Source of the DNA: Pseudomonas frederiksbergensis
GTDB taxonomy: Bacteria > Pseudomonadota > Gammaproteobacteria > Pseudomonadales > Pseudomonadaceae
Assembly (NCBI RefSeq): GCF_035751725.1
Contig: NZ_CP142104.1
Span: 4,526,001-4,590,000 of the forward strand
Length of the DNA stretch: 64,000 nt
Direction of reading: 5' to 3'
Positions 1-64,000 of this stretch are shown in pieces. The position numbers were made by a program, and so were the translations under genes. Every line of letters begins with the position of its first letter. Position 1 is the stretch's first letter. Below the pieces are notes generated by a model. The model was not told where the DNA came from. It did no database searches and saw nothing but the letters and a program-made list of their open reading frames with translations.

Positions 1-1
1 G

Positions 2-337
2 GACCCGCTATGCGGCTTTCGTTGCACCAATCAACTGTGGGTCGACCTGCTCGGCGGGTTGCAGCAGATCAGCAAAGCGTCCACTCTCGCGCAGATCGAT
101 CCAGGCCTGCCGTTGCTGGTGATCGGCGGCGAATGTGATCCGGTGAGCGAAGGCAAGCGTCTGAAAGATCTGGCCGATGCCCTGCGCGACGGCGGCAACC
201 AGCATTTGCAGTTAAAGATCTATCCGCAGGCCCGGCACGAACTGTTCAACGAAACCAACCGCGATGAAGTGACCGCCGACGTGCTGGCCTGGATTGCCCA
301 GGCCCTGAGCCATCGGCGGCCGCCACGCAGCGAGTAG
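2..337 (+). CDS. Alpha/beta hydrolase (S33/lysophospholipase type), C-terminal part
   Basis: This is the 3' end of a gene that starts upstream of the window; the reading frame is open from base 2 to the stop at 335-337. The visible 111 residues carry the end of an alpha/beta hydrolase fold. The segment LLVIGGECDPVS fits the strand and loop that holds the catalytic acid, and YPQARHELFNE fits the loop with the catalytic histidine. The nucleophile serine lies outside the window. The family contains esterases and monoacylglycerol-lipase-like serine hydrolases; the substrate cannot be read from this fragment. The gene lies 39 bases upstream of a PhaJ-type hydratase gene, so the two may be co-transcribed. 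Confidence 0.85.
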   Translation, partial: DPLCGFRCTNQLWVDLLGGLQQISKASTLAQIDPGLPLLVIGGECDPVSEGKRLKDLADALRDGGNQHLQLKIYPQARHELFNETNRDEVTADVLAWIAQALSHRRPPRSE

Positions 338-376
338 GTTTGCAGCGTTTTTCTCTACACGTCACAGGATCCAGAC

Positions 377-847
377 ATGACCCAGGTTACCAACATCCCT
401 TACGAAGCCCTCGAAGTCGGCCAGACCGCCAGCTACAGCAAGACCGTCGAAGAGCGCGACATCCAGCTGTTCGCCGCCATGTCCGGCGATCACAACCCGG
501 TGCACCTGGACGCCGAGTTCGCCGCCGCCAGCATGTTCAAGGAGCGTATTGCCCATGGCATGTTCAGCGGCGCACTGATCAGCGCGGCAGTGGCGTGCGA
601 GTTGCCTGGGCCGGGCACTATCTACATCGGCCAGCAGATGAGCTTCCAGAAACCCGTGAAGATTGGCGATACCCTGACCGTACGCCTGGAGATCCTGGAG
701 AAACTGCCAAAATTCCGCGTACGCATTGCGACCCGCGTATTCAATCAGCGCGATGAACTGGTGGTGGACGGCGAAGCGGAAATCCTCGCACCACGCAAGC
801 AGCAGACTGTGACGTTGCCGGAGTTGCCGGCAATTACTGTCGGTTGA
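377..847 (+). CDS. phaJ: MaoC-family (R)-specific enoyl-CoA hydratase, PhaJ type
   Basis: This 156-residue single hot-dog-fold protein has the R-hydratase motif: SGDHNPVHLD (about residues 35-44) followed by F and IAHGMFSG, which supplies the catalytic Asp/His dyad. Members of this family hydrate trans-2-enoyl-CoA to (R)-3-hydroxyacyl-CoA and link fatty-acid beta-oxidation to polyhydroxyalkanoate precursors. The length is normal for stand-alone PhaJ proteins. The ATG at 377 has AGGA upstream. No PHA synthase gene lies in the window, so the link to PHA rests on the family alone. A plain MaoC hydratase with another acyl substrate is possible. Confidence 0.82.
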   Translation: MTQVTNIPYEALEVGQTASYSKTVEERDIQLFAAMSGDHNPVHLDAEFAAASMFKERIAHGMFSGALISAAVACELPGPGTIYIGQQMSFQKPVKIGDTLTVRLEILEKLPKFRVRIATRVFNQRDELVVDGEAEILAPRKQQTVTLPELPAITVG

Positions 848-868
848 TTGCGATCCAAAGTAAGTGAT

Positions 869-900
869 GTGTGGCGAGGGGATTTATCCCCGCGCCACAA
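869..900. repeat. REP-like intergenic palindrome
   Basis: Imperfect palindrome GTGGCGAGGGGA / TCCCCGCGCCAC between the convergent phaJ-like and HlyD genes. It belongs to the GTGGCGAGGGAGC repeat family that recurs about a dozen times in this window and could fold as a transcript 3'-end hairpin on either strand. Confidence 0.85.
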
Positions 901-901
901 G

Positions 902-1765
902 TTATCGCGCAGTGTCGAGGACCTGCACGCTCGCCGTCATCCCGGCACTCAGGCTCACGCCCTCCGGCACCTTGTCCAGCTTGATCCGCACCGGGATCCG
1001 CTGGGCCAGGCGCACCCAGTTGAAGGTCGGCTCGACTTCCGCCAGCAGTTGCGCATCGGGATTGGTGTTGCGGTCGGTGATGCCTCGGCTGATGCTTTCC
1101 ACATGGCCTTGCAGGGCATGGCCGGCGCTCATCAACCAGACCTTGACCGGATCGCCGACGCGAATCCTCGGCAATTTGGTTTCTTCGAAGTAGGCCTGCA
1201 CGTAGAACGTTGAATCATCGATCAATGCCATGACCGGTTGGCCGGCGTTCACGTAGTTGCCTTGGGCCAGGCGCAGGTTGGTGATGTGACCGCTACGTGG
1301 GGCCAGGACCTGGCTGCGGGCCAGGTTCAGCTCCGCAACCTTGGCCTCGGCCTGGGCCTCGCGCAGTTCGCCTCGGGCAATGCCCGCATTGATCTGGGCG
1401 TTTTCACGCAATTCCGCACTGATGGCCTGGGGCCCCAGGGCCGCCCGGCGGCTGGCTTCGTGTTCGCGCAGGCTCAATTGCTGCTGGCGCGTCTGGACCA
1501 CCGCCCGAGCTTTCTCCAATGCGGCCTCGAAACGCTCGCGATCGATACTCAGCAAGAGATCCCCCGCCTTGACTGGCTGGTTGTCCACGGCCTTGAGTTC
1601 ACGCACCCAACCAGAAACGTCAGGGGCGATGACCACCACATCGGCGCGGATGCGTGCATCCCGGGTCCAGGGTGTGAGCATGTAGTACTGCCACAAATGC
1701 AGGCCGGCGAAGATCGCCACGGCCACCACGCTCAGCGTGACGGCGACACGTACGGAAGTACGCAT
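902..1765 (-). CDS. HlyD/EmrA-family periplasmic adaptor subunit
   Basis: This 287-residue membrane-fusion protein has one N-terminal membrane segment (about residues 5-25), a biotinyl-lipoyl-like hairpin domain (VIAPDVSGWV, then LAPRSGHITNL) and a short coiled coil. It resembles AaeA/EmrA adaptors, which bridge an inner-membrane pump to the periplasm or outer membrane. ATG at 1765 was chosen because GGAG lies six bases upstream; an in-frame TTG two codons earlier overlaps that site. It is the last gene of a triad behind DUF1656 and FUSC genes, the usual aaeXAB-like order for export of aromatic carboxylic acids or related toxicants. Confidence 0.9.
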   Translation of the reverse strand: MRTSVRVAVTLSVVAVAIFAGLHLWQYYMLTPWTRDARIRADVVVIAPDVSGWVRELKAVDNQPVKAGDLLLSIDRERFEAALEKARAVVQTRQQQLSLREHEASRRAALGPQAISAELRENAQINAGIARGELREAQAEAKVAELNLARSQVLAPRSGHITNLRLAQGNYVNAGQPVMALIDDSTFYVQAYFEETKLPRIRVGDPVKVWLMSAGHALQGHVESISRGITDRNTNPDAQLLAEVEPTFNWVRLAQRIPVRIKLDKVPEGVSLSAGMTASVQVLDTAR

Positions 1766-1775
1766 GTTCAACTCC

Positions 1776-1982
1776 TTATAACGGTCCGAGGACCCGGGTA
1801 ATGACAGTCAGGACGCAGACATACAGGGCGCAGTCGAACAACGCTTCGTGCCAGATCCAGCGCCCGGCCGGCACCAGGCTGAGCAACAGGCGCAGGCCCC
1901 CGGTCACCAACAAGGCAAGCACGACATAAATCAGGAACGGACTGAGCAACACCCCGCCGATCGACCACTCACGCAAGCCCAT
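1776..1982 (-). CDS. DUF1656/AaeX-family small membrane protein
   Basis: A 68-residue protein with two predicted membrane helices, about residues 10-35 and 48-65. Such small proteins sit between the FUSC pump and the HlyD adaptor in AaeXAB-like operons, and their biochemical role is not established. The ATG at 1982 overlaps the end of the upstream FUSC gene by 14 bases, and the stop is 10 bases before the adaptor ATG, so the three genes look translationally coupled. Confidence 0.88.
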   Translation of the reverse strand: MGLREWSIGGVLLSPFLIYVVLALLVTGGLRLLLSLVPAGRWIWHEALFDCALYVCVLTVITRVLGPL

Positions 1983-3969
1983 GGCTATGTTTCCCTTCTG
2001 TAGATTCGTGCTGGCGGCACCAGGCGCGCCAGCTGTTTTGCAATTGCACCAAGGCGCCTTGGGCCAGCTTCAGCGCGTCGCTCGCCGGCTGTTGCGAAAG
2101 CACCCGTAAGTACTCGTCGCTCGCCTGGGCCAATGCGTCGCCCTGGTCGCCGGCCGGGCCGCGCTCCAGCACCTGTTCCAACGTTTCGAAATAATGGCGC
2201 TGGGCTGGATTTTCCGGAACCTGGGCGACCGCCAGGCTCAAGCGCAGATGGAGCAATTCGTCGCCGATGTCCAGGCCCAGCAAACCATCGTCCCAGCGAC
2301 TGCGCGACGGCACCGGCAGCTCGGGATAGTGACGCGCCAGTTGCAGCAAACGATCGGCCATGCGCCCGCCGAACCAGCTCTCGGCGCCGCGCAGACTGCG
2401 ATGGGTCAAGCGCACCAGGTCATCCAGCGTTGCCGCCAGCAACCGGCGGCTGTGCCAGGCCGGGTTGCGCAGAATCAACAGATTGAATGCCAACACCGCT
2501 GCGCCAACACCGATCATCATGGCCTGGGCGTTATTGAAAAAAGTCGCAACGTCGTACTTCATGGCGTTGAGCGGCGAGACCAGCACCACGAAATGCAGAC
2601 AGAACGAGGTGGCGGTCGCGTAGAGCGGCGGCTTGGCCATGCACAGCGCCCCGAGGAACAAAGGCACGCCCATGGCCATGCCGAGCATTGCGAAGCTGCT
2701 CCATTGCGGCAGCATGATTTCACCGATCACAAACGCGGTCGGAACCGCCAGGAGAATCCCTCGCAAGAAACTCATGCCGATCTGCGCACCGTTTTCACGG
2801 CTGGCGAACAGGCTGCACACCACGCAAGTCAGCAGCAAAGCACCCGAAGCAGCCGGCCAGGCAGTCGCCAGCCAGAAACACGCGACCGCCAGGAACGCCA
2901 GGGCGCTGCGGGCGCCGAACACCATCGCCAGGGACAGGTCCCGATGCGGCGCCAGGGTGCGTGGGGGATCGGCCGCCGCCCTGCCCTCTTGCACCGCCGA
3001 CAGCGCATCGCAAGCCGCCAGGGCGGTGTCGAGCAACAAGGCGAAACGTGCCAGGCAATAACTTTGCGCCGAGCTTAACCGGGGGTCGTGAGAGGCGTCC
3101 CAGACCCGCGGTCGCAGTGCGTGCAGTGTCGCGCTGTCAGCGTCGAGGGCTTGCTGTACCTCGTCCATCCACGGCTGCAGCGCTTCGGCATCCTGGGGCT
3201 CGAGCTGTTTCCATTGCCGGCGTACGGAGCGGGAAAGGCGCAGCAGCATCAACAGTTTCTGGCTCAAGCCGCTGATGGACCGGGCGCGCTGGCGTCCCAA
3301 TCGGCCTTCGAACCAGGCATGTTCGCGCTGGGCGTCTACCGCGACGATCTTGCCGAGAATTTCGAGCAAGCCTTTGCGTGCCTGGGCATCGCCTGCCAAG
3401 GTGGCACGGGCTGCCTGCATGCCGCTCTGCCAGGCGGCGCGGGCCTGATCCGCCAGTTGCCGTTCAACCCGCAACGGCCAGAGCAAGGCACTGGTCAAGG
3501 TGGCGCAAGTAATGCCCAGGCTGATCTCGGTACAGCGCGCCACGGCCTGATCGAATACCCCAAGCGGATGGGAAATGGCCGGCAGGGCAATGATCGCCAC
3601 GGTGTAGCCCGCCAGCACGAACGAATACGACCAGGCGCTGCGCAACAACGTCGAACAAGCCGTGCACACGCCCAGCCACAACGCCAGCGCCAGCAAGAAC
3701 AACCAGGGCGCCTGGGCGAACAAGCCCATGAACACCACCGACATGATCGTTCCCACCGCCGTCCCGACCAAGCGTGCCAAGCCTTTCTGTACCACCATGC
3801 CGGACAACGGCTGGGCCACGATGAACGCCGTCATCAGCGCCCATGACGGCTGCTCCAATCCCCAGCGCAACGCCAGCCACAACGCCAGGCCACCACCGAG
3901 CACGGTCTTGATGGCGAACTGCACAGCGAGGCGATCAGGGGCGAACAGAGCCTGAAAGGTGATGGGCAC
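1969..3969 (-). CDS. FUSC-family efflux transporter (AaeB-like)
   Basis: A protein of about 666 residues with two blocks of hydrophobic helices (about residues 20-170 and 355-500), each followed by a long soluble segment. This is the layout of fusaric-acid-resistance/AaeB inner-membrane pumps. Family members export aromatic acids with a HlyD partner, which is encoded downstream. The frame opens with TTG at 3975, but GTG at 3969 sits eight bases after AAGAAGAG and is the better start; no ATG is available nearby. First gene of the triad. The substrate is inferred from the family only. Confidence 0.88.
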   Translation of the reverse strand: MPITFQALFAPDRLAVQFAIKTVLGGGLALWLALRWGLEQPSWALMTAFIVAQPLSGMVVQKGLARLVGTAVGTIMSVVFMGLFAQAPWLFLLALALWLGVCTACSTLLRSAWSYSFVLAGYTVAIIALPAISHPLGVFDQAVARCTEISLGITCATLTSALLWPLRVERQLADQARAAWQSGMQAARATLAGDAQARKGLLEILGKIVAVDAQREHAWFEGRLGRQRARSISGLSQKLLMLLRLSRSVRRQWKQLEPQDAEALQPWMDEVQQALDADSATLHALRPRVWDASHDPRLSSAQSYCLARFALLLDTALAACDALSAVQEGRAAADPPRTLAPHRDLSLAMVFGARSALAFLAVACFWLATAWPAASGALLLTCVVCSLFASRENGAQIGMSFLRGILLAVPTAFVIGEIMLPQWSSFAMLGMAMGVPLFLGALCMAKPPLYATATSFCLHFVVLVSPLNAMKYDVATFFNNAQAMMIGVGAAVLAFNLLILRNPAWHSRRLLAATLDDLVRLTHRSLRGAESWFGGRMADRLLQLARHYPELPVPSRSRWDDGLLGLDIGDELLHLRLSLAVAQVPENPAQRHYFETLEQVLERGPAGDQGDALAQASDEYLRVLSQQPASDALKLAQGALVQLQNSWRAWCRQHESTEGKHSHGLA

Positions 3970-4134
3970 GCGCAAAACTCTTCTTGGGATGACGTAACGA
4001 TAGATCGTGGAAAATGCGATGCAATTATTAGGTAGCTATCTATTGACGTCCAGCGTTGATTGTTGAGAGATCTGACAAACTCTCTTGCGGATTTGTGCTG
4101 ATAGAAAGCGTTCCTCGGCCCGGATCGCTTCCAT

Positions 4135-4163
4135 AAAAAAACGCCAGGCAAGCTGGCGTTTTT
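4135..4163 (-). terminator. Rho-independent terminator of the DUF2383 gene
   Basis: Stem AACGCCAG / CTGGCGTT with a six-base loop. Read on the minus strand it ends in a run of T, 16 bases past the stop at 4179. An A-run on the other side lets it work in both directions. Confidence 0.85.
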
Positions 4164-4178
4164 CGTCACACGCAAGTG

Positions 4179-4643
4179 TTAGCTGGCGCGCGCCTGGTTG
4201 CGCAGGGCCTTGACCTGGTCATGGTTGCGTTGCACACCGTGGTACTGACGCTCCACCAGGTCGCGAATGCCCTCCAGGTTGTGCTTGTTGATCTTCTCCA
4301 TCGCTTCCCGGTAAGCCTTCAGCGCGTGGTCTTCGCCGCGCTCGGCCTCGTTCAGCACCGCTTCTTCGTCCTTGCCGGTGAACATCGATTTTACGTCGAC
4401 CCAACGGCGGTGCAGGTCACCGGCAACGCTGGTAGAGGTTTCCGGATCGCCGCCCAGGGAACGTACGGCGGCTTGCAGCTCGGCCGCAGCAGTGGCGCAG
4501 TCGGCGGAACGCTTGACGAACAGAGCCTTGAGTTCAGGGTGCTTGATGTCTTCAGCGCAGGTCTTGAATCCTTCCTGGCCATCCTTGCTGGTCTCGATCA
4601 GGTCATTCAAGACAGAGATGGATTCTTTGTTGATGTCAGTCAT
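4179..4643 (-). CDS. PA2169/DUF2383-family four-helix-bundle protein
   Basis: A 154-residue, wholly alpha-helical, soluble protein with ferritin-like spacing. It contains KDGQEGFKTCAEDI early and a GEDHALKAYREAM helix later. It resembles the DUF2383 (PA2169) family, found in many pseudomonads; members are often considered stress proteins, but no activity is established. The ATG at 4643 has AAGGAAC in front. It is monocistronic, with its own terminator downstream and an AT-rich upstream region containing a 21-base palindrome at 4727-4747. Confidence 0.8.
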   Translation of the reverse strand: MTDINKESISVLNDLIETSKDGQEGFKTCAEDIKHPELKALFVKRSADCATAAAELQAAVRSLGGDPETSTSVAGDLHRRWVDVKSMFTGKDEEAVLNEAERGEDHALKAYREAMEKINKHNLEGIRDLVERQYHGVQRNHDQVKALRNQARAS

Positions 4644-4726
4644 TTTTCAGTTCCTTTGCTTGGTGAATAAAAACCTGCAAGGAATATTGCATCGGCCATG
4701 CCAGCCACCGAACCAACATAAAATTC

Positions 4727-4747
4727 TTATAAATCAACTATTTATAA
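4727..4747. promoter_or_regulatory. AT-rich palindrome TTATAAAT-N5-ATTTATAA
   Basis: Perfect 8-base inverted repeat with a five-base centre in the 206-base gap between the divergent DUF2383 and DUF3820 genes. It could be an operator or promoter-proximal AT tract; no regulator is recognised. Confidence 0.45.
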
Positions 4748-4849
4748 AATAACGCAATTTCTGTATCCGCTTTATTTGCATGATCTGTCATTTGGCCTGC
4801 ATGCAGAATGCCTGTATTTTGCCGATGGTTTTCAACAAGACATTCGCCT

Positions 4850-5086
4850 ATGAATCCGGAAAAGCTGGAACTGCTGGTCACCCGCCAGATGCCCTTTGGC
4901 AAGTACAAGGGCCGAATCCTTGCCGACCTGCCGGGCCAGTATCTGAATTGGTTCGCACGGGAGGGTTTTCCCCACGGGGAATTGGGCGGCTTGCTGGCGT
5001 TGATGCAGGAAATCGACCACAACGGTCTGTCGGACCTGCTGGACCCGCTGCGAGCCAAACATGGCTTGCCCAAACCTGGCTACTGA
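4850..5086 (+). CDS. DUF3820-family small protein
   Basis: A 78-residue protein with the family core MPFGKYKGR then LADLPGQYLNWF. Pfam describes such proteins as putative quorum-sensing-regulated virulence factors from P. aeruginosa work; the function is not known and the motif recalls exonuclease-associated domains. ATG at 4850 was preferred over an in-frame start 14 codons upstream because homologues begin near MNPEKLELL; the ribosome site is weak in either case. The aminotransferase gene follows 28 bases later on the same strand. Confidence 0.75.
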   Translation: MNPEKLELLVTRQMPFGKYKGRILADLPGQYLNWFAREGFPHGELGGLLALMQEIDHNGLSDLLDPLRAKHGLPKPGY

Positions 5087-5114
5087 TGCTGCCTTTGACT
5101 GATTGAGCCCCGCC

Positions 5115-6302
5115 ATGCCCGAAAATACGCTGCGCGCCCACGATGAAACCTTCTGGGAAACCTTTGTCGGTCGCTACGATGTCGACGCCGATGGGCCACT
5201 TAATCTCGAAAACGGTTACTTCGGCCGGATGTCGCGTACGGTGGTGGAGGAATATCAACGCAATATCGAGCTGGTGAACCGCGGCAATTCGTTTTATGTG
5301 CGCCAACAATTCGACCAGGAGCATGGCGAAGCGATACGCCGAGAAGTGGCGCAACTGATCCACGCCCCAGCGTCCACCGTGACACTGGCCAACAATGCGG
5401 TTGACGCCCTGCAGACGCTGATTCGCAATTACAACAAGCTCAAGCCTGGCGACCAGGTATTGATCAGCGATGTGGAATACGAGTCGGTCAAGAGCGCGAT
5501 GCGCTGGCTGGCCCGCCAGCGCGGCGCCGAGGTTGTCGAGCTGGTCCATCCGCACCCTGCCAGTTTTGACGCACTGGTGGGCACTTACCGAGAAGCCTTC
5601 ATTCGTTATCCGCGCCTGAAGCTGATGGCGCTGACTTATGTGAACCATCTGACCGGCCTGGTGATGCCGGTCCAGGCGATCGCCGAGACGGCACGGGAAT
5701 TCGGGGTCGATATCATTCTCGACGGTGCCCACGCCTTGGGCCAGATCGATTTCAATCTCAAGAAACTCGGCATTGAGTTTGCCGGGTTCAACCTGCAGAA
5801 ATGGCTTGGCGGCCCCTTGGCGCTGGGCTTCCTCTATATCGCGCCACACCGGCTGGCCGACATCGACCCGGACATGGACGAGAGCCACTACCCGCCCACC
5901 GACATACGCTCGCGCACGCCTCACAGTACGCCCAACATCCCGGCGTTGCTGACGCTGCCCCTGGTATTCGAAGAGCACCGTGCCCTGGGCGGAGCATCGG
6001 CCAAAGGCGCACGGCTATGTCATCTGCGGGACTTGTGGGTAAGCGCCGTTCGTGACGTGCCGGGCATTGAGGTCATGACGCCGGACGACCGGCGCCTCTA
6101 TTGCGGCATCACTTCAATGCGTTTTGCCCACCAGCCTGACCAGCAAGCGATGGCTGATCGGTTGCTCGAGGAGCATGGGATTTTTACCGTGGTGCGCAAG
6201 ACCAGCGTCGGCCTTTGCATTCGCATTACGCCGGGGTTGATTACCTTGGGCCGTGATATCGAGAGGTTGACCCGAGCGCTGACCGACCTGAGCCGAATCT
6301 AG
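5115..6302 (+). CDS. Class V aminotransferase-fold PLP enzyme
   Basis: A 395-residue member of the class V aminotransferase superfamily (cysteine desulfurase / isopenicillin N epimerase group). The fold-type I core is visible: ILDGAHALGQID supplies the Asp that contacts the pyridine nitrogen, and GFNLQKWLGG carries the likely Schiff-base lysine. Members include epimerases, desulfurases and kynureninase-like enzymes; the substrate cannot be assigned. ATG at 5115 is preferred over TTG at 5103. It may be read through from the DUF3820 gene 28 bases upstream. A repeat follows the stop directly. Confidence 0.8.
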   Translation: MPENTLRAHDETFWETFVGRYDVDADGPLNLENGYFGRMSRTVVEEYQRNIELVNRGNSFYVRQQFDQEHGEAIRREVAQLIHAPASTVTLANNAVDALQTLIRNYNKLKPGDQVLISDVEYESVKSAMRWLARQRGAEVVELVHPHPASFDALVGTYREAFIRYPRLKLMALTYVNHLTGLVMPVQAIAETAREFGVDIILDGAHALGQIDFNLKKLGIEFAGFNLQKWLGGPLALGFLYIAPHRLADIDPDMDESHYPPTDIRSRTPHSTPNIPALLTLPLVFEEHRALGGASAKGARLCHLRDLWVSAVRDVPGIEVMTPDDRRLYCGITSMRFAHQPDQQAMADRLLEEHGIFTVVRKTSVGLCIRITPGLITLGRDIERLTRALTDLSRI

Positions 6303-6303
6303 T

Positions 6304-6333
6304 TGTAGCGAGGGGATTTATCCCCTCGCCACA
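6304..6333. repeat. REP-like intergenic palindrome
   Basis: TGTAGCGAGGGGA / TCCCCTCGCCACA, a near-perfect member of the window's repeat family, placed right after the aminotransferase stop and ahead of the opposing eda terminator. Confidence 0.88.
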
Positions 6334-6364
6334 GAGCCAGCGTGCTCGCTGCAAAAATACAGGC

Positions 6365-6397
6365 AAAAAAAAACGGTGCGCCGACCAAGCGCACCGT
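6365..6397 (-). terminator. Rho-independent terminator of zwf-pgl-eda
   Basis: Perfect nine-base stem ACGGTGCGC / GCGCACCGT with a seven-base loop. On the minus strand it is followed by eight T, 37 bases past the eda stop. Confidence 0.93.
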
Positions 6398-6434
6398 AAA
6401 GCCGTAGAACACACAACGAAGTTCGGTAAGACAA

Positions 6435-7100
6435 TCAGTCCAGCAGCGCCAGTGCCTCGGCGGTGCATTCCTGGATACGGGCCCAGTCGCCGTTCTTGAT
6501 CCACTCCGGATCTAGCATCCAACTGCCGCCCACGCACATCACGTTTTTCAACGCCATGTAGCTCTTGATATTGGCCGGGCTCACGCCGCCGGTCGGGCAG
6601 AATTTCACTTCGCCGAATGGCCCGCCCAACGCCTTGATGGCAGCGACGCCACCGCTGACTTCCGCCGGGAACAACTTGAAGCGGCGATAGCCCAGGCCAT
6701 AGCCTTCCATGATGCCCGAGGCATTGCTGATGCCCGGCAACAACGGGATCGGGCTCTGGACGCTGGCCTCCAGCAAGTCCCGGGTGATACCCGGCGTCAC
6801 GATGAACTGCGAACCGGCTGCCTCGGCGGCGGCCAGCATGTGACGATCGAGCACCGTGCCAGCGCCCGTCACCAGTTCCGGGCGCTGCTCGCGCAGTACC
6901 TGAATGGCCTTGAGGCCGTATTGCGAGCGCAAGGTCACTTCCAGTGCCGTCAGGCCACCAGCGGCCAAGGCATCGGCCAACGGCAGGATGTCTTGTTCAC
7001 GCGCAATGGTAATCACCGGCAGAATCCGCGCCTTGGCGCAGAGGCTGTCGATCAGCGTCACTTTGTCCGCCATGGAAACGGTCGAGGATGGGTTTTTCAT
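6435..7100 (-). CDS. eda: 2-dehydro-3-deoxy-phosphogluconate (KDPG) aldolase
   Basis: Class I aldolase of 221 residues that cleaves KDPG to pyruvate and glyceraldehyde 3-phosphate, the last step of the Entner-Doudoroff pathway. Visible signatures are ALEVTLRS with the active-site Glu and Arg, TGAGTVLD, and RRFKLFPAE with the Schiff-base Lys. The length is normal for a trimeric Eda. ATG at 7100 (AAGGA upstream) gives the start usual for fluorescent pseudomonads; an ATG at 7121 overlaps the pgl stop as ATGA and would add seven residues. Third gene of the zwf-pgl-eda operon, which ends in a strong terminator. Confidence 0.96.
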   Translation of the reverse strand: MKNPSSTVSMADKVTLIDSLCAKARILPVITIAREQDILPLADALAAGGLTALEVTLRSQYGLKAIQVLREQRPELVTGAGTVLDRHMLAAAEAAGSQFIVTPGITRDLLEASVQSPIPLLPGISNASGIMEGYGLGYRRFKLFPAEVSGGVAAIKALGGPFGEVKFCPTGGVSPANIKSYMALKNVMCVGGSWMLDPEWIKNGDWARIQECTAEALALLD

Positions 7101-7117
7101 AGCGGCTGATCCTTGGT

Positions 7118-7831
7118 TCATGGGCACCAGTAAATCTCTAACGTAGGTTGCAGAAACGCGCGGATCGGCATCTCGGCGACGTTGTCACCGGCCACTGCAG
7201 CGTTCAGGGTGGTCAATTTCGATTGACCGGAAATCGACAGGACTTTGTGCGTGGCCGAAGCCAGCAAGGCACGGCTCATCGTCAGGCGTTGATGCGGTAC
7301 CGTCGGCGCGAGCATCGGCCAGCAACGGCGGACGCCATTTTGATCCAGGGCCTCAGCCAGGTTCGGGCTGCCGGGAAACAGCGAAGCGGTATGGCCGTCA
7401 TCGCCCATGCCCAGTATCAGCACGTCAATCGGCGGCAGCTCGGCGAGCCGGCGATCCGCCTGTTCGGCGGCGGCTTCCAGGTTGGCGCTGGCGCTGTAGA
7501 GACTCAGGAACTGCGCCTTGGCCGCGGCCCCCTGGAGCAGATAACGCTTGAGCAGGCCGGCATTGCTGTCGGCATGTTCAACCGGCACCCAGCGTTCATC
7601 GGCCAGGCTCACCACCACTTTCGACCAGTCCAGCGCCTCCTTGGCCAAGTGCTGGAAAAATGCCACCGGGCTGCGACCGCCGGACACCACAAGGGTCGCC
7701 GCGCCTTTGGCCTCGATCGCGGCGCGCAGTTGCTGCGCCACGCTCAGGGCCAGGCTTTGCGCCAGCAGCACCGGGCTCTTGAACTCCAGGGCAGTGACAC
7801 CCTGGGGCAGATTCAATTCAGATATCGCCAT
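7118..7831 (-). CDS. pgl: 6-phosphogluconolactonase
   Basis: A 237-residue DevB-type 6-phosphogluconolactonase of the NagB/RpiA sugar isomerase-like fold. It hydrolyses 6-phosphogluconolactone to 6-phosphogluconate. Motifs are [17 protein letters not shown] near the N-terminus, SLADERWVP, and [16 protein letters not shown] with the catalytic His. ATG at 7831 has GGAGG upstream, and the gene overlaps the end of zwf by 14 bases. It lies between zwf and eda and supplies the substrate for Edd. Confidence 0.96.
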
Positions 7832-9290
7832 ACCATGACCTCCCATCCCGCGTGATCAGTGCAATGGAGCTCATCGGCCCCCATGACCCAGCGGCATAAG
7901 GCTTGGGCGCATCACCGGACTTCTTCCAGCCGGCGATCAACTGGTCACACCACGTCCACGCGGCTTCGATTTCATCTTTACGAACAAACAGGTTCTGATT
8001 GCCGTTCATGACTTCCAGCAACAACCGTTCGTAGGCATCGGGAATCCGTGCGCTACGGTAGGTGTCGGAGAAGTTGAGTTGCAGCGGACCGCTGCGTAAT
8101 TGCATGCCCTTGTCCAGGCCTTGCTCCTTGGTCATCACCCGCAAGGAAATCCCTTCGTCCGGTTGCAGGCGGATGATCAGCTTGTTGCTGATCTGCAGGC
8201 GCTGCTCGGGAGCGAAGATGTAGTGGGACGGTTCCTTGAAGTGGATCACGATCTGCGACAGCTTCTGCGGCATGCGCTTGCCGGTGCGCAGGTAGAACGG
8301 AACACCCGCCCAGCGCCAGTTGCGGATATCGGCGCGCAAGGCAACGAACGTCTCGGTGTCGCTCTGGGTATTGGAATTCGGCTCTTCCAGGTATCCCGGC
8401 ACCGCCTTGCCTTCGCTGTGGCCGGCGATGTACTGGCCGCGCACCACCTGGGTAGTCAGGCCTTCCGGGCTGATCGGCGCCAAGGCCTTGAGCACCTTGA
8501 CCTTCTCGTCACGGATGCTGTCGGCGGACAGGTCGGCCGGCGGGTCCATGGCGATCAGGCACAACAGCTGCAGCAGGTGATTCTGGATCATGTCACGCAG
8601 TTGGCCAGCCTTGTCGAAATAGCCCCAACGCCCTTCGATCCCGACCTTCTCGGCCACGGTGATTTCCACGTGGGAGATGTAGTTCTGGTTCCACTGGGTT
8701 TCGAACAGGCTGTTGGCGAACCGCAGCGCGATCAGGTTCTGTACCGTTTCCTTGCCCAGGTAATGGTCGATGCGGTAAGTGCGGTTCTCGGGAAAGAACT
8801 GCGCCACGGCGTCGTTGACCTTGCGCGACGACTCGAGGTCCGAGCCGATGGGTTTTTCCAGCACGACACGGGTGTTTTCGCTGAGGCCGACTTTCGCCAG
8901 GTTCTCGCAGATCGCGCCATAGACCGCCGCCGGAGTGGCGAAGTAGGCGATGACTTGTTGCTGGGTCAAGCCGACCTGCTCGGCAAGCGCGACGTAATCG
9001 TCCGCCTTGAGGAAATCGACGTGCAGGTAAGTCAGCCGCGCCAGGAAGCGTTCGATCACGGTTTCGTCGAGGTCTTTATCGCCCACATAGCGCCGCAGCT
9101 CGGTGCTGATGAACGCCAAATGCTGCTGTTCGCTGCCCGGTTCGCGGGCCAGCGCCAGGATTCGCGTGTCTTCGTGCAACAGGCCGGCGCCATCGAGCTG
9201 ATAAAGGGCTGGAAACAGCTTGCGAAGCGCCAGGTCGCCCAGCGCGCCGAACAAGGCAAAAGTGCACGGTTCAACCGTAATCGAATGCAT
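7818..9290 (-). CDS. zwf: Glucose-6-phosphate 1-dehydrogenase
   Basis: A 490-residue enzyme that oxidises glucose 6-phosphate to 6-phosphogluconolactone, reducing NAD(P). It has the N-terminal Rossmann loop [12 protein letters not shown] (residues about 13-24) and the active-site motif RIDHYLGKE. First gene of zwf-pgl-eda and divergent from hexR. The ATG at 9290 lacks a clear Shine-Dalgarno; its leader has AAGAACAA, the Crc/Hfq-type A-rich motif, five bases before the start. Repression by HexR, released by KDPG, is established for pseudomonad zwf; a candidate box lies at 9355-9372. Confidence 0.97.
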
Positions 9291-9295
9291 GATGT

Positions 9296-9303
9296 TTGTT
9301 CTT
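9296..9303 (-). promoter_or_regulatory. Crc/Hfq-type CA motif in the zwf leader
   Basis: AAGAACAA on the minus strand matches AANAANAA, the A-rich motif bound by Hfq with Crc during catabolite repression in Pseudomonas. It ends five bases before the zwf start, so binding would mask translation initiation. Confidence 0.6.
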
Positions 9304-9354
9304 TTATCAAGTTAAGCTACAAATACCTTTTTTCAAGGCATCACTCAAGGAAAA

Positions 9355-9372
9355 ATGTAGTAATAACCACAA
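9355..9372. promoter_or_regulatory. Candidate HexR operator between zwf and hexR
   Basis: TGTAGT-N4-ACCACA is an imperfect dyad (one mismatch) in the divergent zwf/hexR region, related to the TTGT-N7-ACAA boxes between edd and gap. HexR control of zwf is established in Pseudomonas; the exact site is inferred. Confidence 0.55.
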
Positions 9373-9478
9373 CATTTTTCGAAAATACCGATTCCGAGTG
9401 GTGGTCCGTCGGAGCCATCAGTAGGATAGGCCACCGCAAAGGGTCGTATCAAAGACCCATCATCTCTAGGAATCTTGT

Positions 9479-10348
9479 ATGGACCGCGTGCGAAATCTAC
9501 TGGAGCAGATCCAGAGTCGCCTGGAAGACCTGAACAAGGCCGAACGCAAGGTGGCCGAGGTGATCCTGCTCAACCCACAGCAGGCTACCCGCTTCAGCAT
9601 TGCCGCCCTCGCCCAGGCGGCCTCGGTCAGTGAACCGACCGTCAATCGCTTTTGCCGCTCGTTCGGTGTCAGCGGTTACCCGGAACTCAAGTTGCAACTG
9701 GCCCAAAGCCTGGCCAGCGGCGCGGCTTATGTCAGCCGCGCCGTGGAAGCCGACGACAACCCCGAAGCCTATACCCAGAAGATCTTTGGCAGCGCCATTG
9801 CCTCATTGGACAGTGCCTGCCAGGCCCTTGATCCAAATTTGATCAGCCGCGCGGTGGATCTGCTGATCCAGGCCCGGCAGATCCACTTCTTCGGCCTCGG
9901 CGCATCGGCGCCGGTAGCGCTGGATGCCCAGCACAAGTTTTTCCGCTTCAACCTGGCAGTGACCGCCCATGCCGACGTGCTGATGCAACGCATGATCGCT
10001 TCGGTGGCCCATACCGGCGAATTGTTCGTGATCATTTCCTACACCGGGCGCACCCGCGAACTGGTAGAGGTTGCGCGCATCGCCCGGGAGAACGGCGCAT
10101 CGGTACTCGGCCTGACCGCCGAAGGTTCGCCATTGGCCAAGGCCAGCACCTTGAGCCTGAACATTCCATTGCCCGAAGATACCGATATCTACATGCCGAT
10201 GACTTCTCGGATCATCCAGCTCACCGTACTGGACGTGCTCGCCACCGGCATGACCCTGCGCCGCGGCGTGGACTTCCAGCCGCATCTGCGCAAGATCAAG
10301 GAAAGCCTGAATGCCAGCCGCTACCCGGTTGGGGATGAATTCAACTGA
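9479..10348 (+). CDS. hexR: HexR, RpiR-family transcriptional repressor
   Basis: A 289-residue repressor with an N-terminal helix-turn-helix ([21 protein letters not shown], cut here in two parts: about residues 36-56) and a C-terminal SIS sugar-binding domain ([26 protein letters not shown]). HexR represses zwf, edd and gap operons and is released by KDPG. ATG at 9479 follows AGGA. It is divergent from zwf and shares its promoter region, so it may regulate itself. Downstream it meets a convergent mutarotase gene across a perfect inverted repeat. Confidence 0.96.
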
Positions 10349-10357
10349 CCCCGTCCC

Positions 10358-10388
10358 GATCGTTCCCACGCTCTGTGCGGGAACGATC
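10358..10388. repeat. Inverted repeat GATCGTTCCCACGC...GGGAACGATC
   Basis: Perfect ten-base arms GATCGTTCCC / GGGAACGATC with an 11-base loop, between convergent hexR and mutarotase genes. A near-identical element lies at 37626-37658 between arcB and arcC, so it is a second repeat family. It is well placed to end transcripts from both sides. Confidence 0.8.
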
Positions 10389-10396
10389 ATCCAGAG

Positions 10397-11251
10397 CTAA
10401 GCCTCCACCCGCGCCTGCAAACTCAAATGCGCTCGCTCCCCGGGCGCCAGGCACAGGCTTGCTGTACCGCCACTGGCCGCTTCGACGCAAACGAACTCGC
10501 TGACCTCATCCCAACTTACCCCCAACAGGGGCCGCGCACCGGGATGCCAAACCACCGTGTCGGCGCTTTCTCCGGTGTCGATGCGCAGTTCGCGCTGCCA
10601 GGCGTGATCCTTGAGCTGCAATTCGCCGTCATGCTGGAATACCCTCTGACAGCCGCCCTCGACCCGCAACTCGCCCTCCTGCTGGCAAGCGGCACGGCTC
10701 AACTGGTCGTAACCCTGGGCGCCTTCGAGCCCAGACAGCGCTACCTCACCAACGTCACCAATACGCCAATACGCGTGCAAGGCCTGGCTCAACTGGCAAG
10801 GCAGGCTGTCCTGATGCTCGGTGCTCAAGCGCAACTCCATGCGCTCGCCCAGGTCGGCATACAGGTCCACTTGCCAGTCACACAACTGCAATTGCCAATG
10901 CAGGTGTACGCCATCGTCATCGCTGGCGCTGTCGAGCAATTTCCAATCGATCAGACGCGCCCAGCCATGGGACGGCCAGGCGTTTTCGCTCGGATGGCGA
11001 CCATACCAAGGCCAGCACACCGGCACGCCGCCGCGTATCGCGCCGACCTGCGGCCACTTGGCCGCACACCACAACCAGGGTTTCTGGCCTCGCGGCTGGA
11101 AATGCAACAATTGCGCACCCTGGCGACTGAAAACCGCCTGGCACAGCGGATGATCGATAACCAAGACGTCACGCTGCTGATAGCGCTCCCACGCAAACAC
11201 CGGACGCTCGCGCAAGGATCTGAAAAAGCGTTGTAGCGGATGCTCATGCAT
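10397..11251 (-). CDS. D-hexose-6-phosphate mutarotase (aldose 1-epimerase family)
   Basis: A 284-residue beta-sandwich protein of the YeaD-like glucose-6-phosphate 1-epimerase family, which interconverts the alpha and beta anomers of hexose phosphates. The family signature GGVPVCWPWYGRHP is present near residues 70-83, and WDEVSEFVCVEAA near the C-terminus. ATG at 11251 has AGGA nine bases upstream. It is the last gene of the minus-strand glucose cluster, 112 bases past oprB and beyond that gene's terminator, so it may have its own promoter or rely on readthrough. Anomerisation would feed Zwf, which prefers the beta form. Confidence 0.88.
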   Translation of the reverse strand: MHEHPLQRFFRSLRERPVFAWERYQQRDVLVIDHPLCQAVFSRQGAQLLHFQPRGQKPWLWCAAKWPQVGAIRGGVPVCWPWYGRHPSENAWPSHGWARLIDWKLLDSASDDDGVHLHWQLQLCDWQVDLYADLGERMELRLSTEHQDSLPCQLSQALHAYWRIGDVGEVALSGLEGAQGYDQLSRAACQQEGELRVEGGCQRVFQHDGELQLKDHAWQRELRIDTGESADTVVWHPGARPLLGVSWDEVSEFVCVEAASGGTASLCLAPGERAHLSLQARVEA

Positions 11252-11295
11252 GGGCCGCGGTCCTGGGATGGTCAAGGAGGTACGACGCACTCCAC

Positions 11296-11325
11296 AAAAA
11301 AAAGCGGACAGCCTTGGCCGTCCGC
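11296..11325 (-). terminator. Rho-independent terminator of oprB
   Basis: Ten-base stem GCGGACAGCC / GGCCGTCCGC with one mismatch and a two-base loop. On the minus strand it runs into eight T, about 40 bases past the oprB stop. Confidence 0.9.
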
Positions 11326-11363
11326 AAATATGCGCACATAGAGGAGAGCTTATCGCAACAGCG

Positions 11364-12710
11364 TTAGAACACCGACTGAATTTTCAGGCCGGCCACCAGC
11401 GCGTCATCCACTTCATCAACACCACCCGGGTGGGTGACGTATTGCAGGTTCGGACGCACGGTCAGCCAGTTGGTGACATGGAAGCCGTAGTTGATTTCGT
11501 AGTTGTACTCGGTGCTGCGCAGTGGCGAGAACAGCGGATCGTCGTAATCGGTCACGCCATTGGCAACGTTGGTCAGCTCGGCGTTTTTCTTCACATCTTC
11601 GTTGACATGGATACGCGAGAAGCCGATGCCGACATCGTCTTTTGGACGTGCATCGAACGGTCCCTTGTACACGAACATCAGCGACTGGTAGTTGTCGACG
11701 ATGTTGGTTTCCTTGTCGTGAAAGGTGGCGTTGGCGGCGATGTTCAGGCCACGCGAAGCGTCACCGTTGTGGGTGGTGAGCTGCTGTTGCATGACGAACC
11801 AGTAGCCGTCCTTGCTGCTGTGGCTGCGATAGGGGTTACGGGTGATTGCTGCGTCGCCGCCGTTGTCGTCCTCACGAACGTCGTCCGCCTTGGCCGTGCT
11901 CTTGTAGTAACCGACACGGTATTCGCCCGGCAGGTTGTTGAGCTTGGGCGACCAGACCAATTCGACCGGAATCAGCGTACCCTCGGTCCCGCTGCCGCTG
12001 AGCTTGTAGCGGTTGTTGTTTTCCAGCTGCGAAGGGTTCTGGTTGTACGCACCGATCTGTGCATAGAGCTCAGGGGTGATGTTGTACTTGAACCGAATCG
12101 CCGCCTGCATGATTGGCCAGTTGTACCAGATGCCGGTGGCCCAGTTACCTGCTTGGGAACCGCAGAAGGCCAGGTTCTGGAAGTCGCAAGGGAAGGTGTT
12201 GAAGTCCTCGCCCACGCCGTAGTAACCGGCCTTCACGTCCAGCTTGCTGTCGAAGTACTTCTGCTTGATCCACAACTGGGTCAGGCGCGTGGTTTGGCCG
12301 CGCCCCCAGACTTCCTGGGACGAACTGAGGGTGCCGGCACGCGGGTCACCGATACGATCATTGGAAATGTTGCGACCATCGCGGCGAGTGAACTGGATCT
12401 TGGCTTCGGTATCGTTCCAGCCCGCCAGTTTTTCCAGGTCGAGCGCTACACCCAGGCCAAACTGCTGGGACCAGCGCGCGGTCTTGTCATCGTTGTAGCC
12501 GCCATCGAGATTGGCACCCATCTCTCCGACGAAATCAGCCTTGATGTCGATACCCTGCTCGATCAGCTTGGTCCGTTCACCGCCCCAGTCGCCCGTCATC
12601 CACTGCGAATCGGCGCTGAACGCGTCGGCAGCGTGTGCGCTACCGGCCAGCATCATCGCCGCAACGGCTGACAACTGGCAGATAAGCTGGGCATTGTTGT
12701 TCTTCTTCAT
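11364..12710 (-). CDS. oprB: Carbohydrate-selective porin OprB
   Basis: A 448-residue outer-membrane beta-barrel with an N-terminal signal peptide (AGSAHAADAF, cleavage near residue 28) and a C-terminal aromatic-rich strand ending in F, as in other porins. OprB admits glucose and some other sugars to the periplasm for the GtsABCD transporter encoded upstream. The ATG at 12710 is followed by the unusual run AAGAAGAACAACAA, and the leader has AACAATAA; both fit Crc/Hfq binding at the start. It lies 129 bases after gtsD. Confidence 0.95.
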   Translation of the reverse strand: MKKNNNAQLICQLSAVAAMMLAGSAHAADAFSADSQWMTGDWGGERTKLIEQGIDIKADFVGEMGANLDGGYNDDKTARWSQQFGLGVALDLEKLAGWNDTEAKIQFTRRDGRNISNDRIGDPRAGTLSSSQEVWGRGQTTRLTQLWIKQKYFDSKLDVKAGYYGVGEDFNTFPCDFQNLAFCGSQAGNWATGIWYNWPIMQAAIRFKYNITPELYAQIGAYNQNPSQLENNNRYKLSGSGTEGTLIPVELVWSPKLNNLPGEYRVGYYKSTAKADDVREDDNGGDAAITRNPYRSHSSKDGYWFVMQQQLTTHNGDASRGLNIAANATFHDKETNIVDNYQSLMFVYKGPFDARPKDDVGIGFSRIHVNEDVKKNAELTNVANGVTDYDDPLFSPLRSTEYNYEINYGFHVTNWLTVRPNLQYVTHPGGVDEVDDALVAGLKIQSVF

Positions 12711-12734
12711 CCCTACATCCTCGTCTTTATTGTT
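12694..12734 (-). promoter_or_regulatory. Cluster of Crc/Hfq-type CA motifs at the oprB start
   Basis: On the minus strand, AACAATAA lies about 16 bases before the ATG, and codons 2-6 contribute overlapping AAGAAGAA, AAGAACAA and AACAACAA. This is the densest A-rich target in the window. Confidence 0.6.
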
Positions 12735-12839
12735 ATTAACTGTTTTTATCTAACGCGGTTTACAACGATTGCGACGGGTGGTCCCCCACTCGCCGCATAC
12801 CCCTTTTGGTGGGAACAAACTCAATCCCCCATGTATTCT

Positions 12840-14000
12840 TCACCGGCCTTTGAACTGCGCCACATTGGCAGGTCGGTCTCCAGCCTGCGGCTGCGCAGCC
12901 ACGCCCAGGCGCTCGCCGGACTTGGCATCGAACAGCAGCACTTTCGCGGGATCGAATTGCAACGTCAGGGTTTCCCCCGGCTGCGGCGCCACGTCCGGCG
13001 CCAGGCGGCAGCAGACCTTGGTGTCGTTGAGGTTGACGAACACCAGGGTGTCCGGACCGGTGGGTTCGGTGACCTGGACTTCGGTGCGAATGGTCGGCAA
13101 GCCGTTCGGCTCATTGCCGGCCAGCACGATCTGCTCCGGGCGCAAGCCAAGGATCACTTCGCGGTCCTCGAGACCCGCGTCCTGCATGCCCAACGGCAAC
13201 TCGCAACGGGCCTGGCCGCTGTCGAGCAAGGCCAGCAGGCGGCCGTCCTTGCGTTGCAGGCGCAACGGGATGAAGTTCATCGGCGGCGAACCGATGAAGC
13301 TCGCCACGAACAGGTTGGCCGGGTTGTTGTAGATGTCCTTCGGCGTGCCGAACTGCTGGATTATCCCGTCCTTCATCACCGCCACTTTGTCGCCCAGGGT
13401 CATGGCTTCGATCTGGTCGTGGGTGACGTAGACCGTGGTGGTCTTCAGGCGCTGGTGCATCAGTTTCATTTCGGTGCGCATCTCGACCCGCAGCTTGGCG
13501 TCGAGGTTGGACAGCGGTTCGTCGAACAGGTAGATCTTCGGCCGCCGCGCCAGGGCACGTCCCATCGCAACGCGCTGTTGCTGGCCGCCGGAGAGCTGGC
13601 CTGGCTTGCGGTTGAGCAGGTGTTCGATCTGCAACAGCTTGGCGACCCGCGCCACTTCCTCGTTGATGTCGGCTTGTTTCATCTTGCGAATCTTCAGGCC
13701 GAACTCGATGTTCTCGCGCACGCTCATGGTCGGGTACAGCGCGTAGGACTGGAACACCATGGCGATGTCGCGATCCTTCGGGCTCATGCCGCTGACGTCC
13801 TGGTCGCCGATCATGATCGCGCCGCCGGTGATGGTCTCGAGGCCGGCGATGCAATTCATCAGGGTCGACTTGCCGCAGCCCGAAGGACCGACCAGGATCA
13901 GGAATTCGCCTTCCTTGATCGACAATTGGATGTCTTTCAAGGTGTCGGGCAGGCCCGCGCCGTAGGTCTTGTTTACATTGCGTAGTTCAAGCGTAGCCAT
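12840..14000 (-). CDS. gtsD: Glucose ABC transporter ATP-binding subunit
   Basis: A 386-residue ATPase of the MalK/UgpC type. It has Walker [10 protein letters not shown], signature LSGGQQQR, Walker [11 protein letters not shown] and the switch His in YVTHDQIEA, then a C-terminal OB-fold regulatory domain from about residue 240. It powers glucose import by GtsABC. ATG at 14000 lies two bases after the gtsC stop. Homologues are often annotated as generic sn-glycerol-3-phosphate or sugar transporters; the OprB/Glk context fixes the sugar as glucose, perhaps also mannose. Confidence 0.95.
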
Positions 14001-14002
14001 GA

Positions 14003-14848
14003 TTACCCCTTGACCGCGCCAGCCGTGAGGCCGCGCACGAAATACTTGCCTGCGATCACATAGACCAGCAGGGTCGGCAGCCCGGCGATCATCGCCGCCG
14101 CCATATCCACGTTATATTCCTTGGCCCCGGTGCTGGTGTTGACCAGGTTGTTCAGCGCCACCGTGATGGGCTGGGAGTCGCCGCTGGAGAACACCACGCC
14201 GAACAGGAAGTCGTTCCATATCTGGGTGAACTGCCAGATCAGGCAGACCATGATGATCGGCGTCGACATCGGCAGGATGATCCGCCGGAAGATCGTGAAG
14301 AATCCGGCACCATCCAGGCGCGCAGCCTTCACCAACGCGTCGGGAATGCTCACGTAGTAGTTACGGAAGAACAGCGTGGTGAATGCCAGGCCGTAGACGA
14401 CGTGGACGAACACCAGGCCGGTGGTGGTGCTGGCCAGGCCCATCTTGCCGAGGGTGAACGAGGCTGGCAGCAGCACGGTCTGGAACGGCAGGAAGCAACC
14501 GAACAGCAACAGGCCGAAGAACAACTGCGACCCACGGAAGCGCCACATCGACAGCACATAACCGTTCAACGCGCCGATGGCGGTGGAAATCAGCACGGCT
14601 GGCACGGTGATCTTGATCGAGTTCCAGAAGTAACCATTGACGGTCCCCCAGGCCTTGACCCAGCCGATGCCACTGACCACGGTCGGCCAGCTCAGCAGGT
14701 TGCCGGTGCTGATGTCTTCCGGCGTCTTGAAGCTGGTCAACAGCATGACCACCAACGGCACCAGGTAAAGCAGTACCGCGAGGATCAGCACCGCGTAGAT
14801 GGCGATGCGGCTCAGGCTGATGGAAGGTTTCGCAGCGAGACTAGTCAT
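14003..14848 (-). CDS. gtsC: Glucose ABC transporter permease
   Basis: A 281-residue inner-membrane permease of the MalG type with six predicted helices. The EAA loop that contacts the ATPase reads DALVKAARLDGAGFFTIF (about residues 193-210). It forms the channel with GtsB. The start overlaps the gtsB stop by eight bases, and gtsD follows at once, so the three are coupled. Confidence 0.95.
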   Translation of the reverse strand: MTSLAAKPSISLSRIAIYAVLILAVLLYLVPLVVMLLTSFKTPEDISTGNLLSWPTVVSGIGWVKAWGTVNGYFWNSIKITVPAVLISTAIGALNGYVLSMWRFRGSQLFFGLLLFGCFLPFQTVLLPASFTLGKMGLASTTTGLVFVHVVYGLAFTTLFFRNYYVSIPDALVKAARLDGAGFFTIFRRIILPMSTPIIMVCLIWQFTQIWNDFLFGVVFSSGDSQPITVALNNLVNTSTGAKEYNVDMAAAMIAGLPTLLVYVIAGKYFVRGLTAGAVKG

Positions 14849-15749
14849 GACGCTTGGCCCTCAGCTCGGAATACAGGTAAGGCACGATGATCGCGAGGAT
14901 CGCACCGAGCATCAGGATTGCACTGGCCGAGCCCATGCCCATCTGGCCGCGACTGAAGGTGAACGAATACATGAACATGGCAGGCAGGTCGGAGGAGTAA
15001 CCCGGGCCACCGGCCGTCATGGCTGCCACCAGGTCGAAGCTCTTGATCGCGATGTGCGCCAGGATCATCACGGCACTGAAGAACACCGGGCGCAGGCTCG
15101 GCAGCACCACTTTCCAGTAGATGCGCGGCATGCTCGCGCCATCGATCTGCGCGGCGCGGATGATCGACTGGTCCACCCCACGCAGGCCGGCCAGGAACAT
15201 CGCCATGATGAAACCCGAGGCCTGCCATACGGCAGCGATCACCAGGCAATACACCACGCGATCGGGGTCGATCAGCCAGTCCAGGCGGAAGCCTTCCCAA
15301 CCCCAGTCACGCAACAGTTTGTCCAGGCCCATGCCCGGGTTGAGCAGCCATTTCCAGGCGGTACCGGTGACGATCATCGAGAGCGCCATCGGGTACAGGT
15401 AAATGGTGCGGATGAAACCTTCGCGGCGAATACGCTGGTCGAGAAATACCGCCAGCAGCACGCCGATCACCAGGGTGATGCCAATGAACATCCCGCCGAA
15501 GACCGCGAGGTTTTTGCTGGCCACCCACCAACGATCGTTGTCCCACAGCCGTGCGTATTGCGCCAGGCCCGCCCATTTGTAGGTAGGCAGGAAAGTCGAA
15601 GTCGTGAACGACAGGACGAACGTCCACAGGATGTAGCCATAGAAGCCCACCAGGACGATGAACATGCTCGGCGCCAGCACCAGTTTTGGTAGCCAGCGCT
15701 GCAATGCATCGAACGGCGAGGCCTTGCTGAACACAGCAACAGAACTCAT
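14841..15749 (-). CDS. gtsB: Glucose ABC transporter permease
   Basis: A 302-residue MalF-type inner-membrane permease. The EAA-like loop is SIIRAAQIDGASMPRIYW, near residues 200-217. ATG at 15749 was chosen over an in-frame TTG four codons upstream. It is separated from gtsA by 117 bases that hold a nested double palindrome (15781-15856). Such elements may stabilise the upstream gtsA transcript, so that more binding protein than permease is made. Confidence 0.94.
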   Translation of the reverse strand: MSSVAVFSKASPFDALQRWLPKLVLAPSMFIVLVGFYGYILWTFVLSFTTSTFLPTYKWAGLAQYARLWDNDRWWVASKNLAVFGGMFIGITLVIGVLLAVFLDQRIRREGFIRTIYLYPMALSMIVTGTAWKWLLNPGMGLDKLLRDWGWEGFRLDWLIDPDRVVYCLVIAAVWQASGFIMAMFLAGLRGVDQSIIRAAQIDGASMPRIYWKVVLPSLRPVFFSAVMILAHIAIKSFDLVAAMTAGGPGYSSDLPAMFMYSFTFSRGQMGMGSASAILMLGAILAIIVPYLYSELRAKRHD

Positions 15750-15780
15750 GGGGAAATCCAAAAAACAGGGTTACAAGGGC

Positions 15781-15856
15781 GATCCCATGTGGGAGCGAGC
15801 TTTTGTGGCGAGGAGATTTATCCCTTCACCACAAACGCTCGCTCCCCCAAGGGATC
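15781..15856. repeat. Nested double palindrome between gtsA and gtsB
   Basis: The outer arms GATCCC...GGGAGCGAGC (15781-15800) pair with GCTCGCTCCC...GGGATC (15837-15856). Between them sits a complete GTGGCGAGGAGA / TCCCTTCACCAC palindrome (15803-15834). One repeat family appears inserted in the loop of the other. It lies within the gts operon. Confidence 0.88.
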
Positions 15857-15866
15857 GCGGCGCTGA

Positions 15867-17168
15867 TTACTTCGCAGACTGAACCGCTGCGCCAAGCTTC
15901 TTGGCCGCGTCTGCTGGGTCGGCTTTCGGGTCGTTGATGTAGTTGGTCACCACGTCAAAGAACGCGCCTTGTACCGCCAGCGTGGTTGCCATGTTGTGCG
16001 CCATGCTCGGTTGCAGGCCGCCGTTCTTGGCGTCTGCCAGGAAGTCCTTGGCGGCGGTCTGGGCGCAGGAATCGAAACCGTACTTGCCCATGTCGGCCAG
16101 CATGTCGTTGCGCACCGGGATCGAGCCTTTGTTGATGCTGAAGACCTTCTGGAAGTTCTCGCCCAGCACGACCTTGGCGATATCCTGCTGGCCCGCCGCA
16201 GTGCCTTCGTCTTTCTGCTTGAACACCGCCAGGGAATCGATGTTGTAGGTGAAGGCCTTCTCGGTACCCGGGAACGCTACGCACTCATAGTCCTTGCCGG
16301 CGACTTTCTTCGCGGCGGTCCATTCGCTCTTGGCCCAGTCACCCATGATCTGCATGCCGGCCTTGCCGTTGATGACCTTGGCTGCTTCCAGGTTCCAGTC
16401 CTGGCCCTTGCCGTCGGCGTCCATGTAGGTCGCGACTTTCTTCAGCTCGGTCAGTGCCTTGACCATTTCCGGACCGGTCAGCGCCTTGTTGTCCAGGTCG
16501 ACCAGGGCTTTCTTGTAGCCTTCGGCGCCCATGACCGAGAGCACCACCGCTTCGAACACGGTGCTGTCCTGCCATGGCTGGCCACCGTGGGCCAGCGGGA
16601 TGAAGCCCGCGGCCTTGAGCTTGTCACCGGCGGCATAGAATTCTTCGAGGGTGGTCGGGTTCTTGGTGATACCGGCTTTCTTGAAGACTTCCGGGTTGAT
16701 CCACAGCCAGTTGACGCGGTGGATGTTCACCGGCACGGCGACGTAGTCGCCTTCGTACTTCACGGTGTCGGAGACTTTCTTGTCGAGCAGGCTGTCCCAT
16801 TTTTCCGCCTTGGAAACGTCTTTCAGGACGTCGGTGTCGAGCAGGCCCGTGGTCGCCCATTCCTGGATGTCCGGCCCCTTGATCTGGGCGACGCCCGGTG
16901 GATTACCTGCCACCGCACGGCTCTTGAGTACGGTCATGGCGGTGGAGCCGCCACCGCCGGCGACAGCGCCGTCCTTCCAGGTAAAGCCGTCTTTTTCTAC
17001 CTGGGCCTTGAGCACATCGACCGCGGCTTTTTCGCCACCTGACGTCCACCAGTGGACGACTTCCACGGAACCTTTCGATTCAGCGGCAAGAGCAGTGACA
17101 GGGAATGCTGCGACGGGAAGCAGGGAAGCAAGAGAAATGACAGTAGCGAGGCGAGAAATCGCATTCAT
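15867..17168 (-). CDS. gtsA: Glucose ABC transporter substrate-binding protein
   Basis: A 433-residue periplasmic sugar-binding protein (family 1 extracellular solute-binding). The signal peptide ends near AVTALAAES (cleavage about residue 28) and [19 protein letters not shown] starts the mature fold. It delivers glucose to GtsBC. ATG at 17168 follows AAAGGTA. The leader carries AACAACAAGAA, a Crc/Hfq-type target, and the promoter region shares spacing and sequence with the epimerase gene (see 17224-17265). First gene of gtsABCD. Confidence 0.95.
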
Positions 17169-17180
17169 CTAGAAGTACCT

Positions 17181-17191
17181 TTCTTGTTGTT
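17181..17191 (-). promoter_or_regulatory. Crc/Hfq-type CA motif in the gtsA leader
   Basis: AACAACAAGAA on the minus strand contains two overlapping AANAANAA matches, 12 bases before the gtsA ATG and abutting its ribosome site. Confidence 0.65.
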
Positions 17192-17223
17192 ATGCATGCA
17201 AGTCTGGTGCTTGCGCTGCATGG

Positions 17224-17265
17224 ATTCTAATCAGGGGTTATCCCTTCGCAGGTAACGAAGGGACG
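17224..17265 (-). promoter_or_regulatory. gtsA promoter with putative GltR site
   Basis: On the minus strand CGTCCCTTCGTTACCTGC is followed, 20 bases after TTACCT, by the -10-like hexamer TAGAAT. The epimerase promoter has the same block and the same 20-base spacing. The position suits an activator binding near -40. GltR is the natural candidate, since gltR-gtrS lies just upstream; this is inference. Confidence 0.55.
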
Positions 17266-17284
17266 CGGATATGTCACGACATGG

Positions 17285-18544
17285 TTACACAGGTGCGGGA
17301 TCGGATAGCCGCGCCAAGGCTGACGCCATGCTCGGTGCCAACGGCAGACGTGGAATCAGCACCGCCTGCCAGGCGTGATAAAGATCAGGCTTGCCCGGCC
17401 AGATGTCGGCGCTGGGACGGTTCTGCGGATCAAGCTCGTGATGCCAGCTGCCATTGCAGCGGTCGATGAAATGTTTGTCACAAAATTCCCAGAAACGCCG
17501 GTACCACGCTTCGTATTGCGCCTCGTCGGTCCGTTTGAGCAAGGCGCTGGCCGCGGCTGCCGCTTCGGCATGCACCCAATGCAGACGATGGCGGACCACG
17601 GCGCGGTTGTCCCAGTCCAACGTGTAGACAATGCCTGGCGCACCATCGACGTCCCAGCCATGGCGACAGTTCTGGTCGAAGAGTTTTTGCGCGTCCTGGG
17701 CCAGCCAGCCCGGCGTCAGCATGCCGATCTGCACGCGCGCGGCTTCGAGGTGCAGCAGCAGCCGCGCCCATTCGAAGCCATGGCCTGGGGTGGTGCCGTA
17801 GGGACGAAACCCATCGGCCGGGTTGTCGTGGTTGTATTCGCGCAGCGGCTGCCAGTCGCGGTCGAAATGCTCCACGACCATGTAATCATTGGCGGCTGCA
17901 TGGCCGTGGATCACCCGCTCGACGATCCGCAGCGCACGAACCAGCCAGCGCGGGTCGTCGGTGGCATCGGCCAGGGCAAGGAAGGCTTCGGTGGCGTGCA
18001 TGTTGCTGTTGGCGCCGCGATAGGCCTCTTCTTCGCGCCAGTCGCGGTTGAAGGATTCGCGCATGGCGCCTTCCTCCTCGCACCAGAAACGTTCGTCGAT
18101 GACCCGCACCGCTTCGTTGAGCAAGGCCTCGGCGCCAGGGCGCTGGGCCACGACCGCGGAGCTGGCGGCCAGGGCAACGAAAGCATGCAGGTAGGCGGCT
18201 TTGCCGGTCTCGTTTTCAGCCGGATTGGCCGTGGCGAACCAACCACCATGCTCGGCGTCGCGCAGCGGCCCCATGAGGGCTTGCACGCCATGATCTACCA
18301 GTTCGGCAAACCCCGGCAGGCCCTGGATGTGGGCCATGGCGAAGCTGTGGGTCATGCGCGCGGTGTTCATGGTTTCGGCCCGGGCATTGGCCGGCAGGCG
18401 CCCCAGCTCGTCCAGATTGCCGAAACCGTCCGGCAGCTTCGAGGCCTTGGCGAACGCCAACAGCCGCAAGCCTTCGGCAGCGAGCCATTGCTGGTGGGCA
18501 GGAGCGTTCAGCCAACTGCTGAAGGCCGGTTGGAAGGTGTCCAT
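17285..18544 (-). CDS. AGE-family epimerase/isomerase
   Basis: A 419-residue alpha/alpha-barrel protein of the N-acylglucosamine 2-epimerase superfamily, which includes mannose isomerase, YihS-type aldose-ketose isomerases and cellobiose 2-epimerases. Family features include ANSNMHATEAFLAL, TTPGHGFEWARLLLH and WVHAEAAAAA; their His residues are the usual catalytic ones. In a glucose uptake operon, a mannose/fructose or glucose/fructose interconversion is more likely than amino-sugar chemistry. ATG at 18544 was chosen over 33 codons upstream, because the promoter and the CA motif lie in that stretch. It sits between gtrS and gtsA. Confidence 0.85.
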   Translation of the reverse strand: MDTFQPAFSSWLNAPAHQQWLAAEGLRLLAFAKASKLPDGFGNLDELGRLPANARAETMNTARMTHSFAMAHIQGLPGFAELVDHGVQALMGPLRDAEHGGWFATANPAENETGKAAYLHAFVALAASSAVVAQRPGAEALLNEAVRVIDERFWCEEEGAMRESFNRDWREEEAYRGANSNMHATEAFLALADATDDPRWLVRALRIVERVIHGHAAANDYMVVEHFDRDWQPLREYNHDNPADGFRPYGTTPGHGFEWARLLLHLEAARVQIGMLTPGWLAQDAQKLFDQNCRHGWDVDGAPGIVYTLDWDNRAVVRHRLHWVHAEAAAAASALLKRTDEAQYEAWYRRFWEFCDKHFIDRCNGSWHHELDPQNRPSADIWPGKPDLYHAWQAVLIPRLPLAPSMASALARLSDPAPV

Positions 18545-18557
18545 CGAGATACCTTTT

Positions 18558-18565
18558 TTGTTGTT
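18558..18565 (-). promoter_or_regulatory. Crc/Hfq-type CA motif in the epimerase leader
   Basis: AACAACAA on the minus strand, 13 bases before the epimerase ATG. The whole leader (ACAACAAAAAAGGTA) resembles that of gtsA (ACAACAAGAAAGGTA). Confidence 0.65.
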
Positions 18566-18576
18566 TTGACCCGGGG

Positions 18577-18619
18577 AGTCTAAACAACGGGAGATGCGCG
18601 GCAGGTAACGAAAGGGACG
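18577..18619 (-). promoter_or_regulatory. Epimerase promoter with putative GltR site
   Basis: On the minus strand CGTCCCTTTCGTTACCTGC, then 20 bases after TTACCT the -10-like hexamer TAGACT. It matches the gtsA promoter in sequence and spacing, with one extra T in the CCCTT run. Confidence 0.55.
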
Positions 18620-18694
18620 AGTTATGTCACCGACTTGTGACATTGGGACGGAAGTGTGTTGGACCTGCTCGCGAAGAACGATGACTCGGTCCGA

Positions 18695-20164
18695 CTAATC
18701 CACACTCCGAGGCAACTGCAACGTCACCCGCAACCCGCCCTCGCGCAGATTCTGCAGGCTGACTTCGCCACCATGGCTGTGGGCGATGTTGCGGGCGATG
18801 CCCAACCCCAAGCCGTAGCCTTGTTGTTGCCCGGCGAGCCGGAAGTGCGGCTCGAAGACCTGCTCCAGGCGCTGTTCCGGCACACCCGGCCCTTCATCGT
18901 CGACGTGCAGGATGAACGCCGCTTCATCGTCATCGATGTGCAGATGCGCCCTTTGTCCGTATTTCAAAGCGTTGTCGATCAGGTTACCGATGCAGCGCTT
19001 GAGGGCCAACGGCTTGCCGGGATACGGCGCCAGCGCCCGGCCATCCTGGGTGACCCGGCCGTTGCCGTTGGGCGCGAGGTAAGGTTCCACCAGGCAGTCC
19101 AGTACATGGTTGAGGTCCACCGGCTCGATGTTTTCATGGATATCGGTGTCCTTGACGCATTGCAGCGCGCCCTTGACCAGCAGCTCCAGTTCGTCGAGGT
19201 CTCGGCCGAACTTGGCCTGCAGGTTTTCATCTTCCAGCAGCTCGACCCGCAACCGCAGCCGAGTGATGGGCGTGCGCAAGTCATGGGAAATCGCGCTGAA
19301 CAACTGGCTGCGCTCGGTCAGGTAGCGGCTGATGCGCTCGCGCATCGCGTTGAACGCCCGACCCACTTCCACCACTTCGCTGCCGCCGCCCTCGGCCACC
19401 GGCTGCACTTCAGCGCCGAGGGACATGTCCCGCGCCGCCCGGGCCAGGCGCTTGAGTGGCCGGCTCTGCCAGTGCACCAGCAAGCCGATGAACAACAGCA
19501 ACAAGCTGCTGGTGAGCACGATGAAGCCCACCTGCTGCTTGGGCAGGTCCTGTTCTTCGAGGCTGGTATAGGGTTCGGGCAGCAGCGAGGCGATGTACAG
19601 CCATTCACCCGGCGCCATCTGGATTTGCGTGACCAGCACCGGCGGGTTCACCGGCTCGAGCGTCAACGCGTAATGGGCCCATGAGCGCGGCAGCTCGTCG
19701 AGCTTGAGCCCGCCGTTGAAGATCCGCAGGTCTTCGGGGCTGACGAACTTCACGGAGATGTCGGTGTTGCTGCCCAGGGAGCGCCGCAGCACGTCGTCCA
19801 CGGCCTGGAGCACCGCCAGTTTGCGCGGTGTCACGGGCAGCACGTCCATGCCCAGCGGCTTGTCATTGAGCGTGACGACGAACCGTGTGCCGCCCATGCT
19901 GCGCAATTGGTCGAGTACCAAGGGCCGATAAGCCACGGGCAGCGAGCGCAGATAGCTGACGGTGGCGGTCATCGAATGGGCAAGGCTGCGGGCGCTGGTG
20001 ACCAGTCCTTCAAGCTGGGTGGCGCGCAATTGCGAGACCCAGATCAGGCTGGACAATGTCTGGGCGAACAGCACGACCAGCAGGGTCAGCAACAGCATCC
20101 GCCCCAGCAACGAGCGCGGCACCGGCACCCGCCTGACAATCTTCCTGATCGTTTCAGTGACCAT
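18695..20164 (-). CDS. gtrS: GtrS, sensor histidine kinase for glucose metabolism
   Basis: A 489-residue membrane kinase with a first helix near residues 20-40, a periplasmic sensor of about 130 residues, a second helix near 175-195 and a HAMP segment. The phospho-acceptor is in FSAISHDLRTPITRLRLR, and the ATPase boxes are RCIGNLIDNALKYG, DDEGPGVP and GLGLGIARNIA. In P. aeruginosa GtrS senses 2-ketogluconate and 6-phosphogluconate and acts with GltR on glucose transport genes. ATG at 20164 overlaps the end of gltR by 11 bases, which indicates coupled translation. Confidence 0.93.
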   Translation of the reverse strand: MVTETIRKIVRRVPVPRSLLGRMLLLTLLVVLFAQTLSSLIWVSQLRATQLEGLVTSARSLAHSMTATVSYLRSLPVAYRPLVLDQLRSMGGTRFVVTLNDKPLGMDVLPVTPRKLAVLQAVDDVLRRSLGSNTDISVKFVSPEDLRIFNGGLKLDELPRSWAHYALTLEPVNPPVLVTQIQMAPGEWLYIASLLPEPYTSLEEQDLPKQQVGFIVLTSSLLLLFIGLLVHWQSRPLKRLARAARDMSLGAEVQPVAEGGGSEVVEVGRAFNAMRERISRYLTERSQLFSAISHDLRTPITRLRLRVELLEDENLQAKFGRDLDELELLVKGALQCVKDTDIHENIEPVDLNHVLDCLVEPYLAPNGNGRVTQDGRALAPYPGKPLALKRCIGNLIDNALKYGQRAHLHIDDDEAAFILHVDDEGPGVPEQRLEQVFEPHFRLAGQQQGYGLGLGIARNIAHSHGGEVSLQNLREGGLRVTLQLPRSVD

Positions 20165-20885
20165 TGCTGGCAACCACACTGGCCGCCAACTGATAACCGC
20201 TGCCGCGCACCGTACGAATCAACCGCGGCGGTTTGTCCGTGTCACGCAGGCGTTGGCGCAGGCGACTGACCGCCATGTCGACGATCCGGTCCAGGGGCAT
20301 CAGTTCGCGCCCACGGGTGGCGTTGCCGATGGTGTCGCGGTCGAGGATTTCCTGAGGGTGGTCGAGGAAGAGCTTGAGCAGAGCAAAATCGGCGCCGGAG
20401 AGAATCACCTCTTCCCCGTCGGCATGAAACAACCGATGGCTGACCATGTCCAGCCGCCACTCATCGAAGGCCAGTACGTCGCCGCCCGGCCGCTCTTGGC
20501 CGAACTGCGCCCGACGCAGCAGCGCCTTGATCCGCGCCTGCAATTCACGGGGGCTGAACGGCTTGCCCAGGTAATCATCGGCACCCAGCTCCAGGCCGAT
20601 GACCCGGTCGGCCTCGTCGGAACTGGCGGTGAGCATGATGATCGGCACATGGGCCTGGCGCGGGTGCTCGCGAACCCAGCGGCAAAGGCTGAAGCCGTCC
20701 TCGTCGGGCAACATCACATCGAGGATCACCAGGTCGCTAGGCGCCTCGTTCAAGGCCTGGCGAAACCCGGCGCCATCAGGCGTGGTGCGCACCTGGAAAC
20801 CCGCACGGCTGAGGTAAGTGTCCAGCAGTTCGCGAATCTCCTGGTCGTCGTCGACCAACAAAATCGATTTGTTCACTGAACTCAC
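20154..20885 (-). CDS. gltR: GltR, OmpR-family response regulator for glucose transport
   Basis: A 243-residue regulator. The receiver domain has the acidic pocket LLVDDDQEIREL, the phospho-acceptor in LVILDVMLPDEDG and the conserved Lys in LGKPFSPREL; a winged-helix domain ends in RTVRGSGYQLAA. GltR with GtrS activates oprB and glucose transport genes in pseudomonads. GTG at 20885 was chosen, with AAGGA nine bases upstream and a length like known GltR; a second GTG lies three codons later. The leader has AACAACAA, suggesting Crc/Hfq control. Confidence 0.93.
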   Translation of the reverse strand: MSSVNKSILLVDDDQEIRELLDTYLSRAGFQVRTTPDGAGFRQALNEAPSDLVILDVMLPDEDGFSLCRWVREHPRQAHVPIIMLTASSDEADRVIGLELGADDYLGKPFSPRELQARIKALLRRAQFGQERPGGDVLAFDEWRLDMVSHRLFHADGEEVILSGADFALLKLFLDHPQEILDRDTIGNATRGRELMPLDRIVDMAVSRLRQRLRDTDKPPRLIRTVRGSGYQLAASVVASNGH

Positions 20886-20897
20886 GGGGCCTCGTCC

Positions 20898-20905
20898 TTG
20901 TTGTT
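20898..20905 (-). promoter_or_regulatory. Crc/Hfq-type CA motif in the gltR leader
   Basis: AACAACAA on the minus strand, 12 bases before the GTG start and touching the AAGGA ribosome site. Confidence 0.6.
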
Positions 20906-20957
20906 TGGATTTGGGGGCGATTATGCCTGATGGACGGGTTCTACAAACACACAGAGC

Positions 20958-20994
20958 CCTTTGTGGAAGCAAGCCTGCTCGCTCCCACAAGGGG
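20958..20994. repeat. REP-like palindrome between glk and gltR
   Basis: CCCTTTGTGGAAGCAAGC / GCTCGCTCCCACAAGGGG, a diverged member of the GTGGGAGCGAGC family in the 123-base gap between glk and gltR. It may separate the metabolic edd-glk message from the regulatory gltR-gtrS part. Confidence 0.8.
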
Positions 20995-21008
20995 GGATAT
21001 TTCATATT

Positions 21009-21968
21009 TCAAACTGCGGTCGACTGCTCCAACGCCACGCCCGCGCCCATCAGGCCGGAGTACGGCGCCGTCACCAACCAGACCGGAATGCCTTTGAAAT
21101 AATCGCTCATGCAACCCTTGTCGGCGAAGGATTTGGCAAAGCCACTCTCAAGGAAGAAATCGGCAAACCGCGGGACGACGCCGCCAACGATGTAGACACC
21201 GCCGCGCCCGCCCACCGTGAGTACGTTGTTGCCCGCCACGCGCCCCAGCCATCGGCAGAACTGCTCAAGCACTTCCAGCGCAACAGGGTCCCCGGCCAGG
21301 CCGGCGGCGGTAATGGATTCCGGGGTATCGAGCACCGGCTCATGGCCATCCGCCGCACAGATTGCCCGGTAGACACGGGGCAGGCCGCTGCCGCTCAAGG
21401 CGGTTTCGGCGCTTACGTGACCGATCTCGTTGTAGATGTGTTGCCAGAGCTGGGTCTCGCGCGGACTGCTCATCGGCAGGTCGACGTGACCACCCTCGCC
21501 CGGCAGTGCTGCGAAGCGGCCTTCGCCCAGGTCCAGCAGCGTCCCGACACCCAGCCCGGTGCCCGGGCCGATCACCACCGCCGGACGCATGGGCTCCGGA
21601 GTGCCCTGGCAAACGACCCGGTATTCACCAGGACGCAAGCAGGTCATGCCCAGGGCCATGGCCGAGAAGTCGTTGACCAGCAACAGCTTCTCCACCTCCA
21701 AGGTCTTGCAGAACGCCAGGTTGCTCAGTCGCCAGTGGTTGTTGGTGAAGCGAAACTCATCACCGCTCACGGGGCCGGCCACCGACAGGCACACCGAGCC
21801 AATCGCCCCCGGCGCCATGCCCATGCCGCTCAGGTAAACCTTGATGGCATCTTCCGGGCAGGCGTAATCCGCCGTCGCCAGCACTTGGATATTTTCCAGG
21901 TTGTGGTTTTTCCACAGGGCGAAACGCGCATTGGTCCCACCGATGTCACCGACCAAAGCCAGTTTCAA
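21009..21968 (-). CDS. glk: Glucokinase
   Basis: A 319-residue bacterial-type glucokinase that phosphorylates cytoplasmic glucose to glucose 6-phosphate. The N-terminal phosphate loop is [14 protein letters not shown], and GPGTGLGVG and GEGGHVDLP follow. The start is TTG, overlapping the edd stop as TTGA; no ATG or GTG lies nearby in frame, and the motif begins six residues in. This indicates tight coupling to edd and lower translation. Confidence 0.94.
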
Positions 21969-23791
21969 TTAAGCGTCTCCAGGGCAGAAGTGAAGGCGCT
22001 GGCGCCCTGCTCCGCCGAGCTGAAGGCCATGCGCATGAAACCGAACAGCTCGCGACCAGTGCCGATGTTGTTGCCCAACAGGCCCTTGGCCGGTTCGCGC
22101 GCGGCGAATTCCTCGGCGTCCACCTTCAGTTCCAAGGTGCCTTTGACGCCATCGACGCGGATGATATCGCCCTCCTGCACCCGAGCCAACGCGCCGCCGA
22201 CATAAGCTTCGGGGCTGACATGAATGGCCGCCGGGATTTTCCCCGACGCACCGGACATGCGCCCGTCGGTCACCAGCGCCACTTTGAAGCCGCGATCCTG
22301 CAGCACACCGAGGAACGGTGTCATCTTGTGCAGCTCGGGCATGCCGTTGGAACGCGGGCCCTGGAAGCGCATCACCGCGACAAAGTCTTTTTCCAGCAGT
22401 CCGGCCTTGAACGCATCCGCCAGGTCCTGCTGATCCTGGAACACCATGGCCGGGGCTTCGACGATCTGGTTTTCCAAGGCCACGGCCGACACCTTCATCA
22501 CACCACGGCCGAGGTTGCCTTCCATCACCCGCAACCCGCCTTCTGGCGAGAAGGCGCGGGCCACCGGGCGCAGGATGTTTTCGTCGAGGCTTTCGATCGG
22601 GCCGTCGCGCCACACCAGCTCGCCATTCTCGAGGAACGGCTCCTGGGTGTAGCGGCTCAGGCCGTGACCGAGCACGGTGTTGACGTTTTCGTGAAGCAAA
22701 CCGGCTTCCAGCAACTCACGGATCAGGAACGACATGCCACCCGCCGCCTGGAAGTGGTTGATGTCGGCCTTGCCGTTCGGGTAGACGTGGCTCAGGGTCG
22801 GCACCACCTCGGAGAGGTCGGCCATGTCCTGCCAGGTCAACTGGATGCCCGCCGCCATGGCGATGGCCGGCATGTGCAGGGTGTGGTTGGTGGAGCCGCC
22901 GGTGGCGTGCAGCGCGACGATGGAGTTGACCAGCGAGCGCTCGTCGACGATTTCGCCGATGGGCATGAAGTTGCCGCTCTGCTTGGTCAGGCGCGTGACC
23001 TGGAACGCTGCCTCACGGGTCAGGGCATCGCGCAGCGGCGTGTTCGGGTTCACGAACGAGGCGCCCGGCAAGTGCAGGCCCATCACTTCCATCAGCAACT
23101 GGTTGGTGTTGGCGGTGCCGTAGAAGGTGCAGGTGCCGGGGCTGTGGTAGGACTTCATCTCTGATTCCAGCAGCTCTTCGCGCGTCGCCTTGCCTTCGGC
23201 GTAGCGCTGGCGCACATCGGCTTTTTCCTTGTTGGAAATGCCCGAGACCATCGGCCCGCCGGGCACGAAGATCGTCGGCAGATGACCGAAGCGCAGCGCG
23301 CCCATCATCAGGCCCGGGACGATCTTGTCGCAGATGCCGAGCATCAGTGCGCCGTCGAACATGTTGTGGGACAACGCCACCGCCGTGGACAGTGCGATCA
23401 CTTCACGGCTCGGCAGACTCAATTCCATTCCCGCCTCGCCCTGGGTCACCCCGTCGCACATCGCTGGCGTGCCACCGGCGAACTGGCCGACCGAGCCGAT
23501 CTCGCGCAGGGCTTTCTTGATTTGTTCGGGGAAGGTTTCGTACGGCTGGTGGGCCGAGAGCATGTCGTTATAGGACGACACGATGGCGATGTTGGCGGCG
23601 TTCATCATCCGCAGGTGGTGCTTGTCTTCGGTGCCGCAACCGGCCACGCCATGGGCGAAGTTGGCGCACTGCAGCTTGCCACGCATCGGGCCGTCGCTGG
23701 CTGCACCGCGGATCAGTGCAAGGTAAGCCTCGCGTGTAGCGCGACTGCGGGCGATAAGCCGTTCGGTGACCTCAAGTACGCGGGGATGCAT
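21965..23791 (-). CDS. edd: Phosphogluconate dehydratase
   Basis: A 608-residue iron-sulfur dehydratase (IlvD/Edd family) that converts 6-phosphogluconate to KDPG, the committed step of the Entner-Doudoroff pathway. Cys residues for the cluster lie in [12 protein letters not shown] and [11 protein letters not shown], and [18 protein letters not shown] is the family C-terminal signature. ATG at 23791. It heads the edd-glk-gltR-gtrS run and is divergent from gap across a region with two HexR-type boxes. Confidence 0.96.
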
Positions 23792-23922
23792 GTGTAGAAC
23801 TCCAGGCTAACGGGTGTGGCGACCTGATTGTCTATGCTGATCAAAAGCCCGCTGCATGCTGTGCCCAAGGCGAGGCGACAAACGGTTTTTGACCAATCGG
23901 ACCAGTTGATACAGGTCACTCG

Positions 23923-23937
23923 TTGTAGATAAAACAA
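23923..23937. promoter_or_regulatory. HexR box, edd-proximal
   Basis: TTGTAGATAAAACAA is an exact TTGT-N7-ACAA match, the established Pseudomonas HexR operator form, 132 bases upstream of edd. Confidence 0.8.
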
Positions 23938-23984
23938 AATATTGCCACTAAAAAGGCTTGTTTTCTATTTTTATGCGAATAATC

Positions 23985-23999
23985 TTGTAATTCCAACAA
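23985..23999. promoter_or_regulatory. HexR box, gap-proximal
   Basis: TTGTAATTCCAACAA is an exact TTGT-N7-ACAA match, ending 22 bases before the gap ATG. Its last five bases are also part of an AACAACAA motif. Confidence 0.8.
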
Positions 24000-24002
24000 C
24001 AA
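23995..24002 (+). promoter_or_regulatory. Possible Crc/Hfq-type CA motif in the gap leader
   Basis: AACAACAA 19 bases before the gap ATG, sharing bases with the gap-proximal HexR box. The match may simply follow from the operator sequence. Confidence 0.35.
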
Positions 24003-24021
24003 ATCGACGGCGGCGCAGTTA

Positions 24022-25023
24022 ATGACTCTTCGAATCGCAATCAATGGTTTTGGCCGCATCGGCCGCAACGTCCTTCGTGCACTGTATACCCAAGGCTATC
24101 GTCGCGACTTGCAGATCGTCGCCATCAACGACCTGGGCGACAGTGCGATCAATGCCCATCTGCTCAAGTTCGACACCGTGCATGGCACTTTCGATGCCGA
24201 CGTCCAGCACGATCACGAAAGCCTGACGGTCAACGGCGACCGCATCTCGGTCAGCGCCATCCGCAACCCGGCCGAACTGCCTTGGGCCGCCGAGAAGATC
24301 GACGTAGTGTTCGAATGCACCGGCCTGTTCACCGACCGTGCCAAGGCTGCCGCGCATATCAGCGCAGGCGCCCGCAAGGTGATCATCTCGGCCCCGGCCA
24401 AGGGCGCCGACGCCACCGTCGTGTATGGCGTCAACCATGACATCCTGCGCCAGTCCCACCAGATCATCTCCAATGCGTCGTGCACCACCAACTGCCTGGC
24501 CCCGGTGGCCCAGGTGCTGCACCGCGAGCTGGGCATCGAAAGCGGCCTGATGACCACCATCCATGCCTACACCAACGACCAGAACCTGACGGACGTCTAC
24601 CACAGCGACCCGTACCGTGCCCGCTCGGCCACCCAGAACATGATCCCGAGCAAGACCGGCGCCGCCGAAGCCGTGGGCCTGGTGCTGCCGGAACTGGCGG
24701 GCAAGCTGACCGGCATGGCCGTGCGCGTCCCGGTGATCAATGTGTCCCTGGTGGACCTGACCGTGCAGCTCAAGCGCGAAGCGTCGGCCGATGAAGTCAA
24801 CGCGCTGCTCAAGCAGGCCAGCCAGCACTCCAAGATCCTCGGCTACAACACCCTGCCGTTGGTCTCCAGCGATTTCAACCACAACCCGCTGTCGTCGATC
24901 TTCGACGCCAACCACACCAAGGCCAGTGGCAAGCTGCTCAAGGTACTGGCCTGGTACGACAACGAATGGGGCTTCTCCAACCGCATGCTGGATAACTGCC
25001 TGGCGTTGTGTAACGCGGAGTAA
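24022..25023 (+). CDS. gap: Glyceraldehyde-3-phosphate dehydrogenase, type I
   Basis: A 333-residue NAD-dependent GAPDH. It has the Rossmann start [15 protein letters not shown], the active-site Cys in [12 protein letters not shown], and [13 protein letters not shown] near the C-terminus. It oxidises the triose phosphate made by Eda. It is divergent from edd and lies under the same HexR boxes, the typical Pseudomonas arrangement. ATG at 24022 has only a weak upstream site (GGCGG). An inverted repeat pair follows the stop. Confidence 0.96.
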
Positions 25024-25047
25024 CCGATACGGCAGTAATGGCTTTCC

Positions 25048-25139
25048 CTGTGGAAGCGTGCCTGCTCGCGAAGGCGGTATCCCAGTCGACTCTCTGCTGA
25101 CTGAACTGACGCTTTCGCGAACAGGCTCGCTCCAACAGT
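25048..25139. repeat. Pair of facing REP-like elements after gap
   Basis: TGTGGAAGCGTGCCTGCTCGCGAAG faces, after a 40-base interval, CTTTCGCGAACAGGCTCGCTCCAACA; arms are named by position 25048-25072 and 25112-25139. Together they can form one long hairpin between gap and the sigma-factor gene. Confidence 0.8.
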
Positions 25140-25177
25140 GGTTCTGCGGTACGAAATGAAGGCTTGACCCGTCACGC

Positions 25178-25196
25178 ATATGATAAGCATTATCAT
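25178..25196. promoter_or_regulatory. Fur box upstream of the FecI-type sigma gene
   Basis: ATATGATAAGCATTATCAT closely fits the 19-base Fur consensus, with ATGATAA / TTATCAT arms. It lies 27 bases before the GTG, so iron would repress the sigma gene. Confidence 0.8.
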
Positions 25197-25222
25197 CTGC
25201 TCGAACCGGATCGGGCCCTATC

Positions 25223-25735
25223 GTGAGTCAATCGCGTTTTCACCACGTCTTTCTCGCCCAGCGTACCCCGCTGCTGCGCACCCTCGAACGGATGGTCAAC
25301 AACCCGAGCACCGCCGAGGACCTGCTGCAGGAAACCTACCTGCGCGTCACCCGCGCCCTGAGCGAGCGCACTGTCGATCATCTCGAACCCTTTGTCTTCC
25401 AGACCGCCCGCAACCTGGCGCTGGACCATTTGCGCGCGCGGCGAATCCAGTCGCGAACCCTGGTCGACGACGTGCCGCAGGACGTCGTGAACAACGTGAT
25501 CGCTCCCCAGAGCAGCGCCGAAGACGCCGCCCATGCCGAACGAATGCTCGAACGCCTCAATGTCAGCCTGCAATCCCTCAGCCCGCGCCAACGGCAGGTC
25601 TTCATTCTCAGTCGGCTGCATGGCCACAGTTACCAAGACATCGCGCAACGATTGGACGTGTCCCTGAGCACCGTGCAAAAAGAACTGAAACTGATCATGG
25701 CCATTTGCGTGGCCGTGGCCGAACGCAACCCATGA
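25223..25735 (+). CDS. FecI-type extracytoplasmic-function sigma factor
   Basis: A 170-residue ECF sigma factor with region 2 (STAEDLLQETYLRVTRAL, residues about 32-49; FQTARNLALDHLR) and region 4 (LSPRQRQVFILSRLHGHSY, DIAQRLDVSLSTVQKEL). These factors are released by a FecR partner when the cognate TonB receptor binds its ligand. The start is GTG at 25223, with no good ribosome site. A Fur box lies upstream. The following genes encode FecR, a heme-type receptor and heme oxygenase, so it is probably a heme-responsive sigma factor like HxuI of P. aeruginosa. Confidence 0.92.
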   Translation: MSQSRFHHVFLAQRTPLLRTLERMVNNPSTAEDLLQETYLRVTRALSERTVDHLEPFVFQTARNLALDHLRARRIQSRTLVDDVPQDVVNNVIAPQSSAEDAAHAERMLERLNVSLQSLSPRQRQVFILSRLHGHSYQDIAQRLDVSLSTVQKELKLIMAICVAVAERNP

Positions 25736-25737
25736 CG

Positions 25738-25786
25738 ACAAGCCGAATGCCGGATGCAGGCTTGCCAGTTACCGCTTGCGGCTTGT
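25738..25786. other. Inverted repeat between sigma and anti-sigma genes
   Basis: Perfect eight-base arms ACAAGCCG / CGGCTTGT around a 33-base interior in the 85-base gap. It could be a hairpin that tunes the ratio of the two proteins. Confidence 0.4.
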
Positions 25787-25820
25787 AGCGTGTGCCTGCC
25801 GCCAATAATGAGAATCCACC

Positions 25821-26783
25821 GTGACGGACAATCATCGCCCACCTGAAGCCGCCGGGGCACAGGACACCGCCCACGCCATGGACCAGGCGCTGGACTGGTT
25901 GATCCTGCTCGAAAGCCCCAGCGAGGATCAACGCCGACACTTCCAGGCCTGGCTGGCGGCCGATCCACGCCATGGCGAAGCGTTCGCCAGGGCGCAGGCG
26001 ATCTGGAATGGCCCGCAGATTATCGAAAGCGCCCGGCAACTGCGGGATCGGCCAAACGTCACCGCGCTGTCGCGCCTGCGCGCCCATTGGAAACCCCTGG
26101 CCACCGCTGCCGTGCTGGTGCTGGGCCTGTTCAATTTCAGCGACTTGCCGCTGCGTTTCCAGGCCGACCACCTGACCGTGGTCGGTGAGCGCCAGCGACT
26201 GCAATTGGAAGACGGCTCCAAGGTCCTGCTCAACACCGATTCGGCTTTCTCCAGTTCGTTCGACGAACATCGGCAAGTGGCCCGACTCTACAAGGGCGAA
26301 GCATTCTTCGAGGTGCCGGCCAACCGTCACCTGCCGCTGGAACTGGACGCCGGTCCGGTCACCGCCAGCGTCAGTGACACCTCATTTGCCGTGCGCTACG
26401 TGGACGGCGTCGCGCAGGTCCAGGTGCAGCGCGGCGACATCGACCTGCGGGCCACCCGGTATGACACCCACGTACGGCTGTCGGCGGGAGAAAGCATCCG
26501 CATCGGCCCCAACGGCTTCGACCGTCCGGCGCGGCTCGATGCCGGAACGGAACTGGCTTGGGTCCAAGGTCGGCTGGTGTTCGAAAACCGGCCGCTGAGC
26601 CAGGTCCTGGCAGAGTTGCGACGCTACTACCCTGGCTGGATCATCAACACCAACGAACGGCTGGCCAACGTCGCGGTGACGGGCAACTACCGCCTCGACC
26701 AGCCGCTGGATGTGGTCCGTTCCCTGGCCCACATCACCTCCGCGCGGCTGCAGGAATTCCCGGCGTTGGTGATTTTGAACTAA
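25821..26783 (+). CDS. FecR-family anti-sigma factor
   Basis: A 320-residue inner-membrane sigma regulator. The cytoplasmic N-terminal DUF4880 segment has ALDWLILLESPSEDQRRHFQAW (split here; residues about 23-44) and ends in DPRHGEAFARA; one membrane helix follows near residues 92-108; the periplasmic FecR domain has VGERQRLQLEDGSKVLLNT. It holds the upstream sigma factor inactive until the receptor signals. The start is GTG at 25821. The downstream receptor has the signalling domain needed for this role. Confidence 0.92.
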   Translation: MTDNHRPPEAAGAQDTAHAMDQALDWLILLESPSEDQRRHFQAWLAADPRHGEAFARAQAIWNGPQIIESARQLRDRPNVTALSRLRAHWKPLATAAVLVLGLFNFSDLPLRFQADHLTVVGERQRLQLEDGSKVLLNTDSAFSSSFDEHRQVARLYKGEAFFEVPANRHLPLELDAGPVTASVSDTSFAVRYVDGVAQVQVQRGDIDLRATRYDTHVRLSAGESIRIGPNGFDRPARLDAGTELAWVQGRLVFENRPLSQVLAELRRYYPGWIINTNERLANVAVTGNYRLDQPLDVVRSLAHITSARLQEFPALVILN

Positions 26784-26800
26784 ATGAGAATTATTTTTAC
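26781..26800. promoter_or_regulatory. Fur-box-like site upstream of the receptor gene
   Basis: TAAATGAGAATTATTTTTAC keeps the ATGAGAATTATT core of Fur boxes. It overlaps the FecR stop, about 104 bases before the receptor ATG. A sigma-dependent promoter is also expected in this gap. Confidence 0.6.
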
Positions 26801-26903
26801 TCGATAGCCCTCACTGGTTCGTCTCGTTATAGCCAATGCAATTGATTCGCATCTTCACGATGCCGATCTGCACCTATAACAGATGCGACACGGAGCGCTA
26901 TCG

Positions 26904-29492
26904 ATGTCCTCTCGCCTTACTTGCCGGTTCCTCGCACCTTGCTGCGCGCTGTCATTGCTGACCGCCGCCATCCTGATGGCCGGTGCAGTGCCGGCGGCCC
27001 TCGCCGCAGGGCAACCGCCCGCCCACAACATGGGCGACTACACCTTCAACATCCCCCGACAGCCCCTGGTCTCCGCGCTCAACGCATTCACGACGGTGAC
27101 GGGCTGGCAGGTAGGCTTGCCGGCTGAACTGGCCGAAGGCATCGCCTCGCCGGGTGTGAACGGCTCGCTGTCGCCGGAAAAAGCCCTGGAGCGCCTGTTG
27201 GTGGGGACCGACTTGAGCTACCGCAAACTGAGCAGCAACAACATCGTTCTGGAAAAACGCAGCGCCGGCAACGTGCTGGATTTGCAACAGGTGACCATCA
27301 GCGCCACCCGCCAGGAACAGGACATCACCCGCGTACCGAGCACCGTTTCCGTCCACGATCGCCAGGAACTCGATCGCAATAACGTCAACACCATCAAGGA
27401 CCTGGTGCGCTACGAGCCTGGCGTCTCGGTGGGCGGCGCGGGCCAGCGCGGCGGCATCAGCGGCTACAACATCCGCGGCATCGACGGCAACCGGATACTG
27501 ACCCAGATCGATGGGGTGGAAGTGCCCGGCGGTTTCTTCAATGGCCCCTATGCCAAGACCCAGCGCAACTATGTCGACCCGGAAATCATCAAGCGCGTGG
27601 AAATCCTCCGTGGCCCGGCCTCGGTGCTGTACGGCAGCAATGCCATTGGTGGCGTCGTCAGTTATTTCACGCTCGATGCGGATGACATCATCAAGCCCGG
27701 CCAGGACGTCGGTGCACGCCTGAAGACTGGCTACAGCTCCGCCGATGAGAGCTGGCTCAAGTCCGCCACGGTCGCCGGTCGCAACGGGCCATTCGACGGC
27801 CTGCTGCATTACAGCCAGCGCGACGGCCATGAAACCGAATCCTACGGCAGCAACAATGGCATCGGCCTGGACCGCACCGCGGCCAACCCGGAAGACGTGC
27901 GCGCCAACAACGTGCTGGTCAAACTCGGCTGGGACTACAGCGATGACGCACGCCTGAGCCTGGTGTACGAGAAGTACAAGGATGATCGCGACACCGACCT
28001 GAAAAGCGCCTACGGCGGTCCCTACGCCAACGGCCAACCGGCCATTCCCGCCTCCATCCTGCCCGGCGGCATGTACCAGTGGCGCACCGGCAACGACACC
28101 ATCACCCGTGAACGTTTCGGTCTGGAGCACAGCTTCGCCCTCGACAGCTTGCTGGCCGACAACATCAAGTGGAGCCTGAACCACCAGATCGCCAAGACCG
28201 ACCAGAGCACCGCCGAGTTCTACTTCCCGATCACTCGTCGAGTACTGCGCACACGGGAAACGCTTTATGAAGAAAAGCAGTGGGTGTTCGACGCGCAGCT
28301 GGACAAGTCATTCAGCATTGCCGACACCGATCATGCGCTGGCCTACGGCACCACGCTCAAGCAACAGAAAGTCACCGGCTCACGCAGCGGCAACGGCGTG
28401 TGCCTGGCGGTTGGCGTGGGCTGCCCCACCGTTGGCGCCATCAGCACGCGGGACGTGCTGGCAAAAGCCAGCGACTTTCCCGACCCGACCATCAGCACCT
28501 ACAGCCTGTTCGCCCAAGACCAGATCAGTTGGGACAAATGGACCTTCACGCCCGGCCTGCGCTACGACTACACCCGGCTCAAGCCGCACCTGACCGAGGA
28601 ATTCCTCAGCACCGTAGACCCTACCGCCGGCGGTGACGTCAGCGATGAAAACAAGACCTGGCATCGCGTCTCGCCCAAGTTCGGCCTGACTTATGCACTG
28701 ACCGACCAGTACACGTGGTACGGCCAATACGCCGAGGGCTTCCGCACACCGACGGCCAAGGCTTTGTATGGTCGTTTCGACAACCCAGGCGCGGGTTACA
28801 GCGTGGAACCCAATCCCGACCTGGAACCGGAAAAAAGCAAGAGCTACGAAACCGGCCTGCGCGGCCGTTTCGACTCCGGCTCGTTCGACGTGGCGGTGTT
28901 CTACAACAAGTACCGCGACTTCATCAACGAAGACGCCATCACCCCGGGTGCAAACCAGTTGACCTTCCAGAGCAACAACATCAAGCACGCGACCATCAAG
29001 GGCATCGAAGCCAAGGGGCGCCTGGACCTGGACGTGCTGGGCGCGCCACGGGGGCTCTACACCCAAGGCTCGTTGGCCTACCTCTATGGCCGCAACGACG
29101 ACACCGGCGAACCGCTCAACAGCATCAATCCGCTGACCGGCGTGTTCGGCCTGGGCTACGACCAGGAACAGTTCGGCACTTTGCTCAGTTGGACCCTGGT
29201 GAAGAAGAAAAACCGTGTCGACGACAGCAACTTCAACTCCCCTGATGGCGTCAGCAGCCAGTTCAAGACGCCGGGCTTCGGCATCCTCGACCTGAGCGGG
29301 TACTACAAGGTCACCGACGACGTCACCGTCAGCGGCGGCCTCTACAACCTCACCGACAAGAAGTACTGGCTGTGGGACGACGTGCGCGGCTACGACAGCG
29401 TCGGCGAAGCGGCGGTGCTGAGCCCGGCCAACCTCGATCGCCTGACCGCGCCTGGGCGCAACTTCGCGGTGAACCTGATCTGGGATATCTGA
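26904..29492 (+). CDS. TonB-dependent heme/hemoglobin-type receptor with signalling domain
   Basis: An 862-residue outer-membrane receptor. Order: signal peptide to about residue 35 (ALAAGQ), STN signalling domain about 45-105 (TFNIPRQPLVSALNAF), TonB box near LQQVTISATR, plug with IRGIDGNRI and RVEILRGPASVLYGSNAIGG, then a barrel ending in NFAVNLIWDI. The segment FRTP...NPDL resembles the FRAP/NPNL motif of heme receptors, but the stretch between lacks His. ATG at 26904 has GGAG upstream. The order sigma, anti-sigma, receptor recalls hxuIRA of P. aeruginosa. Heme is the likely ligand, supported by the heme oxygenase gene downstream. Confidence 0.9.
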   Translation: MSSRLTCRFLAPCCALSLLTAAILMAGAVPAALAAGQPPAHNMGDYTFNIPRQPLVSALNAFTTVTGWQVGLPAELAEGIASPGVNGSLSPEKALERLLVGTDLSYRKLSSNNIVLEKRSAGNVLDLQQVTISATRQEQDITRVPSTVSVHDRQELDRNNVNTIKDLVRYEPGVSVGGAGQRGGISGYNIRGIDGNRILTQIDGVEVPGGFFNGPYAKTQRNYVDPEIIKRVEILRGPASVLYGSNAIGGVVSYFTLDADDIIKPGQDVGARLKTGYSSADESWLKSATVAGRNGPFDGLLHYSQRDGHETESYGSNNGIGLDRTAANPEDVRANNVLVKLGWDYSDDARLSLVYEKYKDDRDTDLKSAYGGPYANGQPAIPASILPGGMYQWRTGNDTITRERFGLEHSFALDSLLADNIKWSLNHQIAKTDQSTAEFYFPITRRVLRTRETLYEEKQWVFDAQLDKSFSIADTDHALAYGTTLKQQKVTGSRSGNGVCLAVGVGCPTVGAISTRDVLAKASDFPDPTISTYSLFAQDQISWDKWTFTPGLRYDYTRLKPHLTEEFLSTVDPTAGGDVSDENKTWHRVSPKFGLTYALTDQYTWYGQYAEGFRTPTAKALYGRFDNPGAGYSVEPNPDLEPEKSKSYETGLRGRFDSGSFDVAVFYNKYRDFINEDAITPGANQLTFQSNNIKHATIKGIEAKGRLDLDVLGAPRGLYTQGSLAYLYGRNDDTGEPLNSINPLTGVFGLGYDQEQFGTLLSWTLVKKKNRVDDSNFNSPDGVSSQFKTPGFGILDLSGYYKVTDDVTVSGGLYNLTDKKYWLWDDVRGYDSVGEAAVLSPANLDRLTAPGRNFAVNLIWDI

Positions 29493-29522
29493 ACAGGATT
29501 ACTGTCGACAAGCCAAATGCCC

Positions 29523-29551
29523 TGTGGCGAGGGAGCAAGCTCCCTCGCCAC
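29523..29551. repeat. REP-like palindrome between receptor and heme oxygenase genes
   Basis: TGTGGCGAGGGAGC / GCTCCCTCGCCAC, a perfect family member. It sits 26 bases before the heme oxygenase ATG, where it could limit readthrough from the receptor gene. Confidence 0.9.
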
Positions 29552-29577
29552 GATGTTCCAACTCGAAGGATTTTTTC

Positions 29578-30168
29578 ATGACCACCCAACGTCTCGTTTC
29601 CCGTTCCCAACGCCTGAACCAGATCACCCACGAGCCCCACAGCAAGCTCGACGCGCTGGTCAAGGCCCACGCCCCGTTCGATACCCCAACCAGCTTCGCC
29701 CGCTTCGTCGTCGCCCAGTACCTGTTCCAGTCGGAACTGGTGGCGCTGTACAACGACGCCGAACTGTCCGCCTTGATTCCTGACCTGCCAGCCCGCTGCC
29801 GTGCCGACGCAGCGAAGGCGGATCTCGCCGACCTGGACACCGAAGTTCCCGCGCCGGTGGCCGGTGCGGTGAACAATCCGACCCAGGCCGAAGCCCTGGG
29901 CTGGCTGTTCGTTTCCGAGGGTTCCAAGCTTGGCGCTGCGTTCCTGATCAAGCGTGCCGTGGGCCTGGGCCTGAGCGAAACCTTCGGCGCCCGACACCTG
30001 GCCGAACCTGCCGGCGGGCGTGCCGAAGGCTGGAAAACCTTCACCCGCACCCTGGATGGCCTGGCCTTCACCGAACAGCAGGAAGCCGAGGCGGACAAAG
30101 GCGCGCTGGATGCCTTCAACCGGTTTACCGTACTGCTGGAACAGGCCTATGCGGCCGAACCGGCCTGA
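29578..30168 (+). CDS. hemO: Biliverdin-producing heme oxygenase (PigA/HemO type)
   Basis: A 196-residue all-helical heme oxygenase that opens heme to biliverdin, CO and Fe(II). The proximal His is in THEPHSKLDALVK (His21), aligned by eye with His26 of PigA from P. aeruginosa; the Asn and Lys (Asn14, Lys29) that help PigA attack the beta/delta positions are also present. EALGWLFVSEGSKLGAAFL is the distal-helix signature. ATG at 29578 follows AAGGA; a frame extension upstream runs through the repeat and is not used. It processes heme brought in by the receptor. Confidence 0.93.
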   Translation: MTTQRLVSRSQRLNQITHEPHSKLDALVKAHAPFDTPTSFARFVVAQYLFQSELVALYNDAELSALIPDLPARCRADAAKADLADLDTEVPAPVAGAVNNPTQAEALGWLFVSEGSKLGAAFLIKRAVGLGLSETFGARHLAEPAGGRAEGWKTFTRTLDGLAFTEQQEAEADKGALDAFNRFTVLLEQAYAAEPA

Positions 30169-30203
30169 TTCCCACAGGGATGGTGCATGACTGAAAAACG
30201 CCG

Positions 30204-30644
30204 ATGAACCTCCCCGCGAAATTCACCCAACTGCTCTTCGCCCTGCTCGCCTACACCAGCCTGGCCATCGGCCTGGTCGCCATCGTCGTGCCCGGCTTGC
30301 CGACCACCGAGTTCATCCTCCTGGCCGCCTGGGCCGCGACCCGCAGTTCGCCACGCCTGAGCGCCTGGCTGGAAAACCATCGGCTGTTCGGGCCGATGCT
30401 GCACAACTGGCACAACGGCAAGGTCATCGCGCGCCGGGCCAAGGTCGGTGCCACCACCAGCATGCTGCTGTGTGCCGGGTTGATGCTGGTGATACTCGAC
30501 CACCGCTGGCCGGTCTACCTGGCGCTCGCCGGCATGGGCCTTGGCAACCTGTGGATCTGGTCGCGCCCGGAACAGGCACAGGGCTCTCGTGGCGAGGGAG
30601 CTTGCCCCCGCTGGGCCGCAAAGCGGCCCCCATCGGATTTTTGA
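30204..30644 (+). CDS. DUF454/YbaN-family membrane protein with repeat-encoded C-terminus
   Basis: A 146-residue protein with two or three membrane helices (about residues 8-30, 90-120) and the DUF454 signature VVPGLPTTEFILLAAWAATRSSP. The function of the family is unknown. The last 20 or so residues (from about GSRGEGA) are encoded by a degenerate REP-like element, so the native stop seems to have been replaced by readthrough into the repeat. ATG at 30204 overlaps the stop of a six-codon frame that begins at 30187 with a better ribosome site. It follows the heme oxygenase gene by 35 bases. Confidence 0.82.
   Translation: MNLPAKFTQLLFALLAYTSLAIGLVAIVVPGLPTTEFILLAAWAATRSSPRLSAWLENHRLFGPMLHNWHNGKVIARRAKVGATTSMLLCAGLMLVILDHRWPVYLALAGMGLGNLWIWSRPEQAQGSRGEGACPRWAAKRPPSDF
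30585..30632. repeat. Degenerate REP-like element inside the DUF454 coding end
   Basis: GTGGCGAGGGAGCTTGCCCCCGC keeps the left arm of the family; the right arm is lost and replaced by a GGGCCGCAAAGCGGCCC hairpin. It lies within the annotated reading frame. Confidence 0.75.
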
Positions 30645-30678
30645 ACTATGATCGCCCTCTCGTACTGGAGGGCTTTCG

Positions 30679-32025
30679 ATGTCAGATCTGCTCACGTCCG
30701 TGCAAACCGCGCTCGGCTTACCCACGACCCCGATCACTTTCAGCGGCGAAGGCGCCCTGCCCTCCGCATTCGCCGTCACGGAATTGGCCAGTGTCAGCAT
30801 CGCCGCAGCCGGCCAAGCCACCGCCGCGCTCATCCACCAGCAAACCGGCCGCCTGCCACCCGTCGAAGTCAACCGACGGCTGGCGTCGTTCTGGTTCGCC
30901 ACCTCCCTACGCCCCATCGGCTGGCACGTGCCGCCGATGTGGGATCCGGTGGCCGGCGACTATGCCTGCGCCGACGGCTGGATTCGCCTGCACACCAACG
31001 CGCCGCATCATCGCCTGGCGGCGGAAAAAGTCCTCGGCACCTGCACCGACCGCGCCGACATGGCGGCCAGGGTGGCCCGCTGGAACAAGGCCGAGCTGGA
31101 GCAGGCCGTGGTCGACGCCGACGGTTGCGCCGCGCAGATGCGTTCGTGGCAGGCCTGGCAAACCCACCCTCAAGGCATGGCGGTGAACGCCGAGCCGCTG
31201 GTGCATCTGAATGAAACTATTGCAGAACAGCACAAACCCTGGCTCGGCTCGGTGACCCAGCCACTGGCGGGACTCAAGGTCCTGGACCTGACCCGCGTAT
31301 TGGCCGGCCCCGTCGCCAGCCGCTTCCTTGCCGGCCTCGGTGCCGACGTGCTGCGCATCGACCCGCCGACCTGGAACGAGCCCGGCGTGGTCCCGGAAGT
31401 CACCCTGGGCAAACGCTGCGCCCGCCTCGACCTGCATCGAGCCGAGGATCGCGCGACGTTCGAGGCCCTGCTCAAGGACACCGACATTCTCCTGCACGGC
31501 TACCGTGCCGACGCCCTGGAGCGCCTGGGCTACGGCGCCGAACAGTGCCGGAAACTGGCCCCGGGCCTGATCGACGTCAGCCTCAACGCCTACGGCTGGA
31601 GCGGCCCGTGGCAGAACCGACGCGGCTTCGACAGCCTGGTGCAAATGAGCAGTGGCATTGCCGAAGCCGGCATGGCTTGGAAACACACCGACAAACCGAC
31701 ACCGCTGCCGGTACAAGCGCTGGACCATGGCACCGGCTATTTGCTGGCGGCCAGCGCCTTGGTGCTACTGTCCCGCCGTCTCGAAAGCGGCCACGGCGGC
31801 TCGGCACGCTTGTCGCTGGCGCGCACGGCAAAGCTGTTGGTCGAGCGTGGCGCAGGGGACTCAAGCCCATTGCGAGCCGAGGCCGAAGATGATCAGGGCC
31901 TGGTGATCGAACAGACGCCATGGGGACCAGCCCACCGGCTGCAGGTGCCCGTGAAAATCACCGGGACACCGCTGCAATGGACCTTGCCGGCGGCGGAACT
32001 GGGGGCACATCGGGCCCGGTGGTGA
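30679..32025 (+). CDS. CaiB/BaiF-family protein with two incomplete modules
   Basis: A 448-residue relative of class III CoA-transferases. The usual family opening, LAGLKVLDLTRVLAGPVASR then GADVLRIDPP, appears only at about residue 196. Residues 24-190 instead look like the second half of a CaiB module (VEVNRRLASFWF, DYACADGWIRLHTN). At the position of the catalytic Asp, the C-terminal copy reads ARLSLARTAKLL with no Asp. It may not be a classical CoA transferase. ATG at 30679 has GGAGG. It follows DUF454 by 34 bases and converges with a permease gene. Confidence 0.75.
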   Translation: MSDLLTSVQTALGLPTTPITFSGEGALPSAFAVTELASVSIAAAGQATAALIHQQTGRLPPVEVNRRLASFWFATSLRPIGWHVPPMWDPVAGDYACADGWIRLHTNAPHHRLAAEKVLGTCTDRADMAARVARWNKAELEQAVVDADGCAAQMRSWQAWQTHPQGMAVNAEPLVHLNETIAEQHKPWLGSVTQPLAGLKVLDLTRVLAGPVASRFLAGLGADVLRIDPPTWNEPGVVPEVTLGKRCARLDLHRAEDRATFEALLKDTDILLHGYRADALERLGYGAEQCRKLAPGLIDVSLNAYGWSGPWQNRRGFDSLVQMSSGIAEAGMAWKHTDKPTPLPVQALDHGTGYLLAASALVLLSRRLESGHGGSARLSLARTAKLLVERGAGDSSPLRAEAEDDQGLVIEQTPWGPAHRLQVPVKITGTPLQWTLPAAELGAHRARW

Positions 32026-32028
32026 ACC

Positions 32029-33456
32029 TCACAACGCCAAAAAACCACTGTACAACCCATACGCAGCCACGCCTGCCCCAAACACCACGCAGGTAAAAAC
32101 GCCTTTTTCCACAGCGGTGAACAAGGGCTGTTCCTGTTCCCGCTTGGCCTGGGCAAACAGGATCACCCCCGGCGCGTACAACAACGCCGACAGCAGCAGG
32201 TATTTCACCCCGCCGGCGTACAACAGCCACACCGCGTAGCACAACGCAACGCCACCGATGCACAGGTCTTTCATACGCTGGGCCGAGGCCCGTTCGTAGG
32301 TTTCCCCTCGCACGCACAGCAGCACCGCATAGGCCGCCGACCACAGGTATGGCACGAGGATCATTGATGAAGCGAGGTAGATCAGGCTGGTGTAGGTACC
32401 GGCGGAAAACAGGGTGATCAGCAAGAACAGCTGGATCATGCCATTGGTCAACCACAGCGCGTTGACCGGCGCATGGTTGGCATTTTCCCTGGTCAGGAAT
32501 GCAGGCATGGTCTTGTCCCGGGCGGTGGCGTAGAGGATTTCGGCGCACAACAATGCCCAGGACAGCAGCGCCCCCAGCAGGGACACCGCCAGGCCCAGGC
32601 TGATCAGCAAAGCGCCCCAAGGCCCGACAATGTGCTCGAGCACGCCAGCCAGGGACGGGTTCTGCAATTGCGCCAGTTCCGGCTGGCTCATGACCCCCAG
32701 GGACAACACATTCACCAGCACCAGCAACGCCAGTACGCCAAGGAAACCAATCACCGTCGCCCGCCCTACGTCCGCACGTTTCTGCGCCCGCGCCGAATAC
32801 ACGCTGGCGCCTTCGATACCGATGAACACGAACACCGTGACCAGCATCATGTGCCGCACCTGGTCCATCACGCTGCCCAGTTCCGGACTCATCGCGCCCC
32901 AGATATCGCGGGTGAACACCTCGGCCTTGAAGGCCACGGCGGCCAGGACGATGAACATCAACAGCGGTACAACCTTGGCCACGGTGGTCACCAGGTTGAT
33001 GAGCGCCGCCTCCTTGATGCCCCGCAACACCAGGAAATGCACGGCCCATAGCAGCAACGATGCACAGCCGATGGCCACCGGCGTGTTGCCCTGGCCAAAC
33101 ACCGGGAAGAAATAGCCCAAGGTGCTGAACAGCAGCACGAAGTAACCGACATTGCCCATCCAGGCGCTGATCCAGTAGCCCCAGGCGGATGAGAAACCCA
33201 TATAGTCACCGAACCCTGCCTTGGCGTAGGCATACACGCCCGAGTCCAACGCCGGTTTGCGATTGGCCAGGGTCTGGAATACGAACGCCAGGGTGAGCAT
33301 GCCGACGGCGGTGATGGCCCAGCCGATCAACACCGCACCGACATTGGCCCGAGCCGAGACGTTTTGCGGCAGGGAAAAAATTCCACCACCGATCATCGAC
33401 CCCACCACCAGTGCGATCAATGCGCCCAGCGGCAACTTTTCAATCGGTGGCGACAT
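32029..33456 (-). CDS. APC-family basic amino acid antiporter, ArcD paralogue
   Basis: A 475-residue permease with about 13 membrane helices, very similar along its whole length to ArcD at 33820-35247 and of identical size. It has [14 protein letters not shown] at the first helix, and [17 protein letters not shown]. The family exchanges arginine for ornithine or imports basic amino acids. It is transcribed away from arcDABC. ATG at 33456 follows GAGGGG. It could be a second arginine/ornithine or lysine exchanger. Its stop is three bases from the convergent CaiB-family gene. Confidence 0.88.
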   Translation of the reverse strand: MSPPIEKLPLGALIALVVGSMIGGGIFSLPQNVSARANVGAVLIGWAITAVGMLTLAFVFQTLANRKPALDSGVYAYAKAGFGDYMGFSSAWGYWISAWMGNVGYFVLLFSTLGYFFPVFGQGNTPVAIGCASLLLWAVHFLVLRGIKEAALINLVTTVAKVVPLLMFIVLAAVAFKAEVFTRDIWGAMSPELGSVMDQVRHMMLVTVFVFIGIEGASVYSARAQKRADVGRATVIGFLGVLALLVLVNVLSLGVMSQPELAQLQNPSLAGVLEHIVGPWGALLISLGLAVSLLGALLSWALLCAEILYATARDKTMPAFLTRENANHAPVNALWLTNGMIQLFLLITLFSAGTYTSLIYLASSMILVPYLWSAAYAVLLCVRGETYERASAQRMKDLCIGGVALCYAVWLLYAGGVKYLLLSALLYAPGVILFAQAKREQEQPLFTAVEKGVFTCVVFGAGVAAYGLYSGFLAL

Positions 33457-33819
33457 TTCCCCTCGCTATTTAATAATTAAATAAAAGCCCAATAGCCATT
33501 TTGAATAACGCGCGCGTTTCAAAGTCCGTTGTCTTATTTATCAGCCATTGGCCCTCAATAGCGTTGCAAGACAGCCATCTACAAAATAGTTGCGACTCGG
33601 TGGAAATCAACTAGCGTGAATATCCTACGAAAAAGCAATCGTCCAACGACCTGACCGAAAGCCTCTGGAATGGGCCTTTCAAGCATTTATACACGCCAAT
33701 GGACGCCTTAAGTTGTTCATTAACAATGGAATGTTGTCATGCACTGATCCAGATCAGCAATTCAACTTTCAAATCGACTTAGTCTGTTGACTCTCTTCTC
33801 CTGCATTGGAGTCTCGCAA
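33457..33819. other. Divergent promoter region of the two ArcD-type genes
   Basis: This 363-base gene-free stretch separates two divergent permease genes. The left end is AT-rich (TTAATAATTAAATAAA near 33468). The right third holds an ANR-like box at 33744-33757. I see no RNA gene, repeat or small reading frame with a convincing ribosome site. Confidence 0.7.
33744..33757 (+). promoter_or_regulatory. ANR-like box upstream of arcD
   Basis: CTGATCCAGATCAG keeps TGAT-N4-ATCA, the core of the ANR/FNR box. It is centred about 70 bases before the arcD ATG. ANR activates arcDABC in low oxygen in P. aeruginosa. Confidence 0.7.
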
Positions 33820-35247
33820 ATGTCTGATACCCCCGGAAAACTTCGATTGGGTGCGCTGGTCGCGCTGGTAGTGGGTTCGATGATCGGCGGGGGAATTTTC
33901 TCCCTGCCACAAAACATGGCCGCCAGTGCCGATGTCGGCGCGGTGTTGATCGGCTGGGCCATCACCGCCGTCGGCATGCTCACCCTGGCGTTCGTATTCC
34001 AGACCCTGGCCAACCGCAAACCCGATCTGGATGGCGGGGTGTATGCCTACGCCAAGGCCGGGTTCGGCGACTACATGGGCTTCTCATCGGCCTGGGGCTA
34101 CTGGATCAGCGCCTGGCTGGGTAACGTCGGTTACTTCGTGTTGCTGTTCAGCACCCTGGGCTACTTTTTCCCGATTTTTGGTGAGGGCAATACCGTCGCC
34201 GCGGTGATCGGCGCCTCGGTGCTGCTGTGGGCGGTGCATTTCCTGGTGCTGCGTGGCATCAAGGAAGCCGCGTTCATCAACCTGGTGACCACCGTCGCCA
34301 AGGTCGTGCCGCTGCTGCTGTTCGTGCTGATCGCGGTATTTGCCTTCAAGCTGGAGATTTTCACCGCTGACATCTGGGGCCTGAAAAATCCGGACCTGGG
34401 CAGCGTGATGAACCAGGTGCGCAACATGATGCTGGTCACCGTGTGGGTGTTCATCGGCATCGAGGGCGCGAGTATTTTTTCCGCCCGCGCCGAGAAACGC
34501 ACCGACGTCGGCAAGGCCACCGTCATCGGTTTCATCACCGTGCTGTTGTTCCTGGTGCTGGTCAATGTGCTGTCCCTGGGCATCATGACCCAGCCTGAAT
34601 TGGCGAAGTTGCAGAACCCGTCCATGGCCGCCGTGCTGGAGCATGTCGTCGGGCATTGGGGCGCGGTGCTGATCAGCGTCGGCCTGATCATTTCGCTGCT
34701 CGGCGCCCTGCTGTCCTGGGTGCTGCTATGCGCCGAAATCATGTTCGCCGCCGCCAAGGACCACACCATGCCCGAGTTCCTGCGCCGCGAGAACGCCAAC
34801 CACGTGCCGGCCAACGCCCTGTGGCTGACCAATGCGATGGTTCAGCTGTTCCTGGTCATCACGCTGTTTTCCGCCAGTACCTACCTGTCGCTGATCTACC
34901 TCGCTACCTCGATGATCCTGGTGCCTTACCTGTGGTCGGCGGCCTACGCAGTGTTGCTGGCGGTGCGCGGCGAGACCTACGAAGGCTTCGCGGCCGAGCG
35001 GCGCAAGGACCTGTTCATCGGTGCCATCGCCCTGATCTATGCGGTTTGGCTGATCTATGCCGGCGGCGTCAAGTACCTGCTGCTCTCTGCCCTGCTCTAT
35101 GCCCCCGGCGTGATTCTGTTCGCCAAGGCCAAGCGCGAGTTGGGCAAACCGGTTTTCACCTCGATCGAAAAATTGATTTTTGCTGCTGTGATCATCGGAG
35201 CCCTGGTGGCGGCTTACGGCCTCTACGACGGCTTCCTGACCCTGTAA
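33820..35247 (+). CDS. arcD: Arginine/ornithine antiporter
   Basis: A 475-residue inner-membrane exchanger that imports arginine and exports ornithine for the arginine deiminase pathway. It has about 13 helices; [14 protein letters not shown] marks the substrate-binding first helix. ATG at 33820 (TGGAG nine bases upstream) was preferred over a frame extension of 11 codons. First gene of arcDABC, 31 bases before arcA, with an ANR-like box in its promoter region. Confidence 0.95.
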
Positions 35248-35278
35248 CGCTGATGCATTTATCTGGAGGATTACGGTA

Positions 35279-36535
35279 ATGACCACGGAAAAAGTGAAGT
35301 ACGGCGTCCACTCCGAAGCTGGAAAATTGCGCAAAGTCATGGTCTGTTCCCCAGGCCTGGCCCACCAGCGGCTGACCCCGAACAACTGCGACGAGTTGCT
35401 GTTCGACGATGTGATCTGGGTCAACCAGGCCAAGCGCGACCATTTCGATTTCGTCACCAAGATGCGCGAACGCGGGATCGACGTCCTGGAGATGCACAAC
35501 CTGCTGACTGACATCGTCGCCATCCCCGAAGCGCTGGACTGGATCCTGCAGCGCAAGATCACCGCCAACTCGGTGGGCCTGGGCCTGGTGCATGAAGTCG
35601 GCGCCTGGCTGCGCAGCCTGGAGCCGCGCCATATCGCTGAATTCCTGATCGGCGGCGTCTCGGCCGATGACCTGCCGGACAGCTTCGGCGGCAAGACTAT
35701 CCAGATGTTCCGCGACTTCCTCGGGCACTCCAGCTTCATCCTGCCGCCACTGCCCAATACCCAGTTCACCCGCGACACCACCTGCTGGATCTATGGCGGT
35801 GTGACGCTGAACCCGATGTACTGGCCGGCGCGCCGCCAGGAAACCCTGCTGGCCAGCGCCATCTACAAATTCCACCCCGAGTTCACCCAGGCCGATTTCC
35901 AGATCTGGTACGGCGACCCGGACCACGATCACGGCAATGCCACGCTCGAAGGCGGCGACGTGATGCCGATCGGTAACGGCGTGGTGTTGATCGGCATGGG
36001 CGAGCGCTCGTCCCGCCAAGCCATCGGCCAGTTGGCGCTGAACCTGTTCAAGCACAAAGCCGTGGAGCGCGTGATTGTCGCCGGCCTGCCGAAATCCCGC
36101 GCGGCCATGCACCTGGACACCGTGTTCAGCTTCTGCGACCGCGACCTGGTCACGGTTTTCCCGGAAGTCGTCAGCCAAATCGTGGCGTTTTCCCTGCGTC
36201 CGGACGAGAGCAAACCCGGTGGCATCGATGTGCGCCGCGAGGAAGGCAGTTTTATCGACACCGTGGCCGCCGCCCTCAAGCTGCCAGCGTTGCGGGTAGT
36301 GGAAACCGGCGGCAACAGCTTCGCCGCCGAACGCGAGCAATGGGACGACGGCAACAACGTGGTCGCCCTGGAGCCAGGCGTGGTGATCGGCTACGACCGC
36401 AATACCTACACCAATACTCTGCTGCGCAAGGCCGGCGTGGAAGTCATCACCATCAGCGCCAGCGAACTGGGCCGGGGCCGGGGCGGTGGCCATTGCATGA
36501 CCTGCCCGATCATCCGCGACCCGATCGATTACTGA
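35279..36535 (+). CDS. arcA: Arginine deiminase
   Basis: A 418-residue cytoplasmic enzyme that hydrolyses arginine to citrulline and ammonia. The nucleophile is Cys406 in [11 protein letters not shown], the same number as in the P. aeruginosa enzyme. Other guanidino-binding residues lie in [12 protein letters not shown] and [10 protein letters not shown], and [10 protein letters not shown] carries an active-site Asp. ATG at 35279 follows GGAGG. It provides citrulline to ArcB. Confidence 0.97.
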
Positions 36536-36543
36536 CCTTCGAG

Positions 36544-36574
36544 CCTGGGCCGTTTTTATCGAGAATGGCCCAGG
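36544..36574. other. Inverted repeat between arcA and arcB
   Basis: Perfect arms CCTGGGCC / GGCCCAGG with a 15-base loop, without a T-run. It suits an mRNA-processing or stabilising hairpin within the operon more than a terminator. Confidence 0.65.
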
Positions 36575-36602
36575 GGATAACCGACACCCAAGGAGATCCA
36601 CC

Positions 36603-37613
36603 ATGGCTTTCAACATGCGCAACCGCAGCCTGCTGAGCTTGATGCATCACACCAACCGCGAGCTGCACTTTTTGCTGGACCTGTCCCGCGACCTCAAGCG
36701 TGCCAAGTACACCGGCACCGAGCAGCCGCACCTCAAGGGCAAGAACATCGCGTTGATTTTCGAAAAGACCTCGACCCGCACCCGCTGCGCCTTCGAAGTC
36801 GCGGCCCATGACCAGGGCGCGCACGTCACCTACATCGACCCGGTGTCGTCGCAGATCGGCCACAAGGAAAGCATGAAGGACACCGCCCGGGTCCTGGGGC
36901 GGATGTTCGACGCCATCGAATACCGGGGCTTCGAACAGGAGATCGTCGAAGAGCTGGCCAAGTACGCCGGGGTACCGGTGTTCAACGGCCTGACCGCCGA
37001 ATTCCACCCCACCCAAATGATTGCCGACACCCTGACCATGCGCGAGCACAGCGACAAGCCGCTGCATGACATCAGCTACGCGTACCTGGGCGATGCGCGT
37101 TACAACATGGGCAATTCGCTGCTGATGATCGGCGCCAAGCTCGGCATGGACGTGCGCATCGGCGCGCCGAAAGCGCTGTGGCCGCACCAGGATTTCATCG
37201 ACCAATGCCAGGCCTTCGCCGCCGAAAGCGGTGCACGGATCACCATCACCGAAGACCCGCGGGAAGCCGTCAAGGGCGTGGACTTCATCCACACCGATAT
37301 CTGGGTGTCCATGGGCGAACCGGTGGAAGCCTGGGACGAGCGCATCGAGCAATTGCTGCCCTACCAGGTCAACGCGCAAATGATGAAGGCCTCGGGCAAC
37401 CCCCGGGTGAAATTCATGCACTGCCTGCCGGCGTTCCATAACAGCGAAACCAAGGTCGGCAAGGACATCGCCGCGCGCTACCCGAACCTGGCCAACGGCG
37501 TGGAAGTGACCGAAGAAGTGTTCGAATCCCCGGCCAACATCGCGTTCGAACAGGCGGAAAACCGCATGCACACCATCAAGGCGATCCTGGTGGCGGCATT
37601 GGCGGATATCTAG
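36603..37613 (+). CDS. arcB: Catabolic ornithine carbamoyltransferase
   Basis: A 336-residue enzyme that phosphorolyses citrulline to ornithine and carbamoyl phosphate. The carbamoyl-phosphate loop is [14 protein letters not shown], near residues 52-65; [11 protein letters not shown] and FMHCLPAFH are the other signatures. The length equals the dodecameric catabolic enzyme. ATG at 36603 follows AAGGAG. It lies between arcA and arcC in the operon. Confidence 0.96.
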
Positions 37614-37625
37614 GCGCTTGAAGCG

Positions 37626-37658
37626 TGATCGTTCCCACGCTCCGCATGGGAACGATCA
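37626..37658. repeat. Inverted repeat TGATCGTTCCCACGC...GGGAACGATCA
   Basis: Perfect 11-base arms TGATCGTTCCC / GGGAACGATCA with an 11-base loop between arcB and arcC. It is the second copy of the element at 10358-10388, so this is a dispersed repeat and not an arc-specific signal. Confidence 0.85.
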
Positions 37659-37683
37659 ACACCTAACCTGAAAGGACAACACC

Positions 37684-38613
37684 ATGCGTATCGTCGTTGC
37701 CTTGGGCGGTAACGCCCTCCTGCGTCGGGGTGAACCCATGACCGCAGACAATCAACGCAGCAACATCCGCACCGCCGCCGAACAGATCGCCAAGATCCAC
37801 CCCGGCAATGAACTCGTCATTGCCCACGGCAACGGTCCGCAGGTCGGCCTGCTGTCGTTGCAGGCGGCGGCCTACACCTCGGTCACGCCGTACCCCCTGG
37901 ACGTGCTCGGCGCCGAGACCGAAGGCATGATCGGCTACATCATCGAACAGGAACTGGGCAACCTTCTGGACTTCGAAGTGCCCTTCGCCACGCTGCTGAC
38001 CCAGGTTGAAGTGGACGCCAACGACCCGGCGTTCCAGAACCCTAGCAAGCCCATCGGCCCGGTCTACAGCCAGGAAGAAGCGCAAAGACTGGCCGCCGAA
38101 AAAGGCTGGGCCATCGCCCCGGACGGCGACAAGTTCCGGCGCGTGGTCGCCAGCCCCAGGCCCAAGCGCATCTTCGAGATCCGTCCGATCAAATGGCTGC
38201 TGGAAAAAGGCAGCATCGTGATCTGCGCCGGTGGTGGCGGCATCCCGACGATGTATGACGCCCACGGCAACTTGCAAGGCGTGGAAGCGGTGATCGACAA
38301 GGACCTGTGCTCGGCGCTGCTGGCCGAACAACTGGAAAGCGATCTGCTGGTCATCGCCACCGACGTCAACGCGGCGTTCATCGACTTCGGCAAGCCGACC
38401 CAGAAAGCCATCGCCCAGGCCCACCCCGACGACTTGGAACGGCTCGGTTTCGCCGCCGGCTCCATGGGGCCGAAGGTGCAAGCCGCCTGCGAATTTGCCC
38501 GCAATACCGGCAAGGTCGCGGTGATCGGGTCGCTTTCAGACATCGATGCTATCGTCCAGGGCACGGCGGGCACGCGTATCAGCACGGCGACGCCAGGAAT
38601 TGTTTATCGGTAA
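37684..38613 (+). CDS. arcC: Carbamate kinase
   Basis: A 309-residue amino-acid-kinase-fold enzyme that makes ATP from carbamoyl phosphate and ADP, the energy-yielding last step of the arginine deiminase pathway. Motifs are [15 protein letters not shown] at the N-terminus, [10 protein letters not shown], and [10 protein letters not shown] near the C-terminus. ATG at 37684 follows AAAGGA. Last gene of arcDABC. Confidence 0.96.
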
Positions 38614-38677
38614 CGGGAAAACTTATACGGCAGGCGCGGTGTCTGCCGTTCTCCATGCATTCAAAGGAGAGACGCTG

Positions 38678-39037
38678 ATGGCCACGTTCCAACCCGGACA
38701 CCTGCACATGGAGCGCCATGCGCTGAACAAGGATGACTTCAGCTATAACCTGTGCATCGACTACGAGATTGCACAGGATCCCAAGGAGGGAAAGGGCATG
38801 TCATTTCGCCTGCATGGCACGGTGGAAGACAAGAACGTGGACGAGACGTTTTTCCTGGCCAAGGACCAAGCCTTCGACTTTGCTCGCCATGCCACCCGCA
38901 TCGCCCAGCAATACGGTTTGCCCAAGGCCGCCAGCATTGGCTCGATGCACAAGTACTACGATGAGATGTTCGAAGACGTGCGCCAGCAACTGGACGTCAA
39001 GCCGGGAGACCCGATGAAGCCTGAGCATTTGGAGTAA
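38678..39037 (+). CDS. DUF5064-family small protein
   Basis: A 119-residue soluble protein. Residues 1-60 look like beta strands (YNLCIDYEIAQDP, MSFRLHGTVEDK) and the C-terminal half is helical (FDFARHATRIAQQYG). It resembles the DUF5064 family known from pseudomonads, with no known function. ATG at 38678 follows AAAGGAG; a frame extension upstream overlaps arcC and is unlikely. It lies 64 bases after arcC and could be read as a fifth gene of the arc operon. Confidence 0.72.
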   Translation: MATFQPGHLHMERHALNKDDFSYNLCIDYEIAQDPKEGKGMSFRLHGTVEDKNVDETFFLAKDQAFDFARHATRIAQQYGLPKAASIGSMHKYYDEMFEDVRQQLDVKPGDPMKPEHLE

Positions 39038-39071
39038 TCCCTGACACACCCTTTCGGGCATGAAAAGCATC

Positions 39072-39101
39072 GGTGGCGAGGGAGCTTGCTTTCTCGCCAC
39101 A
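39072..39101. repeat. REP-like intergenic palindrome
   Basis: GGTGGCGAGGGAGC / GCTTTCTCGCCACA, with mismatches in the right arm, 34 bases after the DUF5064 stop. Confidence 0.82.
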
Positions 39102-39235
39102 ATCAATCCCTGCACCTGGCCGCCATCATTGTTCTGAATATCGAGCTACATACGAGACCCACCTCAGTGGCAACCCGCCATAGCTGACCTATGCTGAAAA
39201 CAGTACCCCCGGGTATTCGTTCAGAGGTCATCGCC

Positions 39236-39412
39236 ATGAACATCAAAACAAGAAGACGCCTCGCCATTTTCCTGACCTGCACCGCCACGCTCGCGCTGTA
39301 TGGCACCGCGGCTTATCGGGTCGAGCAGGCCAGGCAGTTGCCCCGAGACTACGCCAGTTGCAACTTCGAACGCTGCATACCGCACAACGCATCCCTGAAC
39401 GCTCTGCGCTGA
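39236..39412 (+). CDS. Small single-pass or secreted protein of unknown function
   Basis: A 58-residue frame that begins MNIKTRRRLAIFL, a positively charged N-terminus and one hydrophobic segment (residues about 9-27). A polar tail follows with two Cys (CNFERC). It could be a signal-anchored membrane peptide or a secreted small protein. ATG at 39236 has AGAGGT at good spacing. I do not recognise a family. It stands alone, convergent with pobR. Confidence 0.55.
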   Translation: MNIKTRRRLAIFLTCTATLALYGTAAYRVEQARQLPRDYASCNFERCIPHNASLNALR

Positions 39413-39419
39413 AGCGGCC

Positions 39420-40313
39420 TCAGTCGTCCCGCTGATCGGTCTTGAGCCGGTCGCGGAAGGCCTTTGGCGAAATGCCGACTCGCCGGCGAAACAGCCGGGT
39501 GAAGTTGGTCGGGTCGGAAAAACCGAGCATCTCGGAAATCTCGAAGATCGTCATGCCGGTATACGTCAGCAGCCGCTTGGCTTCCAGCAACTGCCGCTCA
39601 TGCATGATCTGCAACGCCGGTTGCCCCGCCAGTTCGCGACAGGTGCCGTTGAGGTGGGACACCGAGATGCCCAGCCGATGGGCCAAGTCTTCGACCTTGA
39701 CGTGCTGGCGATAGGTTTCTTCCACCAGCTGGATATACCCGTTGAGGTATTCCCGGGCTCGTTGCGGGCGCTGGGTCGAGGTGCGCCGGCTCATCACTTG
39801 GCGACTGACCCAGACCATGATCACGCTGACCAATGCATGCATGAGCATTTCCCGGGCCGGTTGATGGCCGACGTACTCGGCCTGCAAGGCACTGAACAAA
39901 CTGTTGAGGTAATCGGCATTTTCCCCTGCCGGGTAGGCTTCGGCCTGGGCCAGGATGTTGACCGAATGGCCCAACTGCCCTTGCAGGTGCGTGACCAGCG
40001 GCGCCGCCAGGGTCACGACATAGCCCTGCACATCCTCGGAAAACCGAAAACCATGGACCGACAGCGGCGGCAGGATCTGCACCGCCGGCTCGTCAAGCCG
40101 GGTGCGCTGGCCTTCAATCTCCAGCTCTGCCTCGCCCTTGAAGACAAACAGCAACTGGCACAGGTCGGCATGCCGATGGGGTTTGATTTCCCATTGGTGC
40201 TCGCTACTGCGGCTGGAAATGGTTTCGCAGTGCAGCAGGTCCGGCGTGGGCCAATCCTGGCTTTCGCCATAGAGCTTGAACACCGGGATCGAAGGCAGCT
40301 CAGTTTTCTTCAT
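39420..40313 (-). CDS. pobR: PobR, AraC-family activator of pobA
   Basis: A 297-residue regulator with an N-terminal cupin (HRHADLCQLLFVFKGEAEL) and a C-terminal AraC double helix-turn-helix (VEDLAHRLGISVSHLN; FEISEMLGFSDPTNFTRLF). It is divergent from pobA, and pseudomonads use an AraC-type PobR to activate pobA with 4-hydroxybenzoate. ATG at 40313 has a poor ribosome site. The 172-base gap to pobA holds the shared promoters. Confidence 0.9.
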   Translation of the reverse strand: MKKTELPSIPVFKLYGESQDWPTPDLLHCETISSRSSEHQWEIKPHRHADLCQLLFVFKGEAELEIEGQRTRLDEPAVQILPPLSVHGFRFSEDVQGYVVTLAAPLVTHLQGQLGHSVNILAQAEAYPAGENADYLNSLFSALQAEYVGHQPAREMLMHALVSVIMVWVSRQVMSRRTSTQRPQRAREYLNGYIQLVEETYRQHVKVEDLAHRLGISVSHLNGTCRELAGQPALQIMHERQLLEAKRLLTYTGMTIFEISEMLGFSDPTNFTRLFRRRVGISPKAFRDRLKTDQRDD

Positions 40314-40443
40314 AACGAGGATCGGCCTCGGGTTACGGGCGGTAATCGCACCGATTGGCAGAAAGTACAGGTTTCAGCGCAGTTTTCCCCTTCAATTGAC
40401 AGGTCCGCAAGCGAAAAATGCACGCCAGGATTACTAAAAATAA

Positions 40444-41676
<1,233 letters not shown>

Positions 41677-41725
41677 CCGGCTACCGATTTAAACTGCGGG
41701 CTTCGTCCCCGCGCCGCCTGGCGCG

Positions 41726-43261
41726 ATGCCCGCAGGTCCTGCCTTGACTCAGCTCGATACGCCTCAAGCCCCGCAACCCGCCATCCGCAGCGTGCTGGTG
41801 GCGCTGATGCTGGCGATTTTCCTCGGTGCGCTGGACCAGACCATCGTCGCGGTCTCGATGCCGGCCATTTCCGCGCAGTTCAAGGACGTCAGCCTGCTGG
41901 CCTGGGTGATCTCCGGCTACATGGTCGCCATGACCGTGGCGGTGCCGATCTACGGCAAGTTGGGCGACTTGTATGGCCGGCGGCCGCTGATGCTGTTCGG
42001 CATGGGCCTGTTTACCCTCGCTTCGCTGTTCTGTGGCCTGGCCCAGAACATGGAGCAATTGGTGCTGGCGCGGATCCTCCAGGGCATCGGCGCTGGCGGC
42101 ATGATTTCGGTGAGCCAGGCGATCATCGGCGACATCATCGCGCCCCGCGAGCGCGGTCGCTACCAGGGTTATTTCAGCAGCATGTACGCGGTGGCCAGCG
42201 TCGCCGGGCCGGTGCTGGGCGGCTACATGACCGAGTACCTGTCGTGGCGCTGGGTGTTCTGGATCAACCTGCCGCTGGGCCTGGGCGCCTGGCTGGTGGC
42301 CCGGCGCGCCCTGGTGGGGCTGCCGGTGCCGCAACGCACGCCGATCATCGACTACCTGGGCACCGTGTTGCTGATCATCGGCCTGACATCCCTGTTATCA
42401 GGCATTACCCAGGTCGGCCAGGGCCACGCCTGGCACAGCCGCGAGGTGCTCGGGCTGCTGGGTGGCGCCGTGGTTGTGCTGGGTCTCTTCGCCTGGCACG
42501 AACGCCGCGCCCGCGAGCCGTTGCTGCCCATGCACTTGTTCGTGAACCGCAGCGCGGTGCTGTGCTGGTGCACGGTGTTTTTCACCAGCTTCCAGGCGAT
42601 TTCCCTGACGGTGCTGGTGCCGTTGCGCTTCCAGAGCGTGACAGGCGCCGGTGCCGACAGCGCGGCCTTGCACTTGTTGCCGTTGGCGATGGGGCTGCCG
42701 ATCGGCGCGTATTTCGCCGGTCGACGGACCTCGGTCACCGGGCGCTACAAACCGATAATCCTCAGCGGCGCCCTGCTCTTTCCGTTCGCGATCCTCGGCA
42801 TGGCCTTCACGCCGCCCGCTGCGTTCTGGCTGAGCAGCCTGTTCATGTTGCTCAGCGGCATCGCCTCCGGCATGCAATTCCCCACGTCGCTGGTGGGCTC
42901 GCAGAATGCGGTGGAGCAACGGGACATCGGCGTCGCCACCAGCACCACCAACCTGTTCCGCTCTCTCGGCGGCGCGGTGGGCGTGGCCTTGATGTCGGCG
43001 TTGCTGCTGGCCTTGCTGCAGGATTCAAGCTTCGCCCAACTCGCCGGTTCGTCGCTGCTCGGCGAAGGGCATTCCGGCAACGTGCTGCTCGATGGCCTAA
43101 ACGCTGCCCCGGGCGAGGCACGGAATGCCTTGCGTGGAGAATTGCAGGCGACGTTCCGGCACTTGCTTATGATCAGCGCGGCGGTGTCGCTGCTGGGGTT
43201 GGCGGCAGCGTTGGCGATGCCCAACCGCCTGTTGCGAGGCCGGGATGACAAGGCTGAGTAA
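41726..43261 (+). CDS. DHA2-family (14-helix) MFS drug exporter
   Basis: A 511-residue transporter of the EmrB/QacA type. It has the motif D1-like LDQTIVAVSMPAIS in helix 1, motif A GKLGDLYGRRPLMLFG, and motif C in YAVASVAGPVLGGY. Fourteen helices are expected from the hydrophobic pattern. It exports drugs or aromatic compounds by proton antiport. ATG at 41726 is 49 bases after pobA on the same strand, so it may protect the cell from aromatic substrates, or be unrelated. A perfect REP-like repeat follows the stop. Confidence 0.88.
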   Translation: MPAGPALTQLDTPQAPQPAIRSVLVALMLAIFLGALDQTIVAVSMPAISAQFKDVSLLAWVISGYMVAMTVAVPIYGKLGDLYGRRPLMLFGMGLFTLASLFCGLAQNMEQLVLARILQGIGAGGMISVSQAIIGDIIAPRERGRYQGYFSSMYAVASVAGPVLGGYMTEYLSWRWVFWINLPLGLGAWLVARRALVGLPVPQRTPIIDYLGTVLLIIGLTSLLSGITQVGQGHAWHSREVLGLLGGAVVVLGLFAWHERRAREPLLPMHLFVNRSAVLCWCTVFFTSFQAISLTVLVPLRFQSVTGAGADSAALHLLPLAMGLPIGAYFAGRRTSVTGRYKPIILSGALLFPFAILGMAFTPPAAFWLSSLFMLLSGIASGMQFPTSLVGSQNAVEQRDIGVATSTTNLFRSLGGAVGVALMSALLLALLQDSSFAQLAGSSLLGEGHSGNVLLDGLNAAPGEARNALRGELQATFRHLLMISAAVSLLGLAAALAMPNRLLRGRDDKAE

Positions 43262-43276
43262 CCTGTAACACACCAC

Positions 43277-43313
43277 CTTTGTGGCGAGGGAGCTTGTTCC
43301 CTCGCCACAAAAG
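43277..43313. repeat. REP-like palindrome between convergent MFS genes
   Basis: CTTTTGTGGCGAGGGAGC-type element: CTTTGTGGCGAGGGA / TCCCTCGCCACAAAAG, nearly perfect arms with a TTGTT-containing centre. It lies between two convergent transporter genes. Confidence 0.9.
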
Positions 43314-43334
43314 CACCGTTGTCACAAAATCGCA

Positions 43335-44684
43335 CTAGGCTGTCGCCACCACACCCTCCGGCACCACCACTGCACTCATCCCATCCTTCATCCGCTTGGC
43401 ATCGCGCACGAAACAGCGTGACGCCAGGAACAGGAACACCATGGTCAGGAGCAGCGCCACCGGGATGAGGTACATCGCGTCGTGCAGGCCGATGGCCTTG
43501 AACGCTTCGGTCATTTGCGGGGCGCCTGCGGCCGCCATTGCCGTGTGGGCGAAGTAGTCGGACAGGCCGCCTACCACCACCGGCCCCAGGCCGCCGCCGA
43601 GCAAATACAGCCCGGCAAAATACAAGGCCATCGCCGTGGCGCGCAGGCGCGGCTCAACCACGTCCTGGATCGCGGTATAGACGCAGGTATAGAAGTTATA
43701 GGCAAACAGCCAACCGACGCTGAACACCGCCACGAACACACTGATCTCTATGCGCCCGGCATGCAGGGCCCACGCCGTGGTGACGGTGGAAATGGCCAGG
43801 CTGAACGCTGCAAAGAGCAGGCGCCCGTTGGGCACGCGCTGGTGGATCTTGTCCGCGACCCAGCCGCCCAGGGTCAGACCGAACAATCCCGTCACGCCCA
43901 CCATGATGCCGGTGGCCACGGCCGCCTCGTGCAGCGGCATCCCGAAATAACGTTGCAGCATCGGCACCAGGAACGAGTTGCAGGCATAGGTGGCGAAGTT
44001 GAAGCAAAGCCCCGCCAGCACCAGCCAGAGAAAGGTCGGAATCGCCAGCACTCGGCGAACCGGTTTATTGACCTTCTCCTGGGACACCTGCACGGTTTCC
44101 GCCGCGCCGCGCTTGGGCTCCTTGATGAAAAACATGAACACCGCCAGCACCAACCCCGGCACCGCTGCAATGAAGAACGGTGCACGCCAGCTGTCGAAGG
44201 CCTTGACCATCGCGCCAATGGTAAAGAATGCCAGCAGCAACCCAATCGGCAGCCCCAGCATGAAAATACCCATCGCCCGCGCCCGGCGGTGGGCCGGGAA
44301 CAGGTCGCCAATCAATGAGTTGGCCGCCGGTGCATAGCTGGCCTCGCCGATGCCCACGCCCATGCGTACCACCAGGAACGCCCAGAAACTGCCCACCAGG
44401 CCGTTCACCGCCGTCAGTCCACTCCAGGCCGCCAGGCCCCAGCCCATCAACTTGCTGCGCGAGCCGGTATCGGCCATACGCCCCAGCGGCAAGCCGGCAA
44501 TGGCATAGACGATGGTGAACGCGGTGCCAATGATGCCGATCTGGAAGTCGCTCAGGCTCCATTCCATGCGGATCGGTTCGATGATGATCGCCGGGATGGT
44601 ACGGTCGAAGAAATTGAACAGGTTGGCCAGGAACAGCAGGAACAGAATGCGCCAGGCATTCGCCGCTTGGGTCGAGTTCTGCAT
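43335..44684 (-). CDS. Spinster-type MFS transporter
   Basis: A 449-residue, 12-helix major facilitator with FNFFDRTIPAIIIEPI in helix 1, motif A LPLGRMADTGSRSKLMG and GIGEASYAPAANSLIGD in helix 4, typical of spinster-like carriers. Substrates of bacterial members are mostly unknown (lipids, sugars, organic acids). ATG at 44684 was chosen over a frame 51 codons longer; GAGACGGA lies before it. The leader has AACAATAA, so it may be under catabolite repression like its pob neighbours. Confidence 0.85.
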   Translation of the reverse strand: MQNSTQAANAWRILFLLFLANLFNFFDRTIPAIIIEPIRMEWSLSDFQIGIIGTAFTIVYAIAGLPLGRMADTGSRSKLMGWGLAAWSGLTAVNGLVGSFWAFLVVRMGVGIGEASYAPAANSLIGDLFPAHRRARAMGIFMLGLPIGLLLAFFTIGAMVKAFDSWRAPFFIAAVPGLVLAVFMFFIKEPKRGAAETVQVSQEKVNKPVRRVLAIPTFLWLVLAGLCFNFATYACNSFLVPMLQRYFGMPLHEAAVATGIMVGVTGLFGLTLGGWVADKIHQRVPNGRLLFAAFSLAISTVTTAWALHAGRIEISVFVAVFSVGWLFAYNFYTCVYTAIQDVVEPRLRATAMALYFAGLYLLGGGLGPVVVGGLSDYFAHTAMAAAGAPQMTEAFKAIGLHDAMYLIPVALLLTMVFLFLASRCFVRDAKRMKDGMSAVVVPEGVVATA

Positions 44685-45047
44685 GGGTCCGTCTCTTTTT
44701 ATTGTTGGGCGAGGCATCCGAGCCCGGAGTCTGCAATCTAGACAGCCGGGCGCGAGCTGTCTCCAATCATTCGCATGGCTGATACCGAACCATGGCGCAG
44801 GGCGTGTTTCATGACGTTGGTCAATTTGCTGTAACAATTGCCATCATTTTGCCTGTTCATGATTAAAGAACGCCGGGCGATGGCCGATCCAACATGATCA
44901 GGAATAGATTCTCCCGAGCGCTGCTCAGGCTGCAGCCCTGAACGCTTGGGCCGACATTCGCGTCGCCATCAAAGGACGCGAGTTCCCATTCGCGATGGTT
45001 CGACGACCCAGATCGTCGATCCGACCAGTCCAGGCATACGGCGCACA
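44685..45047. other. Divergent gap before the tubulin-like gene
   Basis: This 363-base stretch holds the leader of the MFS gene with a CA motif (44699-44706), a small CAATT...AATTG inverted repeat (44822-44840) and an AT-rich tract near 44845-44870 that could be promoter DNA. A frame in phase with the tubulin-like gene runs back to TTG 44946, but its residues look non-native. No RNA gene is evident. Confidence 0.6.
44699..44706 (-). promoter_or_regulatory. Crc/Hfq-type CA motif in the spinster-type MFS leader
   Basis: AACAATAA on the minus strand, 14 bases before the ATG and just upstream of the ribosome site. Confidence 0.55.
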
Positions 45048-47222
45048 ATGACCTCCAAAAAAACAGCCACTGCGGTTTCCGATCTGACCCTGAGCCCAGC
45101 CGCCAACGGCCCTGAAACCTCGACACTGTCGAGCAGCTCACGATCCTTGGCCACCCAGCAATACCTGTATTTCACCGAGACCAACACCGACCGCATCCTC
45201 GACAACCTCGACGGCCTGCGCGATGCCGTGTTCCCGCGCCCGCCGCATCTGGTGGACGACGAGAGCGAACGTGGCCAGCAGGAATTCCCTTCGGTGTGCC
45301 TGATCGGCCTGGGGCGCTGCGGGTCCAATATCGCCCTGGACGTCGCGGAGCTGGTCTACAACGCCCGCAAGTTCTACCTCAACGAATTCAACGCCGAAGA
45401 CAAGAACTACGGTGACAAGAGCTATCGCCCGGCCCAGTGGATGCGCAACCTGCGCCTGGGCACCAGCAAGGCCAGCAAACCGGTGTTCCTGGTGGAACCG
45501 CTGGTCATGCTCGGCGACCTGGACAAGGACATCGCCGGGCGCATCCGTTTCTCGCGCAAGGGCGAGAAAAGTGGCTTTTTGCGCGACTACAGCAAAATGA
45601 AAATCATGGACCTTTCGGAAGTCCATGCCGGCGGTGCCGGTAACGCGCCGATCCTCGGCCAGTACCTGGCCAAAATCATCCTGAACAAGGACACCCAGCG
45701 TTTTTCCAGCCCCGACTGGAAAATGATCCACTCGTACCTGATCGACAGCTGCGGCATCAAGGCCAACCAGTCGCGCCTGTATTTCTCGATCTTCAGTGCC
45801 GGCGGCGGCACCGGTTCGGGCATGGCCTCGGAGTTCGGCCTGGCCCAGCAGTACTCGTACATGAACAAGACGTTCGACACCAAGCCGATGGACGAGCATG
45901 ACAGCAAGAGCGGCCATTCCTTCGTCTTCGAGCCGATCTTCACCAGCGGCATCTGCGTGCTGCCGAACATTTCCGACCATCGCAGCGAAATGTCCGAGGC
46001 CTTGCACATCAACGCCGGACGCCTGCTGTGCAAATACCTCTCGGAAGAATGGGATTTCTCGTACAACTTCGCCAACGAAGACAGCAGCGAAGCCAGCGTG
46101 ATGGGGCGTATCCGTCCATGGAACGCGATGATGCTGATCTCCAACGACATCATGCGCTACGCCGAAGAAAGCGATGACGGCAACATCCAGAACATTGATG
46201 TCAATGCCATGGAGAAGCACGCCAACCAGTACATTTCCCAGCAGATCTTCAACATCCTGACGGCCCAGGCCGTCACTACCGACTACGACCAGAACTACTT
46301 CCGTCGTGCCGGCATCGACATTGGCGAAACCATTCGCCTGGACGCCAACGACTTGTTCATGAGCCTGGCCGGTCCGGTGGCAATCGCCTATGCCGAGTCT
46401 GTCGTCCCGGAAACGCCGGCGCCGAGCGGCGACAAGTTCAAGGTGTTCGAGAAAGAGCCGCCGCGCCTGAACATCGACGACCTGTTCTTCCGCTCCATCG
46501 ACCTGCCGCACTTCAACAAAGTCACCCAGGCCATCGAGGGCATCAGCCTGTTGCCCATCGAGTCCAAGCGTTACCGCGCCTCGCTGGAGCAATACAGGAA
46601 CTCCGGCTACGACGCTGCCGCCCTGCACGACCTGCACTTCTTCAAGAATTGCTCGTCGGTGGTATCGATCGTCTCGTTGCCGAAGGACTACAAACTGTCC
46701 TACATGGACCTGAACCGGCTCAAGACCCACCTCAACAGCCTGTTCCCCAACACCACCCTCAAGCGCTACGCGTTGGTGATCGGCGCCTCGGCCAACCTGT
46801 CGCTGACCACCCTGATCGCCAAGAGCCCGTGCCTGTCGGACGACTTCCTGACCCTGATCGTGGCGTTTATCAAGCGCTGCTTCGCCCGCACCCCGTACCG
46901 CTTCGACGAGACGCTGGACAATTCGATCCTGGACTTCATCATCAATGAAGACTTCGACGAAGCACGCATCGACGATCTGCTCAATGAATTCGAGAACCCG
47001 GCCAAGATCCTCGACACCAACTGGTACGCGATCAAGCCGATGTACGAGAAGAAGTACCGTGAGCTGATCAGCGACAAGGAGAAGTTCGTCTCGATCAACG
47101 ACATCCGCCTGTCCCGGGATTGCGTGAAGAAATCCATCAAGTACCTGCGCGAGATCTACCGTCACCGGATCGGCAAGACCAAGGTTATTTCCCTCAATAA
47201 CCATACGGGCAAGAGTTATTGA
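45048..47222 (+). CDS. Tubulin/FtsZ-superfamily GTPase-like protein, 724 residues
   Basis: The nucleotide-binding elements of the tubulin/FtsZ fold appear in order. T1 loop: LIGLGRCGSNIA (residues 85-96). T3-like loop: HAGGAGNAPILG (193-204). T4 signature: SAGGGTGSGMAS (250-261). S6/H7 segment: MMLISNDIMRYA (361-372), with Asn366 placed like the guanine-contacting Asn. Possible T7: RLDANDLF (430-437). Residues 1-80 are a polar extension, and the C-terminal part (about 465-724) has no recognised domain. It is much longer than FtsZ or TubZ and probably falls in the little-studied Tubulin_2 (PF13809) group. ATG at 45048 has a weak ribosome site. It stands alone, followed by strong hairpins. The role is unknown. 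Confidence 0.8.
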   Translation: MTSKKTATAVSDLTLSPAANGPETSTLSSSSRSLATQQYLYFTETNTDRILDNLDGLRDAVFPRPPHLVDDESERGQQEFPSVCLIGLGRCGSNIALDVAELVYNARKFYLNEFNAEDKNYGDKSYRPAQWMRNLRLGTSKASKPVFLVEPLVMLGDLDKDIAGRIRFSRKGEKSGFLRDYSKMKIMDLSEVHAGGAGNAPILGQYLAKIILNKDTQRFSSPDWKMIHSYLIDSCGIKANQSRLYFSIFSAGGGTGSGMASEFGLAQQYSYMNKTFDTKPMDEHDSKSGHSFVFEPIFTSGICVLPNISDHRSEMSEALHINAGRLLCKYLSEEWDFSYNFANEDSSEASVMGRIRPWNAMMLISNDIMRYAEESDDGNIQNIDVNAMEKHANQYISQQIFNILTAQAVTTDYDQNYFRRAGIDIGETIRLDANDLFMSLAGPVAIAYAESVVPETPAPSGDKFKVFEKEPPRLNIDDLFFRSIDLPHFNKVTQAIEGISLLPIESKRYRASLEQYRNSGYDAAALHDLHFFKNCSSVVSIVSLPKDYKLSYMDLNRLKTHLNSLFPNTTLKRYALVIGASANLSLTTLIAKSPCLSDDFLTLIVAFIKRCFARTPYRFDETLDNSILDFIINEDFDEARIDDLLNEFENPAKILDTNWYAIKPMYEKKYRELISDKEKFVSINDIRLSRDCVKKSIKYLREIYRHRIGKTKVISLNNHTGKSY

Positions 47223-47238
47223 GGCAGGCCACCGTATC

Positions 47239-47270
47239 GCCCCGATTCGCGAGCCTGCTCGCGAAGGGGC
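47239..47270. repeat. Hairpin-forming REP-like element after the tubulin-like gene
   Basis: GCCCC-GA-TTCGCGA ... TCGCGAA-GGGGC, a compact palindrome built on the GCCTGCTCGCGAAGG repeat core, 17 bases past the stop. Confidence 0.8.
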
Positions 47271-47309
47271 CTTGAGCGACACCGCAGAAACAACATCCAG
47301 AAACAATTA

Positions 47310-47327
47310 AGCAGCCAAAAGGCTGCT
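47310..47327. terminator. Short hairpin AGCAGCC-AAAA-GGCTGCT
   Basis: Perfect seven-base stem with a four-base loop. There is no long T-run, so intrinsic termination is uncertain. Confidence 0.5.
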
Positions 47328-47351
47328 CGATAAACTGTTCCCGTTACGTAT

Positions 47352-47394
47352 ACGTCACCCTGCCTTGTGGCGTTTCGCCACGGCAGGCTGACGT
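47352..47394. terminator. Large palindrome between convergent genes
   Basis: Three paired blocks: ACGTCA / TGACGT outside, CCTGCC / GGCAGG, and GTGGCG / CGCCAC around a TTT loop. This is a very stable hairpin between the tubulin-like gene and the convergent DUF2288 gene. Confidence 0.6.
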
Positions 47395-47454
47395 CTCGCT
47401 ACTCACCTACACACTTTCAACCGGGCCACGGGACGATTCAATTTGGTGCACCGA

Positions 47455-47760
47455 TCAATTCGATGCCCTTTCCTGGATCATGATCCAAGGCGAAACCACC
47501 ACGGCCCAGAGTTGTGGATCACGCTCGAAAAAATCCAGCGCCCGCGTTTCAGACAGCTTGGCGACCTGCCCGGCGCCCAGCCAGGCGGCGACTTTGGTAC
47601 CTTCGTCCTGGGCAACGGCTTCGGCTGCGGCGATCAGATCCAATGCCGGGTCGACCCACAATAGGGCACCCTTGGCAAAGAACGGCTCCAGCTCTTTCCA
47701 AGTGATAGATGCGGTTTCACCGAGCAATTTGGCATAGAGGGTGCTAGGTTCTTGATTCAT
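47455..47760 (-). CDS. DUF2288-family protein
   Basis: A 101-residue soluble protein with TLYAKLLGETASITWKELEP at the N-terminus and a WVDPALDLI segment, features of the DUF2288 family. No function is known. The pattern is helix, strand, helix, strand, with no membrane segment. ATG at 47760 has a weak upstream site. It is divergent from braC and convergent with the tubulin-like gene. Confidence 0.75.
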   Translation of the reverse strand: MNQEPSTLYAKLLGETASITWKELEPFFAKGALLWVDPALDLIAAAEAVAQDEGTKVAAWLGAGQVAKLSETRALDFFERDPQLWAVVVSPWIMIQERASN

Positions 47761-48099
47761 GGGAGCTGTCCGGAAAAGAAATCGGCGCGAATGATAACGT
47801 CGGTGGTCTGGCAGAAAAACCCGGTTGCAATTGCAGCATCGATCGAAAAGCGCAGCAAAGCCAAGGATTGCCGATTTGACCGGACAAACCCCGCCGCGAA
47901 TCTGCCTTTTTCTTTCAATAAAGCGACACCCTCAGGTTTTGCCCCCAAGCGCCAGCTTCCCTTGCCAACAATCGGCGCTCTACACTGTACCGGTACAGTT
48001 GCCGGGGGCATTTTCCGCGAGGATATCCAAGATATCTGACCCGGTTCTGCTGCTACGGCGCCAGGACTATAAAAACTACAACAGCATGAGTGGAGCACT
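47761..48099. other. Regulatory region upstream of braC
   Basis: A 339-base divergent gap holding a 16-base perfect palindrome (47984-47999), 101 bases before braC. An AT-rich TATAAAAACTACAACAGC stretch lies before the braC ribosome site. Frames seen here lack coding character. Confidence 0.6.
47984..47999. promoter_or_regulatory. Perfect 16-base palindrome ACTGTACCGGTACAGT
   Basis: Fully symmetric operator-like sequence 101 bases upstream of braC. The ACTGTAC half-site recalls motifs bound by GntR-type dimers, but the regulator is not known to me and none is encoded nearby. Confidence 0.55.
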
Positions 48100-49227
48100 A
48101 TGACTAAGGCTACTAAGCAGATTTCCAAACTGTTTGCCGCTATGGTTCTGGCCGGGGTTGCCAGCCATTCGTTTGCCGCCGACACCATCAAGATCGGCAT
48201 CGCCGGCCCGAAAACCGGCCCTGTAGCCCAATACGGCGACATGCAGTTCAGCGGCTCCAAGATGGCGATCGAGCAAATCAACGCCAAGGGCGGCGTCAAC
48301 GGCAAGCAACTGGTCGCCGTTGAATACGACGACGCCTGTGATCCGAAACAAGCGGTCGCGGTCGCGAACAAAGTCGTCAACGACGGCGTCAAGTTCGTCA
48401 TCGGCCACCTGTGCTCCAGCTCCACCCAGCCGGCTTCGGACATCTACGAAGACGAAGGCGTGATCATGATCACTCCAGCGGCCACCAGCCCGGACATCAC
48501 CGCCCGTGGCTACAAGATGATCTTCCGCACCATCGGCCTGGACAGCGCCCAAGGCCCAGCGGCCGGCAACTACATCGCCGACCACGTCAAGCCGAAAGTC
48601 GTTGCGGTCCTGCACGACAAGCAGCAGTACGGTGAAGGCATTGCCAGCGCGGTGAAAGCCACCCTCGAGAAGAAAGGCACCAAGGTTGCCGTATTCGAAG
48701 GCGTAAACGCCGGCGACAAAGACTTCTCCTCGATGATCGCCAAGCTCAAGCAAGCCAACGTCGACTTCGTCTACTACGGCGGCTACCACCCAGAGCTGGG
48801 CCTGATCCTGCGTCAAGCCCAGGAAAAAGGCCTGAAGGCCAAGTTCATGGGTCCGGAAGGCGTGGGTAACGACTCCATTTCGCAAATCGCCAAGGAAGCT
48901 TCCGAAGGCCTGCTGGTGACCCTGCCGAAATCCTTCGACCAGGATCCAGCCAACGTCGCCCTGGCTGACGCGTTCAAGGCCAAGAAAGAAGACCCGAGCG
49001 GTCCGTTCGTGTTCCCGTCCTACTCCGCTGTGCAAGTGATCGCCCAGGCCATCACTTCCACCAAAAGCGAAGACCCGGAAAAAGTGGCTGAAGCCATCCA
49101 CGCCGGCACCTTCAAGACGCCGACCGGTGACTTGAGCTTCGACAAGAACGGCGACCTGAAGGACTTCAAGTTCGTGGTTTACGAGTGGCATTTCGGCAAA
49201 CCTAAAACCGAAGCTTCGCCTCAGTAA
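48100..49227 (+). CDS. braC: Branched-chain amino acid ABC transporter, binding protein
   Basis: A 375-residue periplasmic Leu/Ile/Val-binding protein with a signal peptide (MVLAGVASHSFAADTIKIG, cleavage near residue 27). The first domain has GIAGPKTGPVAQYGD, and a Cys pair lies near DDACDPKQAV and GHLCSSS. It delivers branched-chain amino acids, perhaps also alanine and threonine, to BraDE. ATG at 48100 follows TGGAG. A strong terminator-like hairpin separates it from braD, which allows excess binding protein. Confidence 0.95.
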   Translation: MTKATKQISKLFAAMVLAGVASHSFAADTIKIGIAGPKTGPVAQYGDMQFSGSKMAIEQINAKGGVNGKQLVAVEYDDACDPKQAVAVANKVVNDGVKFVIGHLCSSSTQPASDIYEDEGVIMITPAATSPDITARGYKMIFRTIGLDSAQGPAAGNYIADHVKPKVVAVLHDKQQYGEGIASAVKATLEKKGTKVAVFEGVNAGDKDFSSMIAKLKQANVDFVYYGGYHPELGLILRQAQEKGLKAKFMGPEGVGNDSISQIAKEASEGLLVTLPKSFDQDPANVALADAFKAKKEDPSGPFVFPSYSAVQVIAQAITSTKSEDPEKVAEAIHAGTFKTPTGDLSFDKNGDLKDFKFVVYEWHFGKPKTEASPQ

Positions 49228-49251
49228 GGCCCTGCCTGACTGACTGCCAAT

Positions 49252-49277
49252 AAAGCCCACGGCGTGCCGTGGGCTTT
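49252..49277 (+). terminator. Terminator/attenuator between braC and braD
   Basis: Perfect 12-base stem AAAGCCCACGGC / GCCGTGGGCTTT with a two-base loop, followed by GTTTTG. It would end most transcripts after braC and let some continue into braDEFG. Confidence 0.88.
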
Positions 49278-49457
49278 GTTTTGAATGTATTGGGCCGCGC
49301 TGGCGTGATCCGCCAGTCTCCCCACCTGAAAATCTCAAAACCGTCATCAGCGGTTCGCTGGCAAAACCCGTGTTCGAAGTGGATGAAGATCCACGGGCCC
49401 CGGGCGGGAAAATGACTCCACCAGTGAAATGCGTATCAGGTTTTTAGGAGCGCTGTA

Positions 49458-50381
49458 ATGCCTGACATCTATCACTTCTTCCAGCAGCTGGTTAACGGCC
49501 TGACCGTTGGCAGCACGTATGCCCTGATCGCCATCGGCTATACGATGGTCTACGGCATCATTGGAATGATCAACTTCGCCCACGGCGAGGTGTACATGAT
49601 CGGCTCCTACGTGGCGTTCATCGCCATCGCCGGGCTGGCCATGATGGGACTCGACAGTGTCCCGCTGTTGATGACCGCGGCTTTCATCGCGAGCATCGTG
49701 GTCACCAGTTCCTATGGCTACAGCATCGAACGGATCGCCTACCGCCCCCTGCGCGGCAGCAACCGTCTGATCCCGCTGATTTCCGCCATTGGTATGTCGA
49801 TTTTCCTGCAGAACACGGTACTGCTTTCGCAAGACTCCAAGGACAAATCCATTCCCAACCTGATTCCGGGCAACTTCGCCATCGGGCCAGGCGGGGCACA
49901 TGAAGTGCTGATTTCCTACATGCAAATCGTGGTGTTCGTGGTGACCCTGGTCGCCATGCTCGGCCTGACGCTGTTCATCTCCCGTTCCCGCCTGGGCCGC
50001 GCCTGCCGTGCCTGCGCCGAGGACATCAAGATGGCCAACCTGCTGGGCATCAACACCAACAACATCATCGCCCTGACCTTCGTCATCGGTGCGGCCCTGG
50101 CGGCCATCGCGGCGGTGCTGTTGAGCATGCAATACGGCGTGATCAACCCCAACGCCGGCTTCCTCGTCGGCCTGAAAGCCTTCACCGCCGCGGTACTGGG
50201 CGGCATCGGCAGCATCCCCGGCGCCATGCTCGGCGGGTTGGTGCTGGGCGTGGCGGAAGCCTTTGGCGCCGACATCTTCGGCGACCAGTACAAGGACGTC
50301 GTAGCGTTCGGCTTGTTGGTTCTGGTTCTGTTATTCCGGCCGACCGGCATCCTGGGCCGCCCGGAGGTTGAAAAAGTATGA
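49458..50381 (+). CDS. braD: Branched-chain amino acid ABC transporter permease (LivH type)
   Basis: A 307-residue inner-membrane permease with about eight helices. [20 protein letters not shown] and [14 protein letters not shown] are LivH-type signatures, and [20 protein letters not shown] is the loop that contacts the ATPases. ATG at 49458 follows TAGGAG. Its stop overlaps braE as ATGA. Confidence 0.95.
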
Positions 50382-51634
50382 CTAGGCATCTCAAATCGGC
50401 GCTTTTCAGCGCCCTGCTGGTCTGGGCCGTGGCCTACCCGGTACTCGGTCTCAAACTGACCATCGTCGGCATCAACCTGGAAGTGCACGGCACCAGCCCG
50501 GCCATCCTCGCCACCATCGCCGTGTGCTCCGTGCTGATGTTCCTGCGCGTGCTGTTCAGCACCCAGATCAGCGCCGCATGGAAGGCATCGCCCGGCGTTC
50601 CGGTAATCCCGGCCAAGGCCAGCAACTTCCTGACCCTGCCATCGACCCAGCGCTGGATCGTCCTGGGCCTGATCGTCGTGGCACTGGTGTGGCCGTTCTT
50701 CGGTTCGCGCGGCGCGGTGGACATCGCCACGCTGATCCTGATCTACGTGATGCTGGGCCTGGGCCTGAACATCGTCGTAGGCCTCGCCGGGCTGCTGGAC
50801 CTGGGCTACGTCGGCTTCTATGCCGTCGGCGCCTACAGCTACGCGCTGCTGTCCCACTACTTCGGCCTGAGCTTCTGGATCTGCCTGCCGATCGCCGGGA
50901 TGATGGCCGCCACCTTCGGTTTCCTGTTGGGTTTCCCGGTCCTGCGCTTGCGCGGCGACTACCTGGCGATCGTAACCCTGGGTTTTGGCGAAATCATCCG
51001 TCTGTTCCTGCGCAACCTGACCGACATTACCGGTGGCCCGAACGGCATCAGCAATATCGAGAAGCCGACGTTCTTCGGCCTGACCTTCGAGCGTAAAGCC
51101 GCCGAAGGCCTGCAGACCTTCCACGAGTACTTCGGCCTGCAATACAACTCGATCAACAAGGTGATCTTCCTCTACCTGGTTGCCCTGCTGCTGGCCCTGG
51201 CCGCGCTGTTCGTCATCAATCGCCTGCTGCGCATGCCGATCGGCCGTGCGTGGGAAGCGCTGCGTGAAGACGAAATCGCCTGCCGTGCCCTGGGTCTCAA
51301 CCCGACCGTGATCAAACTGTCGGCCTTTACCCTTGGCGCAGCGTTCGCCGGTTTCGCCGGTAGTTTCTTCGCGGCTCGCCAAGGCCTGGTGACGCCCGAG
51401 TCCTTCACCTTCATCGAGTCGGCGATCATTCTCGCCATCGTGGTGCTGGGCGGGATGGGCTCGCAGTTGGGCGTGATCCTGGCGGCGATCGTGATGATCC
51501 TGCTACCCGAAATGATGCGTGAATTCAGTGAATACCGCATGTTGATGTTCGGCGCCTTGATGGTGCTGATGATGATCTGGCGTCCTCAAGGTCTGCTGCC
51601 TATGCAACGCCCCCACATGGAGCTGCGCAAATGA
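50378..51634 (+). CDS. braE: Branched-chain amino acid ABC transporter permease (LivM type)
   Basis: A 418-residue permease with an N-terminal extension of helices (DUF3382-like, about residues 1-110) before the LivM core: [20 protein letters not shown], and [17 protein letters not shown] as the ATPase-contact loop. ATG at 50378 overlaps the braD stop, and its stop overlaps braF by four bases. It forms the channel with BraD. Confidence 0.95.
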
Positions 51635-52398
51635 GCCGCGAGATCCTAAAGGTTGAAAATCTGAGCATGCGCTTCGGCGGCTTGCTGGCGGTCAACGGCG
51701 TGGCCCTGACCGTCAAAGAGAAACAAGTGGTTGCATTGATCGGGCCGAACGGCGCGGGCAAGACCACGGTGTTCAACTGCCTGACCGGCTTCTACCAGCC
51801 CACCGGCGGCACCATCCTGCTGGACGGCGAGCCGATCCAGGGCCTGCCCGGCCACCACATCGCCCGCAAGGGCGTGGTGCGGACCTTCCAGAACGTGCGG
51901 CTGTTCAAGGACATGACGGCGGTCGAGAACCTGTTGATCGCCCAGCACCGTCACTTGAACACCAACTTCTTTGCCGGCCTGTTCAAGACCCCGGCGTTCC
52001 GCAAGAGCGAACGCGAGGCCATGGAGTACGCCGGGTACTGGCTGGACAAGGTCAACCTCACCGAGTTCGCCAACCGTACCGCTGGCACCCTCGCCTACGG
52101 GCAGCAACGTCGCCTGGAAATCGCCCGCTGCATGATGACCCGCCCGCGGATCCTCATGCTCGACGAACCGGCTGCCGGCCTGAACCCGAAGGAAACCGAA
52201 GACCTGAAGGCGCTGATCAGCGTGCTGCGCGAGGAGCACAACGTCACCGTGCTGCTGATCGAACATGACATGAAGCTGGTCATGAGCATTTCCGACCACA
52301 TCGTCGTGATCAACCAGGGCACCCCCCTGGCCGACGGCACGCCGGAACAGATCCGCGACAATCCTGAAGTGATCAAAGCCTACCTGGGGGAAGCGTAA
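51631..52398 (+). CDS. braF: Branched-chain amino acid ABC transporter ATPase (LivG type)
   Basis: A 255-residue ATPase with Walker [11 protein letters not shown]-loop [13 protein letters not shown], signature [13 protein letters not shown] and Walker [14 protein letters not shown]. The signature AYGQQ in place of SGGQQ is normal for LivG. ATG at 51631 overlaps the braE stop; braG begins right after the stop. Confidence 0.95.
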
Positions 52399-53100
52399 AT
52401 GCTGCAGTTCGAAAACGTTTCCACCTTCTACGGCAAGATCCAGGCGCTGCACAGCGTCAACGTCGAGGTCCGCCAGGGCGAAATCGTCACGCTGATCGGT
52501 GCCAACGGTGCCGGCAAGTCAACGTTGCTGATGACCCTTTGCGGTTCGCCACAGGCCCACAGCGGCAGCATCCGCTACATGGGTGAGGAACTGGTGGGCC
52601 AGGACTCGGCGAAGATCATGCGCAAGAGCATTGCCGTGGTGCCTGAGGGTCGTCGGGTATTTGCCCGGTTGACCGTGGAAGAAAACCTCGCCATGGGCGG
52701 TTTTTTTACCGACAAGGGCGACTATCAGGAGCAGATGGACAAGGTCCTGCACCTTTTCCCACGCCTGAAAGAGCGCTTTACCCAGCGCGGCGGCACCATG
52801 TCTGGCGGCGAACAGCAAATGCTCGCCATCGGTCGTGCGCTGATGAGCAAGCCCAAGCTGCTGTTGCTCGACGAGCCTTCCCTGGGCCTGGCGCCGATCA
52901 TCATCCAGCAGATCTTCGACATCATCGAACAACTGCGCAAGGACGGCGTGACGGTGTTCCTGGTGGAGCAGAACGCCAACCAGGCGCTGAAAATCGCCGA
53001 CCGGGCGTACGTGCTGGAGAACGGTCACGTGGTGATGCAAGGCACCGGTGAAGCGCTGCTGACCGACCCGAAAGTGCGCGAGGCGTACCTGGGCGGTTGA
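52399..53100 (+). CDS. braG: Branched-chain amino acid ABC transporter ATPase (LivF type)
   Basis: A 233-residue ATPase with Walker A GANGAGKST, VPEGRRVFARLTVEENL, signature MSGGEQQMLAIGRAL and Walker B LLLLDEPSLGLAP. It pairs with BraF. The ATG directly abuts the braF stop. Last gene of the operon, followed by a strong terminator. Confidence 0.95.
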   Translation: MLQFENVSTFYGKIQALHSVNVEVRQGEIVTLIGANGAGKSTLLMTLCGSPQAHSGSIRYMGEELVGQDSAKIMRKSIAVVPEGRRVFARLTVEENLAMGGFFTDKGDYQEQMDKVLHLFPRLKERFTQRGGTMSGGEQQMLAIGRALMSKPKLLLLDEPSLGLAPIIIQQIFDIIEQLRKDGVTVFLVEQNANQALKIADRAYVLENGHVVMQGTGEALLTDPKVREAYLGG

Positions 53101-53113
53101 TTCCGCCTCGATG

Positions 53114-53140
53114 AAAAAAACGGCCTTCGGGCCGTTTTTT
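53114..53140 (+). terminator. Rho-independent terminator of braCDEFG
   Basis: Stem AAAAAACGGCC / GGCCGTTTTTT with a TTCG tetraloop and a run of T, 13 bases past the braG stop. A-T symmetry makes it bidirectional. Confidence 0.95.
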
Positions 53141-53162
53141 CGCCCCGATGTTCAGCGAAAAC

Positions 53163-53198
53163 ACCTGTGGCGAGGAAGCTTGCTCCTTCGCCACAGGT
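53163..53198. repeat. REP-like palindrome after braG
   Basis: ACCTGTGGCGAGGAAGC / GCTCCTTCGCCACAGGT, nearly perfect, between the bra terminator and the convergent LysR gene. Confidence 0.9.
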
Positions 53199-53213
53199 AT
53201 AGCGCCTTTCACT

Positions 53214-54122
53214 CTACAACCGATCCAACGCCTCCCCACTCCTCTTGAACCACGCCATCAAATAATCAGCCAGCACCTGCGTCCGCTTGGGCAACCCACC
53301 CTGATACGGGTGGACCAGGTACATCGGCATGCGCCGGGTCTGATAGTCGCGCAGCAGCCAGCGCAGGCGTCCATCGGCCAATTCATCGTTGAGCAGGTAA
53401 GACGGCAAACGGGCAATGCCGGCGCCCGCCAAGGCGGCTTTCTTCAAAAGGCTGTAGTGGTTGCTGGCAAACGGCCCGGACACTCGCACCCGGAGCAATT
53501 CGTGTTGCTGGTGATACAACCATTCTTCCCGGCCACTGTAGTGGCTGTTGAGCAGGCACTTGTGCTCCGCCAGGGCGTGGGGGCTCTTGGGCTCGCCATA
53601 GCGTTCCAGGTAGGCCGGGCTGGCGCAGGTCATCTCATGCCAGGCCAACAACGGGCGAGCCACCAATCGCTCGTCGATTGCCGCATCGGAGCGGATCGCC
53701 AGGTCGAAGCCATCGCGGGACAGGTCGCGGTAGCCGTTGTTGAGCTCCAGCTCGATCTGCACATCGGGATAGCTGTGGGCAAATTCCGTAAGCAACCCCT
53801 CAAAGAACGTTTCGCCCAACGAAACCGGAACGGTCATACGCACCGGCCCGGAAATATCGCCCTTCAGGCGCGCCAACGCCTGACGCGCCCTTTCCACCTG
53901 GACCAACAACGCCTGGGCCTGGGGCAGCAGCGCCGCCCCCGCCGCCGTCAGGCTCAAGCGTCGTGTCGTACGCTGGAGCAGCAGCACCGAAAATCGCTCT
54001 TCCAGAAGACTGATGCGCTTGGACAGTTGCCCCTTGCTGCATCCCAATTGCTGCGCCGCCAAGGTGAAACTTCCAGCCTCCACCAGCACTGCAAACGCTG
54101 CAAGGTCGTCAATTTCGCTCAC
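53214..54122 (-). CDS. LysR-family transcriptional regulator
   Basis: A 302-residue regulator with an N-terminal winged helix (FTLAAQQLGCSKGQLSKRIS, residues about 19-38) and a periplasmic-binding-like effector domain (GPVRMTVPVSLGETFF onward). It is divergent from the SDR gene 104 bases away, the usual arrangement for a LysR regulator and its target. GTG at 54122 (GGA upstream) is preferred to a start 14 codons earlier, as the DNA-binding domain then begins near residue 3. It belongs to the CrgA/DsdC-like group. Confidence 0.85.
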   Translation of the reverse strand: MSEIDDLAAFAVLVEAGSFTLAAQQLGCSKGQLSKRISLLEERFSVLLLQRTTRRLSLTAAGAALLPQAQALLVQVERARQALARLKGDISGPVRMTVPVSLGETFFEGLLTEFAHSYPDVQIELELNNGYRDLSRDGFDLAIRSDAAIDERLVARPLLAWHEMTCASPAYLERYGEPKSPHALAEHKCLLNSHYSGREEWLYHQQHELLRVRVSGPFASNHYSLLKKAALAGAGIARLPSYLLNDELADGRLRWLLRDYQTRRMPMYLVHPYQGGLPKRTQVLADYLMAWFKRSGEALDRL

Positions 54123-54226
54123 TGGATTGTTTCCAATTGAAAACCAAAGGTTTCCTATTAGCACGCTTATCCCCAGGAAAATCCACTCTAGACTGCAACC
54201 TCGTTCAACCCCAATGAGGAACAGCC

Positions 54227-54826
54227 ATGAAAATCCTGTTGATCGGCGCCAACGGCACCGTCGGTTCGGCCATCGATAACGAGTTATCGCCCCGCCACGA
54301 CATCGTGCGCATCGGCCGCCACAGCGGTGACGTGCAGGTGGACATCAGCGACAGTGCCTCGATCCGCGCCATGTTCCAGAAAACCGGACGCTTCGACGCG
54401 CTGGTCTGTGCCGCAGGCAACGTCACCTTCGCGCCCCTGGGCGACATGACCGAGGAGAGCTTCGCCCTCGGCTTGAAGGACAAACTGATGGGCCAGGTCA
54501 ACCTGGTGCTGATCGGTCGTGAATTCGCCAATGACGGCGCATCCTTCACCCTCACGACTGGCGTGCTCAGCCACGACCCGATCAAGAGCGGCGCCTCGGC
54601 GGCGCTGGTGAACGGCGCCCTCGACAGTTTTGTACGCGCGGCGGCAATCGAACTGCCACGTGGGCTGCGGATCAATTCGGTGAGCCCGAATGTGCTGCTG
54701 GAAGCCATGGACAAATATGCGCCGTACTTCCGTGGCTACAAGCCGGTTCCCGCAGCGGAGGTGGCATTGGCCTACGCCAAGAGTGTCGAAGGCCTGCAAA
54801 CCGGACAGACCTTTCACGTGGGCTGA
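54227..54826 (+). CDS. Atypical short-chain dehydrogenase/reductase
   Basis: A 199-residue Rossmann-fold protein. The cofactor loop LIGANGTVGSAI is of the SDR type and VCAAGNVTFAP matches the NNAG region. Where classical SDRs have YxxxK, this reads SAALVNGALDSF: neither the Tyr nor the Lys is present. TTGVLS gives a Ser upstream. It may bind NAD(P) without usual catalysis, or use another chemistry. It is shorter than the usual 250. ATG at 54227 follows GAGGA. Target of the divergent LysR gene by inference. Confidence 0.8.
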   Translation: MKILLIGANGTVGSAIDNELSPRHDIVRIGRHSGDVQVDISDSASIRAMFQKTGRFDALVCAAGNVTFAPLGDMTEESFALGLKDKLMGQVNLVLIGREFANDGASFTLTTGVLSHDPIKSGASAALVNGALDSFVRAAAIELPRGLRINSVSPNVLLEAMDKYAPYFRGYKPVPAAEVALAYAKSVEGLQTGQTFHVG

Positions 54827-54882
54827 CCCCTTGTGATGAAGGAACAGTCTGAGTAACGTGACGGCACTTGTCTGGAGACCCA

Positions 54883-55560
54883 ATGATGCGTGCCGCTCGT
54901 TCCCTGTTGTTTGTCACCCTCCTCCCGCTGTTCGCCGGCTGCCAATTGCTCGATGCCCCGCGCCAGAGCGCATCCCATGCCGGGCAGACGCGCATGCAAG
55001 GCGAACTGACGGCGGCGGATGGCAGACTGGTGTTCCAGCCATGCCAGGAACAGCGCCGTTACATCATCAATGACACCGGCGGCACCAGCGTCCTGCAACA
55101 GGCCGCCACCCTGGCGGATGATCGCGGCAAGCTGTTTGCCGATATGCGGGGTCGCATCGTTTCCAGCGCGGCTGCCGGCACCGACAGCCAGTTGGACGTC
55201 GAGCAGTTGTATCGCCTGGAGCGCTCGGGAACGGCTTGTGAAGAGGTGGATTTCAAACGCTTGACCCTGCGCGCCGCGGGCCACGGCCCGGAATGGGTGC
55301 TCAAGGCCAGCGGCAAGGGCTTGGTACTGGACCGCGAAGGCCAGCCAACGCTGGCGGTGCCCTACGTCGAGGAGCAACTGGGCGATGGCCGCTTCAATCT
55401 CGGCACCGAGGCCAACGGCCAGAAAGTCGAGCTCTGGGTTACCCCGGCGCGCTGCGTCGACAGCGCCAGCGGCAGCGTGCAACACATGAGCGCTGAACTG
55501 CGGGTCAACGGCCAGGTCCAGCGCGGTTGTGCCTATTTCGGTGGTGCACGGGACGACTGA
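54883..55560 (+). CDS. Predicted outer-membrane or periplasmic lipoprotein (COG3650-like)
   Basis: A protein of about 225 residues with a lipobox LLPLFAGC near residues 13-20, so it is probably lipidated and surface- or periplasm-anchored. The mature part has two similar beta-rich halves (GRLVFQPCQEQRRY; EGQPTLAVPYVEEQLGDG) and four Cys that could pair. It resembles uncharacterised proteins grouped with COG3650. Two ATGs at 54883 and 54886 share a GGAG site; either is possible. It follows the SDR gene by 56 bases. Confidence 0.7.
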   Translation: MMRAARSLLFVTLLPLFAGCQLLDAPRQSASHAGQTRMQGELTAADGRLVFQPCQEQRRYIINDTGGTSVLQQAATLADDRGKLFADMRGRIVSSAAAGTDSQLDVEQLYRLERSGTACEEVDFKRLTLRAAGHGPEWVLKASGKGLVLDREGQPTLAVPYVEEQLGDGRFNLGTEANGQKVELWVTPARCVDSASGSVQHMSAELRVNGQVQRGCAYFGGARDD

Positions 55561-55669
55561 CTCGTTGCACGGCTGTTTTAACCTCACGGGAAACAGGGAA
55601 TGCAGCTTATAATCGCCGGTTTGAAGCACGCCCTGGCGCAGTTGTGTGCCCCGCGAACCGGATCCTGTC

Positions 55670-57283
55670 ATGTTACGAATCACCGAACTCAAGCTGCCGA
55701 TCGACCATCCCGAAGAAGACCTGCGTCCCGCCATCGTGCAACGCCTGGGCATCGCCAGCGAGGACCTGCTCGACTTCACCTTGTTCAAGCGCAGCTACGA
55801 CGCACGCAAGAAATCCTCCGAGCTTTGCTTCATCTACACCATCGACCTGACGGTGCGCGATGAAGCCAGCGTGCTGCGCAAGTTCGCCGATGACCGTAAC
55901 GTCAGCGAAGCGCCGGACATCAGCTACAAGATGGTTGGCCAGGCACCGGCAGACCTGGGCGAACGACCGATCGTCGTCGGCTTCGGCCCGTGCGGCATCT
56001 TCGCCGCCATGTTGCTCGCGCAGATGGGCTTCAAGCCGATCATCCTCGAGCGCGGCCCGCAAGTGCGCCAGCGCACCAAAGACACCTGGGGCCTGTGGCG
56101 TAAAAGTGTGCTCAACCCTGAATCCAACGTGCAATTCGGCGAGGGCGGCGCGGGGACATTCTCCGACGGCAAGCTCTACAGCCAGATCAAGGATCCGAAA
56201 TTCCTCGGCCGCAAGGTGCTGCACGAGTTCGTCAAGGCCGGGGCGCCCGAAGAAATCCTCTACGTGAGCAAGCCACACATCGGCACGTTTCGCCTGACAG
56301 GCGTCGTGGAAAACATGCGTGAGCAGATTCGCGCGCTGGGCGGCGAAGTCCGCTTCGGACAGCGGGTCACCGATGTGCTGATCGAAGATGGCCAATTGGT
56401 CGGTGTCGAGCTTGCCAGCGGTGAACAGATCCATTCCAAACATGTGATCCTCGCCCTGGGCCACAGCGCCCGTGACACGTTCCGCATGCTCCATAGCCGT
56501 GGCGTGTACATGGAAGCCAAGCCGTTCTCGGTGGGTTTCCGCATCGAACACCCGCAATCGCTGATCGACAGCGCACGGCTGGGCAAATACGCCGGCCATC
56601 CGAAGCTCGGCGCCGCCGATTACAAACTGGTGCACCACGCCAAGAATGGCCGCTCCGTGTACAGCTTCTGCATGTGCCCGGGCGGCACTGTGGTGGCAGC
56701 CACTTCCGAGCCGAACCGCGTCGTGACCAACGGCATGAGCCAGTACTCACGCAACGAGCGCAACGCCAACTCCGGCATCGTTGTAGGCATCACCCCGGAA
56801 GTGGATTACCCGGGTGGTCCACTGGCCGGGATCGAGTTGCAGGAGCGCCTGGAGTCCCACGCCTTCGTATTGGGCGGCAGCAACTATGAAGCCCCCGCGC
56901 AACTGGTGGGCGACTTCATCGCCGGCAAGCCGTCCACGGCGCTGGGCAGCGTCGAACCGTCCTACAAACCAGGGGTCGCCTTGGGTGACTTGGCCCTGGC
57001 CCTGCCGGATTTCGCCATCGAAGCCATCCGTGAAGCGTTGCCGGCGTTCGAGAAACAAATCCGCGGCTATTCACTGCACGATGCCGTGCTGACCGGCATC
57101 GAGACCCGCACTTCATCGCCGCTGCGCATCACTCGCAACGAAACGCTGCAGAGCCTGAATGTGAAGGGCCTGTTCCCGGCTGGCGAAGGCGCCGGTTACG
57201 CGGGCGGGATCCTGTCGGCGGGCGTGGATGGAATCCGCATTGCCGAAGCGGTGGCACGGGATATCCTCGGTCTCGAGGCGTGA
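55670..57283 (+). CDS. FAD-dependent dehydrogenase (COG2509 type)
   Basis: A 537-residue flavoprotein. Residues 1-95 form a ferredoxin-like N-terminal domain; GFGPCGIFAAMLLAQMGFKP (about 106-125) is the FAD fold, preceded by RPIVV, and FPAGEGAGYAGGILSAGVDG near the C-terminus closes the FAD site. The group is conserved in bacteria but uncharacterised. ATG at 55670 follows GGATC. It is likely monocistronic, with a repeat behind it. Confidence 0.8.
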   Translation: MLRITELKLPIDHPEEDLRPAIVQRLGIASEDLLDFTLFKRSYDARKKSSELCFIYTIDLTVRDEASVLRKFADDRNVSEAPDISYKMVGQAPADLGERPIVVGFGPCGIFAAMLLAQMGFKPIILERGPQVRQRTKDTWGLWRKSVLNPESNVQFGEGGAGTFSDGKLYSQIKDPKFLGRKVLHEFVKAGAPEEILYVSKPHIGTFRLTGVVENMREQIRALGGEVRFGQRVTDVLIEDGQLVGVELASGEQIHSKHVILALGHSARDTFRMLHSRGVYMEAKPFSVGFRIEHPQSLIDSARLGKYAGHPKLGAADYKLVHHAKNGRSVYSFCMCPGGTVVAATSEPNRVVTNGMSQYSRNERNANSGIVVGITPEVDYPGGPLAGIELQERLESHAFVLGGSNYEAPAQLVGDFIAGKPSTALGSVEPSYKPGVALGDLALALPDFAIEAIREALPAFEKQIRGYSLHDAVLTGIETRTSSPLRITRNETLQSLNVKGLFPAGEGAGYAGGILSAGVDGIRIAEAVARDILGLEA

Positions 57284-57290
57284 CCCCGGA

Positions 57291-57322
57291 CCTGTGGGAG
57301 CGGGCTTGCTCGCCCCCACAGG
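57291..57322. repeat. REP-like palindrome CCTGTGGGAGCGGGC / GCTCGCCCCCACAGG
   Basis: Near-perfect member of the GTGGGAGCGAGC family between convergent FAD-dehydrogenase and cysteine-synthase-like genes. Confidence 0.9.
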
Positions 57323-57335
57323 CGATCGCAGTGAT

Positions 57336-58430
57336 TCAAATGTTGGCCCGCAACACATTCTCCGGCAGCGCTTCTCCGCGCTCCGCACACGCAGCCACGG
57401 CGCTGATCAATACGTCCAATTCGTACCCCTGCTCCTTGAGCCACGCCGGATCGTAATAAGTCGTGGCGTAACGCTCGCCGCCGTCACACAAAATCGCCAC
57501 GATCGACCCCGACTCTCCGGCGTCCACCATTCCCTTCGCGGCGATCAATGCGCCGATCAGGTTGGTGCCGCTGGACCCGCCGACCCGGCGCCCCAGCCGC
57601 TGGGCCAGGTAATGCATGGCCGCGAGGGACAGGGCGTCGGGGACCTTGACCATCGCATCGATGACCTTGGGCAGGAACGACGCTTCGACCCGTGGCCGAC
57701 CGATGCCTTCGATCCGCGAGCCGCAATCCAGGCGCAGGTTGGCGTCGCCACTGCGGTAGTAATCGAAAAATACCGAGCGTTCGGCGTCGGCACACAGCAC
57801 ACGGGTACAGTGTTGGCGATAACGTACGTAGCGTCCCAGGGTAGCAGTCGTGCCACCGGTTCCGGGGCTGGAAATCAGCCAGGCCGGTTCCGGGTGCTGC
57901 TCGAAACGCATCTGCTGGAAGATCGACTCGGCGATGTTGTTGTTGGCGCGCCAATCCGTGGCGCGCTCGGCATAGGTGAATTGATCGATGAAATGACCGT
58001 CATGCTCACGCGCCAGGCGTTCGGATTCGGCATAAATCTGCGTAGGATCGTCCACCAGGTGGCTTTGGCCGCCATAGAAGGCGATCTGTGTGATTTTTTC
58101 CCGGGAGGTGCTCGCGGGCATTACCGCAATGAAGGGCAGGCCCAGCAATCGGGCAAAGTAAGCTTCGGAAATCGCCGTCGATCCGCTGGAGGCTTCGATC
58201 ACCGGCGCACCGGGCTTGAGCCAGCCGTTGCACAGCGCATAGAGAAACAACGAGCGAGCCAATCGATGCTTGAGGCTCCCGGTGGGATGGCTGGATTCGT
58301 CCTTGAAATACAGCTCTATGCCCGGCAGTCCCGGCAAGGGTAGCGGGATCAGGTGCGTATCGGCGCTGCGCTGGAAATCCGCTTCGATGATACGGATGGC
58401 TTCACGCGCCCACTGACGGTGGTCATTCAT
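57336..58430 (-). CDS. Cysteine-synthase-like PLP enzyme
   Basis: A 364-residue fold-type II PLP protein. The Schiff-base Lys is in [13 protein letters not shown], and [14 protein letters not shown] and [15 protein letters not shown] are the substrate and phosphate loops. The family includes cysteine synthases and L-cysteine desulfhydrases; homologues with GSLKHR in place of GSxKDR are common in pseudomonads, with little functional work. ATG at 58430 was chosen over 36 codons upstream. It may degrade cysteine or related amino acids. Confidence 0.8.
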
Positions 58431-58694
58431 GGTGTTTTCTCGCTGGATCGGTACGACGCAGGCAGACCGATAGCCGCGGGGCACGATCTGGTTCGCAAAT
58501 ACGAGACGCCAGCTTAGGAAAAAACCGACATCCCGCACAGGTACAGCTAAGGTCCAATATGCCCGGCAACTGCCCGATTGCCCGGCGCAAGCGTTGTAAC
58601 AGCATATAACAAAAAAGAATATAACTTTTGTTTTAACAACTAACAGTACGGGTTAGGGTAGCCCATCTTTTGATTCGATGAATGGAGACCAGTC

Positions 58695-59882
58695 TTGGCT
58701 CTACGTAGCTCTATGACACGTTTTTTCCAACTGGAAGCGGCGAGCGGCCTTCTCTTGATCGCTGCCGCCGTCCTGGCCCTGGTCATCAACAATTCGCCGC
58801 TGGACTGGCTTTACAACGGCTTGCTGGACACACCGGTGGTGGCCCAGGTCGGCGCCTTGAAGATCGCCAAGCCCCTGTTGCTGTGGATCAACGATGGCCT
58901 GATGGCGCTGTTCTTCCTGCTGATCGGTCTTGAAGTCAAGCGCGAGGTCCTCGACGGACAACTGTCGAAGCCGTCGCAGATCGTCTTGCCGGGCGCAGCG
59001 GCGATCGGCGGCATGTTGGTTCCGGCGCTCATCTATTGGTTCCTCAACCGCGAGAACCCTGCCGCGCTGGCCGGCTGGGCGATCCCGACAGCCACCGATA
59101 TTGCCTTTGCCCTCGGCGTGTTGGCCTTGCTGGGCAAGCGAGTACCGGTGTCGCTCAAGCTGTTCCTGATGACCCTGGCAATCATCGATGACCTGGGCGC
59201 CATCGTCATCATTGCAATGTTCTACTCAGGCGACCTGTCGACGCTGTCGTTGGGCCTGGCTGCGGCTTGCATCGCGGCGCTGGTGGCCATGAACCGCATG
59301 GGCGTGGTCAAGCTCGGACCCTACATGGTGGTCGGGCTGATCCTCTGGGTTTGCGTGCTCAAGAGCGGCGTCCACGCCACCCTGGCGGGTGTGACGCTGG
59401 CCTTCTGCATTCCACTGCGCACGAAAAACGCCGAAACGTCGCCGCTGCTGGCACTCGAACATGCCCTTCATCCCTGGGTGGCCTACGGCATCCTGCCGCT
59501 GTTCGCCTTTGCCAACGCGGGCCTGTCCCTGAGCGGCGTGACCGCCGAGAGTTTCACCCATCATGTACCGATGGGCATTGCGATCGGCCTGTTGCTGGGC
59601 AAGACCGTCGGTGTGTTCGGCCTGACTTGGCTGGCAGTGAAGATCGGCATCGCCAGCCTGCCCGCCGGGGCTAATTGGGGGCAGATCCTGGGGGTGGCAA
59701 TCCTGTGTGGGATCGGGTTCACCATGAGTCTGTTTGTTGGCTCCCTCGCGTTTGAGCCGGGTGTCAGCGACTATGCGGGCATGGACCGGATGGGGATTCT
59801 CACCGGGTCGATTCTGGCGGCGTTGTTGGGTTATGCGGTGACGGCGGCGGCCAGTCGTAAGCAGGCTGCATTGCCTGGTTGA
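58695..59882 (+). CDS. nhaA: Na+/H+ antiporter NhaA
   Basis: A 395-residue inner-membrane antiporter with about 12 helices that exchanges cytoplasmic Na+ or Li+ for protons. The ion-binding Asp pair is in [15 protein letters not shown], and [20 protein letters not shown] is the interrupted-helix motif. The start appears to be TTG at 58695, with TGGAG eight bases upstream; the first ATG, six codons later, has no ribosome site. The 264-base upstream gap has an AT-rich AACAAAA...TTTTGTT inverted repeat near 58608-58632. Confidence 0.94.
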
Positions 59883-59988
59883 TTCCTGGCTGTCGGGTGG
59901 ATCGCTATGCCGCCGGGGTGTGGCGATCCTTTAAGCAATTCCCGGTCGGTGTGTATATCCATTGCTGCGGTAATGGCCACTTTAAGCC

Positions 59989-60023
59989 AAAAAAAGGCGC
60001 CCTCCCATTCAGAAGGAAGCGCC
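59989..60023 (-). terminator. Rho-independent terminator of the glycine-zipper lipoprotein gene
   Basis: Stem GGCGCTTCC / GGGAGGGCGCC-like (GGCGC and GCGCC perfectly paired) followed on the minus strand by seven T, 26 bases past the stop. Confidence 0.85.
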
Positions 60024-60048
60024 GTTCTTTCTCTTACCGACTCAAAGC

Positions 60049-60513
60049 TTAGTGCGATACGCGACTCGTACCACCCACGGTGGAAATCCGCACCCGCTCA
60101 CCCACACGGAACACCTCGTTCTCCTGAACCTGCTGCACATAGGCACGCATACTGCCGTCATCTTCACGCACAGTAATTTCCACACCCTGGGTACGGGTCA
60201 GGCCTTCTTCGGTAGCGGAACCAATCAAGCCACCGGCCACGGCACCGATCACAGCAGCGACGATGCTGCCACGGCCACCACCAATAGCGCTGCCGCCGAC
60301 ACCACCGACCACGGCACCCGCCGCGCCGCCGATCGGGGTCTTGGTGCCTTCGATCTTGACCGGACGCAGGGACTCGATAGTGCCCATGCGAATCGTCTGG
60401 ACGCGACGCGCTTCGTCACGGGAGTAGGAGTCACCGGTCAGGCTCGACTGACAGCCAGTGAGCAACATCGCCATCGTGGAAAAGGAAGCAACCAGCAAAA
60501 CAGACTTACGCAT
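60049..60513 (-). CDS. Glycine-zipper outer-membrane lipoprotein (SlyB-like)
   Basis: A 154-residue lipoprotein with lipobox MLLTGC (residues about 15-20) and a double glycine zipper between about 75 and 120 (PIGGAAGAVVGGVGGSAIGG). The C-terminal part is beta-rich (EITVREDDGSMRAYV). SlyB/17-kDa-antigen-like proteins stabilise the outer membrane; in Enterobacteria slyB is under PhoPQ. ATG at 60513 follows GGAG. It has its own terminator. Confidence 0.85.
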   Translation of the reverse strand: MRKSVLLVASFSTMAMLLTGCQSSLTGDSYSRDEARRVQTIRMGTIESLRPVKIEGTKTPIGGAAGAVVGGVGGSAIGGGRGSIVAAVIGAVAGGLIGSATEEGLTRTQGVEITVREDDGSMRAYVQQVQENEVFRVGERVRISTVGGTSRVSH

Positions 60514-60683
60514 AGCATCAAACTCCAAAAGACAGGGATCCATTAAACTCTCCGGCTTGACGCCTGTCACGGCCTTGCCGGGATAAAATTGTTTTCATTC
60601 AGGTGGGATACAGGCGCACCCGAAAAATTCACCAAACAATAGCGCCAAAACCAAACATCAGCGTCACCGCACCAGGAATTTCC

Positions 60684-60965
60684 ATGGATTACTTCATCAT
60701 AGTCGCTACCACCCTAGCGGGCCTGTACTTCCACTGGTGGCTGTACGTACGCATCAAACGCTGGATGGACCGCGACCTGGCGCTATCATTGGCCGGGCAG
60801 GATGAACCGAAGAAGCGCTATATGCTGGAGCAACTGGCCCGAGCCCGCGAACAGGGCGTCAAGCGACGGGACCTGCCGCAATGGCTCCAGGCCGCGGCGG
60901 CGGGTTATCCGGTCAAGGCGCCAGGCGCTCGCGAATCCAATCCGCCCCTTGCAGGCGGTAGTTGA
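60684..60965 (+). CDS. Small single-pass membrane protein of unknown function
   Basis: A 93-residue protein with one membrane helix ([20 protein letters not shown], residues 3-22) and a charged cytoplasmic tail ([19 protein letters not shown]). ATG at 60684 follows AGGA. I do not recognise a named family; similar proteins occur next to pdxH in pseudomonads as far as I recall. The last 53 bases overlap the 3' end of the convergent pdxH gene, so the final residues ([13 protein letters not shown]) are antisense to pdxH. Confidence 0.65.
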
Positions 60966-61560
60966 GACGATCGTGAAGACGACTCGGGCGCCCCTGCCAG
61001 AACTCGATGCGCTCGGGCAGCAAGCGATAGCCACCCCAATGCTCGGGGCAATGGGGTTGGCTGTCGCTGAAACGCTGCTCGGTAGCCTTGAGCAAATCTT
61101 CCAGCTCACCGCGCCCGGCAATCACCCGGCTCTGCGGTGACGCCCAGGCACCGAGTCGGCTGCCCAGTGGCCGGACCTGGTAGTACGCGTCCGACTCCTG
61201 CGCGGTGACTTTCACGACCTTGCCTTCGATGCGCACCTGGCGCTCCAGGGTCGGCCAGAAGAACGTCACGGCCGCGTACGGATTCGCCGCCAATTGCTGG
61301 CCCTTGGCACTGTCGTAGTTGGTGAAGAAGGTAAAGCCCTGGGCGTCCAGCCCCTTGAGCAGCAGGATCCGGCAATGAGGACGACCGTCGGGATCCACTG
61401 TCGCCAGGGTCATGGCATTGGCTTCCACCGGGGCCTGTTCGGTTTTCACCGCGTCGGCGAACCATTGGTGGAACAGCGCGAACGGCTCGGCCGGGGCTTG
61501 CGCCTCGGCCAGGCCATCACGGGTATAGTCACGGCGCATATCAGCCAGCGTTTGGGTCAT
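60913..61560 (-). CDS. pdxH: Pyridoxamine 5'-phosphate oxidase
   Basis: A 215-residue FMN enzyme that oxidises pyridoxine or pyridoxamine 5'-phosphate to pyridoxal 5'-phosphate. It starts with [10 protein letters not shown], and [27 protein letters not shown] and [13 protein letters not shown] are FMN- and substrate-binding segments; WIRERLAP at the C-terminus is the conserved PNPOx end. ATG at 61560 follows AAGGAA. It lies 24 bases after the OmpA-family gene on the same strand and may be co-transcribed. Confidence 0.96.
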
Positions 61561-61584
61561 GGCGCGTTCCTTGTGATCAGCCAA

Positions 61585-62715
61585 TCACTGTTTTTTGGAG
61601 GTGTCGGCGGCAGCGACTTTTTTCCCGTCGGCCGCGGCCTTGGCCGGTTCAGGTTTCTTCGCCGGCGTGGTCTTCTTGGCCGGGGCTTTTTTCGCCGGGG
61701 CCTTTGCAGGAGCCTTTGCAGGAGCCTTCTTGGCAGCGGCTTTCTTGGCAGCCGGGGCGGCGGCCTTTTTCGCCGCCGGGGCCGGCGCAGGCGCTGCGGG
61801 CTTGATGTCCTGGGCCGCCACCATGGTTACCGGTGCAGGGGCCGGCATGTTGTACTTGCTCAACAACGCGACCATGGTATTCGCCGGGGTGACCAGCAAC
61901 TCGACACGACGGTTCAAGGCCCGACCCTCGACACTGTCGTTGGCCGCACGTGGCGCCGCCGAGCCCATGCCGCGCAGCATCAGGCGATCACGCTGCAAGC
62001 CGCTGAGCCGGAAGATCGCCGCGATGGACTGGGCGCGTTCCTGGCTGAGTTTCAGGTTGGCCGGCGCCGCGCCCGACGTATCGGCATGACCGAGGATCAA
62101 CACTGCCGTTTGCGGATCGGCCTCGAGAATTTTTGCGACGCGGGTGAACGGACCGAGGGTCACCGGCAGCAGCATGGCCGGGCGGTCCGGGTTGAACGAG
62201 CCGTCCGCAGGGGCGGTGACCACCAGCACGTTATCGCGGCGCTCCAGTTCAAGCTTGCTGTCCTTGATGGCGGTGCGCAGCTTCGGCTCATAATCGTCGA
62301 GCCAGGCCTGGGTGACTTTCGGGTCGGGCATCGGCACGGCCTTGGCGGTTTCCTGCTTCTCGCCGCCGAACGGCCACCACCATTTGCCATTGCTCTCGGC
62401 TTGCGCCTTGGCAACGGTGGCCGGCGCCTTGGTTTCAGGCTTGGCCGCGGGTTTCACTTCTTCTTTCTTGGCAACATCGGCACCGTCATCGGAAGAGAAC
62501 GGCCACCACCAGTGCGTCGCGCCCTCGGCCTTGGCTTGCGGCGCCACCGCGGCGGGTTTCAAAGGGGCCTGCGGGGCCGTGTCCTTGGTCGCGACCTTGT
62601 CGGAGGAACCGAACGGCCACCAGCCACTGCCGCCCTCGGCATCATTTTGTGGGTTTTGTGCGCAACCGGTAATAGCGAAGCACAGCGCCAGAGCGAGGGT
62701 TTTATTCGATGACAT
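61585..62715 (-). CDS. OmpA-family lipoprotein with Trp-rich repeats and Lys/Ala/Pro tail
   Basis: A 376-residue protein. Lipobox AITGC gives lipidated Cys18. Three short repeats follow: GWWPFGSS (31-38), WWWPFSSD (69-76) and WWWPFGGE (112-119), in low-complexity Ala/Lys/Pro linkers. The OmpA C-terminal domain lies near 155-285 (LILGHADTSGAA; LSQERAQSIAAIFRLSG; NRRVELLV), with the peptidoglycan-binding Asp and Arg. The tail from about 306 is Lys/Ala/Pro-rich and histone H1-like. It would tether outer membrane to peptidoglycan. ATG at 62715. The tail and the repeats are unusual in the family. Confidence 0.85.
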   Translation of the reverse strand: MSSNKTLALALCFAITGCAQNPQNDAEGGSGWWPFGSSDKVATKDTAPQAPLKPAAVAPQAKAEGATHWWWPFSSDDGADVAKKEEVKPAAKPETKAPATVAKAQAESNGKWWWPFGGEKQETAKAVPMPDPKVTQAWLDDYEPKLRTAIKDSKLELERRDNVLVVTAPADGSFNPDRPAMLLPVTLGPFTRVAKILEADPQTAVLILGHADTSGAAPANLKLSQERAQSIAAIFRLSGLQRDRLMLRGMGSAAPRAANDSVEGRALNRRVELLVTPANTMVALLSKYNMPAPAPVTMVAAQDIKPAAPAPAPAAKKAAAPAAKKAAAKKAPAKAPAKAPAKKAPAKKTTPAKKPEPAKAAADGKKVAAADTSKKQ

Positions 62716-62834
62716 TGGATATCCACAAAAATGATCTGAAGTAAAAAACAAAGGCCATGTTCCGGCCGCATAAACAGACGCTTGGAAAGCGAAAAGAACA
62801 CCTGGTTCCTGTATCCACTACCGTCAACGGCGTT

Positions 62835-63980
62835 TTATAGACAAGTGGCAAGCACCCGCGCAAGGTGCTGCGCACGCGGGTCCATCAAGACGTAGGGCCC
62901 GAGCGTGTTGGTTACGAAACCGAACGCAACGTCATGCTCAGGATCGGCGAAACCGAGGGAGCCCCCTGCCCCGGGATGACCGAATGCCCGCGGCCCGAGG
63001 CCGTAGGTGGCGTTTGGCACATCCGGTTGATCCAACATGCAACCCAGGCCGAAACGGGTCTGGGTCAATAACGTTTTATCCTCGCCAAAACTGTGCTGGC
63101 GAGTCAGTTCGTCGAGCATTTCACCTTCCAGCAAACTGCCGTCCAGCAGGCCGGCGTAGAACCCGGCGAGACTGCGGGCGTTGCCATGGCCGTTCGCCGC
63201 CGGCTGCTGCATGCGCCGCCATTCCGGTTTGTTGGTGCTCGTCATGATCGATGGCGGGTTGGTGAAGGCCCGGGTGGTCATGGCCGTCGGCTCGCGCATC
63301 GTGACCTGTAACAGGCGCTGGGCCGCGGCATCACCGACGTTGCCTTTGCCGCGCGCGATATGCGCCACGCGATGAAACTCTGCATCGGCCAGACCTACGT
63401 GGAAGTCCAGCCCCAGCGGTTTGGCAACCCGGGCCACGATGGACTCGCCCGGACCGCGGCCATCGGCCCTGCGCAACAGTTCGCCGACCAACCAGCCGTA
63501 CGTGATCGCGGCATAACCGTGGCCCTCGCCGGGCGTCCACCAGGGTGTTTCAGCGGCCAAGGCATCGACCATGGCTTGCCAATCGTAAAGTGCCGCGGGC
63601 GCCATCAATTCCCTCAGCGCCGGTAGGCCGGCCTGATGGCAGAGCAACTGGCGCAGGGTGACGGATTGCTTGCCCGCCGCCGCAAATTCAGGCCAGTAGC
63701 GAGCGACCGGCGCGTCCAGTTGCAACTTGCCTTCAGCCACCAGTTGCAAGGCGGTTACGGCGGTGAATGTCTTGGTACAGGAAAACAGATTGGCGAGGGT
63801 GTCGCTGTGCCAAGCCTCATGACCATCCTTGTCGGCGGTGCCGGCCCAGAGATCGATGACCGTACGCCCACCCACCTGGATACACAACGCCGCGCCGCGC
63901 TCCTGGGGATCGTCGAACAACGCCGCGAACGCTTCACGCACCGATTCGAATTGAAGCTCGTAATGGCCTTGAATTTGCAC
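62835..63980 (-). CDS. Serine hydrolase of the class C beta-lactamase fold (EstB-like)
   Basis: A 381-residue protein with the SxxK nucleophile motif in FSCTKTFTAVTA (about residues 66-77), the Tyr motif in GYAAITYGW and a C-terminal HPGAGGS in place of KTG. It groups with EstB-type esterases and DD-peptidase-like proteins; beta-lactam hydrolysis is unlikely. No signal peptide is seen, so it is probably cytoplasmic. GTG at 63980, six bases after GGGAG, is preferred to the TTG two codons earlier. The gene ends the window. Confidence 0.85.
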   Translation of the reverse strand: MQIQGHYELQFESVREAFAALFDDPQERGAALCIQVGGRTVIDLWAGTADKDGHEAWHSDTLANLFSCTKTFTAVTALQLVAEGKLQLDAPVARYWPEFAAAGKQSVTLRQLLCHQAGLPALRELMAPAALYDWQAMVDALAAETPWWTPGEGHGYAAITYGWLVGELLRRADGRGPGESIVARVAKPLGLDFHVGLADAEFHRVAHIARGKGNVGDAAAQRLLQVTMREPTAMTTRAFTNPPSIMTSTNKPEWRRMQQPAANGHGNARSLAGFYAGLLDGSLLEGEMLDELTRQHSFGEDKTLLTQTRFGLGCMLDQPDVPNATYGLGPRAFGHPGAGGSLGFADPEHDVAFGFVTNTLGPYVLMDPRAQHLARVLATCL

Positions 63981-64000
63981 CCGCAACTCCCTTGAAACAA

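Follow-up and report, generated by a model that had tools for sequence, protein, structure and literature searches.

In 2010 Makarova and Koonin (PMC2875224) introduced FtsZl2 (FtsZ-like 2) as a proteobacterial family found through the signature GGGTG(S/T)G, with PFL_1302 of Pseudomonas fluorescens Pf-5 as its type. According to that article, members carry T1, T4, T6 and T7 motifs, helix H7 and a C-terminal region of ~300 residues without relatives, lack a coiled-coil domain, and are tied to the FtsZ/tubulin superfamily by an HHpred match. The article reports no gene associations, predicts filaments, and discusses, for FtsZl1, divergent superfamily members that possibly lack filaments. Chromobacterium, Marinomonas and Pseudomonas stand adjacent in a figure legend whose rows are taken to be FtsZl2 rows, and the last two genera occur in the family studied here (PMC2875224). 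Elsewhere, Tubulin_2 proteins are placed apart from the main FtsZ/tubulin tree (PMC9871819), other bacterial tubulin genes are described in conflict systems (PMC7159879), and the string FtsZl2 occurs in one further article (PMC7327170). No experiment on FtsZl2 was found in the open literature searched, which agrees with the original suggestion that the protein described below could form an unstudied system.

A conserved gene with tubulin-like loops

The window, a 64,000-nucleotide stretch of the Pseudomonas frederiksbergensis chromosome, carries a plus-strand frame at 45048..47222 that encodes 724 residues from an ATG at 45048 to a stop codon ending at 47222. The open frame as listed is longer (758 codons from a TTG at 44946), and the ATG is taken as the start because it is supported by relatives. 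Comparison with four relatives gave dN/dS values of 0.05, 0.06, 0.12 and 0.14, indicating purifying selection on an intact, strongly conserved gene. The 724-residue protein of the original prediction is therefore real.

That prediction also assigned the protein to the tubulin/FtsZ superfamily on five motifs, and all of them are present in the expected order: GLGRCGSN (residues 87-94), GGAGNAP (195-201), GGGTGSG (252-258), LISNDI (363-368) and LDANDLF (431-437). Across an alignment of 95 rows (the window protein with 94 relatives, the most distant at 58% identity) the T1, T3, T4, T6 and T7 loop positions are invariant except for L88, A197 and I364, and this near-total invariance argues that the five motifs are not due to chance. 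The features of the gene, all on the plus strand, are as follows.

45048..47222, +, putative FtsZl2-family gene, 724 aa from ATG (frame, relatives, alignment, dN/dS 0.05-0.14)
45168..45236, +, N-terminal segment, residues 41-63, partly conserved in alignments, behind a variable tail (1-40)
45306..45329, +, T1-like loop GLGRCGSN, residues 87-94, invariant except L88
45624..45650, +, T3-like loop HAGGAGNAP, residues 193-201, invariant except A197
45801..45821, +, T4 signature loop GGGTGSG, residues 252-258, invariant in 95/95 rows, within the PF00091 stretch 246-261
46134..46157, +, T6-like segment LISNDIMR, residues 363-370, invariant except I364
46200..46271, +, candidate H7 helix, residues 385-408, strongly conserved, a helix in the model only (pLDDT about 42-44)
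46335..46364, +, T7-like segment RLDANDLFMS with D432-x-x-D435, residues 430-439, invariant, equivalent to FtsZ NxDxxD by motif
46473..47195, +, C-terminal region, residues 476-716, mostly conserved, after a variable linker 453-475 (conservation; model)

The T7-like segment keeps D432-x-x-D435 at the spacing of FtsZ NxDxxD, the catalytic acidic pair, and has R430 where FtsZ has asparagine. In both FtsZ and tubulin this pair works across the subunit interface. Near-invariance of the putative nucleotide loops suggests that the protein is likely to depend on them.

Sequence identity to the window protein is at least 57% for each relative compared, among the matches listed, and the alignments are most variable at residues 1-40, 66-78, about 116-143, 276-285, 453-475 and the extreme C-terminal residues. 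About 80 polar residues had been expected in front of the core; residues 1-40 are indeed variable, but 41-63 are partly conserved. The expectation of about 260 domain-less residues behind the core stands as to content, with no significant Pfam or PDB match for the C-terminal region, but not as to length, the part behind T7 being about 285 residues. Within it, residues from about 476 to 716 are mostly conserved, less so at 506-525 and 616-645.

Pfam profiles detect the superfamily weakly. The window protein scores 18.1 bits against PF00091 (Tubulin; curated cut-off 33) and 14.5 bits against PF13809 (Tubulin_2; cut-off 27), and no other family, FtsZ_C (PF12327) included, matches it at E 1 or better. 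The best values among five relatives (24.8 bits for PF00091 and 18.8 for PF13809) also lie below the cut-offs, although one relative (P0228) bears a precomputed PF13809.13 label, and the same two weak matches recur in 34/34 diverse members scanned. A search of the window's genome with the Tubulin_2 profile returned nothing at E 0.001. The probable Tubulin_2 membership proposed at the outset was thus not borne out. PADLOC gave no match and NCBIfam a single one at chance level. A weak DUF6562 match appears in 13/34 members in the T6-to-H7 region (best E 0.007; in P0235 about residues 342-421, E 0.003) and probably reflects chance.

The published description of FtsZl2, in contrast, is one that the window protein fits in the features compared. 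The loop GGGTG(S/T)G reads GGGTGSG in 95/95 rows, T1, T4, T6 and T7 are recognizable by motif, the model shows strands and helices (partly at low confidence) in the C-terminal region, for which ~300 residues of mixed alpha/beta structure were described, and neighbours are not constant (33 distinct neighbourhoods among 128 loci). The family is thus one already described in 2010, with no tested role found in the literature.

Structure prediction stayed poor (mean pLDDT 47.8), both models being of low confidence, and Foldseek found no significant match for a low-confidence model. Within the C-terminal region, 14 of 23 ten-residue blocks (to residue 705) reach pLDDT 60-87 and the others 31-57. We therefore infer a tubulin fold from the motifs and the published profile match rather than from structure. 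In profile comparison, residues 262-452 outscore 25/25 shuffles as well as the reversed profile, but the match covers 16 columns and is out of register with T6 and T7. The idea that the C-terminal part is an FtsZ C-terminal domain was rejected, 18 of 25 shuffles scoring as high as residues 530-612 in the profile comparison.

Genomic context and distribution

The gene stands alone, since the upstream MFS transporter gene (43335-44837) is divergent and the downstream DUF2288 gene (47455-47760) is convergent. From 48100 there follows a branched-chain amino-acid transport cluster, and a BraC-like gene is among the neighbours, both as read from translations. A terminator-like hairpin lies between the FtsZl2 and DUF2288 genes (47309-47328); its T run is on the minus strand, which orients it for the DUF2288 side. 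The region holds 6 terminator-like sites, against 3.6 (sd 1.9) in shuffles.

These MFS, DUF2288 and BraC-like neighbours agree with the original view that the gene is not in a cell-division cluster, and no division genes were recognised by eye among the neighbours of relatives in the matches listed. The neighbourhood set comprised 140 fetched loci plus the window, or 128 loci after removal of 13 duplicates. They fall into 33 distinct neighbourhoods, one of them, chromosomal, common to 49/128 loci, and no constant partner gene was found among the neighbours. Neighbours vary by genus; among the first 80 loci, every neighbour cluster is confined to at most 6 of the 19 host labels. A gene that reads as Ppx/GppA-like precedes FtsZl2 by two or three frames on its upstream side in 11 of 13 named Marinomonas loci (L024-L029, L031, L033-L035, L039).

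Three protein searches, each scoring about 8000 candidates, yielded 638, 653 and 647 relatives, of which the 120 best per search were listed, so that more distant relatives may exist. A scan of genome contigs confirmed at least 445 loci, 80 of which were listed. FtsZl2 occurs in 99/149 same-genus genomes and was not found in 50/149. Carriers have one match each, apart from one genome with the gene in two pieces, and one further same-genus match spans residues 379-723 only. Outside the genus, spread is patchy, in other Gammaproteobacteria: 2/369 genomes in a class sample (own included), 9/398 in a phylum sample (own and five same-genus genomes included, one copy disrupted), 13/244 in the same order (own and two same-genus included), 31/345 in the order of genome G878 (two disrupted) and 0/6 in sister genera of the same family among those listed. 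Genera among the matches listed are Pseudomonas, Marinomonas, Rheinheimera, Alkalimonas, Alishewanella, Arsukibacterium, Agarivorans, Aliagarivorans, Paraglaciecola, Colwellia, Neiella, Marinifaba, Corallincola, Cellvibrio and Marinobacter, all of which we take to be Gammaproteobacteria.

In a quickly built tree (125 rows, after omission of three of the 128 for a stop inside the matched span; long branches elsewhere flagged) Paraglaciecola marina is nested in a Marinomonas group, which points to horizontal transfer. One of the disrupted copies (L021/L022, G878:C1:2486898-2489631) lies in pieces bearing stops, and between two of them is a 210-aa reading frame that presumably encodes an SGNH/GDSL hydrolase, judged by its signature. 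A chromosomal gene with no phage or plasmid context had been predicted; 50,697 phage and 72,556 plasmid records contained 0 matches.

A lead to cyclic-di-GMP signalling

Of the 128 loci, 47 have a GGDEF-domain frame no more than 2 kb from FtsZl2 (0.50 Mb of flank), and seven frames occur farther out, at 2-10 kb (flank 1.77 Mb). Seeds for the profile used were picked by motif among the near and far frames of the first 80 loci. The near frames represent seven protein types and the farther ones four. Domains were checked for six of the seven near types, which comprise MHYT-GGDEF-EAL (27 loci), ammonium transporter-PAS-GGDEF-EAL (11), NMT1-GGDEF (5) and four single cases; EAL-only neighbours were not found in the 128 loci. 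In different species the genes lie on either side of FtsZl2 (upstream/downstream: MHYT 26/1, ammonium transporter 3/8, NMT1 2/3 loci). The single downstream MHYT-type gene (L153), among the weaker matches, may be a paralogue. The ammonium-transporter type is upstream in L033, L034 and L150 and downstream in L024-L028, L039, L146 and L148, and in Marinomonas-type loci is always on the strand of FtsZl2. In one Alkalimonas locus a gene for a 1015-aa propeller-GGDEF protein (L048:12100-15147) separates FtsZl2 from an aldo/keto reductase-like gene, which directly follows FtsZl2 in the four other Alkalimonas loci.

Counted by distinct neighbourhood, 6 of 33 have a GGDEF gene no farther than 2 kb away, where 1.3 are expected from a background of 917 matches in 91.9 Mb of 20 genomes chosen among FtsZl2 carriers. 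The resulting p of 0.0016 is post hoc and uncorrected for other gene families, since the link came to notice during inspection of the neighbourhoods. A context with many loci offers several chances of a match: p becomes 0.03 with 60 assumed draws and 0.39 with 128. A looser grouping tried earlier merged too much and left 10 contexts, three with GGDEF, and shifted-centre controls were compromised, since they take in the same neighbours.

Among same-genus genomes, 76 have both FtsZl2 and the MHYT-GGDEF-EAL gene, 23 have FtsZl2 alone, 22 the GGDEF gene alone and 28 neither, with 11 weaker GGDEF-gene matches scored as absent. This co-occurrence is above chance (Fisher p 0.0001, common descent not corrected), and the two genes are side by side in 75 of the 76 genomes. 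Each gene often occurs without the other, and MHYT-GGDEF-EAL is not an obligate partner. At the window's own locus no GGDEF frame was found in a search of 9 kb to either side, and its genome, in which the MHYT gene is absent at the threshold used, is among the 23 with FtsZl2 alone. The association is a weak lead rather than a partner, and the locus in the window is not a case of it. That FtsZl2 might be a chromosomal tubulin-like filament linked to cyclic-di-GMP signalling, positioning or answering diguanylate cyclases, is a long shot. If true, the link would tie a bacterial tubulin to the change from swimming to life on surfaces, and back, and join two large fields.

Proposed role and comparison with known systems

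The reading we favour, at a probability of roughly 0.55, is that the protein is a chromosomal FtsZl2 member that binds GTP, forms head-to-tail filaments and serves as a scaffold outside division. The motifs suggest that GTP is most likely bound by the T1-T4 loops. Assembly would probably be head to tail, with D432 and D435 of T7 completing the GTPase site of the next subunit as in FtsZ and tubulin. By analogy with the superfamily, the filament may act outside division in an accessory capacity, as a scaffold or positioning element, and the conserved C-terminal region would bind a partner. What the data show directly is an intact, conserved gene, its near-invariant motifs, its distribution and the lack of a constant neighbour; a tubulin fold, the binding and hydrolysis of GTP, filament formation and a scaffold role are predictions.

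A rather unlikely alternative is a GTP-binding switch or adaptor of the same superfamily that does not polymerise, its inserts and C-terminal region having replaced the filament contacts. Loop spacings longer than those of FtsZ are consistent with such a protein, as is a C-terminal region of about 240 residues that is mostly conserved, but the T7 acidic pair, whose role in FtsZ and tubulin is at the interface, is invariant. Divergent members possibly without filaments are discussed for FtsZl1 in PMC2875224. It is less likely still that the protein is no tubulin homologue and that glycine-rich loops arose by convergence in an unrelated nucleotide-binding family. The GGGTG match persists with a reversed profile, Pfam scores are sub-threshold and the low-confidence model has no significant Foldseek match; yet five loops with near-invariant letters stand in the correct order, the same two weak Pfam families recur in 34/34 members, and an HHpred match is published (PMC2875224).

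Only superfamily membership speaks for an accessory FtsZ acting at the division site. This reading is highly improbable given a separate ftsZ in the genome, no adjacent division gene in the window and none recognised by eye near relatives, and a gene not found in 50/149 same-genus genomes. Capture of a phage or plasmid DNA-positioning tubulin of the TubZ or PhuZ type would suit a single gene with patchy spread and signs of horizontal transfer, but is largely refuted by the empty phage and plasmid search and by the chromosomal neighbourhood common to 49/128 loci. To the published account of the favoured family, FtsZl2, we add that its loops are near-invariant, how far it is spread, a test of phage or plasmid origin and the weak cyclic-di-GMP lead. 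A single-gene member in an easily handled Pseudomonas makes the role of non-division bacterial tubulins directly testable.

Among known systems, FtsZ shares the T1-T7 loop order and the DxxD spacing of T7. The window's genome encodes its own FtsZ elsewhere (1.13 Mb, versus 4.57 Mb for the FtsZl2 gene), a 397-aa protein with GGGTGTG, the form the original prediction gave as usual for FtsZ; the window protein, in contrast, has 724 aa, GGGTGSG, longer spacings between loops, no FtsZ_C match and a gene outside any division cluster. FtsZl1/Tubulin_2 (PF13809) has superfamily motifs and weak profile similarity in common with the window protein, which nevertheless falls below the family cut-off, and FtsZl1 is described with vWA, OmpA or kinase neighbours whereas the two direct neighbours here are MFS and DUF2288 genes. 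GGGTGSG and a T3 loop with GAGN are the letters of eukaryotic tubulin, and the window protein has both. From FtsZl2, as its published description has it, the window protein differs in none of the features tested, and it shares with that family Pseudomonas and Marinomonas members, GGGTG(S/T)G, the T1, T4, T6 and T7 motifs, variable neighbours and a long C-terminal region without recognised relatives.
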